A stretch of 32,887 nt of DNA from a virus (IMGVR_UViG_3300030329_000783:7229-40115); one strand, 5' to 3'; positions 1 to 32,887 are shown, counted from the first letter of the stretch. Program-made: numbers and translations. The notes: generated by a model from the sequence alone, not told the origin.

Positions 1-2776
1 TTACATTTTGTTCTGGAAACAATTCGTCTCTTATTTTTTTAGGAAAAGCATTAGTGCTAAATCCTAATGCAGGTACTTTAATATTTTTATTAATTAAATA
101 ATCTGTAACTTCTTCAAAATCAATCTTTTTAGGATCTACATCAGGAAAATCTTTGTCTTCTTCTGCAGCCCAGTTTAACAATCTAAACATAGATTTAGGC
201 ATATTAGTTGGACTTACAACTTTACCTAGTTTATCAAATCTTTCTATGTCTGAATAAACATCAAGCATTAATTTTAGTGCCTTTGGGCTAGATAATAAAT
301 ATCCACCAGAACCAAGTAATAAAGCAAAAGGTATTGCGGCAGCAATTGACCCACCACCAATTACAAAAGCACCTGCGGCTCCAGCAGCACCACCTTGTAA
401 AATCAATCTTCTCATGATGAACTGTTGTGAGTCAGATATTAGTTTACCATATTCTTTATCTAGAATATCAATCATCTGTCTCAAGTCATTAGCTGCGGCT
501 TTACCTTGTACTCCTCCGCCAAACATCTCAGTCCACTTAGCCATTGAAGCTTCTTTTGATGCTTCGTCTGTGTATCCCATAGCTTCTCTAAATTTTTTAA
601 TATTAAAATTACCAGCTTCACCTGCTTTTATCATAAGATCTCTTGCGTCTACTTCTCCAATTTTGTATCTTTGAGCCATTACAGGATCAACTCTTGTAAC
701 TTGTTCTAATGATTTTGTTCCTGCTGCATCAAATATTTCTTCGTAACCTTTATATTGAACAGCTCCTACTCTTTCTGCATCTGATAATCTGTCTGCAATA
801 GTTTTACCTACCATGTTTGGTTGTTTTTCAAATGACTTCATAAATGCATCCCAAAGATATCTTGATCTAGCTCTGTTAAATAATTCTACACCCTCTTTAA
901 AATTAGGATTGCCTGTACCAAATAAATATCTTAGTTCTTTAATACCATCTGCAGATCCTCTTGAAAATTCTTGGTGTAAAACTTTGCCCCACATTTGGTC
1001 ACCGGTAACTTTAACTGGCAAGTTATTTAACATACCTTTTACAGAAAAAATATTTGCTGAACCATTTATAATTCTTTTGGCTGTAGGTGTATCAAACTTA
1101 CCAACAATCGTACTAAAGTATCTATTTGCAGTTTCTAATTGTTCACCAAAGTCGTTCATTTTAACTATTGTTTTTTGTGCAAACTCATCTGCTGCTTCCT
1201 TACCTGTTGAATTTAGAATGTCATCGTATTGTTGTTTAAAGTTTGAGCTAGCTAAATATCCTTGAATATTGTCTGGATTAGCTACCTTATTAAAATCTTC
1301 CTTGAATGCAGTTCTTAATGAAAAAGCAATTTGAGAAGGATCTCTCATCTTAGTTGTTGCTAATGATCTAGTTAATACTCTCATAACCCCTTGATATTCA
1401 CTTGGAGTTATTTGATCACCCATAGTTCTGATCTTGTTAATTACATCAATTAAAGTGTCATCAAAACCTGAATCTTTCATTCTTTGTGCAGTAAATTCAG
1501 GCACACCAGAATCAGGAACGGTCTTACCTAAAAATTGATCAGGTAATGTTGCTTCCATTCTTTTCATAAAATCTTCAGCAACTGTTTTTACACTTTGTGT
1601 AGGAATAAATCTTGGGTTATTCATTGTATCAATGATATTATCTAAAGTTTTAAACTGAGTTTGTATTGTTTTGTTAAAGTCTAGAAAGTTTCTCTGCATA
1701 GCTGGTAAGAATTGATATTGAAGCATACCAACTTGTTCTAATGGTGCTTTTGTAACCACTTCATCTAGGAATCTACTGAACAATTGTTTCTCAACTGCTG
1801 CTCTTTGTTTTTTTGCAAATATGTTTGCAAAGGGAAATACTCCAAATGTTTTTTCAAAACCTTGTACAATCTTACCACCAAACTTTTCTGTTTGAGCAAC
1901 TGTAGATGCACTTAGTTGAATGTTTCTCTTTGCTGCGGCTTCAGTCAATTCTTTTGATTCTTTACCTAAACCTACAATACCTTTCATACCTCTTAATGTA
2001 TGAGCTAATATAGGTCCCAAAGAAGATCCAGCTAAGTTAAAGAATAATGCATTACGCATAGCCTCTGCAGAGTGTACTAATACTTGTTGTGAATAAGGTA
2101 ATTTTTTTATGTCATTGTTAGATACATCACCTAAATCATTGTTTGCAGCTGTTTCAAAGTCTGTCGCAACATTAGCCATATCATATAAGACAGAACCTGC
2201 ACCTGCTCCTACTGAACCTGCAAGCTGTGCTTTTACTTCTGTTGTAATTAACTGTGTAGGTGCTGCACCAACAGTTCTAAAACCATCTACAAACTTACCT
2301 AAAGCCCTTGCTGTCTTACTTAAAATTTTTACATTTCTTATTACTGGTAATCTTTGTAATGCTTTTTCATATTTATCAAAGTTTGTTGCTGCGGCTCTTA
2401 GTTTATCAGCACCATATCCTGCTGAGGGGTCTCTTGTAAATGCACTAACAATCTTAGGCATATCTTTAATGTATACTGCACCACTACCAACTACATCACC
2501 AGCTAATTCTAAGTCTGATCTCTCTACACCTTCACCTGTAAATGGAAAAATACCTTCAGTTGCAGTTTTAAAAGGATCTGCTTTCTTTTCTTTTTCTTTA
2601 GCAATTAATGCTGCACCAATGTTTCTTTCTTTTTCTACCTCTGCTACGGAACTATATCCTTTAAGTTGACCTGATTCAAAAGCAAGATCTACTGCTGCTC
2701 TTTGGTCATCATTAAGTGTTGATGGATCGAAAGTTTTATTATCTAACCTTGATTGTAATTCTGCAATTGTAGCCAT
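1..2776 (-). CDS. Giant internal virion (DNA-ejection type) protein, C-terminus missing
   Basis: An open frame runs from ATG at 2776 to the left edge with no stop, giving at least 925 residues starting MATIAELQSRLDNK and still open at LFPEQNV. It begins four bases after the stop of the 715-aa gene and is the last gene seen in the operon. Most of it is helical and rich in Lys, Ala, Glu and Gln. A long Gly/Ala-rich hydrophobic stretch lies at about residues 790-830. I recognise no catalytic motif. Its size, its end-of-module position next to other Ala/Gly-rich proteins and the membrane-like segment fit a large podovirus ejection protein comparable in role to T7 gp16; this is inference from context. 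Three plus-strand open frames over it are antisense shadows. Confidence 0.8.
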   Translation of the reverse strand, partial: MATIAELQSRLDNKTFDPSTLNDDQRAAVDLAFESGQLKGYSSVAEVEKERNIGAALIAKEKEKKADPFKTATEGIFPFTGEGVERSDLELAGDVVGSGAVYIKDMPKIVSAFTRDPSAGYGADKLRAAATNFDKYEKALQRLPVIRNVKILSKTARALGKFVDGFRTVGAAPTQLITTEVKAQLAGSVGAGAGSVLYDMANVATDFETAANNDLGDVSNNDIKKLPYSQQVLVHSAEAMRNALFFNLAGSSLGPILAHTLRGMKGIVGLGKESKELTEAAAKRNIQLSASTVAQTEKFGGKIVQGFEKTFGVFPFANIFAKKQRAAVEKQLFSRFLDEVVTKAPLEQVGMLQYQFLPAMQRNFLDFNKTIQTQFKTLDNIIDTMNNPRFIPTQSVKTVAEDFMKRMEATLPDQFLGKTVPDSGVPEFTAQRMKDSGFDDTLIDVINKIRTMGDQITPSEYQGVMRVLTRSLATTKMRDPSQIAFSLRTAFKEDFNKVANPDNIQGYLASSNFKQQYDDILNSTGKEAADEFAQKTIVKMNDFGEQLETANRYFSTIVGKFDTPTAKRIINGSANIFSVKGMLNNLPVKVTGDQMWGKVLHQEFSRGSADGIKELRYLFGTGNPNFKEGVELFNRARSRYLWDAFMKSFEKQPNMVGKTIADRLSDAERVGAVQYKGYEEIFDAAGTKSLEQVTRVDPVMAQRYKIGEVDARDLMIKAGEAGNFNIKKFREAMGYTDEASKEASMAKWTEMFGGGVQGKAAANDLRQMIDILDKEYGKLISDSQQFIMRRLILQGGAAGAAGAFVIGGGSIAAAIPFALLLGSGGYLLSSPKALKLMLDVYSDIERFDKLGKVVSPTNMPKSMFRLLNWAAEEDKDFPDVDPKKIDFEEVTDYLINKNIKVPALGFSTNAFPKKIRDELFPEQNV

Positions 2777-2780
2777 ATCA

Positions 2781-4928
2781 TTATTCTATTGTCCCCAATA
2801 TCTGTTCTTGATTTTGAGCTATATTAGTTTGTAAAGTTTGGTTTGCTCTATCTGCATATATTTTTCTAATATAAGGCATTTGAGTAAAACTTAATAAGAA
2901 GTCTTCATTTCCACCTGCCTCAATATAATTTTTAGATAATCTTAAAAATTGTGCTTCTAAGTCTGCAGCAAGATTTCTGTAAGATGATTTTACTTCTTTT
3001 TCGCCAGTAAATAGACCCATGATTTTTGTTGCTTGTTCTGCATCTTGTACGTCAGCTCTAGTTAATCTATCTTCTGATTTGTTAGCATTCGCAAGAATAT
3101 ATTTCATTCTTACTTCAATTAGTCTTGCTCTTGTAATATTGTCAAGCTCACCATCTGTTGTTTTAGCACCATCAGTAATTGATCTTACTTCTTTTTTGTA
3201 TTGATCAACTAATTCTTGTGTTTCTTTTCTTTCTGCTTCTGTGCTAGCAACAATATTACCTGCATCATCTAATTTATCTGATGTAATTAAATCAATTATT
3301 TCAGCATCAGCGTTAGAACTTGCTGTTCCAATATCTCCGATACCAAGTAATTCAAAAGTATCTCCAATAGCTCCTGTTAACTTTTCAAAACCTAATTTAC
3401 CCTTTGCAGTTAAACCAAATGATTCTTTTGGTAAAGCATCAACAATCTGTGTAAATTTAAAACCTTGTTCAATACTAGATAGTTGTTTTCTCATTTTATC
3501 TAATCTTGCTGGCGAAACTTTTACAGGTGTATATTCAGTGTATTTCATTGGTACAGCCATAGTTCCTGTTCCATCAGGTGTAGGTACAAACATTATATCT
3601 GTTCCTCTTTCTTTATCAGTGCCAATCTGTACAGTTCTAGCACCAAACGGAAGACTCGGATCTCGTACAACAACTGTTCTTCTATCTTTGTCAGCTTTAA
3701 TAAAACCTGATTTTTGTTTTTCTTTTGCTTTTAAAAAGGCAACAGCTAAATCTTTTCTTCTATCTTGTTCTTTAGAAAATAAAGCTAACGCTGTATCAGC
3801 TACACCAGAACCTGCTTGACCTGCAACATCCAAAAATCCTCTTACACCAGATTGTGCTGTCTTACCTGACATCAAACCTGTTGCAAATTTAAATAAAAGT
3901 AAATTACTTGTTTGATCATTACCACCTGTAAGGTTTGTAATTCTATCGTAAAATGCATTAAACTCATCAGCTTCTGCACTTTTAGCCATTTTCTTTTTAA
4001 TGATTGCACCTTTATCAGCATCCTTTTGTTGTTTATCAGCTAAGAATTGTATTTCACCTTCATTTAAATCTGTTTCTTTATTTACTTTAGGTAAACCTCC
4101 TTCATTTGTAATATTAGCTCCACCTGTAATTGTGTTATCAAATTTAAATACATCAGCAATTTGATCTACTGTAGCTGTTGGAGTTGTTCCTTGAGCTTGT
4201 TCTGATTTGTAAGCTTCATCTAATTTTTGTTGTGCAATTTTTTTATAATCTGGAGATCCAATTACAATTTCTTTACCATCAATAACTGTTACTTTACCAA
4301 TGTTTGCTTTATCTGATTCAACAGCATTCAATACATCTTTAACTTTAAATGCCACTGGTTCTCCTAATACTTGTTCTTCTGCAGGAGATTCATCACCTAA
4401 TAAGAGACCTCCTGTTATTCCACCAAGTCCAACTGCTGTAGTTCCTTTAGGAATTCTTTTACTAAATTCTTTACCTGTAGTCTGCATTGCTGCAGAAGTT
4501 TGCGGAAATTTAGATTTTAAAGTTCTTTGTCCACCTGCAAGTCTTAAACCTTTTGCTGCCAAAGGAGTACCAAGAGCTAAACTTCCAATACCCATTGCAG
4601 TCTGACCTATGTCACCTTCTTTTACACCTTGCATAATATCTCCAACACCATCACCACCAAGTAATAAACCTGTCCCTAATTCTGTGCTACCTGTTGCACC
4701 TGGAAACTTTTTAGCTCCTCTAGCCATTAATCCTTGAAGACCTGTTCCTGAAGTGCCTTTCCCTAAACCTACACCTTGAGAACCTAATGCTCTTTGGTAA
4801 CCCATAGGTATACCTTGGGCTGCTCTCGCCGCTCTTATTCCTTTAAGAGTACGATAGCCCGCCATACCTGCACGACCTATATTTGCTAAACCCGCTAGTG
4901 CGGCTGGAATTCCAAACATTATTGGCAT
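2781..4928 (-). CDS. Probable internal virion protein (715 aa)
   Basis: The first ~190 residues are Gly/Ala-rich and weakly hydrophobic (MFGIPAALAGLANIGRAGMA at the start, LGTGLLLGGDGVGDIM near residue 85), which suggests membrane interaction or low-complexity packing. The rest is charged and mostly helical. No enzyme motif is visible. It sits between the Gln-rich 281-aa protein and the giant ejection-type protein, with gaps of 2-4 bases, so all three are surely co-transcribed. In podoviruses this position is filled by inner-core or ejection proteins, and I assign that role by context only. Confidence 0.7.
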   Translation of the reverse strand: MPIMFGIPAALAGLANIGRAGMAGYRTLKGIRAARAAQGIPMGYQRALGSQGVGLGKGTSGTGLQGLMARGAKKFPGATGSTELGTGLLLGGDGVGDIMQGVKEGDIGQTAMGIGSLALGTPLAAKGLRLAGGQRTLKSKFPQTSAAMQTTGKEFSKRIPKGTTAVGLGGITGGLLLGDESPAEEQVLGEPVAFKVKDVLNAVESDKANIGKVTVIDGKEIVIGSPDYKKIAQQKLDEAYKSEQAQGTTPTATVDQIADVFKFDNTITGGANITNEGGLPKVNKETDLNEGEIQFLADKQQKDADKGAIIKKKMAKSAEADEFNAFYDRITNLTGGNDQTSNLLLFKFATGLMSGKTAQSGVRGFLDVAGQAGSGVADTALALFSKEQDRRKDLAVAFLKAKEKQKSGFIKADKDRRTVVVRDPSLPFGARTVQIGTDKERGTDIMFVPTPDGTGTMAVPMKYTEYTPVKVSPARLDKMRKQLSSIEQGFKFTQIVDALPKESFGLTAKGKLGFEKLTGAIGDTFELLGIGDIGTASSNADAEIIDLITSDKLDDAGNIVASTEAERKETQELVDQYKKEVRSITDGAKTTDGELDNITRARLIEVRMKYILANANKSEDRLTRADVQDAEQATKIMGLFTGEKEVKSSYRNLAADLEAQFLRLSKNYIEAGGNEDFLLSFTQMPYIRKIYADRANQTLQTNIAQNQEQILGTIE

Positions 4929-4930
4929 CT

Positions 4931-5776
4931 TTACATTCTCCTGTTAGCCATATTATAGGCTGCATAAGCACCAATACCTGTTCCTGCAGCCTGAGCTATT
5001 GGATTAGTTCCTGGTGCCGTGGTTGCTGTTACGGCTGATTGTGATGTCGGTAAATTAGTCATGATACCTTTTAAGAATTCTAATCTTTGATAAGGTTCAT
5101 ATTCTCTAGCTAATGTTGTTTGTCTTTGTGCATCAAGTGCTTGTTGACCAAGTGCTCTTTGAACTCCTCCAGCTTGTAATAAACTTGCTATATCAGCTTG
5201 TTGCATTGCTTGTTGCTGACCACCTAAAGCTCCCAACAATTGACCAGCTTGTTGTTGCAACCCTTGTTGCTGTGCTGCTAAACTTGCAGCATTTTGAAAT
5301 CCGCCTGCTAATGCTTGACCAATATTTGCTTGAGTTGCTCTTTGTAATTCTGCTCTTTGAATACCCTCTCTTGCACCACCAAAAGCACCTGCTCCAACAG
5401 CTTGTGCGGATAATTGATTTTGTGCCATCTGACCTTGTCTTGCAATTTCGTCAGTTACATATGATTGAAAAGGATTTAAAAATTGATTTATGTTAGGTCC
5501 AGCAGTTGATTGTAAAACTGATCCTATTCCTGCAGTTGTAGCTGGAGCTCCAACACCTGTTGTACCAGCTTGTGTAAATCCTGCTTGTTCTAAACCTGAT
5601 GGACCTGCAACATTGAATGCAGGTATACCTACTGGTTTAGACGCTAATTGTGCAGCTTGATCGTAGAGTGCGAGTTTTCGGCTTTCTACTTCTGGTGCTT
5701 CTCTAGCTATCGATACTTGTGTTCCCGAAGTGGAGCCACCTCCGCCGCCACTACTGCCCCCAAAAATAAAACTCAT
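4931..5776 (-). CDS. Ala/Gln/Gly-rich internal virion protein
   Basis: This 281-aa protein opens with a poly-Gly/Ser stretch (GGSSGGGGGSTSG), followed by an Ala/Gln-rich helical body with many Gln pairs (QQQGLQQQAGQLLG near residue 170). The segment NPFQSYVTDEIARQGQMAQN (about 102-121) resembles a conserved protein I associate with marine phage virion modules. There is no signal peptide and no enzyme motif. It follows the GNAT-like gene by one base and precedes the 715-aa gene by two. The Ala/Gln-rich helical composition is typical of ejection or inner-core proteins. Function by context. Confidence 0.65.
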   Translation of the reverse strand: MSFIFGGSSGGGGGSTSGTQVSIAREAPEVESRKLALYDQAAQLASKPVGIPAFNVAGPSGLEQAGFTQAGTTGVGAPATTAGIGSVLQSTAGPNINQFLNPFQSYVTDEIARQGQMAQNQLSAQAVGAGAFGGAREGIQRAELQRATQANIGQALAGGFQNAASLAAQQQGLQQQAGQLLGALGGQQQAMQQADIASLLQAGGVQRALGQQALDAQRQTTLAREYEPYQRLEFLKGIMTNLPTSQSAVTATTAPGTNPIAQAAGTGIGAYAAYNMANRRM

Positions 5777-5777
5777 A

Positions 5778-6239
5778 TTACATTAACTCCTTTGTATATA
5801 AATATCTTTTTACTTTCCATTGTTTACCTTCTAAAAACTTTTGCCATCCAGGTCTTGCATGCACCGCTATTCTTTTGCAATCGTTTTGTATTGCAACATT
5901 TTCTATAGTTTCTGCTGCTTCGTCCTGCCATAACTCTCGTTTCTCTCCTTTTAATAATATGACTTCACATTGTTTAAAGTTTGGTAACTCAACTACTCTT
6001 GTAACAAAGACACCAAATACTTTGTACTTTATTCCGTCATCGGAACCAAACATTATAAATAATTGAAAGGCTCCTTTTTTAATTCTATCTTGAAGATCTT
6101 CGATACTCATGGGATCACCATCATATCTTAAACCTTCTCTCAACATAAACTCAACAAGACTCCAATACTCATCAAGTTTTTTTGGCTCGATGTATAATAC
6201 ACCGACCTCTTTTCTAATTCTTTTCTTTTCTGGCTGCAT
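5778..6239 (-). CDS. GNAT-like virion-associated protein
   Basis: A compact 153-aa protein. Its last third (NVAIQNDCKRIAVHARPGWQ, then FLEGKQWKVKRYLYTKEL) follows the usual end of the GNAT acetyltransferase fold, where a helix rich in small residues is followed by a final strand pair. The acetyl-CoA-binding R/Q-x-x-G-x-G/A loop is not clear, so it may be a structural relative rather than an active enzyme. T7 gp13 is another small protein of the internal-virion region. The start overlaps the end of the preceding 306-aa gene by 26 bases. Fold assignment is tentative. Confidence 0.5.
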   Translation of the reverse strand: MQPEKKRIRKEVGVLYIEPKKLDEYWSLVEFMLREGLRYDGDPMSIEDLQDRIKKGAFQLFIMFGSDDGIKYKVFGVFVTRVVELPNFKQCEVILLKGEKRELWQDEAAETIENVAIQNDCKRIAVHARPGWQKFLEGKQWKVKRYLYTKELM

Positions 6240-7134
6240 CTAACAAATCAAATATTCGTTTAAATTTAGCTTGCTGACCATAAAAGAAAGCAGCTCCTTT
6301 TTTTCTCATGTCTTTGTAGCTAGTAGGGTTTGCACCCTCCATAATTCCAGCACCTAAAATGGCATCAGCTCTCGATACAAATTCACCATCAGCTAGTTGA
6401 GCTAACATTGTGTCTTCGTCTTTGTCTCCATTACCTGAACCATCTTCTACATACCCTTCTGCTCTTATATAGTTGTTGTAATCTTTTTCGTCATGATCTG
6501 ACTTAGAAGGCAAATAGTTTATACCTCCTTGATTAAATTTTTTAACTTCTGCTATTCCTCCCTTATTGAAAGTGAATAATGAATTACCTTGTTGGTATGA
6601 GAAAGGAGATACTCCTGCTGCCTCACCCTCATAATCATAAGTATCTAAAATATTAGCTAATTGTTCATCAGCATCTTTTTTAGCTTTTTTATAATCTTCA
6701 GGCCTTGTGCCTTCAGGCATCTTTGCAACTTCATCTTCACCTAATAAAGTTGATGCACCTAAAGTCAAACCTAACTTTTCTCCTGTACCTAATCCCATAA
6801 AACCTGAACCACCTTCACCTGTAACAGGGTTTGCACTTGTTCCAATTAATCTTTGTATACCACTGCCTGCAGTTGTTGATCCTATTTGTTGTCCAAAGGA
6901 AGGAACTACTCCAGCACCCCCTGTCAAATTAGGACCTGCAGCTTGGCCAACAAATTGACCCGACATACCAGGTAATGATGTTGAACCGAAAGCTTTGAAA
7001 GGACCCATACCTGCCATACCTGCAAATTGACCAATACCCCCTGCTATTGCAGCATCTCTTAATGATCGTTTAGTTGATTTACCTCTTAGTTTTTGTATAC
7101 CAAAGGTTGCAAGTGCTATAGTAAATGGATCCAT
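6214..7134 (-). CDS. Conserved virion-module protein with Gly-rich N-terminus
   Basis: A 306-aa protein of unknown function. The first ~130 residues are Gly/Ala/Pro-rich (GQFAGMAGMGPFKAFGS). The C-terminal part is acidic and then basic: DEDTMLAQLADGEFVSRADA near residue 240, followed by MRKKGAAFFYGQQAKFKRIF. This C-terminal pattern resembles a conserved protein of marine phage tail/ejection modules, from memory only. It starts the last gene block after a 59-base gap that holds promoter-like hexamers. Probably an internal virion component. Confidence 0.6.
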   Translation of the reverse strand: MDPFTIALATFGIQKLRGKSTKRSLRDAAIAGGIGQFAGMAGMGPFKAFGSTSLPGMSGQFVGQAAGPNLTGGAGVVPSFGQQIGSTTAGSGIQRLIGTSANPVTGEGGSGFMGLGTGEKLGLTLGASTLLGEDEVAKMPEGTRPEDYKKAKKDADEQLANILDTYDYEGEAAGVSPFSYQQGNSLFTFNKGGIAEVKKFNQGGINYLPSKSDHDEKDYNNYIRAEGYVEDGSGNGDKDEDTMLAQLADGEFVSRADAILGAGIMEGANPTSYKDMRKKGAAFFYGQQAKFKRIFDLLDAARKEKN

Positions 7135-7162
7135 AATAATTATTTTAACTAGTTATTACGGT

Positions 7163-7201
7163 ATTTTATCTTATATAGAGCTATTCTTCAATATCAGTCA
7201 A
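7163..7201 (-). promoter_or_regulatory. Candidate sigma70 promoter(s) before the internal-protein block
   Basis: In the gap between the glycosyltransferase stop and the 306-aa gene, the minus strand reads TTGACT (7201-7196), 18 bases, then TATATA (7177-7172). An overlapping second option is TTGAAG (7191-7186), 17 bases, then TAAAAT (7168-7163). Either would start a transcript roughly 20-30 bases before the ATG at 7134. AT-rich DNA makes such matches by chance, so this is a prediction. Confidence 0.35.
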
Positions 7202-7952
7202 TTTTATAGAACTCATCCTTGACTTTACCTGAATACTTATATTCACCTATGTGGGTTATTTCTTCATCACATAAAGCATGAATTTTACCCCCTATTGATG
7301 TCCATAATTTACAAAAGTAAAAGTCTTCTCCCATATAAGTTTTGTTTTTTGGACTCCAATAAGTGTCAAAAAAATTATAATAATTAGGTCTATCTATTAA
7401 TTCTCCATTAACTAATGTTTTTTGACTAATAGTAAGTTCTTTGTAATGTTCCTTCAATTTATCAAATGCTGACCTTTTTATCATCATCATACCTGTTGGG
7501 CCTTTGTTTACTTCAATAAAACCATCTTGAGGTCTTATGTCGTTTACATCTGGTATTTCTATTGGAAATAAATGTCCCATACTATGAATACTATCGTCAG
7601 GCCTTGTTTCGAAATCTTTTCTAAATTTAGCATCTGTTTTTTGTTTCATAGGATAAGGTATTAAAGATACTTCATGAGGTGATTTGAAAAGTCTATAAAC
7701 CGATCTTGTGCTAAATTCTATATCAGAGTCTATAAATAACATTTGAGCAGCATCTGAATTCATAAATGCAGAAGCACATAAGTTTCTTCCTTGTGTAACT
7801 AAAGAAGATTTCATTAGTTGAAAAGTAATTTTTGTTTTATTTAAAATACATTCTTTTTGTAAATCTAAACAAGCTTTCATATAATGAATCGAAACTTCAG
7901 AATGCACAGGAGTGCATACCATCAAATGATCTTTATTTACTTCGTTGGACAT
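7194..7952 (-). CDS. GT-A fold (family 2-like) glycosyltransferase
   Basis: A 252-aa cytosolic protein with no membrane segment. FIDSDIEF at 73-80 contains the acidic DSD triad (75-77), which in GT-A enzymes binds the metal and nucleotide sugar. GPTGMMMIKRSAFDKL (151-166) and MGEDFYFCKLW (207-217, with an ED pair) resemble the acceptor/catalytic half of phage GT2-like enzymes, and His234 could be a late metal ligand. It overlaps the end of the GT4-type gene by 20 bases, so the two are coupled. Donor and acceptor cannot be told from sequence. A role in glycosylating virion or host-surface glycans is inference. Confidence 0.75.
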   Translation of the reverse strand: MSNEVNKDHLMVCTPVHSEVSIHYMKACLDLQKECILNKTKITFQLMKSSLVTQGRNLCASAFMNSDAAQMLFIDSDIEFSTRSVYRLFKSPHEVSLIPYPMKQKTDAKFRKDFETRPDDSIHSMGHLFPIEIPDVNDIRPQDGFIEVNKGPTGMMMIKRSAFDKLKEHYKELTISQKTLVNGELIDRPNYYNFFDTYWSPKNKTYMGEDFYFCKLWTSIGGKIHALCDEEITHIGEYKYSGKVKDEFYKID

Positions 7953-8877
7953 GAATTACTCCTTTTAAGAAACCTTCCCAATTTCTACTAATGTTTCGCC
8001 AATCATAAAATCTTTTATAATATTCTTGTTGAAATTTAAACACATTTGTTAAATCATTTTGTAAAATTTTTTTTGCTTCTACACAACACTCTGCTACTTG
8101 TTGTGCTAATTTAGCTTTGTTCTGTGTAAAGGGAATGTAGACAGGAAACTCTGCACAAGTTTCAAACAATGCACCTAGATCCGTGGTTATTAATAATTGA
8201 CCCGCTGCTAATGATTCCATTGCAGATATACAAAATGTTTCCTCCCAAATACTTGGAAAACAGTTTACATCATATTCTTTTAGCTTTCCCATAAGAGTTT
8301 TGTGATCGCAGTAACCCATGTAATTTACATTAGGTAAGTCTTTTGCTTTTTGATAAAGATCTTGATATTGACTATCATTTTGATCTTGAAATTGTTTACC
8401 ATAAATTATTGTGCTTGAATAAACATCTAAAGTAATATCTGGATCTCTATCTACTAAAGATTCCATAGCTGTTAAGGCTACTTCTAAACCTCTCCATGGT
8501 GTAGAGATGTAACACATTTTTAATTTTTTTTTCGGAGTGAAATCTGTTTTTAATTGTAATTCTTCATAATCAATCCCGTTTTTTATAACAGTGCATTTTT
8601 CTTCTGGTATTTTAAAAAACATACGGTACTTTTCATAACTCCAATGACTATTAAAAACATACCAATCATATTTTGAATGATTCTCTTTATTTTGAAACCA
8701 AGGTGCTAGATTTGGTTGATCGTAAGAATTTTTTAACCAAAGTATATTTGCTTTAATAGGATCTAAAGGTTCCTTTTCTGGTATAGACGTAGTTATTTGA
8801 ACAGAATCAAGTATACCTTGATTCGCATATTTTTTTAGATAGGCTAATTGTAATTCAGTTCCACCAGCAGGTTGCAT
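7933..8877 (-). CDS. GT4-like glycosyltransferase (GT-B fold)
   Basis: A 314-aa protein. The N-terminal PAGGTELQLAYL has the loop common at the start of GT4 enzymes. IKNGID (98-103) and YISTPWRGLEVAL (123-135) match the linker and first Rossmann strand of the C-terminal domain. WEETFCISAMESLAAG (211-226) carries the E-x7-E signature (Glu213, Glu221) that contacts the nucleotide sugar. It is shorter than most GT4 enzymes because the N-terminal domain is reduced. It starts by TAATG/ATGA-type coupling at the stop of the 76-aa gene and overlaps the GT2-like gene. Substrates unknown. Confidence 0.8.
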   Translation of the reverse strand: MQPAGGTELQLAYLKKYANQGILDSVQITTSIPEKEPLDPIKANILWLKNSYDQPNLAPWFQNKENHSKYDWYVFNSHWSYEKYRMFFKIPEEKCTVIKNGIDYEELQLKTDFTPKKKLKMCYISTPWRGLEVALTAMESLVDRDPDITLDVYSSTIIYGKQFQDQNDSQYQDLYQKAKDLPNVNYMGYCDHKTLMGKLKEYDVNCFPSIWEETFCISAMESLAAGQLLITTDLGALFETCAEFPVYIPFTQNKAKLAQQVAECCVEAKKILQNDLTNVFKFQQEYYKRFYDWRNISRNWEGFLKGVIHVQRSK

Positions 8878-9107
8878 TATGATTTGGTTTTACCAAATAC
8901 TTCAAGAGATGCAACTGTTATTTTTTGGTTAATTTGTAAATCATCCGAAGTAGTATCAGTACTGGGATCAGCAACATCAGAATCAAAATGAGCTTTGCTA
9001 TCATATTTCTTGCCTGTTCTTTTGTTTAGAACTTCTTCCTCAGCTTTAGCCGGTACTACAGGTACTTCCTCGCCGTTTATTATAACTGTCTTTTGTTTTT
9101 CCGTCAT
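8877..9107 (-). CDS. Small acidic conserved protein
   Basis: 76 aa, with no recognised domain. It begins MTEKQKTVIINGEEVPVVPA and has an acidic, Asp/Ser/Thr-rich middle. Its start codon overlaps the stop of the basic 42-aa gene (TAATG), and its stop abuts the GT4 gene. The tight coupling and good composition support a real gene; its function is unknown. Confidence 0.6.
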   Translation of the reverse strand: MTEKQKTVIINGEEVPVVPAKAEEEVLNKRTGKKYDSKAHFDSDVADPSTDTTSDDLQINQKITVASLEVFGKTKS

Positions 9108-9235
9108 TATCGTCCTTGTCGGTTGTAAGGTTTATAACATCTTTTCTTGTGCTTGTTAAGACTCTTGGTGTGCCGTCTCGGCCTTTTCCTAGGTTTTGGT
9201 CTAGGTACAAAGTGTAAAAATTTAACTCTAGCCAT
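9107..9235 (-). CDS. Very basic 42-aa protein
   Basis: ATG at 9235 and TAA at 9107-9109 give a 42-aa product beginning MARVKFLHFVPRPKPRKRP, with about 17 Lys/Arg and a Pro-rich early part. It overlaps the 116-aa gene by eight bases and the 76-aa gene by one (TAATG), filling a gap that would otherwise be empty. The charge suggests nucleic-acid binding or a virion-interior position. No family recognised. Confidence 0.55.
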   Translation of the reverse strand: MARVKFLHFVPRPKPRKRPRRHTKSLNKHKKRCYKPYNRQGR

Positions 9236-9578
9236 TTTCCTGTGATCTGTCTATTTGGGCATAGCTTATAGCACCTTGAATCTTACTACTGCCTGTTGCT
9301 GCTTGCACTGTTATTGAATCACCAGCTTCTAAATTTAAAGATTGAGGTGTAGCATTTACTTGTGTTTTTGCTGCAATGTCATCTCTAAAAAATTCATATT
9401 CAGTACTTGAGTCAGAGGAATCCACTAAATTCATGTTAACTAAAATAGCAGATGAAGAATCATTGTTTGCACAATATACACTTTTTACAATAATTGTAGC
9501 GTTAGCTGGACACGTAAGTGCAGTAGTCTTTGATGTTCCAGTTTGTTTAAAACCTTGATTTTTATATTGTATGGTCAT
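9228..9578 (-). CDS. Small beta-rich virion protein
   Basis: A 116-aa Ser/Thr/Ala-rich protein with alternating hydrophobic residues (TIIVKSVYCANND at about 28-40, GDSITVQAATGSSKIQGAIS at about 86-105), as in beta-sandwich structural proteins. It has no signal peptide or enzyme motif. It is coupled by an ATGA overlap to the 54-aa gene upstream. The position between the nozzle-like protein and small accessory genes suggests a minor tail or head protein. Confidence 0.6.
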   Translation of the reverse strand: MTIQYKNQGFKQTGTSKTTALTCPANATIIVKSVYCANNDSSSAILVNMNLVDSSDSSTEYEFFRDDIAAKTQVNATPQSLNLEAGDSITVQAATGSSKIQGAISYAQIDRSQENG

Positions 9579-9739
9579 GATAAAAAATAATTAAAAGCTT
9601 CTCTTTCGTTTTTTTGATCTTGTTGATATGAAGTATTCAATTGGTTTTGTAAAGTTTCTAAAGCTAAATTAATTTGTCTAAAAGAATCTGTGTTATATTC
9701 TTTTGGTGGTTCAGGTAAAAATACTTGCACTTTAGCCAT
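9575..9739 (-). CDS. 54-aa conserved small protein
   Basis: ATG at 9739 overlaps the stop of the 637-aa gene (TAATG), and TGA at 9575-9577 overlaps the next ATG. The product starts MAKVQVFLPEPPKEYNTD and continues as a Gln/Asn-rich amphipathic helix. I associate this type of small protein with marine podovirus tail modules, from memory. The double start/stop coupling supports translation. Function unknown. Confidence 0.6.
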   Translation of the reverse strand: MAKVQVFLPEPPKEYNTDSFRQINLALETLQNQLNTSYQQDQKNEREAFNYFLS

Positions 9740-11652
9740 TATCTTCTACCATCAGGTTGTATATCAAATCTAAATTGACCAAATCTCCAACTTTCATTTA
9801 AACTATCATTTTCTATTTTTATAGCAGCTAATCTAGCTCTTGCCCTTGTGTCTACCTTATCTGTAGATGATGTAATTGTAAATGGTCCTAGGGGTGAACC
9901 TTGTTGCACATTAGCAGGATAATCTCTTAACTCTAAAGTTACTTTTGCATTTCCATTTATATATTTAAAGTCAGGAATAAATCTTCTTACTTTTATAAAA
10001 AATTCTCCATCTCCTTGAGCATCTAAATCAAAGTCACCAGATTTTATAAATGCAGAAATAGCATTTACTGTACCATCAGCCAATACTTCATTTGTTCCTT
10101 TTTCATGATCAAAAACTCTTGAGGCACCATTTGATACTCCTTGAACTGTAGGTGTATTTGGAGCTAAATTAGCTGTAAATTCAGTTGCAATAGGATCTTC
10201 AAATACATGGCTATCTTCATAAGTTGTTCTTGCCAAAGTTCCTGTAGTCCATGTTTGTTCAGCATAGTTGTAAGTTACGACTCTATCTATAAAGTTAGAA
10301 CTTGCGCTAGGATAAAACCATGAGATCTCAGTATATAAACTATTGTGAGATCCACAAGTAAGTTCAGAACCATTCGCAAAATTTAAACCTGGAGTATTAT
10401 CATTTGTTTGAAATACAAAATCTTCTACAAGTGAACTTAATGATTTAACAGTTCCATCAAATACAAAAAACCCACCCGAATCTGACATCCAATAAACGGC
10501 ACCATTAGCATATACAATGGCGTGTTGACCTATGCATCCACAGTTTGATCCAACTTGTCTAATACTAAATGTAAAAGGTGGACCTACAAACTGCATTAAA
10601 TACGCTGAAGTATCAGTTAAAATAAGAATATAATCTTTCGCCTTTGCTGCTCCTACTATTTTCGTTCCACTATCAATTCTAAAAGAACCTGCTGTGTTTG
10701 TTGATGTTGCTGTATAGTCGGTTAAAGATTCTTGATCTGAAAATCTAATAAACATTTTATCCTGTGTAGTTGAGGTTCCAATTGTAGTTTCAGTGCCTAA
10801 CACAATTAAGTGCCTATCTCTATCAGAAACCATTGTCATAACAGATTTGGTAGGAGCTCCAGATAAAATAGCTGCTCGTGTAGCTACTCCAGTGTTTGGA
10901 TTCCAAGAAAAAGTTGCACCGTTTTTAATCGTTGCAATTAAAAGTTCACCAAAATTATCAAGTGACCATGATCCCGGATCTAAAATTACGTCTGATGACG
11001 ATCGAGCAGTTCCCCATGTTGAAGTTGACCAAGTTCCTGCACCCCATCCAAAACCAAAAGTTTGTTGTAATGGTCCTATTTGAAAGTAAGCTTTTAAATC
11101 AAGTGTCCCATTGTTTGTAGTGCCTGAGCCAGATTCATTAGCAGCCATTTGAATAGTAAAAGTAGTAACAGTAGGTGTTGATTTTACTTCAAATAAAATA
11201 TCATCAAAGTCCGCAGCAACATATCCTGTTTGAGCTGCATTAAATGATCCTGCGTTTACAAATGTAACGATGTCACCTGAATTAAGATTGTGACTTCCTG
11301 AAGTAGTAATTGTTACAATATTAGATCCACTAGTCGTTGATATATTACAACCTGATTGTGCTAATGAAGTATCAAAAGGTGTTATGTCAAAATAATCATC
11401 ACCATTATATACATATAAAATTTTGTTTGTGCCGAAAGCTATGTATCTTCTTCCTTCTAAATCTGTCCAGCTATGAGAAGCCCTTGCTGCACCTATTAAC
11501 TGTTTGTTTTTTATTTCAGACCAACCACCAATTTTTTCAGGCATGGTGTATCTAAATCTTACAAAATCACCATCTACCCATTGGTTTTCTGCTCCTGAAG
11601 CAGAAGCTTGTTTATTAAATCCTGGTGCAAATTGTACTTTTGTTAAAGGCAT
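9739..11652 (-). CDS. Tail nozzle/stopper-like protein (P22 gp10-like role)
   Basis: A 637-aa beta-rich protein. The opening PLTKVQFAPGFNKQASASGA is typical of the large proteins that continue the tail below the adaptor in P22-like and SU10-like podoviruses. Repeated blade-like segments follow (RRYIAFGTNKILYVYNGD near 68-85, RHLIVLGTETTIG near 280, GAVYWMSDSGGFFVFDG near 384), fitting a propeller-like fold. An Ig-like insertion appears around residues 105-185. It is longer than P22 gp10 (about 470 aa), partly because of that insertion. It lies directly after the oxygenase block. The assignment combines pattern recall and context. Confidence 0.65.
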   Translation of the reverse strand: MPLTKVQFAPGFNKQASASGAENQWVDGDFVRFRYTMPEKIGGWSEIKNKQLIGAARASHSWTDLEGRRYIAFGTNKILYVYNGDDYFDITPFDTSLAQSGCNISTTSGSNIVTITTSGSHNLNSGDIVTFVNAGSFNAAQTGYVAADFDDILFEVKSTPTVTTFTIQMAANESGSGTTNNGTLDLKAYFQIGPLQQTFGFGWGAGTWSTSTWGTARSSSDVILDPGSWSLDNFGELLIATIKNGATFSWNPNTGVATRAAILSGAPTKSVMTMVSDRDRHLIVLGTETTIGTSTTQDKMFIRFSDQESLTDYTATSTNTAGSFRIDSGTKIVGAAKAKDYILILTDTSAYLMQFVGPPFTFSIRQVGSNCGCIGQHAIVYANGAVYWMSDSGGFFVFDGTVKSLSSLVEDFVFQTNDNTPGLNFANGSELTCGSHNSLYTEISWFYPSASSNFIDRVVTYNYAEQTWTTGTLARTTYEDSHVFEDPIATEFTANLAPNTPTVQGVSNGASRVFDHEKGTNEVLADGTVNAISAFIKSGDFDLDAQGDGEFFIKVRRFIPDFKYINGNAKVTLELRDYPANVQQGSPLGPFTITSSTDKVDTRARARLAAIKIENDSLNESWRFGQFRFDIQPDGRR

Positions 11653-11658
11653 GGCCTA

Positions 11659-11687
11659 ATTATACACCATAAGAGTATATCTATAAA
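11659..11687 (-). promoter_or_regulatory. Candidate promoter before the nozzle-like gene
   Basis: On the minus strand TTTATA (11687-11682), 17 bases, then a perfect TATAAT (11664-11659). The expected start falls at or next to the ATG at 11652, so any transcript would be nearly leaderless. The nearest Shine-Dalgarno-like AGG is only about three bases from the ATG. It would let tail genes be expressed independently of the oxygenase block. Confidence 0.35.
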
Positions 11688-11702
11688 GATTCACCTTTTA
11701 GG

Positions 11703-12176
11703 CTATTTTTGATATACTATATTTAATACTAATCTAAATTCTTCATCAGTGCATGTTGTCCCTGAATGAAAAGTATCACTTGGAAATGTAATTAATGTAT
11801 TAGCTTTTGATTTTATTTTTTCATTTTTAAATCTAGTGTAGCCATTATTTGTATTTAAATATAAAATAGAGGTCATAGCATCAGGGGATGAGCTATCTTG
11901 ATGATATTTATGTTCTATTATTTTATTGGTTCTAGTTAATAAATTAAGTTTAATTCTAATTAAGTTTTCTATTTTTAATTTATAAAGCAAAGGTCTTAGA
12001 ACATCAAAATGATTACTTGAAATATTATTGTCTATGTAAAATATATGGACAAATTGTTTATGTTTATCTTCAGCATCATTTACACCTTGTATGTACCATT
12101 GAAACAAATGGCTTAACACCACTTCATTTAAATTTTTAAAATCTACTTTATCTAAAAAATTTCTTCTTAATTTCAT
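11703..12176 (-). CDS. 2OG-Fe(II) oxygenase-like protein (sixth of the array)
   Basis: 157 aa, shorter than the usual ~200. The C-terminal half shows the double-stranded beta-helix ligand pattern: His92-Gln93-Asp94 within HKYHQDSSSPDAMTSILYLN, a strand TLITFPSDTFHSG with His137 as the distal ligand, and Arg148 in EEFRLVLNIVY for 2-oxoglutarate. The N-terminal ~80 residues are helical and not recognised. It shares one base with the preceding oxygenase gene. All the key residues are present, so it may be active; the substrate is unknown. Confidence 0.65.
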   Translation of the reverse strand: MKLRRNFLDKVDFKNLNEVVLSHLFQWYIQGVNDAEDKHKQFVHIFYIDNNISSNHFDVLRPLLYKLKIENLIRIKLNLLTRTNKIIEHKYHQDSSSPDAMTSILYLNTNNGYTRFKNEKIKSKANTLITFPSDTFHSGTTCTDEEFRLVLNIVYQK

Positions 12177-12790
12177 TACTCTAGTAATATGTTGAAGGCA
12201 ATGGAAATTCTATCTTTTGTTTTATTTAAATTAGGTTTTACTCCATGCGCTAGACAACCAGGAAAAATAAATAAATCGTTTTCTTCTATATTCATTAATA
12301 TTTTAGAGGCTGTGTATGGTGTAAATGTTTTTTTACAATTAGCCCATGAGCTATCTATAGTGTTAAATGGGTTTTCAAAAAATATCTCTCCACAATTTTT
12401 TGGAGTTTTTACATAATAAACACAAGAGATCTGTGCGCCACCATGTGTGTGCACTTCATTATAATCTTTGTAACTATTTATATTTGCCCACATAGAACCC
12501 ATTTTAGCAATACCACATAAAGACATAGTATTCATATATTTTAATAAGTGTGGTTTTATTTGTTCTTGTAATTCTAAAAAATCATCTTGTTTTAATGAAG
12601 GAGCAACTGCACCAGAAGAAGAAAAAATAACAGCATCTATATCATTTGATTGCCAACCCATATTTTTAGGATTACTTATATTTCTACCATTGTCTTTCTT
12701 TTTCAAATTTTTTAAATATTTTACTATACTATCTACATTTAAATTTAATTTAGTTTTATAAAGACCTACACAAAATAAGTTATGAATCAT
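12176..12790 (-). CDS. 2OG-Fe(II) oxygenase (TIGR02466-type)
   Basis: 204 aa, with the features of the phage/bacterial TIGR02466-like 2OG oxygenases: NEVHTHGGAQISCVYYV (111-127), where His114 and His116 replace the canonical HxD, FENPF (139-143), and NDLFIFPGCLAHGVKP (171-186) with His182, followed by Arg194 in DRISIAFN. It resembles the 200-aa oxygenase at 13862-14464 more than the other four. It starts two bases after the previous stop. Whether the His-x-His form binds iron normally is uncertain; I believe this arrangement is usual for the family. Confidence 0.75.
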   Translation of the reverse strand: MIHNLFCVGLYKTKLNLNVDSIVKYLKNLKKKDNGRNISNPKNMGWQSNDIDAVIFSSSGAVAPSLKQDDFLELQEQIKPHLLKYMNTMSLCGIAKMGSMWANINSYKDYNEVHTHGGAQISCVYYVKTPKNCGEIFFENPFNTIDSSWANCKKTFTPYTASKILMNIEENDLFIFPGCLAHGVKPNLNKTKDRISIAFNILLE

Positions 12791-12792
12791 TT

Positions 12793-13380
12793 TTATTTAA
12801 ATTGTTTTCCAGTTACCCAACAAACTAAAGAATTTCTTTCTCCTTTTGTTACTGGTTTGACTTCATGCAACATATAAGATGGAAATAAAATTAAGTCTCC
12901 TTGCCCTTGTTTCATTTTTTCTCCTTTATCACCCTCATATATAAATAGTTCGCCACCTTCATATTTTTTAGGATCAGTAAGTTGTATACTTAAAGATAGT
13001 TTTCTTACGATCATGTTTGTAGCTCTATCTGTATGTTTTCCATATTTATCACCAGGAGCTTTGTAATTTGTAAATTGAAAACCTTCGTTTAATCCAAAAA
13101 TATCAAACTTAAAAAATCTATCATTAAGATTTAAAACAACATCAGTTACTTTTCTAAAAGCCCAATCTAAATCATCAGTAGCATAGAGCCAACAAATTTT
13201 ACTTGATCTAATACTATCTATTTTATTTTTTCTTGTTCTACCTTGTATTAAACCTTTAGAATGTGCAATCTTGATTATCTTATTACACTCTTCTTTTGTA
13301 AAAACTTTTTGCCAATAAGCAAAACTACATACTTGATCTAAATAGAGATTCCAAGCTGGGTTGTTAATAGGTTTTTTCAT
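12793..13380 (-). CDS. 2OG-Fe(II) oxygenase (prolyl-4-hydroxylase/PKHD-like)
   Basis: 195 aa. The clearest oxygenase of the block: an N-terminal helix FTKEECNKIIKIA (27-39) typical of prolyl-hydroxylase-like enzymes, then YGKHTDRA with His116 and Asp118, YEGGELFIYEG (140-150), GDLILFPSYMLHEVKP (161-176) with His172, and Arg182 near NSLVCWVTG. The complete HxD...H...R set predicts iron and 2-oxoglutarate binding. Family members hydroxylate proline, lysine or small molecules; the substrate here is unknown. It overlaps the previous gene by four bases (ATGA). Confidence 0.85.
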   Translation of the reverse strand: MKKPINNPAWNLYLDQVCSFAYWQKVFTKEECNKIIKIAHSKGLIQGRTRKNKIDSIRSSKICWLYATDDLDWAFRKVTDVVLNLNDRFFKFDIFGLNEGFQFTNYKAPGDKYGKHTDRATNMIVRKLSLSIQLTDPKKYEGGELFIYEGDKGEKMKQGQGDLILFPSYMLHEVKPVTKGERNSLVCWVTGKQFK

Positions 13381-13877
13381 AATATTTCTATATCACCAAT
13401 AAACACATTTAATGTTAATCTTTCTTTTAAACAATTTAAATTTGTAATGCCATGATATTTTTTACCATCATAGGATATTAAAGAATTAAATTCGTTTCCA
13501 ACAATAATATGTTTTTTCTTATCTTCATTAAACAAAGTTGTTCCAGATTTAATATCACCTTTTGATAAATATATCACCCCTGCTATTATCACATTTTTAT
13601 CATAATGAAAGTGTGTTTTACCTTTTTGTCCATGTTTTATTTTACTAAAATAAACACCAGTGTTCTTAAATCTATATTCATTATTTGTATAATAGTTTTT
13701 TATAACTTTGTTAACTATCAAAGAAAATAAATCTCTATTAGTTTCATGTAATGATTTAGTCCTTAAACCAGGCCAATTATCTTTTCTACTTGGAGGATAG
13801 TATTTTAATTTTTTAGATATATTTATTATATCATCAACATTGTCAAAAAAATTTTCTTTTATTATTGTCGTGTACAT
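13377..13877 (-). CDS. 2OG-Fe(II) oxygenase-like protein (DUF6445-like)
   Basis: 166 aa. The metal motif THFHYDKNVIIAGVIYLS (88-105) contains His91 and Asp93, His142 lies in GKKYHGITNL and Arg153 in KERLTLNVFIG. The early WPGLRTKSLHE (35-45) resembles the start of DUF6445-type proteins, from memory. It overlaps the upstream oxygenase by 16 bases and the downstream one by four, so the three are translationally coupled. Likely an active dioxygenase or a structural relative; substrate unknown. Confidence 0.7.
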   Translation of the reverse strand: MYTTIIKENFFDNVDDIINISKKLKYYPPSRKDNWPGLRTKSLHETNRDLFSLIVNKVIKNYYTNNEYRFKNTGVYFSKIKHGQKGKTHFHYDKNVIIAGVIYLSKGDIKSGTTLFNEDKKKHIIVGNEFNSLISYDGKKYHGITNLNCLKERLTLNVFIGDIEIL

Positions 13878-14464
13878 TTTGTCATGATGTTAAAATTATA
13901 TGCTATTGTAATTCTAGTTTTATTAGAGTTTTCTTTTTCTACACAATGTTCTAAATAAGATGGAAACACTATTACACTTCCTGGAATAGGTTTATAAAAA
14001 TATCTTTCATCAAAAATTTTGTTTTCATCACTTTTTATATCATTACTTCTATTTGCAAATGGTCTTTTAAACCATAGTTTAGCATTTTGATTTTGATCTG
14101 ATTTTAAAAAATAAATTGCAGATAAACTATGTGCAACATGATTATGATATTCTTGAAAATTATTTTTATTATAAACATTAAACCAACCACTTATACAACT
14201 AAAGCTATAATTGATTTTTAATTTATTAATATAATTTGCTAGAGAATTCATTACGAAGTTATTTATAGTTTTAAATTTATTATCTTTTAATACATTATGT
14301 TTATCAATTGTTGTATATGTATCTTTTGATACCCAGTTTTCACCACCACTTTTAATTTTTTTCTTCAATTTAGTAATATGATTTACTAAATTTTTTTCAA
14401 ATTTATTGTGGTCATCAAAAAAATCTTGTGCCACTATACTAGGAAATAAGTAATTAAAATTCAT
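13862..14464 (-). CDS. 2OG-Fe(II) oxygenase (TIGR02466-type)
   Basis: 200 aa. QEYHNHVAHSLSAIYFLKS (104-122) has the His-x-His pair (107, 109), WFKRPF (131-136) matches the aromatic strand of the family, and GSVIVFPSYLEHCVEKENSN (162-181) with His173 precedes Arg184 in TRITIAYNFN. It is the closest relative in the window of the protein at 12176-12790, which suggests an old duplication. The start overlaps the methyltransferase stop by four bases. Lys/Asn/Ile-rich composition, as in the rest of this block. Confidence 0.75.
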   Translation of the reverse strand: MNFNYLFPSIVAQDFFDDHNKFEKNLVNHITKLKKKIKSGGENWVSKDTYTTIDKHNVLKDNKFKTINNFVMNSLANYINKLKINYSFSCISGWFNVYNKNNFQEYHNHVAHSLSAIYFLKSDQNQNAKLWFKRPFANRSNDIKSDENKIFDERYFYKPIPGSVIVFPSYLEHCVEKENSNKTRITIAYNFNIMTKCTRQ

Positions 14465-15108
14465 AGTATTTTAACCAAAGCTTGTCTTTCTCCAAACATT
14501 TCATATTTATATTTAATTTTATTTTTTCTTACAAATTCTTGCCATGCTTTAAATTCTCCTTGTTTCCAACCTACATAACTTAAATATTCATCAAATAATA
14601 TTAAGGTGCCAGAGGTTAATTTTTTTGAAGTTAGTATATTTAAAATTTCTTTAGTTGATTCATAAGTATCACAATCTATATGCACAAAACAAATTTTAAC
14701 ATTATTTAATTTTAAAAACTTTGGTAAAGTATCCTTAAACCAACCTTTAATTAATTTTACATTTTTATTAACCAAAGGTTTTTTTCCATTTAAAGAATAA
14801 TTTCCTTTAGCAAAATAACCACCTTTCCAATCTTCTTGAAAACCTTCAAAAGAATCAAAACCAAACCAAGTTTTATTTGGATATCTTTTAGAAAAATAGT
14901 TTATGCTTTTTCCTTGATGAACTCCAAACTCCATACATAAACCATTTATTTTTGAATGTTTTATTTTTTCAAGAGCTATCTCCCACCAACCAAAGTCTGT
15001 TACAATAACATCTTTTAAATATTTTTTTATGTAATTTGCAGATTCTTTAGCAGCTTCTTCATATAAAAAATCATACGCATCTTTGTAAACAAATAATCTC
15101 TTTCTCAT
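14461..15108 (-). CDS. TylF/MycF-like SAM-dependent methyltransferase
   Basis: 215 aa. A class I fold: CMEFGVHQGKSINYFS (58-73) is the SAM-binding motif I, FGFDSFEGF (82-90) carries the acidic ribose-binding residue, VHIDCDTYESTKEIL (142-156) is the metal/substrate strand typical of macrocin O-methyltransferase relatives, and LFDEYLSYVGWKQGEF (171-186) is the late acidic motif. TylF-family enzymes methylate sugar hydroxyls, and phage relatives are thought to act on glycans, so a sugar substrate is plausible but unproven. It sits between two oxygenases in the same operon. Confidence 0.8.
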   Translation of the reverse strand: MRKRLFVYKDAYDFLYEEAAKESANYIKKYLKDVIVTDFGWWEIALEKIKHSKINGLCMEFGVHQGKSINYFSKRYPNKTWFGFDSFEGFQEDWKGGYFAKGNYSLNGKKPLVNKNVKLIKGWFKDTLPKFLKLNNVKICFVHIDCDTYESTKEILNILTSKKLTSGTLILFDEYLSYVGWKQGEFKAWQEFVRKNKIKYKYEMFGERQALVKIL

Positions 15109-15120
15109 AGAATGTATATT

Positions 15121-15549
15121 TCACTTATACCATCCTGCTAACATAAATCTATTACTTTTTTTTATTTGTTTTACTTCATGGTACATAACACCATTACTAA
15201 AAATCACTATTCTCCCTGGTCTAGGTTTGACTGTGATGTCTTCAATAACAGTTTCTCCACCATCAAAGTCATTATTTAAATATATTAAAAAAGAAAATTT
15301 ATCACCATTATCAATATGCATTTTCATATAAGAGTCCACAGGCCACATAACTATTTCACAATTATCTGGTTCTAAAAAATTATAGAATTTAAATTGATTG
15401 TTTATTCTTTCAAATATATTTTTTGGTTTAATTTTTACAGTAAATGTATTTCTATATTTAGAAGCTGGTGATTGTTTAAATTTTTCTATGAACTGATTAC
15501 ATTCTTCTTTAGATAAAAAATTATCTACACGAATAAAAGTTTTATTCAT
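15121..15549 (-). CDS. 2OG-Fe(II) oxygenase (compact, PKHD-like)
   Basis: 142 aa, a minimal version of the fold. It begins with the FLSKEECNQFIEKF helix (11-24) seen in prolyl-hydroxylase-like proteins. KMHIDNGDKFSFLIYLN (76-92) holds His78 and Asp80, DGGETVIED (96-104) follows, PRPGRIVIFSNGVMYHEV holds His124, and Arg134 lies in SNRFMLAGW. All four key residues are present. It is the first gene of the oxygenase block, 26 bases after the stop of the 137-aa tail protein. Confidence 0.8.
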   Translation of the reverse strand: MNKTFIRVDNFLSKEECNQFIEKFKQSPASKYRNTFTVKIKPKNIFERINNQFKFYNFLEPDNCEIVMWPVDSYMKMHIDNGDKFSFLIYLNNDFDGGETVIEDITVKPRPGRIVIFSNGVMYHEVKQIKKSNRFMLAGWYK

Positions 15550-15575
15550 TACTATTCATTTTTTTATTTAGTATA

Positions 15576-15989
15576 TTATCTTAATTCTGAAATATCTACT
15601 AAATCCCAAGTTTGATTTTCTTCATTCCAATGATATCTTTGATCATTATCAAATTGTTCTTGTGTTAACTCTGGTTTAGGAACAGGTGGTTCCCACATAC
15701 AAGTTGTCTCATTTAATGTCCAAGATGGGTAATTTTGTTGTGGAATAAAAGCATCCTTTGCTTCATCAAACGAATAACCTATTCCAGCAAAATTTTTTCT
15801 AAATGGTGTTCCCCCTAAAATATGTTCTCCACCTCTAGTATTATAAGAAGTTTGTTTCCAAACATCGCTTGTACCATACATATTATTTAAAAAATCTACA
15901 CCAGCTTGTTCTGTTGTAGCAACATCATTACTTACTACTTCAACTGTTTCAACTATATTTCCATCATTTAATTTTGCAAAATGTGCCAT
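15576..15989 (-). CDS. Conserved tail-module protein (MAHFAKL family)
   Basis: 137 aa. It begins MAHFAKLNDGNIVETVEVVS and includes WKQTSYNTRGGEHILGGTPF (64-83) and FRKNFAGIGYSFDEAKDAFI (83-102), then a Pro/Trp-rich end. I recognise this as a family found near tail-fibre genes of marine phages, including cyanophages. Its role is unknown; it may be a fibre-associated or chaperone-like protein. It follows the glycine-rich adhesin by six bases. Confidence 0.7.
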   Translation of the reverse strand: MAHFAKLNDGNIVETVEVVSNDVATTEQAGVDFLNNMYGTSDVWKQTSYNTRGGEHILGGTPFRKNFAGIGYSFDEAKDAFIPQQNYPSWTLNETTCMWEPPVPKPELTQEQFDNDQRYHWNEENQTWDLVDISELR

Positions 15990-15995
15990 AATATT

Positions 15996-16850
15996 CTACG
16001 AAGTATACGTCCCGCTCGCTGTAAATTTTATTACTGTAAAATCACCATCTGTTGAAATTGTTGGAGATCCAGTAGTCGTTCCAGTATAATCTGTTGTAGG
16101 CACTCTTAAAATTACCACTCCAGATCCTCCTGTCCCTTGTCCACTTGCTCCAGTTCCAGTATTTGCTGCACCATTGGCATTTCTACTTGTAGATGGAAAT
16201 TGATTTGATTCACCACCAACCGCATAAGTTACACTAGCACCTGTTATAGAAACTGCTAAACCAGGGCCATTTGCAGTATCTCGCCCTCCTGCGCCCGCAG
16301 CTCCCCCGCCAGCTCCGCCATATGGGTTTCCACTAAATCCTACACTACCTGGATATCCTTCTCCTGAAGTTCCAGATCCGCCTGCGCCGCCCGAATACCA
16401 GCCACCGCCGCCCGATCCGCCCGAGCCTCCCGGTCGATTGTCTCCATCCGATCCTTCACCGCCGCCTGATGTTGATACAGTAGATATGTCAGGTCCTGAA
16501 AATGAACTTGCAGCTCCTGCAGAGTGTCCACTTCCACCTGCTCCTATTGTAGCAGTATATTGTGCACCTTGAGTTAAAGTTAATTGAGATTGTGCTGACG
16601 CACCGCCTCCAGAAGTTGATCCAAATGATGTTCTTAAACCTCCAGCTCCAGATCCAGCTTCTCTATTTCCGCCCTGACCTACTGCGTTACCGCCTCCTCC
16701 TGCAACAACTAAGAAATCACATGTTCCAATAAAAGGGACTCCACCTCCTGAACCAAATCCTAAGACCTGATAACCAAAAGATTTACCTCTTCTCGATTGT
16801 GTATTTCTTGTGTTCTTACCTGAAGTAAGTTTATTGTTTAAGTTTCTCAT
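15996..16850 (-). CDS. Glycine-rich tail adhesin
   Basis: 284 aa. After a basic N-terminal ~25 residues, CDFLVVAGGGGN (44-55) starts a glycine-rich domain that runs to about residue 245, densest at 139-190 (GGSGGSGGGGWYSGGAGGSG). It ends with a beta segment, GSGVVILRVPTTDY (242-255) and DFTVIKFTASGTYTS (270-284). Similar glycine-rich proteins in phages are receptor-binding tips, where glycine runs can form polyglycine-II bundles as in phage S16 gp38; this analogy is inference. The DNA is locally much richer in GC than its surroundings because of glycine codons. Confidence 0.7.
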   Translation of the reverse strand: MRNLNNKLTSGKNTRNTQSRRGKSFGYQVLGFGSGGGVPFIGTCDFLVVAGGGGNAVGQGGNREAGSGAGGLRTSFGSTSGGGASAQSQLTLTQGAQYTATIGAGGSGHSAGAASSFSGPDISTVSTSGGGEGSDGDNRPGGSGGSGGGGWYSGGAGGSGTSGEGYPGSVGFSGNPYGGAGGGAAGAGGRDTANGPGLAVSITGASVTYAVGGESNQFPSTSRNANGAANTGTGASGQGTGGSGVVILRVPTTDYTGTTTGSPTISTDGDFTVIKFTASGTYTS

Positions 16851-16861
16851 ATCCCAATTCC

Positions 16862-18067
16862 TTATGCGTCGTTAGCCGCGTCAGTAGTAAAGAATAATTT
16901 AATACCTAAAAGTTTTGCATCTGCTGTTAAAGTGTCGTCAGACACATCTCTAGTTATTTGAAAGAACACTTGTTCATCTGTACTAGGAGAACCAGCTATA
17001 GTAACTGCTCCACTTTCTGCTGTAACGTCTAAATCGTTTGCCGTACCGCTGTGTGCTTTTGCTGTAGGTGCAACTGCTGTTCCAAAAGCAGTATTGCAAG
17101 AATCATTATCTGCTATAGCAACTCCTGCTAAATCCCAAGATACAGTCCCTGTGTTTGTTGAGTCTGCTGTAAAAAATGCTTGAAAAGTTACTGTTCCTTC
17201 GTTCCAAGATTTTGGAAAAGCCACAGCAAATTGAGCATTCTCATCGGAATCTTTATCAAAATCCATAGTTTTGATCTCTGGACCATTTGATAATTCTACT
17301 TGACCAGCTTCTGCTCCAGCAGTGGTATTAGCATACATAGCAACTGCAGGAATCCATATAGATTCTTTACCTGCAACTTTAACTGCAGCGGTTCCTGATT
17401 TTAAAACTCCAGTTCCTTTTGGATTAATATTTATGTCTACGTTTGTGTCGTCTCCTGTTGCAGAAAGGGTAGGACCATTACCTGTCGCTGCATTAGCTAA
17501 TGTAAACTCATTAACTGCAGATCCAGTTTCTGTAAATTTTAATAATTCTAATGTACCATCGCCAAGTGCATTTCCATTAACATCTAACTGACCACCTAGT
17601 TGTGGAGTTGTATCATCTACAACAGCACCAATCATAGGTATTTCTTTGATATCAGGATTTGTACCATCGTTGGCAGTAGCAAAAACTATTTTATCACCTT
17701 TATCAGTAGCTGAAAAAGTTACAGATGAACCTGAACCAGAAACATATTTAAATTGAACTGTGTAAGCACCTGAAGTTGAGTTTCTTAAATAGTAAAAAGT
17801 TTGAATATCTAAAGGAATAGTTACAATTCTATTTCCTGTAATAGAACCTGTAAATTCTATCATTCTGTGAGCAGCTGTGTCACCCGTTCCAGAGTCTGTG
17901 ATAGCTAGAGTAGTAGTTCCAGCACCACCTGCAATTGATTGTGTTGTAAAGCCGCCAGCTATTTGTTCGAAGACTTGTAAATTAACATTTGTTTTATCTC
18001 CCCATGTACCTGAGTTTTCACCGGTAGCTTGAAGTTCTATACCTAAAGGTGAGTAAGTTGATGCCAT
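16862..18067 (-). CDS. Tail fibre or virion structural protein
   Basis: 401 aa, Thr/Ser/Gly/Ala/Asp-rich and beta-structured. The N-terminus STYSPLGIELQATGENSGTW matches a start common to marine phage fibre proteins. LGGQLDVNGNALGDG (157-171) and NVDININPKGTGVLK (209-223) resemble repeat motifs of phage fibre shafts. The C-terminal ~170 residues form a separate beta-rich domain that may be the exposed part. Preceded by a good promoter-like sequence and an AAGGA ribosome site. Confidence 0.7.
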   Translation of the reverse strand: MASTYSPLGIELQATGENSGTWGDKTNVNLQVFEQIAGGFTTQSIAGGAGTTTLAITDSGTGDTAAHRMIEFTGSITGNRIVTIPLDIQTFYYLRNSTSGAYTVQFKYVSGSGSSVTFSATDKGDKIVFATANDGTNPDIKEIPMIGAVVDDTTPQLGGQLDVNGNALGDGTLELLKFTETGSAVNEFTLANAATGNGPTLSATGDDTNVDININPKGTGVLKSGTAAVKVAGKESIWIPAVAMYANTTAGAEAGQVELSNGPEIKTMDFDKDSDENAQFAVAFPKSWNEGTVTFQAFFTADSTNTGTVSWDLAGVAIADNDSCNTAFGTAVAPTAKAHSGTANDLDVTAESGAVTIAGSPSTDEQVFFQITRDVSDDTLTADAKLLGIKLFFTTDAANDA

Positions 18068-18094
18068 AATTTTTATCCTTTATTAAATACCTTA

Positions 18095-18123
18095 ATTTTA
18101 TTTCTATTGTACTGCCTTGTCAA
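18095..18123 (-). promoter_or_regulatory. Candidate sigma70 promoter before the 401-aa fibre gene
   Basis: The minus strand reads TTGACA (18123-18118), exactly 17 bases, then TAAAAT (18100-18095). It lies in the 56-base gap between two structural genes. The expected start is near 18088, about 20 bases before the ATG at 18067, leaving room for the AAGGA ribosome site. This is the best promoter match in the window. Confidence 0.5.
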
Positions 18124-19581
18124 CTAGGCTACTAATTTCCAAGTTGGAGCTGTGCCTGAGTCGACTAATTCCCATGAATTTATTGATATTATACCTGTAG
18201 AAGTGGTCATTGACAATCCTGTTGGTAAACATAATGCAGAAGCACCAGCTACAGTATTTGCTGCAACTACGTTTAATTGGATACCTGTTAAGTCTACTTG
18301 TGTATTTGGAGTAGCATCCTCATTGCCTAATGATACGCTTAATGCTTGACCTGTAAGAGTCAAGTCTGCATTCGCAGTTATAGATAAGGTACCTGTTGTA
18401 GAATTTAGTAGTTGTCCTGTAATAGCAACATCTGGAGCGGGATCTAGTTGTCCTGTAGACATTGACATTCCCATATTTACACTTGCTGAACCCCATTTTT
18501 GATCTCCCCAACCTATACTTTGACCCCAACCTGGAGTACTTACTGCGCTTAATTCAATGGTTACAGAATTATCTACGTCTTCATTACCTAAACTTGTAGT
18601 AGCTGTTACACCAGTAACATCAACATTTACCCAAACACCCTCTGATCCCCAAACTTCTTCACCCCAAGCATCTCTTCCCCAACCTTGTTCGTTGTAAGCT
18701 TCTTCTGTACCTAAACTTGCGGTTAATTGTTGTCCTGTAGGGAAAACACTAGTTCGATCAGCTACACTTCCCGTTGAAACATTTAATGCACTTAAAGGGT
18801 TGGCACTTAAGAAAATTTCTGTTGCTGTTTGAATGTTTACGCTTCCAATATTTGTGCCTAACTGTTGTCCTGTTTCAGGAACTTGTTGACCAATTGCAAC
18901 TGCTGGAATAAAAGGACCACCCCATTCTGTGGTTGAGGCATTCCATGTGCTGTCACCCCAAGATTCTTTTGAACCAAAATCAATTGAAAGATCTAATCCT
19001 GTAACACTAACATCTATTGTAGATTCACCCCAGTTTTCATCACCCCAAGCGTCTCTTCCCCAACCTACTTCGTTAAATACATTAAGGGTACCTAATGACG
19101 GAGCTAAAGTTACAGCAGTAACGCTAATATCATTTTCTATTGTGCCCCAAGAATTTTGGTTCCAACCCAAAGCACCATAAGCGTTTTGAACGATATCCAT
19201 AATACCGCCCATCCCAATTCCATGAACATAACATAAGTAATAAAAATCGGTTTCAGACGATGGTGTTACTTCAACATATCGTGTTGTTGCAGCGTTAAAA
19301 GTTGTTGTGTTTATGTAGTTTGCGTAGTTTGATGCACCATCCAAATAATAAGTTACACCAGATGTAAGATATTGATCTCTACTTGTAGTTGTAGAAAAAA
19401 TTAATGGGTGGCCATCATTTGAAGCATCACTTTGTTCAAAACGTAAAGTTCCCCCATTGACCCAAGAAACAGTTCCTGGACCTGTTGAGTTTCTAGCTCC
19501 GTCTAAATAAAAGACGTTGCCTGTGCCTCCGCCATAAAGGTTACCCGACGCTACGGTAACTGTGTAAGTTAGTTGTGCCAT
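18124..19581 (-). CDS. Tail protein with cupredoxin-like domain and Trp-Gly repeats
   Basis: 485 aa. Residues 1-133 look like a cupredoxin: GGTLRFEQSDASNDGHPLIF (43-62) with His58, then FYYLCYVHGIGMGGIMDI (113-130) giving Cys117, His120 and Met124, the order of the four type-1 copper ligands. Next come Trp-Gly repeats: GWNQNSWG (139-146), VGWGRDAWGDENWGES (172-187), GWGRDAWGEEVWGSEG (300-315) and GWGQSIGWGDQKWGS (351-365), separated by Thr/Ser-rich beta segments. I infer a receptor-binding or tail-tip protein. Copper binding is a prediction. Confidence 0.7.
   Translation of the reverse strand: MAQLTYTVTVASGNLYGGGTGNVFYLDGARNSTGPGTVSWVNGGTLRFEQSDASNDGHPLIFSTTTSRDQYLTSGVTYYLDGASNYANYINTTTFNAATTRYVEVTPSSETDFYYLCYVHGIGMGGIMDIVQNAYGALGWNQNSWGTIENDISVTAVTLAPSLGTLNVFNEVGWGRDAWGDENWGESTIDVSVTGLDLSIDFGSKESWGDSTWNASTTEWGGPFIPAVAIGQQVPETGQQLGTNIGSVNIQTATEIFLSANPLSALNVSTGSVADRTSVFPTGQQLTASLGTEEAYNEQGWGRDAWGEEVWGSEGVWVNVDVTGVTATTSLGNEDVDNSVTIELSAVSTPGWGQSIGWGDQKWGSASVNMGMSMSTGQLDPAPDVAITGQLLNSTTGTLSITANADLTLTGQALSVSLGNEDATPNTQVDLTGIQLNVVAANTVAGASALCLPTGLSMTTSTGIISINSWELVDSGTAPTWKLVA
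18659..18684 (-). repeat. Intragenic repeat coding a Trp-Gly motif (copy 2)
   Basis: This 26-base stretch differs at one base from 19040-19065 in the same gene. On the minus strand it encodes the GWGRDAWGE motif of the 485-aa protein. It points to duplication of a protein module within the gene. Confidence 0.7.
19040..19065 (-). repeat. Intragenic repeat coding a Trp-Gly motif (copy 1)
   Basis: Partner of the repeat at 18659-18684, with 25 of 26 bases identical. It encodes the first GWGRDAWGD motif. The copies are about 380 bases apart, and the sequence between them is not repeated at this identity. Confidence 0.7.
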
Positions 19582-19598
19582 AGCATCGGGCTCCTAAA

Positions 19599-20030
19599 TT
19601 ATGCGATTCTTAATATAGCGGCGCTCGATGTAAAGTTTGGAAATTGAATTGTAAAAGTTCCAGAAGTTGCAGTTTTATCAGAACCAAAATCTAAAACACA
19701 AACTGCTTTGTTAGCTTCAGTTGAGTTATAGATTAAAGCACCTCTCGCAGTAAGTGTTACTCCTGTGAAAGATAAATCTGCAAAGTCCACAATTGCGACT
19801 CCGCCTGTTGCTAATGAAGTTTGTTGTGAAGCAAGAGTTCCACCTTTTGCTGCATACTGACCAGAAGCACTTACTTCTCCGCCTGTAATATAAGCTGTAG
19901 TTGCTGCACTTAATGTTGCAGTTGATTTATATAATGCTAGTTTGAAAACATCACCACCATTTTCTAAATCGTGAACTCCTTCTAAAATTTCTTTCTTAAA
20001 ACTATTGCAAACTGCTTGTGTAATTGCCAT
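19599..20030 (-). CDS. Small virion structural protein
   Basis: 143 aa, Ala/Thr/Ser-rich, with AITQAVCNSFKKEILEGVHD at the start and alternating strands after residue 45 (VAIVDFADLSFTGVTLTARG near 78-97). The family is familiar to me from marine phage structural modules between the adaptor and fibre genes; its exact position in the particle is unknown. A clear ribosome site (AAGGAGAAATTAAC) precedes the ATG. Confidence 0.65.
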   Translation of the reverse strand: MAITQAVCNSFKKEILEGVHDLENGGDVFKLALYKSTATLSAATTAYITGGEVSASGQYAAKGGTLASQQTSLATGGVAIVDFADLSFTGVTLTARGALIYNSTEANKAVCVLDFGSDKTATSGTFTIQFPNFTSSAAILRIA

Positions 20031-20051
20031 GTTAATTTCTCCTTATAAATT

Positions 20052-20741
20052 TTAATTATTCGGTGAAGGTGAAGGTATTTTAACCCTAGGCACCCCATCC
20101 GTGTACTCATCTCTACGTCTTCTGCCCATTTGCTCCAACGCAAAACTTTGTATAGAAACATTATACTTGTCTGAATAGATTTTGTACATATCCATCGGAC
20201 CTTTTAAAAACTCATATGCTTGTACCATTACTGCGTTAAATAACAGGTCAGGAGCATTTTTTGACACATAAGTTTCTGTATTTGTAGAGCTTAAAGCATC
20301 TGGTGAGTATATGTAACTTAATTGTACTTCATACTGAGCATTAGGAGTAGGGGCTAAAATTAGTGTAGTTTCTTTCCAATTAGCATAATATTTTGGAACT
20401 CCAGTAGCTCCTGTTGAATTAAATTCAAAAATAAAACTTGTATCTCTTTTATCTAAATACACTTTTGTCGAAGGTGACTGAGTTGTATCCAATACATAAA
20501 GTGATCTTACTATGATCGATGTTCTTGAAGATGAAGTTACAGGAGCACTAGGTAAAATTAAATAAGGTGAATTTAATTGTAAATTTGCAGTTGCATATTC
20601 TCTTGTATAGTCTGCATCAACTTCTCTAAAAATACGAAGTTCAGCATCTCTAATCATTGATTGTAAAATAGAATCAGTTAGAACAGCACTTCCAACTTCT
20701 GTATAATCTCTCACTTTTTGTAATAATTCAGCAAACGTCAT
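20052..20741 (-). CDS. Head-tail adaptor protein (SU10-adaptor-like)
   Basis: 229 aa. The start TFAELLQKVRDYTEVGSAVL (2-21) and MIRDAELRIFREVDADYTRE (29-48) match the helical N-terminus of phage adaptor proteins of the SU10 type, which join the portal ring to the tail nozzle. KRDTSFIFEF (102-111) and the C-terminal helical part with a Lys/Tyr-rich end follow the same layout. It overlaps the 114-aa gene by four bases. The assignment rests on remembered family patterns. Confidence 0.7.
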   Translation of the reverse strand: MTFAELLQKVRDYTEVGSAVLTDSILQSMIRDAELRIFREVDADYTREYATANLQLNSPYLILPSAPVTSSSRTSIIVRSLYVLDTTQSPSTKVYLDKRDTSFIFEFNSTGATGVPKYYANWKETTLILAPTPNAQYEVQLSYIYSPDALSSTNTETYVSKNAPDLLFNAVMVQAYEFLKGPMDMYKIYSDKYNVSIQSFALEQMGRRRRDEYTDGVPRVKIPSPSPNN

Positions 20742-21082
20742 GATATACTTATTGTAACACTCCCCATAGTTGACTGTAACCTTCTTTTGTTATTTTCTTC
20801 ATTAGCATCTATAGAAGGTCGCATACCGTCAGATGTAAATTGTCCTGGCCAAAGAGCAGGATCTAGATAAACTACAACAGGTGCAGCTCTTTGTGGTCTT
20901 GCATTGTATAAAGCTACAGGATCTGCTCTGTGTGGTTTTGGATCCAATTGAGGATGTTTTTTTTCAAATTCTGATATATGAACTAATGAACCATTCCATT
21001 CTTTTACCATTTCTCTATATGGAAAAGCCTGACCTGATCTATCAGATATTGATTGTGAGTATTTACCCTTTGAATATGCCAT
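20738..21082 (-). CDS. Conserved small protein of the neck module
   Basis: 114 aa. It contains AYSKGKYSQSISDRSGQAFP (2-21), MVKEWNGSLVHISEFEKKHP (25-44) and a Pro-rich centre. I recognise it as a recurrent marine phage family placed between neck and adaptor genes. No enzyme motif, membrane segment or metal site is visible. ATGA coupling with the adaptor gene suggests a joint function. Role unknown. Confidence 0.6.
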   Translation of the reverse strand: MAYSKGKYSQSISDRSGQAFPYREMVKEWNGSLVHISEFEKKHPQLDPKPHRADPVALYNARPQRAAPVVVYLDPALWPGQFTSDGMRPSIDANEENNKRRLQSTMGSVTISIS

Positions 21083-21084
21083 AA

Positions 21085-21756
21085 TTATCCTTGTGGGTAA
21101 TAAACATTAGGAGAAATATAAACAGATGTTCTTTGTCCGTCTTCTTCTAACGCTCTTTTCAGTTCATCTTCATATAAAAGTTTTAAAGCTTGTATTCTAT
21201 CAGGTGCGATTTTTTGAGATAAGTAAAAAGCCAATCCAGATACCATACATGGGAAAAATCTAAAAGGCATATCTGCTGTATTCGTATAAGCACCTGCATC
21301 TTCAATTCTTGCTAGATAATAATAGAATATATTAGTTACTGCGCTTGTATCAGGAGCTAAATATAAACTTATAGTTGGAGTGATTTGTCTGTCGACATAA
21401 TACTGAGAAGGTGTACCCGCCTGAGTTTTATTAGGAATAGCAATATATTCAGATCTAGATACTTTAGTTAAAGTTTGTTGATTGCCACCAGATACTGTTA
21501 CTACAGCTTCAAGTACATCATTACAATCACTAGGAGTGTTGTAAGTAACTTGATTGTTTACTAAAGTTTCTGTTTTTGATTTTACTTTCCAGAGATTAAT
21601 TCCTCTGTTGCCCCATTCAGAAAATAAAAGATTAAGACTTCTTCTAGCAGATTTAAGATCATACCCAGAATTAGTTCTTACACCGCATCTTTCGTAAGAT
21701 TCTTCGATAACCTCATCAATTGACAGGTTAAAACTTGTAGTTCCTGAACTAGCCAT
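21085..21756 (-). CDS. Neck/tail-accessory protein (P22 gp4-like role)
   Basis: 223 aa. The early helices IDEVIEESYERCGVR (13-27) and DLKSARRSLNLLFSEWGNRG (33-52) have the spacing of head-completion proteins such as P22 gp4, where a helical hairpin contacts the portal. A beta domain follows, then FRFFPCMVSGLAFYLSQKIA (165-184) and a C-terminal helix. It is just upstream of the small protein and the adaptor. Homology is not certain and the context carries much of the weight. Confidence 0.6.
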   Translation of the reverse strand: MASSGTTSFNLSIDEVIEESYERCGVRTNSGYDLKSARRSLNLLFSEWGNRGINLWKVKSKTETLVNNQVTYNTPSDCNDVLEAVVTVSGGNQQTLTKVSRSEYIAIPNKTQAGTPSQYYVDRQITPTISLYLAPDTSAVTNIFYYYLARIEDAGAYTNTADMPFRFFPCMVSGLAFYLSQKIAPDRIQALKLLYEDELKRALEEDGQRTSVYISPNVYYPQG

Positions 21757-21763
21757 TTCATCC

Positions 21764-21928
21764 TTACGCTAATATTTTTTCTTGTAAATGTTTTGGTAGA
21801 TTTTTTTGTTTACCAATTAGCTTTCCTGTTTTTGCCATTGTTGGTTTCTTTTTCACAGAGCCACCGCCCATGTATTTATTCATTCCACCACCCATTTTAC
21901 CTTGTACTTTTATTCTTCCGTTTTTCAT
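21764..21928 (-). CDS. 54-aa Gly/Met-rich micro-protein
   Basis: ATG at 21928 lies two bases after the stop of the 55-aa gene, with AAGGAG about 10 bases upstream; TAA at 21764-21766. The product contains GKMGGGMNKYMGGGSVKKKP and a basic C-terminal helix. GGM/GGGM motifs recur in tiny proteins of marine phages, from memory. The function is unknown; low complexity and basic charge suggest a structural or assembly peptide. Confidence 0.6.
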   Translation of the reverse strand: MKNGRIKVQGKMGGGMNKYMGGGSVKKKPTMAKTGKLIGKQKNLPKHLQEKILA

Positions 21929-21929
21929 A

Positions 21930-22097
21930 TTATTTTACTCCTTCAAATTTTCCGCCTTTGACAGCTATACCCATACCTCGGCACTCACCACCCACAGACA
22001 TTTTTACTGGTTTAACTGGTTTTGGTTTTTTCTTACCATCTTCAGTTGCTTTTCTTAATGCTTCTAAATATTTTTTATATTCTGTTGCTTCTTCCAT
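21930..22097 (-). CDS. 55-aa Lys/Gly-rich micro-protein
   Basis: ATG at 22097 follows AGGAGATACT, a strong ribosome site. The product has an amphipathic helix (EEATEYKKYLEALRKATEDG), a Lys/Pro linker, and a Gly-rich end with one Cys (SVGGECRGMGIAVKGGKF). TAA at 21930-21932. It forms a pair with the Gly/Met-rich gene below it. No family assigned. Confidence 0.6.
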   Translation of the reverse strand: MEEATEYKKYLEALRKATEDGKKKPKPVKPVKMSVGGECRGMGIAVKGGKFEGVK

Positions 22098-22105
22098 AGT
22101 ATCTC

Positions 22106-22504
22106 CTAGTAATCTATCATACCACCATAGTATAATTTAGTAAACGCACCTTTTGATGCAAAAGTCTTAACATTCGTTGGTTTTCCTCCAACCCCTTGAG
22201 CTCTACTTCTTTTCCTCGCAACGGCACTCCTCTTTTGAGAGTCTGTCATCCTTGCCGCTTTTGCAGCAGGGACGCACTTTGGATACTTCCGTTTTTTGTC
22301 CGATGCTAATTTTGAACGACCACAAGGTGCGTACGAACCATCTTTTCGTTTGCTTCCAATATCTACCCATTTCTCTGAAAACCATTTTTTAAGTCCTCCA
22401 CTTTTCATACCACCTGCTGGAACACAATTAGGAACCATACGGTTACCTTTTTTCTTCATGCCCTTTTGGACATAACCTTCCCAACAAGTACCTCGTTCAC
22501 TCAT
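22106..22504 (-). CDS. Basic Cys-containing protein (DUF5872-like)
   Basis: 132 aa, with about 30% Lys/Arg. Key parts are GTCWEGYVQKGMKKKGNRMV (5-24), KKWFSEKWVDIGSKRKDGSY (39-58), CGRSK (61-65) and KYPKCVPAAKAARM (73-86). The WFSEKWVDIGSK/KYPKCVP pattern recalls the DUF5872-type proteins of marine viruses, from memory and not certain. Four Cys (7, 27, 61, 77) could bind metal. It overlaps the 162-aa gene by four bases. It may bind nucleic acid; function unknown. Confidence 0.6.
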   Translation of the reverse strand: MSERGTCWEGYVQKGMKKKGNRMVPNCVPAGGMKSGGLKKWFSEKWVDIGSKRKDGSYAPCGRSKLASDKKRKYPKCVPAAKAARMTDSQKRSAVARKRSRAQGVGGKPTNVKTFASKGAFTKLYYGGMIDY

Positions 22505-22989
22505 TTTAATAAATCGCCGTAATAATTGACTAAGCTCTCATTGGACATCTTAATGCCTGCTGAGTCATGCTTAATAAATTTACCTTGATAAGCTTTAATT
22601 GATTCTAGTGTCTTTGCTTGTTTCTTATGTAATGCAGATGCTTTATGTAATCCTTTTGCAACTTTTTTAATTTTTATTTCTGCGCCTTTATTTACTTCTA
22701 TTGCTGTTGGTTTATTTCGTAAATTGAAAGTCCCTTTCTTTTGCGGGTATTTAAAATACATTCCATCTCTTTCGTATTCACTTTCTTTAAATTTTGCTTT
22801 CTTTTTTGTTTGCGCATGCAAACCTTTATTTGCAGGTTTAGGTCCTTTGAAGTCTTTTCTTTTTACACCTGAAGGATCTTTAATTTTACCCGCACATATT
22901 TTGCTCGCATATGCGTTAGCGTATGCTGACGGGTATACTTTAAATTTTCTTTTGGCTGCAGCCTTGCCTCTAGCACATAGTTTTGTCAT
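22501..22989 (-). CDS. Basic protein with CARGKAAAKRKF motif
   Basis: 162 aa, Lys-rich. The N-terminus TKLCARGKAAAKRKFKVYPS (2-21) and YANAYASKICAGKIKDPSG (22-40) form a recurrent motif of marine phages: a short basic helix followed by a Cys-containing segment. The remainder is highly basic and less conserved. A promoter-like sequence and an inverted repeat precede it. It overlaps the DUF5872-like gene, with which it shares composition. Nucleic-acid binding is plausible but unproven. Confidence 0.65.
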   Translation of the reverse strand: MTKLCARGKAAAKRKFKVYPSAYANAYASKICAGKIKDPSGVKRKDFKGPKPANKGLHAQTKKKAKFKESEYERDGMYFKYPQKKGTFNLRNKPTAIEVNKGAEIKIKKVAKGLHKASALHKKQAKTLESIKAYQGKFIKHDSAGIKMSNESLVNYYGDLLK

Positions 22990-22993
22990 TGTC

Positions 22994-23047
22994 TTTAAGC
23001 CTCTTTCGGTTGTACAACTTCTTAGATTGTATCACTTTAGGCTTAAA
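22994..23047 (-). repeat. Inverted repeat enclosing a palindrome
   Basis: TTTAAGCCT (22994-23002) and AGGCTTAAA (23039-23047) are perfect 9-base inverted copies separated by 36 bases. The perfect 10-base palindrome GTTGTACAAC sits inside at 23009-23018. The pair spans the stop codon of the 47-aa gene and the leader of the 162-aa gene. There is no T-run, so a terminator is unlikely; an operator or mRNA stem is possible. Confidence 0.5.
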
Positions 23048-23054
23048 CAGTAAA
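23026..23054 (-). promoter_or_regulatory. Candidate extended -10 promoter before the 162-aa gene
   Basis: The minus strand reads TTTACT (23054-23049), 17 bases, then TACAAT (23031-23026), preceded by TGA so that TG stands at the extended -10 position. The start would be near 23019, directly next to the palindrome GTTGTACAAC at 23009-23018, which could act as an operator. Confidence 0.4.
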
Positions 23055-23186
23055 TGTCCTAGCGAGAGGATTCTTTTTATTGGATTTTTTGGCGAGTAAT
23101 TTTTCTTTTTTCTTTTTCTTTTCATCTTTTGCGCCACGTATTTGACCTTCTACTTGTTTTGTCATTGAGGATCTACTTATTGCCAT
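23043..23186 (-). CDS. 47-aa Lys-rich micro-protein
   Basis: ATG at 23186 overlaps the TAA of the endolysin gene (TAATG), with AAGGAG about nine bases upstream; TAA at 23043-23045. The product begins MAISRSSMTKQVEGQIRGAK and continues as an extremely Lys-rich stretch to NPLARTFTV. Strong coupling signals support it. No family recognised. Confidence 0.6.
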   Translation of the reverse strand: MAISRSSMTKQVEGQIRGAKDEKKKKKEKLLAKKSNKKNPLARTFTV

Positions 23187-23662
23187 TATACTAACTCCTT
23201 TGCACTACCTAATATTGGTTTATATTTTGTTTTACCCTCAAATTTGTAAGCATGCAAGAAGGATGCTCTTGGTGTTCCCTCAATCCAGCTACAGTGAATC
23301 CAGCCTGAGTTGGGTTCGCCCGGAGTGTAGAACTCGAGTATCAATTGATCTGGTGAAAGATTTTCTTTAATCCAATCAAATAGTTCAGCATTGTCTGTGC
23401 CAATACATTCGAAATCTGCCGCCTCAGCTTTTGCATGCTGCGATCGTGCCGAGCTGCCGATAGCTTCACACAGCGCTACGCTTCGAAAACCGCTGGTAAT
23501 CTTAACCCTGCCAAAATGGTCACGTACTGGTTGAAGAATATTTTCACACAATGCTTTAAGTTTTTCTATTTGTTCTGCATTAGGATTATTGTTAATCCCT
23601 TTTCGGATTGCAGTGTCTGATTTAATTAATTCTGATAAGGTAAAATTTCGTGAAAGATTCAT
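23186..23662 (-). CDS. Endolysin, M15A-type zinc peptidase
   Basis: 158 aa, the usual size of single-domain M15A (D-Ala-D-Ala carboxypeptidase-like) phage proteins. Visible motifs are ITSGFRS (55-61), SQHAKAEAADFE (74-85) with zinc ligands His76 and Asp83, and SGWIHCSW (119-126) with the third ligand His123. There is no signal peptide, so it needs help to cross the membrane or acts from the virion. It cleaves peptide cross-links in peptidoglycan. The membrane protein and small protein just upstream could form a lysis cassette. Confidence 0.88.
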   Translation of the reverse strand: MNLSRNFTLSELIKSDTAIRKGINNNPNAEQIEKLKALCENILQPVRDHFGRVKITSGFRSVALCEAIGSSARSQHAKAEAADFECIGTDNAELFDWIKENLSPDQLILEFYTPGEPNSGWIHCSWIEGTPRASFLHAYKFEGKTKYKPILGSAKELV

Positions 23663-23669
23663 AAATCTC

Positions 23670-23882
23670 CTATTCTATTATTAATTTCTTAATGCTTTTG
23701 CTACCATCAATATTATCTTCTAATTCTGCAGAACCTTTCCAACATTTGTAGGATATAGTTTCTGAATACTGTCTCTCAGCCGTACGCTTGCCGCGTAAAC
23801 ATTCGGCCATTGAACTTTGCAAACGTGCTTCCTTAATTTCTCCGTTTACAAACATTAATAATCCTATTACAGCTTCAATCAA
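23670..23882 (-). CDS. 70-aa protein with hydrophobic N-terminus
   Basis: It starts MIEAVIGLLMFVNGEIKEAR, a short hydrophobic stretch too brief for a full membrane helix but possibly an anchor. Then come a basic helix and two Cys (28, 47), and the C-terminus is AELEDNIDGSKSIKKLI. It overlaps the one-helix protein gene by four bases and lies seven bases before the endolysin gene. The position suggests a lysis accessory protein; no family is assigned. Confidence 0.6.
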   Translation of the reverse strand: MIEAVIGLLMFVNGEIKEARLQSSMAECLRGKRTAERQYSETISYKCWKGSAELEDNIDGSKSIKKLIIE

Positions 23883-24304
23883 TGTGTTGCTCCATTTCCG
23901 TTATATTTAAAATCTCTGTTTTGATCTTTTAATTTTTCTATGTCCATCAAAACCTTTTCCATCTGTTTCGTTAAAAATTCAATGTTCACTTTGTTTAGAG
24001 CCATAGATTCAATGTGTTTGTTTAGACGATCGGTAGTTTTATAAAGATCTTCAATCATCATGTACTGCTCAGAATCAGCGGGCAATGTACCCATTTGTCC
24101 TCGTGGCCATTTTATTCTAAACTCAGAATTATTCTCTACATCTTTAGACATAAGTTCAAGTTGTGTTGCCATCTTATTTTGTTTTTCTATAATACCGAAA
24201 TAAGCCCAAGTGCCAATTGCAACGAGGACTATCAGAGAGGCAACCGTTTTCATCGGCATCTGCACGGCGGCTTCCTCAGAAATTCTTAACGGTTTATTGC
24301 TCAT
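23879..24304 (-). CDS. One-helix membrane protein with coiled coil (lysis-cassette candidate)
   Basis: I place the start at ATG 24304 (141 aa), not at the upstream ATG 24355, because it forms an ATGA overlap with the 33-aa gene and gives the N-terminus MSNKPLRISEEAAVQMPMKT. Residues ~19-38 (VASLIVLVAIGTWAYFGII) are a membrane helix, and the rest is a soluble coiled-coil-like region with MALNKVNIEFLTKQMEKVLM. One N-terminal helix plus a coiled coil fits an i-spanin or a membrane-anchored accessory; the neighbouring endolysin supports a lysis role. Confidence 0.65.
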   Translation of the reverse strand: MSNKPLRISEEAAVQMPMKTVASLIVLVAIGTWAYFGIIEKQNKMATQLELMSKDVENNSEFRIKWPRGQMGTLPADSEQYMMIEDLYKTTDRLNKHIESMALNKVNIEFLTKQMEKVLMDIEKLKDQNRDFKYNGNGATH

Positions 24305-24402
24305 TTTCTTTTCTTTTGTCTTTTTGGAATAAACAAATTTGCAATAGACGAACAAAATTTATCTAAAGCTCCAAAAATTTTTAACATTATTTTGTCAAAC
24401 AT
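24301..24402 (-). CDS. 33-aa micro-protein
   Basis: ATG at 24402 overlaps the TAA of the 51-aa gene (ATAATG) and TGA overlaps the next ATG (ATGA). The product is a 33-aa amphipathic helix with a basic tail (MFDKIMLKIFGALDKFCSSI at the start, KRQKKRK at the end). The double coupling and the otherwise empty gap support translation. It could associate with the membrane; function unknown. Confidence 0.5.
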   Translation of the reverse strand: MFDKIMLKIFGALDKFCSSIANLFIPKRQKKRK

Positions 24403-24557
24403 TATATTCTCTGTAGTTGTGGGTTTTCAGTGGTTATATTTTTTTCAGCTCTTGGTCTAGCTATAGAATCTTTACTTCTTTTACGAAGTTGAGCTATTGC
24501 TGACTCTTTTAACTGTCTTTGTTTTTTTACAAATTTTAAATCTTTTTCTAAATTCAT
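24402..24557 (-). CDS. 51-aa basic helical protein
   Basis: The longer frame opens at 24602 inside the preceding gene. I choose ATG 24557, one base past that gene's stop, because it has an AAAGAA-type purine stretch upstream and gives the plausible N-terminus MNLEKDLKFVKKQRQLKESA. The product is a Lys/Arg-rich helix. Unknown function. Confidence 0.5.
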   Translation of the reverse strand: MNLEKDLKFVKKQRQLKESAIAQLRKRSKDSIARPRAEKNITTENPQLQRI

Positions 24558-24558
24558 A

Positions 24559-25206
24559 TTATTCTTTCTTTTTATGATACATCTCGTAAAACATGTTGTC
24601 ACTATCCTCAGTTACAAAGTCCGTATCTTCTGCATCCCAGTAAGTATTTTGGACTTTATAGTCAGGCCAACTGTTATCAGTAGTATAGCTATTAATGTGC
24701 CACAAAATACGATTATTAGGCTGAGCTGCATAATTACCGTTATCAAGCTCCAATATATGTGCACACTTATGTTCTTGAGGAATTTCAGAGTGTTCAGTAT
24801 CCAATATGTTAACGTCTGGATGAGCCCAATCGATCGTAAATAAATATTTACCATGATAAAATTTTTTGTCTAAACCAAGGTATTTACCCTTTACACCATC
24901 CAGCCAATCAAAACAAGTAACACTAGGCCAATAGCTAAAACTATTCCACAGTTCCAATTCATGTACTTGCATATTCGGCACGTCGGATCTATCAAAACTT
25001 TTTTGATAAAATGCTGATATAGGTAAACGCCAGTAGCACGCACCATTTGGTAACATGATGTTAAACAAGAGCGCACGGCCTGATATTGATGTGAGACCGA
25101 AGATAACACAGTCTTCGCTTTCTCCATGATGTTTTTTAAGGTCATAAAGATACTCCTTTCTAATTTTGCAGTATATCGGTGGAAGATTTGCGTTCAGGTA
25201 TGACAT
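24559..25206 (-). CDS. Conserved unknown protein of marine phage structural modules
   Basis: 215 aa, rich in aromatic residues (Trp, Tyr, Phe) and acidic towards the end. The start SYLNANLPPIYCKIRKEYLY (2-21) is one I associate with a widespread marine phage family without known function. ACYWRLPISAFYQKSF (56-71) and DNGNYAAQPNNRILWHINSY (near 155-174) are other striking parts. GGAGAG stands about 12 bases before the ATG. No catalytic or membrane motif. Two alternative minus-strand frames inside it look like shadows. Confidence 0.65.
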   Translation of the reverse strand: MSYLNANLPPIYCKIRKEYLYDLKKHHGESEDCVIFGLTSISGRALLFNIMLPNGACYWRLPISAFYQKSFDRSDVPNMQVHELELWNSFSYWPSVTCFDWLDGVKGKYLGLDKKFYHGKYLFTIDWAHPDVNILDTEHSEIPQEHKCAHILELDNGNYAAQPNNRILWHINSYTTDNSWPDYKVQNTYWDAEDTDFVTEDSDNMFYEMYHKKKE

Positions 25207-25303
25207 GTTTATATTTTTCTCTCCAATAATTTTTTCTTTCTAATATTCTAATTTTATATTCTAATTTATCAATACCTAAAAGTTTTTTTAATATATTTAA
25301 CAT
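25160..25303 (-). CDS. 47-aa overlapping micro-gene
   Basis: ATG at 25303 lies within the last codons of the 106-aa gene and TAG is at 25160-25162, so its last 47 bases overlap the 215-aa gene in another frame. The product is a basic helix (MLNILKKLLGIDKLEYKIRI at the start) and fills the only ~90-base gap here. A GAAGATGG purine stretch precedes the ATG. It may be a real coupled gene or only a leader. Confidence 0.4.
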   Translation of the reverse strand: MLNILKKLLGIDKLEYKIRILERKNYWREKYKHVIPERKSSTDILQN

Positions 25304-25617
25304 TTCCATCTTCTTCTTGCAGCACATATTCTCTTATCTGGAGTTTTACTGCAATTGATATTATGCATCTTCATTTGTCCTTTTGATCTTCTACAATAAG
25401 ATGCTCTTCTTTTAGCGGCTTTAGATCCTTTTTTAACTTTACCTGTTACTGCTGTCTTGAGTTTAGAACCAGGATTCATTCGTCTATATGCACGAACTCC
25501 TGCTGCAGTCATACCTGCGCCTGATTTTGTAGATCTAAAGTTTCTTTTATTTTTTGCAGGCATTCCACCTTTAGCGAAACCATCGATCTCTATACCTAAG
25601 TCAGCATAGTAATCCAT
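25297..25617 (-). CDS. Basic Cys-containing virion-module protein
   Basis: 106 aa, strongly basic. AGMTAAGVRAYRRMNPGSKL (34-53), VKKGSKAAKRRASYCRRSKG (61-80) and the end CSKTPDKRICAARRRWKC are characteristic of a small-protein family I know from marine phages. Cys75, 89, 98 and 106 could bind a metal. It shares its basic, Cys-containing style with the genes at 22106 and 22501. Possibly it binds DNA in or near the head. Confidence 0.65.
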   Translation of the reverse strand: MDYYADLGIEIDGFAKGGMPAKNKRNFRSTKSGAGMTAAGVRAYRRMNPGSKLKTAVTGKVKKGSKAAKRRASYCRRSKGQMKMHNINCSKTPDKRICAARRRWKC

Positions 25618-25624
25618 CTCAAAC

Positions 25625-25945
25625 CTATGTTGTTAATCCAGGTCCTGAATACTTGTCTGTTAGCAAAGTATAAGCAGTCACTTTAGTTTTTGTCTTACAA
25701 AAAACTCCTTTTGGAAAAAGAATTCCATCTTCAGGAAAATTAAAATTAATTACATCTCCAGATGGCACATCACCTTGAAACAAAGTTGTTCCAGAGCTTG
25801 ATGTAGTTGTAAGTTCCAAAGTTCCAGCTCCTGTACCATCGGAAGCAATTATAATTCCTCGTAATCTTACTGGTTGAGCTATAATTGCATCTGTACCCGC
25901 TGCAGCGACAGATCTTGTTGCTTGTATATCACTTTTAAAACTCAT
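25625..25945 (-). CDS. Small beta-rich virion protein
   Basis: 106 aa, Thr/Gly/Ser-rich, with alternating strands (VRLRGIIIASDGTGAGTLEL at 26-45, FPKGVFCKTKTKVTAYTLL at about 77-95). It resembles small structural proteins found after the capsid gene in marine phages. A CTAGGAGAACAC ribosome site precedes the ATG, and a UUCG hairpin lies just upstream of that. Role probably minor virion. Confidence 0.6.
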   Translation of the reverse strand: MSFKSDIQATRSVAAAGTDAIIAQPVRLRGIIIASDGTGAGTLELTTTSSSGTTLFQGDVPSGDVINFNFPEDGILFPKGVFCKTKTKVTAYTLLTDKYSGPGLTT

Positions 25946-25960
25946 GTGTTCTCCTAGTTC

Positions 25961-25980
25961 GTGGCTCCCGAAGGAGCCAC
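25961..25980 (-). ncRNA. Intercistronic RNA hairpin with C(UUCG)G tetraloop
   Basis: The minus-strand RNA forms a perfect 8-base-pair stem, GUGGCUCC/GGAGCCAC, closed by the exceptionally stable C(UUCG)G loop. It lies between the stop of the 181-aa gene and the ribosome site of the 106-aa gene. There is no U-run, so it is not a normal terminator. T4 has similar intercistronic UUCG hairpins. It may protect or separate mRNA segments. Confidence 0.75.
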
Positions 25981-25990
25981 TAATTAATTA

Positions 25991-26536
25991 TTACGCAAAT
26001 TGTTTGTAATTTACTATAAATGCAAAATTACCAACAGCAGATGCGTTTGTTGTTGTAGTGATCTGACAGAAAATACTTCTAGCAGCACCACTTACATTTG
26101 CTCTTGGAGATGCAGCTGGAGAAGCATCGCTTCCAGTCGTATCTAAAAGAGTTGTAGGATAGTGAGCACCTGCAGGTACAGTTGTTCCAGCATCAAGAAT
26201 TTGATCAGTGATAGCAGCAACTAATTGTGCTCCACCTGTAGCTGTTCCAACTTTAAAACCAATGTCACCTGAAGCAACAGTTGGTGCAGATGTACAAACT
26301 ATTTGAATTGAAGTTATTACTGAGTTATTTGGTTGTGAGAATTCAACTTCGTTTGTTCCAGCAGTTGCTGCACAAGGTACGTTAGTGATTCCTTGACCAA
26401 TCATAAGAGTTCCTACATAGTTTCCAGATGAATCTATTTGGAAGTTATTTGTAAAAGCTCCAGTTGTTGAGTTTTTCGTTGCTCCAATAAAACCGTTCTC
26501 CGATCGTACCGGTCCCGAAAAAGTTGTATTTGCCAT
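25991..26536 (-). CDS. Virion structural protein
   Basis: 181 aa, Thr/Ala/Gly/Ser-rich, beta-structured. It begins ANTTFSGPVRSENGFIGATK, a start seen in marine phage structural proteins, and ends with GNFAFIVNYKQFA. No enzyme or metal motif. It is the first gene after the capsid terminator and has a strong AAGGAGAAAATT ribosome site, so it may be well expressed. Possibly a minor capsid or decoration protein. Confidence 0.65.
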   Translation of the reverse strand: MANTTFSGPVRSENGFIGATKNSTTGAFTNNFQIDSSGNYVGTLMIGQGITNVPCAATAGTNEVEFSQPNNSVITSIQIVCTSAPTVASGDIGFKVGTATGGAQLVAAITDQILDAGTTVPAGAHYPTTLLDTTGSDASPAASPRANVSGAARSIFCQITTTTNASAVGNFAFIVNYKQFA

Positions 26537-26560
26537 AATTTTCTCCTTTGTATAGCTTTG

Positions 26561-26603
26561 ATTATGTCGTCTCTATACCGTCTGCCTAGTCAGTCGACAT
26601 AAT
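26561..26603 (-). repeat. Perfect 9-base inverted repeat upstream of the 181-aa gene
   Basis: ATTATGTCG (26561-26569) and CGACATAAT (26595-26603) are perfect inverted copies with 25 bases between them. They lie between the capsid terminator and the ribosome site of the 181-aa gene, in a gap of 150 bases, the largest here. Could be an operator, a promoter element or a 5' leader stem. Confidence 0.5.
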
Positions 26604-26634
26604 AGTTTATCTAGGTTGTTTTAATTATATATAA

Positions 26635-26666
26635 AAAAAGGGGCAGAGTAAACTCCGCCCCTTTTA
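26635..26666 (-). terminator. Intrinsic terminator after the major capsid gene
   Basis: The minus-strand RNA has GGGGCGGAG (26661-26653), loop UUUA, then CUCUGCCCC (26648-26640), a nine-position stem with one mismatch (26645/26656). Flanking A/T pairs extend the stem, and a run of seven U follows (26639-26633). It lies about 20 bases past the capsid stop codon. The flanking runs are near symmetric, so it could also stop plus-strand transcripts. Confidence 0.88.
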
Positions 26667-26686
26667 GATTTGTCTCTTATCTACGA

Positions 26687-27595
26687 TTACGCAGCACCTG
26701 GAGATCCGAAGATTCCTCTAGGGTCAGAGAAGCCGAAGCTGTATCTTTCTCTAGCTTTGAATCTAACGTTTCCAGTGTCGAAATCACCTTCAATCGCTGT
26801 TTTAATTGGCGATCTTACAAAGTGTTTTAGACCGTTAGGTGCATCTGTCATAATGAAGAATGCATCAGTGTCAGTTAAGAAGTGATTAATTCTGTAACCT
26901 TCTGGTATCATTCCCATGTTTGCCATTGCGTTGATATCGTTATCTGCAGTTCCGACTCTTTGAGGGGATCTCATGATTCTCTCAGCAGTAAATTGTAATT
27001 CTTTTGGAATTATTAATTTTCTACCTTGTAGAGCGATCTTAAGTCCTCTTTCGTCTACGAACGCAGCAATATCGATTAACGATTGTTCTAGTGAAGTTTC
27101 TGACAAGTCAGAAGCAGTAGACAATTCATTTCTGAATGTTCCACCGTTCGCAAGAGGGTGATCAGTAGTCATAAGTGCTTTTCCGTCACCACCGTTTGCT
27201 GTGTCGAAACCGTTGTTTAGAACGTTCGCTGCAGTGATTTGTTTAGATTGCGCCATTGATCTTGCAAGAGCTCTTGTGTATCTGCCAGCTAATCTGTCGT
27301 ACAAGTTATCTTCGATAGCTTCCTCAGTTATAGCAAAACCTAATGCTACAGTGTTGTGAGTGTATCTTGATGTGTACGCTTCAGTCGCTTGATCCATAGT
27401 GACCATAGCACCTTCAGCTTTAGTCGCTGCAGTACCGAAGCCAGATAACATTACTTCTTCTTCAAACGCTCTGTCTGAAGTTTCAGTAGTGAAGATCTCT
27501 GCGTGTTCATTGTCGTATCTGTTGTATTCCAGGCCAAATAGTGCATTCAAACCTGGCTCTAGTTCTTTAACTAGTTGTGATCTTGATATAGCCAT
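26687..27595 (-). CDS. Major capsid protein (HK97 fold, Mu gpT-like)
   Basis: 302 aa, typical size. Diagnostic parts are FEEEVMLSGFGTAATKAEGA (44-63) before the E-loop region, TVALGFAITEEAIEDNLYDR (81-100), LMTTDHPLANGG (140-151, the TTDHP motif of gpT-like major capsid proteins), GRKLIIPKELQFTAERIM (191-208) and FVRSPIKTAIEGDFDTGNVR (259-278). It forms the icosahedral shell. Codon choice and ribosome site (AGGAG) look strong, and the gene ends at the strong terminator. The scaffold-like gene upstream supports the call. Confidence 0.9.
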   Translation of the reverse strand: MAISRSQLVKELEPGLNALFGLEYNRYDNEHAEIFTTETSDRAFEEEVMLSGFGTAATKAEGAMVTMDQATEAYTSRYTHNTVALGFAITEEAIEDNLYDRLAGRYTRALARSMAQSKQITAANVLNNGFDTANGGDGKALMTTDHPLANGGTFRNELSTASDLSETSLEQSLIDIAAFVDERGLKIALQGRKLIIPKELQFTAERIMRSPQRVGTADNDINAMANMGMIPEGYRINHFLTDTDAFFIMTDAPNGLKHFVRSPIKTAIEGDFDTGNVRFKARERYSFGFSDPRGIFGSPGAA

Positions 27596-27614
27596 AATTT
27601 ATAATCTCCTATTA

Positions 27615-28193
27615 TTATAAGCCTGTGCCTTGACTGTAGAAATGGTTATTAATTCTAACCAACACATCTACATTCGCGCTTCCAGCCTCGCTATTTTGCG
27701 TATCTTGCGAAATATCGATTGCTTGAAGAACAGTTCCACTTGTTGTTAAACCAGATACACTGTGGTCCAATTGGACTTCAGAAATACCAGTTTGAGTGGA
27801 TCCTGTTACGTTTGTTATTGCAAAGTTTTTAAAGATGTCTGCTACTGCAAACGCTCCATCAGAGTCGATCGAGTAAACTACATTCGGGTCGTCAATTACA
27901 TTAGCGATAATATCACTAGCTGCAACTCCACCTGGATAGAAGTTTTTAAACGTCGGCTTCTGAGTAGTAGGGTCTGTGTAGAACACTCCGTTAAAAACGC
28001 CAATGACTTTGTCAGAAGTAGCAGCAACTGCTCTTTCGACTCCGCCACCAGTTACAGGTTTTACCAAGTCACCTTGGAAGATTGCAGTAGCATAACCACT
28101 TGCAATTCTGTATCTGTTTTGTGCGTTAATAAATGGAGAGCCATCTAACTTTCTTACCGGTCTAAGACCGTATTTTTCAGCTACATTAGCCAT
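27615..28193 (-). CDS. Probable capsid decoration protein
   Basis: 192 aa. AEKYGLRPVRKLDGSPFINA (5-24) and YRIASGYATAIFQGDLVKPV (28-47) resemble beta-rich proteins encoded directly upstream of major capsid genes in many marine phages. The rest is Thr/Val/Gly/Asp-rich. It is 19 bases from the capsid start and has AAAGGAG. I infer a capsid-stabilising or decoration protein from order and composition. Confidence 0.65.
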   Translation of the reverse strand: MANVAEKYGLRPVRKLDGSPFINAQNRYRIASGYATAIFQGDLVKPVTGGGVERAVAATSDKVIGVFNGVFYTDPTTQKPTFKNFYPGGVAASDIIANVIDDPNVVYSIDSDGAFAVADIFKNFAITNVTGSTQTGISEVQLDHSVSGLTTSGTVLQAIDISQDTQNSEAGSANVDVLVRINNHFYSQGTGL

Positions 28194-28248
28194 AGTTGTT
28201 TTCTCCTTTTATTGTTACTTTTACTTTGGAGTGAATATTCCCAAATAA

Positions 28249-28719
28249 TTAGGATTTGTTTCCACCACCAAAAGTTACGCGAGATTGTCGATTAATATTC
28301 ATCGGCATCTCCGGTCGTTGTTCCTTAAGTGCATCGTTGTCCACCGCGTCAACTCTATCTTGAGTAATTTTTCTAAAATACTCGGCACGGCTTTTTGCAA
28401 TTTCTTCAGGTATCCTTCCCAACACAAGGCCAGCAACCCCGATCAAACCTGCGTAAGTTCCCTGAGCTATGACTGGGTATCCATGATCACCGAGTTTATT
28501 TTTAATTTCTTCGGCTCTCACAAACTCCCACCCTTCTCTCATTTTCTTAGATACATTAGCTGTATCTTGGTAACCCATACTCTCGGTTCTTATCCATCTA
28601 TGAACAAAACCGTCTGGCGCAGGTGGTGCATCCAGAGATGATGGTGGCGTCCAAGGTTTATTTCTAACTTCTTTGTTTTCCTCAGATGCGCGTGAAGTTC
28701 TATTTATTTTATCGCTCAT
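28249..28719 (-). CDS. Conserved head-module protein, function unknown
   Basis: 156 aa, charged. It has a Pro-rich early part, then APDGFVHRWIRTESMGYQDT (33-52), MREGWEFVRAEE (60-71), a hydrophobic segment TYAGLIGVAGLVLGRIPEEI (88-107) and a basic helix. The order scaffold - this protein - decoration - capsid is one I know from marine phages. It may help assembly, but I do not recognise a fold. A GGAGG ribosome site precedes it, one base after the scaffold stop. Confidence 0.65.
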   Translation of the reverse strand: MSDKINRTSRASEENKEVRNKPWTPPSSLDAPPAPDGFVHRWIRTESMGYQDTANVSKKMREGWEFVRAEEIKNKLGDHGYPVIAQGTYAGLIGVAGLVLGRIPEEIAKSRAEYFRKITQDRVDAVDNDALKEQRPEMPMNINRQSRVTFGGGNKS

Positions 28720-28720
28720 T

Positions 28721-29737
28721 CTATACCTCCTTCACGAATTTAGCGTATTCTTCTAGTGGCACCCCTAATTTTTTGGCAATAGCCACCTGTGATTTGGTGA
28801 GTCTCACAGATCTACGTCCCTGCTGAGTTCTTCCAGCAGAAGCAACCTTTTGGACGGGTCTACGTTGCTCTTGAATAGTGAAACGATGAGGGAAGTTATC
28901 CTTCATTCGCTTATCTATTTCATTATAATACTCATCACTTTCTACATCAATACCCATGCCCACTAGATCTTCGTGCACAGTCATCGCAGCGTTAGTCATG
29001 ATTTTGTCATTACCAAACCAAGCATTATCAGAAGCCCATTTTCTAGCTTTTTCACTAGGTTCACTTTGAACTTCTTGTGGTTTTGGTTGTTCCTCTTTTG
29101 GTGCGTTTTTTTGTTCTTCAAGCTGTTTCAATCTAGCTTCTCTATCAGCCATTTTGATTCTAGCTTTTTCTTTTTCAACACTCAATTGAGTTAACTCATC
29201 GTTTGCCTCCATGATTTTTTCAGAATCATTGTTTTCAATAGCATCCTTGAGTTTCTTTTTGACTTGTTCTCTTTGAGCATCTACTCTTGCATCAAATTCT
29301 TTTAAATACTTTTCATCTGTTGAATCATATTTAGTTTGAGTATCGTCATATTTTTTTTGTAAACCTTTTGCAAAATCTAAAGCAGCTTTTTCTCTTCTTT
29401 CAGCTTCTCTAAATCTTCTTGTAAGTTTATCAATTCTTTTTTTGACAGACTCAGAAACTTCCGACAAGTCATCGGGTTCTTCTTTTTTATCTAACTTAGT
29501 TTCTCTTTCGTTTTCGAAAGTTTTATCTTCGGGTGGTTGTTCTTCTGGGATCTCTTGTACATCGACTTCTTCTTTTTGTTTGTCTTTGCTATGATCCGCA
29601 TAACCTAAATCAACTTCACCAACATTTAAATTTGGTTCTTTTGATTCTTCCTTTTTAGTTTCTTCAATCTTAACTTCTGTTTCCTTTACGTCATCAAGAT
29701 CAATATCAACTTCAGGGTTTTTATTTGCATCAGCCAT
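28721..29737 (-). CDS. Capsid scaffolding-like protein
   Basis: 338 aa, very acidic in the first 110 residues (Glu/Asp/Lys repeats), then a long coiled coil (SVKKRIDKLTRRFREAERRE near 98-117, continuing to about 215), a Pro/Gln linker, and a basic C-terminus (RTQQGRRSVRLTKSQVAIAK near 300-319). An acidic N-terminus, a coiled coil and a basic C-terminal hook are typical of phage scaffolds. It sits two genes upstream of the capsid module. Confidence 0.75.
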   Translation of the reverse strand: MADANKNPEVDIDLDDVKETEVKIEETKKEESKEPNLNVGEVDLGYADHSKDKQKEEVDVQEIPEEQPPEDKTFENERETKLDKKEEPDDLSEVSESVKKRIDKLTRRFREAERREKAALDFAKGLQKKYDDTQTKYDSTDEKYLKEFDARVDAQREQVKKKLKDAIENNDSEKIMEANDELTQLSVEKEKARIKMADREARLKQLEEQKNAPKEEQPKPQEVQSEPSEKARKWASDNAWFGNDKIMTNAAMTVHEDLVGMGIDVESDEYYNEIDKRMKDNFPHRFTIQEQRRPVQKVASAGRTQQGRRSVRLTKSQVAIAKKLGVPLEEYAKFVKEV

Positions 29738-29746
29738 ATTTCCTCC

Positions 29747-30199
29747 TTAATACAAATGCAGAATGTCTTCTGGTTTACTTATTGTTGCGATGATTTCATC
29801 ATCGTTTAAAATACGGTGTTCACCATATTTTGTTTTAAATCTCGAACCTGCGTATCTACCGTAGATTACGAATTGACCCTTTTTACACCAAGGACCTTTT
29901 GGAAACTTATCTTTATCTGCATAACAAAGATCTCCCATCTCAACGACAAGACCAACTACGGTTGTCATTTGAATAGTTTCGTTTGCTGTATCAGTTAAAA
30001 GAATTCCACCTTTAGTTTTTTTAGGACCTGCATAAGGTCTTACTAAAAGTCTATAACCAACTGGTTTTGGTATTAGTTCAAGATATTTTTTAATACCCTC
30101 TGGATCTGTAGGTATAGCTGTTTCTTTTGAATCTGGTGCAGCCTCACCATTTTTTGTTTTGACACCAACTAAACCTGTGTCAGGTGTTACTATCGTCAT
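29747..30199 (-). CDS. GroES-like co-chaperonin
   Basis: I place the start at ATG 30199 (150 aa) rather than ATG 30214, because AGGAG sits seven bases before 30199 and itself overlaps the earlier codons. PVGYRLLVRP (46-55) is the first strand of Cpn10, KKTKGGILLTDTANETIQ (60-77) is the mobile loop that binds the chaperonin, and VVGLVVEMGD then FVIYGRYAGSRF follow the Cpn10 layout. It is longer than GroES because of an N-terminal extension. T4 gp31 uses the same principle to fold capsid protein; its place beside scaffold and capsid genes fits. Confidence 0.85.
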   Translation of the reverse strand: MTIVTPDTGLVGVKTKNGEAAPDSKETAIPTDPEGIKKYLELIPKPVGYRLLVRPYAGPKKTKGGILLTDTANETIQMTTVVGLVVEMGDLCYADKDKFPKGPWCKKGQFVIYGRYAGSRFKTKYGEHRILNDDEIIATISKPEDILHLY

Positions 30200-30389
30200 C
30201 GATATTCTCCTCATTTTTCTGCAGGTCTTTTAGATCCTGTAGCAATGCTTCTAGAGCATTGAGTTTCCCTCTAGAATACTGGAGTTTATCGATTGTGTCT
30301 ACATGGTACACCAAATCCTCTTTGACTTGGTCTATTTGTTTTTTGATATAATGTCTTACTGATTGTAGAGTATCTAAATCAAAGTTCAT
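30180..30389 (-). CDS. 69-aa coiled-coil protein
   Basis: Almost entirely one charged helix with heptad-like Leu/Ile spacing (DTLQSVRHYIKKQIDQVKED, then KLNALEALLQDLKDLQKNEE). Its end overlaps the co-chaperonin start by 20 bases. No domain recognised; possibly an assembly factor. Confidence 0.6.
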   Translation of the reverse strand: MNFDLDTLQSVRHYIKKQIDQVKEDLVYHVDTIDKLQYSRGKLNALEALLQDLKDLQKNEENIDDDSNT

Positions 30390-30423
30390 TAATTAGTTAT
30401 AACTAATCTATTTATCTATGCAA

Positions 30424-30807
30424 CTACTTCTTACCCTTGAAGATTTGAGTGCCTTTTATCCCATAAACGCTCGCTACGACGAGGATCCAGAGATTTGTGA
30501 ACCAGCTTGGAAGCTGTGAAAAATATTCAAAAAAAAGTTTTACTTTGTCCATAGAACTAGGATCATCACTTAGGACTGCCCAAGCCAGCACCAAAACGGG
30601 CGCAGAAAGAATTATTAAAATAAATTCGTCCTTGTAGTCGTTTTGCCGAGCCTCAAGAAGTTTGCCCTGATAAGCTTCCTCTCCTGCTGCCATCTTTTGA
30701 GCGTGCATTAGTTGAGCATCTGACATTGCTTGTTTTGTCTTTTGACGATTGGAGTAAATATGCGCTCCCGTTTTTACTGCCATCCCTAATAAGTTGAACC
30801 ATGCCAT
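30424..30807 (-). CDS. Two-helix membrane protein, holin-like
   Basis: 127 aa. The first ~60 residues are soluble, with Gln/Met-rich helices (FNLLGMAVKTGAHIYSNRQK at 4-23). Two hydrophobic segments follow, FILIILSAPVLVLAWAVLS (62-80) and SWFTNLWILVVASVYGI (101-117), then a basic end (KGTQIFKGKK). This layout resembles phage/GTA 3TM-holin-like proteins, from memory. It lies far from the endolysin gene, so the holin role is tentative. Its first 155 bases overlap the end of the LAGLIDADG gene. Confidence 0.6.
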   Translation of the reverse strand: MAWFNLLGMAVKTGAHIYSNRQKTKQAMSDAQLMHAQKMAAGEEAYQGKLLEARQNDYKDEFILIILSAPVLVLAWAVLSDDPSSMDKVKLFFEYFSQLPSWFTNLWILVVASVYGIKGTQIFKGKK

Positions 30808-31126
30808 AATATTGTTCTTGTCTTCGTTTACATAAGTAAGGTATCATTAAATGAAGTATTTTTAAACCCTCTAGCCCCATGACCTTCCATCTATACAAGG
30901 TTTTATAGTGATTTTTGAAAGATCGTACATAAATGTTACCTTTCTCGAAATAAGTATGAAATAAATTTATCACATCTTTGTCAGACATTTCGACAGATAC
31001 TTCTATCTTTCTTCTGACTCTACCGTCTCTGTATAATCCTGCCTTAAAATAACCAAAAGTTCCTTCACCTTCGAATATACCTGAAAGAAAAATTAATTTT
31101 TCTTTACTTGATAGAAATTGAAACAT
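30653..31126 (-). CDS. LAGLIDADG-like homing endonuclease (single motif)
   Basis: 157 aa. LSGIFEGEGTFG (14-25) is the LAGLIDADG helix with its acidic end (Glu19/Glu21), followed by beta strands (KIEVSVEMSDKDVINLFHTY near 40-59) and LKILHLMIPYLCKRRQEQYY, the usual subdomain end. Single-motif proteins act as homodimers that cut DNA to spread their own gene. Residues 107-157 are read over the holin-like gene and probably do not belong to the fold. The ATG directly follows the stop of the 60-aa gene, so it rides on operon transcription. Confidence 0.7.
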   Translation of the reverse strand: MFQFLSSKEKLIFLSGIFEGEGTFGYFKAGLYRDGRVRRKIEVSVEMSDKDVINLFHTYFEKGNIYVRSFKNHYKTLYRWKVMGLEGLKILHLMIPYLCKRRQEQYYGMVQLIRDGSKNGSAYLLQSSKDKTSNVRCSTNARSKDGSRRGSLSGQTS

Positions 31127-31309
31127 TTATAAAAGGTCGCTAGTATAACCGCCACCTTTAACTAATACAACTTCTGATTCTTCCATTTCTCCGCCTTTTG
31201 CTCTTTTTTCTTTAAACAAATCGCTTTCTATTTCTTTAACTTTGTCACTATCGCCTTTTTCTTTTGCTTCTTCTAGCAATTGTAACAGTTGTTGATATCT
31301 ACTGGGCAT
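31127..31309 (-). CDS. 60-aa small protein
   Basis: Helical and charged (PSRYQQLLQLLEEAKEKGDS at 2-21), then a Gly-rich end (VVLVKGGGYTSDLL). It starts within the last codons of the 48-aa gene and stops immediately before the LAGLIDADG start codon. No family recognised. Confidence 0.55.
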   Translation of the reverse strand: MPSRYQQLLQLLEEAKEKGDSDKVKEIESDLFKEKRAKGGEMEESEVVLVKGGGYTSDLL

Positions 31310-31445
31310 TAAGACTCCTACATGTTGGGCAACCCTTCTTGTAAACCATATGTTTCCAACAAGGATCCAATTTAACTATTTTTGATTTGTAAACTCTTTC
31401 TTTAAACAGTAAAGTTTTTACAAGATTTATTATCCATCTAAGCAT
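31299..31445 (-). CDS. 48-aa Cys-containing micro-protein
   Basis: ATG 31445 overlaps the TAA of the 59-aa gene (TAATG); TAG at 31299-31301. The N-terminus is a short hydrophobic/basic helix (MLRWIINLVKTLLFKERVYK). The C-terminus has CWKHMVYKKGCPTC (Cys29, 39, 42), a possible small metal site. Function unknown. Confidence 0.55.
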   Translation of the reverse strand: MLRWIINLVKTLLFKERVYKSKIVKLDPCWKHMVYKKGCPTCRSLNAQ

Positions 31446-31624
31446 TATCTTACTCCTATAAATTTAAAACCTTTAACTTGTATTTCATTATTTCCAGGAT
31501 AAGTATTTTTATTAGTTGTATCTCTGTGCGGACACTTCATTCCACCTGAACCAAATTTAATTGGTGGGATATTTGAGTTAGGCCCCTTTTTTGGTGGTGG
31601 TCCTGATTTTTTACCTATTGTCAT
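31445..31624 (-). CDS. 59-aa Pro/Gly-rich micro-protein
   Basis: ATG 31624, TAA 31445-31447. The product includes SGPPPKKGPNS, GMKCPHRDTT and a conserved-looking end EIQVKGFKFIGVR. I associate this small family (GPPPKKGP...CPHR...VKG.KFIG) with marine phages next to portal genes. Overlaps on both sides support translation. Unknown function. Confidence 0.6.
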   Translation of the reverse strand: MTIGKKSGPPPKKGPNSNIPPIKFGSGGMKCPHRDTTNKNTYPGNNEIQVKGFKFIGVR

Positions 31625-31697
31625 ATTCTCTTACCTTTAATAACCCATATAAAACAATTACAGATAAAAGCATTCCTAAAAAAAATAAACCTATCAT
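31611..31697 (-). CDS. 28-aa single-helix membrane micropeptide
   Basis: ATG 31697 forms an ATGA overlap with the stop of the 220-aa gene; TAA 31611-31613. Residues 2-20 (IGLFFLGMLLSVIVLYGLL) are a clean membrane helix, followed by a charged tail. It overlaps the next gene by 14 bases. It fills a ~70-base gap; plausible but too short to be sure. Confidence 0.45.
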   Translation of the reverse strand: MIGLFFLGMLLSVIVLYGLLKVREYDNR

Positions 31698-32356
31698 AGT
31701 AAACTTTTATCTACATTAGATGATATCACAACTTCCCCGCCATCGTCATATGCTTGGAAACCTGATAAAAATGTATTTGGTTTTTTTACAGGTGTTTTAA
31801 TTTGTGTTGTGGGTAATTTACATGGTGGATAAGTACCATCAGGGCATAGTTGTTGTTTGTTGCCTCCTATCTGGCTTGGTGGCTTCACTGCTCTAGTTGG
31901 TTTAATTAATCCAGCATCCTTCATGTAGTTCACACCTGTTTTGCTCATTACATCAATTGGTTTACCTGTTGCTCTGTAAAAATCTCTTGATGCTGGTAAA
32001 TCTTTTGGCTTACCAAAAAAATTTTCACCTTTTACTTTTTGTGTTCTTGAATACGTTGTTAGTGGATCAATTACTAACGATTTTGCAATTTGCATTGTGA
32101 TAGGCATAAAACTTATTTTTGATCCTGTGCCTTTATTGTTACTTGTACTTGTACTTACTTGGTTAGTAGTTTTGCTTCCACTTCCTCCTGTCGTTGCAGG
32201 GGCGTTATTAAATGTTGGTCCTTTACCACCCGACAAATCAAAACCACCTTTTGGATCTGCTCTGCTTTGACCAGTAAACCCTGCACTTTTTCCAAAAGAC
32301 TCGGTAGCTGCATCAGCTCCACCTTTTGCTTTAAGTATTTTAATTTTTCTTTTCAT
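31694..32356 (-). CDS. Gly/Thr/Ser-rich virion-module protein
   Basis: 220 aa. Basic start (MKRKIKILKAKGGADAATES), low-complexity Gly/Thr/Ser part to about residue 80, then MQIAKSLVIDPLTTYSRTQK (near 88-107) and a Pro/Lys/Cys segment (QLCPDGTYPPCKLP). It overlaps the portal gene's end by 17 bases. No enzyme motif. Position after the portal suggests a head-related protein; function unknown. Confidence 0.6.
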   Translation of the reverse strand: MKRKIKILKAKGGADAATESFGKSAGFTGQSRADPKGGFDLSGGKGPTFNNAPATTGGSGSKTTNQVSTSTSNNKGTGSKISFMPITMQIAKSLVIDPLTTYSRTQKVKGENFFGKPKDLPASRDFYRATGKPIDVMSKTGVNYMKDAGLIKPTRAVKPPSQIGGNKQQLCPDGTYPPCKLPTTQIKTPVKKPNTFLSGFQAYDDGGEVVISSNVDKSLL

Positions 32357-32887
32357 TATTAGTGCCTTTTTGTTTTTGTGCTGCTAAGTCTATTTTTTCT
32401 TCGGCAATTCTAATTCTCTCACCTGCTTGATCTTCAGCAGATTCTAATTTCATTTTATCAAAATCTAATCTTTCTTCAAATTCCATACCTTTTCTTTCTT
32501 GATCAATCATATTTTCTTGAGCTTTTCTTTGTAAATCCATAGCTCTTAAATCTAGCTCTCTTTGTTTAAGTTGAATTAATGGATCACCTTTTTGTGTCAT
32601 AGATTCTTCTTGAGCAAGTTGCATTGTTATCTCTGCAACTCTTTTTGCTACCATACTATCGAATAAAACTTTAAAACCTTTTGGATCAGTTTGTGCTTGC
32701 TGTGCTAACTCAGGTGTATTTTCAACCATATCACCTATTTCGCCATGAGCTTGTAGTGCAATATGGTCAGATATGTGTCCTTGCATTAAAGCGTAAACCA
32801 TTGGATTAATTTGAACCATTCTTGTAGCCATAAATGCTCTGTGAGCCATAATATGTGCTTGATGATCTTGTTCAGGGAACGCTTTTA
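32340..32887 (-). CDS. Portal protein, C-terminal part (5' end outside window)
   Basis: The frame is open to the right edge, upstream of the first in-window ATG (32849), so 181 residues of a longer protein are visible. FPEQDHQAHIMAHRAFMATR followed by INPMVYALMQGHISDHIAL resembles the end of the clip/crown region of marine podovirus portals. The rest is a long Glu/Gln/Lys-rich helix (QLKQRELDLRAMDLQRKAQE) like a portal C-terminal barrel or tail. The following scaffold/capsid genes support a portal. The missing front half keeps this provisional. Confidence 0.65.
   Translation of the reverse strand, partial: KAFPEQDHQAHIMAHRAFMATRMVQINPMVYALMQGHISDHIALQAHGEIGDMVENTPELAQQAQTDPKGFKVLFDSMVAKRVAEITMQLAQEESMTQKGDPLIQLKQRELDLRAMDLQRKAQENMIDQERKGMEFEERLDFDKMKLESAEDQAGERIRIAEEKIDLAAQKQKGTNNEKKN

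Follow-up and report, generated by a model that had tools for sequence, protein, structure and literature searches.

Why should a marine phage keep six divergent oxygenase genes side by side in its tail module, and on what would their products act? The locus that raises these questions lies in a stretch of 32,887 nucleotides (the window), which corresponds to bases 7229-40115 of a 40,115-base IMG/VR virus record. A first-pass annotation, made from the sequence alone, had drawn attention to positions 11703-15549 and named fibre residues, glycans or nucleotides as possible targets.

The phage and the layout of the locus

The capsid protein is 79% identical to that of Pelagibacter phage HTVC023P and 71% to that of HTVC027P, and the nozzle protein 55% and 54%, respectively. 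Judged by these identities, the source is therefore an HTVC023P-type pelagiphage, of which the window is a fragment. The virus is abundant in the ocean, and its hosts are SAR11 bacteria. Near-identical DNA was not found among phage records.

All seven open reading frames were found on the minus strand within 11703-15549, and the run does sit inside the tail module as first described. Next to it, also on the minus strand, is a small protein gene of phrog_7759 (15576-15989), on the fibre-tip side, whose position suggests a role as a tip protein, followed by a Gly-rich fibre-tip-like protein of phrog_2295 (15996-16850) and a fibre protein of phrog_31104 (16862-18067); the other flank is the nozzle/tail protein gene of phrog_3287 (9739-11652, minus strand). 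The first pass had the genes coupled by overlaps of 1-16 bases; overlaps of up to 16 bases are indeed present, but so are gaps of 2 and 12 bases, the latter being the largest. The run is AT-rich, with a GC content of 24.7% against 34.8% for the whole window. A glycosyltransferase gene is located beyond the nozzle gene, outside the cassette.

Six predicted oxygenases and one methyltransferase

Profile searches of Pfam, PHROGs and NCBIfam predict a 2OG-Fe(II) oxygenase from six of the seven consecutive genes, with four or five subfamilies represented, bearing out the earlier call of six oxygenases in several subtypes. Gene A (11703-12176) belongs to the phrog_274 family (E 7e-41), with a weak match to PF13640 (5e-5). 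Gene B (12176-12790) is of the PF13759/TIGR02466 kind (PF13759 2e-19; TIGR02466 above cut-off), and gene E (13862-14464) is a second, similar member (PF13759 8e-18; TIGR02466 just below cut-off). Gene C (12793-13380) is PKHD/PiuC-like (PF13640 7e-16), gene D (13377-13877) is of the DUF6445/phrog_1644 type (DUF6445/PF20043 above cut-off, with a weak PF13640 match), and gene G (15121-15549) matches PF13640 (3e-13) and phrog_2297. The only non-oxygenase of the cassette, at 14461-15108, resembles TylF-type SAM methyltransferases (PF05711 2e-14). Gene C scores 83.6 bits against the curated NCBIfam PKHD-type hydroxylase model, below its cut-off of 143, and is thus by profile PKHD-like and not a filed member of that family.

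The claim that each gene keeps its key active-site residues holds in family alignments that include distant relatives. Genes A, C, D and G carry HxD...H...R, whereas B and E, as noted in the first pass, have HxH...H...R, in which the invariant HxH...H is a variant, putative ligand set. For gene A, H92/D94/H137 are invariant and R148 is kept in at least 90% of sequences; H114/H116/H182/R194 in the HxH family (B and E, PF13759) and H116/D118/H172/R182, H91/D93/H142/R153 and H78/(D80)/H124/R134 in the families of C, D and G are invariant or nearly so, with the full HxD...H...R set of gene D invariant. The late arginine expected to bind 2-oxoglutarate (R148, R194, R182, R153 or R134) is thus conserved in each family.

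Gene A, the weakest Pfam match among the HxD genes, was the one of the six chosen for structure prediction. Its AlphaFold model (pLDDT 95.6) adopts the double-stranded beta-helix of 2OG oxygenases, as the first pass had anticipated, and its matches are prolyl hydroxylases, the best in the PDB being PHD2 (Z 15.9, 2.7 A over 142 residues). Among solved structures, the PKHD-type hydroxylase PiuC/YbiX and bacterial prolyl-4-hydroxylases stand nearest to gene C and to the fold of gene A; these are cellular enzymes, in contrast to the members of a phage cassette.

The four genes with clear orthologues are under purifying selection: against close relatives, Nei-Gojobori dN/dS is 0.13-0.19 for B, 0.10-0.15 for C, 0.16-0.18 for E and 0.09-0.15 for G. 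The methyltransferase is under looser constraint (0.46), and genes A and D are without a close orthologue among these relatives.

Oxygenase arrays are the rule in this lineage

Six such genes in tandem had been thought unusual. Two sets of related loci, one retrieved with the nozzle protein and the other with the fibre protein at 16862, were searched with profiles derived from the genes of the window and from their relatives. In the 46 nozzle-fetched loci anchored on both sides, the median count in the slot is 5 oxygenases (0-9), and in the 44 fibre-fetched loci it is 6 (1-11), the two sets having a few contigs in common; over the 90 loci together, the median is 5-6 (0-11). Oxygenase genes number 246 in 208 kb of cassettes, compared with 11 in 688 kb around the relatives' capsid gene. 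These counts and densities make the array typical of the lineage and concentrated at this slot. While the active-site-conserved array in the tail module stands, and recurs at the same slot in related marine phages, its supposed rarity does not: among related HTVC023P-type loci reaching across the slot, nearly all have 1-11 oxygenases, and six is a normal number.

Most of 60 sampled cassette members are also recognised independently by Pfam, PF13640 matching 32 and PF13759 matching 18. The ligand motif occurs in 240 of the 246 cassette oxygenases; shuffling lowers this to 103, and among 169 other open reading frames 12 have it. One locus, L104, has 13 bases between its tip gene and nozzle gene, and no cassette.

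A slot for tailoring enzymes

In relatives, the slot holds further enzymes. A Trp halogenase (PF04820, 4e-102) is present in 12 cassettes, NodU-like carbamoyltransferases account for seven genes, and three types of sulfotransferase also recur, as do methyltransferases and JmjC proteins. Among the cassette genes scanned, no glycosyltransferase or sugar-biosynthesis gene was recognised; several small cassette genes are without an assigned family. The slot between the fibre-tip and nozzle genes thus looks like a newly recognised cassette of tailoring enzymes, and no paper joining a carbamoyltransferase, halogenase, sulfotransferase and oxygenase in a phage genome was found in the open-access literature searched. 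Presence of the halogenase showed no association with the Trp, Tyr, Pro or other residue content of the fibre proteins.

The same kind of module appears beyond the lineage. Oxygenase genes follow tail-fibre genes in cyanophages Syn33, P-HM2, ACG-2014h and S-RIM8, and oxygenase genes with halogenases do so in S-WAM1, S-RIM44, Sf-CH11 and Syn10. In Syn10, which we take to be the source of the viral halogenase VirX1, two halogenases and then about ten 2OG/JmjC/DUF6445 genes come directly after the fibre genes. HTVC008M has an inverted oxygenase cluster downstream of a baseplate gene. Since these records were chosen through their oxygenase or halogenase matches, they speak of recurrence and not of frequency. 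The Gly-rich tip protein family (15996-16850) matches cyanophage gp38-like fibre proteins at 1e-7 to 1e-12, a distant match weakened by low-complexity Gly-rich sequence. T4-like cyanophages, Syn10 among them, have the same module after their tail fibres, a finding that also looks new.

Exchange with the fibre-tip genes

Comparison with a few loci reveals what moves with the cassette. L191 has a backbone like that of the window (96.5% identity for the gene at 16862, 88% for the nozzle), with tip proteins only 35-36% identical and a different cassette (similarity 0.11). Conversely, L004, L005 and L089 differ in backbone (nozzle 40-45%; the 16862 gene 46% in L089), and their tip proteins are 84-89% identical to the window's, with cassette similarities of 0.49-0.66. 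Genes B, C, E and G, where present, are 82-92% identical in these three loci. Gene A is just 35% identical, and one break therefore lies near it. Genes D and E and the methyltransferase have been gained or lost among the three; D is missing from these and from L088, and the methyltransferase is found, among close relatives, in L005 only. In these clearest cases the cassette appears to have been swapped together with the two fibre-tip proteins, an association that looks new, while the fibre protein at 16862 and the nozzle stay with the backbone. As the exchanged block is contiguous, co-inheritance rather than function is what these cases establish.

In a set of 52 complete loci, the tip-side gene 15576 shows a weak correlation with cassette content (partial r 0.13, p 0.048), whereas the nozzle and fibre gene 16862 show none. 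An association with the latter, seen at p 0.002 in 33 loci, was gone in 52. The cassette is inverted in five of six loci with collar-type fibres, against one of 39 others, the loci being partly related; HTVC027P, which has a collar protein, also carries it inverted.

Two families with doubtful names

The family called 'ferrochelatase', to which HTVC023P gp67 belongs, corresponds to phrog_2954 (E 8e-53 for the modelled member); phrog_3531 bears the same label. No match to the ferrochelatase Pfam profile was obtained at E up to 0.1 for the copies of HTVC023P (gp67), 023Pt and HTVC008M. In the family alignment, the HxD and distal His are invariant. The model of a member from locus L042 (pLDDT 95.7) resembles prolyl-4-hydroxylase and SnoN (Z 15.9-16.8), and a chelatase is absent among the fold matches listed, which is not in itself an exclusion. 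Profile-profile comparison with gene C gave a weak result (37%), so the claim of a 2OG fold rests on the model. Neither profile nor model supports the label, and these proteins look like 2OG oxygenases. The phrog_2954 family has been reported as an enriched 'ferrochelatase' in seasonal phages (PMC11561400), and it appears to be the same kind of protein as the 'partner' of the oxygenases in pelagiphages (PMC9599517).

Likewise, phrog_274, the family of gene A, is named 'DNA endonuclease V' in many cyanophages. The endonuclease V profile (Pyr_excise) matched neither gene A (E up to 10) nor the Syn33 'denV' (E up to 0.1), and with the gene A model at hand phrog_274 is better described as a 2OG-fold protein.

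What the cassette may do

A tip-linked, fast-changing set of hydroxylases accompanied by halogenases and group transferases leads us to propose, tentatively and at a little short of an even chance, that the genes form a replaceable tailoring cassette whose targets are receptor-binding proteins at the tip of the phage's own tail. The enzymes would act late in infection, presumably by late co-transcription; the timing of HTVC027P gp72-gp74 is not stated in the main text of the HTVC027P transcriptome paper. Each would hydroxylate, or methylate after hydroxylation, particular side chains of neighbouring tip proteins, the probable substrates being those encoded at 15576-15989 and 15996-16850. A tip exchanged along with its enzymes could then offer an altered surface chemistry, relevant to recognition of the host or to stability in seawater, with a possible effect on attachment.

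The concentration of oxygenase genes in cassettes, the exchanges with the tip, the weak correlation with gene 15576 and the coincidence of collar-type fibres with inverted cassettes are all in favour of this proposal. So are the fold matches to prolyl hydroxylases, which act on proteins, the halogenases and transferases of relatives, the module after cyanophage fibre genes and the lack of a recognised glycosyltransferase. Against it, linkage within a contiguous block could by itself explain co-inheritance, the cassette-tip correlation is weak, the initial association with gene 16862 was lost in the larger set, the halogenase is not tied to fibre Trp content, and L104 has tip genes without a cassette. 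Moreover, carbamoyl-, sulfo- and TylF-type transferases act on glycans too.

This last point belongs equally to a different and rather unlikely account, by which the cassette enzymes would modify a glycan on the cell surface or some other surface molecule of the host, perhaps as a block to superinfection, and owe their linkage to the tip to a common receptor. TylF-like, NodU-like and sulfotransferase enzymes commonly act on sugars, linkage to receptor-binding genes fits, and a glycosyltransferase gene does lie beyond the nozzle. However, the scanned cassettes held no recognised glycosyltransferase or sugar-biosynthesis gene, and Trp halogenases are ill-suited to sugars.

It is improbable that we see here a general hotspot for recombination, with the cassette as cargo under loose selection that is carried along when fibres are exchanged. 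Such cargo could well be AT-rich, gained and lost gene by gene, sometimes inverted and missing in L104, but it would hardly show dN/dS of 0.09-0.19, a ligand motif in 240 of 246 members or so strong a bias to tailoring enzymes. There is similarly little chance that these are metabolic genes drawing on 2-oxoglutarate, iron and small metabolites to reprogramme the host, as proposed for cyanophages (PMC3037559). Iron-uptake genes do rise on HTVC027P infection (PMC12753301), but a metabolic role predicts neither five to six divergent copies at a single site beside fibre genes nor tip swapping, and the 'ferrochelatase' partner behind the iron story is, by its model, a 2OG-fold protein itself. Action on nucleic acids, in repair or base modification, is very improbable: it is suggested by the 'DNA endonuclease V' annotation in some relatives, and runs against the predicted fold of gene A, the position in a structural module and the lack of any AlkB-type or TET/JBP-type family match at E up to 10.

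Relation to known systems and significance

Colocated oxygenase genes have already been published for this lineage, and the array itself is not new. HTVC023P-type pelagiphages, the lineage of the window's phage, were described as carrying eight non-orthologous 2OG families, often nearby, beside 'ferrochelatases' (Wittmers et al. 2022, PMC9599517). In the available text of that paper the genes are nearby without being adjacent, and linkage to the tail tip is not mentioned; here they overlap, are exchanged along with tip genes and stand, in relatives, with halogenases and transferases, and we regard the paper's 'ferrochelatase' partners as probable 2OG-fold proteins. Cyanophage S-SCSM1, with 24 oxygenase genes, is alike in its many divergent members of the same Pfam families and differs in that, in the portion available, their ORF numbers are scattered over the genome and a tail-tip link is not discussed (PMC9602691). 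Of solved structures, VirX1 (PDB 6qgm, 5e-104) comes closest to the cassette halogenase; it is a viral halogenase treated as an enzyme in the available text (Nat. Chem. 2019, doi 10.1038/s41557-019-0349-z).

A precedent comes from mycobacteriophages. Their glycosyltransferases glycosylate the phages' own virion proteins, so that phage-encoded enzymes modify the virion there as we suggest here, by glycosylation and not by oxidation or halogenation.

Because the genes lie next to those of the tail tip and are exchanged with them, what was loosely called a 'metabolic gene' becomes a claim about virion chemistry that can be tested, and cultured phages with such cassettes exist. The finding also bears on two published 'ferrochelatase' reports (PMC9599517, PMC11561400), whose genes look like 2OG oxygenases. 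Finally, it is conceivable, if on balance doubtful, that marine phages practise a modular post-translational tailoring, RiPP-like in its logic, with exchangeable sets of hydroxylases, halogenases and carbamoyl-, sulfo- and methyltransferases that would diversify the chemistry of the receptor-binding tail tip.

Gene content around the cassette site

The locus L104:10911-11708, in which only 13 bases separate the tip gene from the nozzle gene and the oxygenase cassette is absent, is an empty cassette site. In many relatives a protein of ~107 amino acids directly precedes the nozzle (for example, L079:5546-5905), and this pre-nozzle protein is absent from the window. Past the nozzle, the window encodes a glycosyltransferase (7933-8877; phrog_2170), as do HTVC023P (gp77) and HTVC027P (gp80) at the equivalent position. 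Between the capsid and fibre genes lies a 215-aa protein (window 24559-25206) matching phrog_3704 'ferredoxin' (E 5e-75), a name that is possibly a mislabel.

Oxygenase-like genes in other phages

In the T4-like cyanophage Syn10 (L187:6488-16667), the tail-fibre genes are followed by two halogenases and ~10 oxygenase-like genes, a block annotated mostly as just hypothetical. The freshwater phage DSL-LC04, a non-marine relative, carries one 2OG gene (L182:19605-20225) amid fibre and lectin genes. Finally, the phage 'ferrochelatase' family phrog_2954, to which HTVC023P gp67 (L172:19302-19922) and the modelled member at L042:3735-4361 belong, looks, from structural modelling, like a 2OG-fold protein; the ferrochelatase label is the foundation of two published AMG stories (PMC9599517, PMC11561400).
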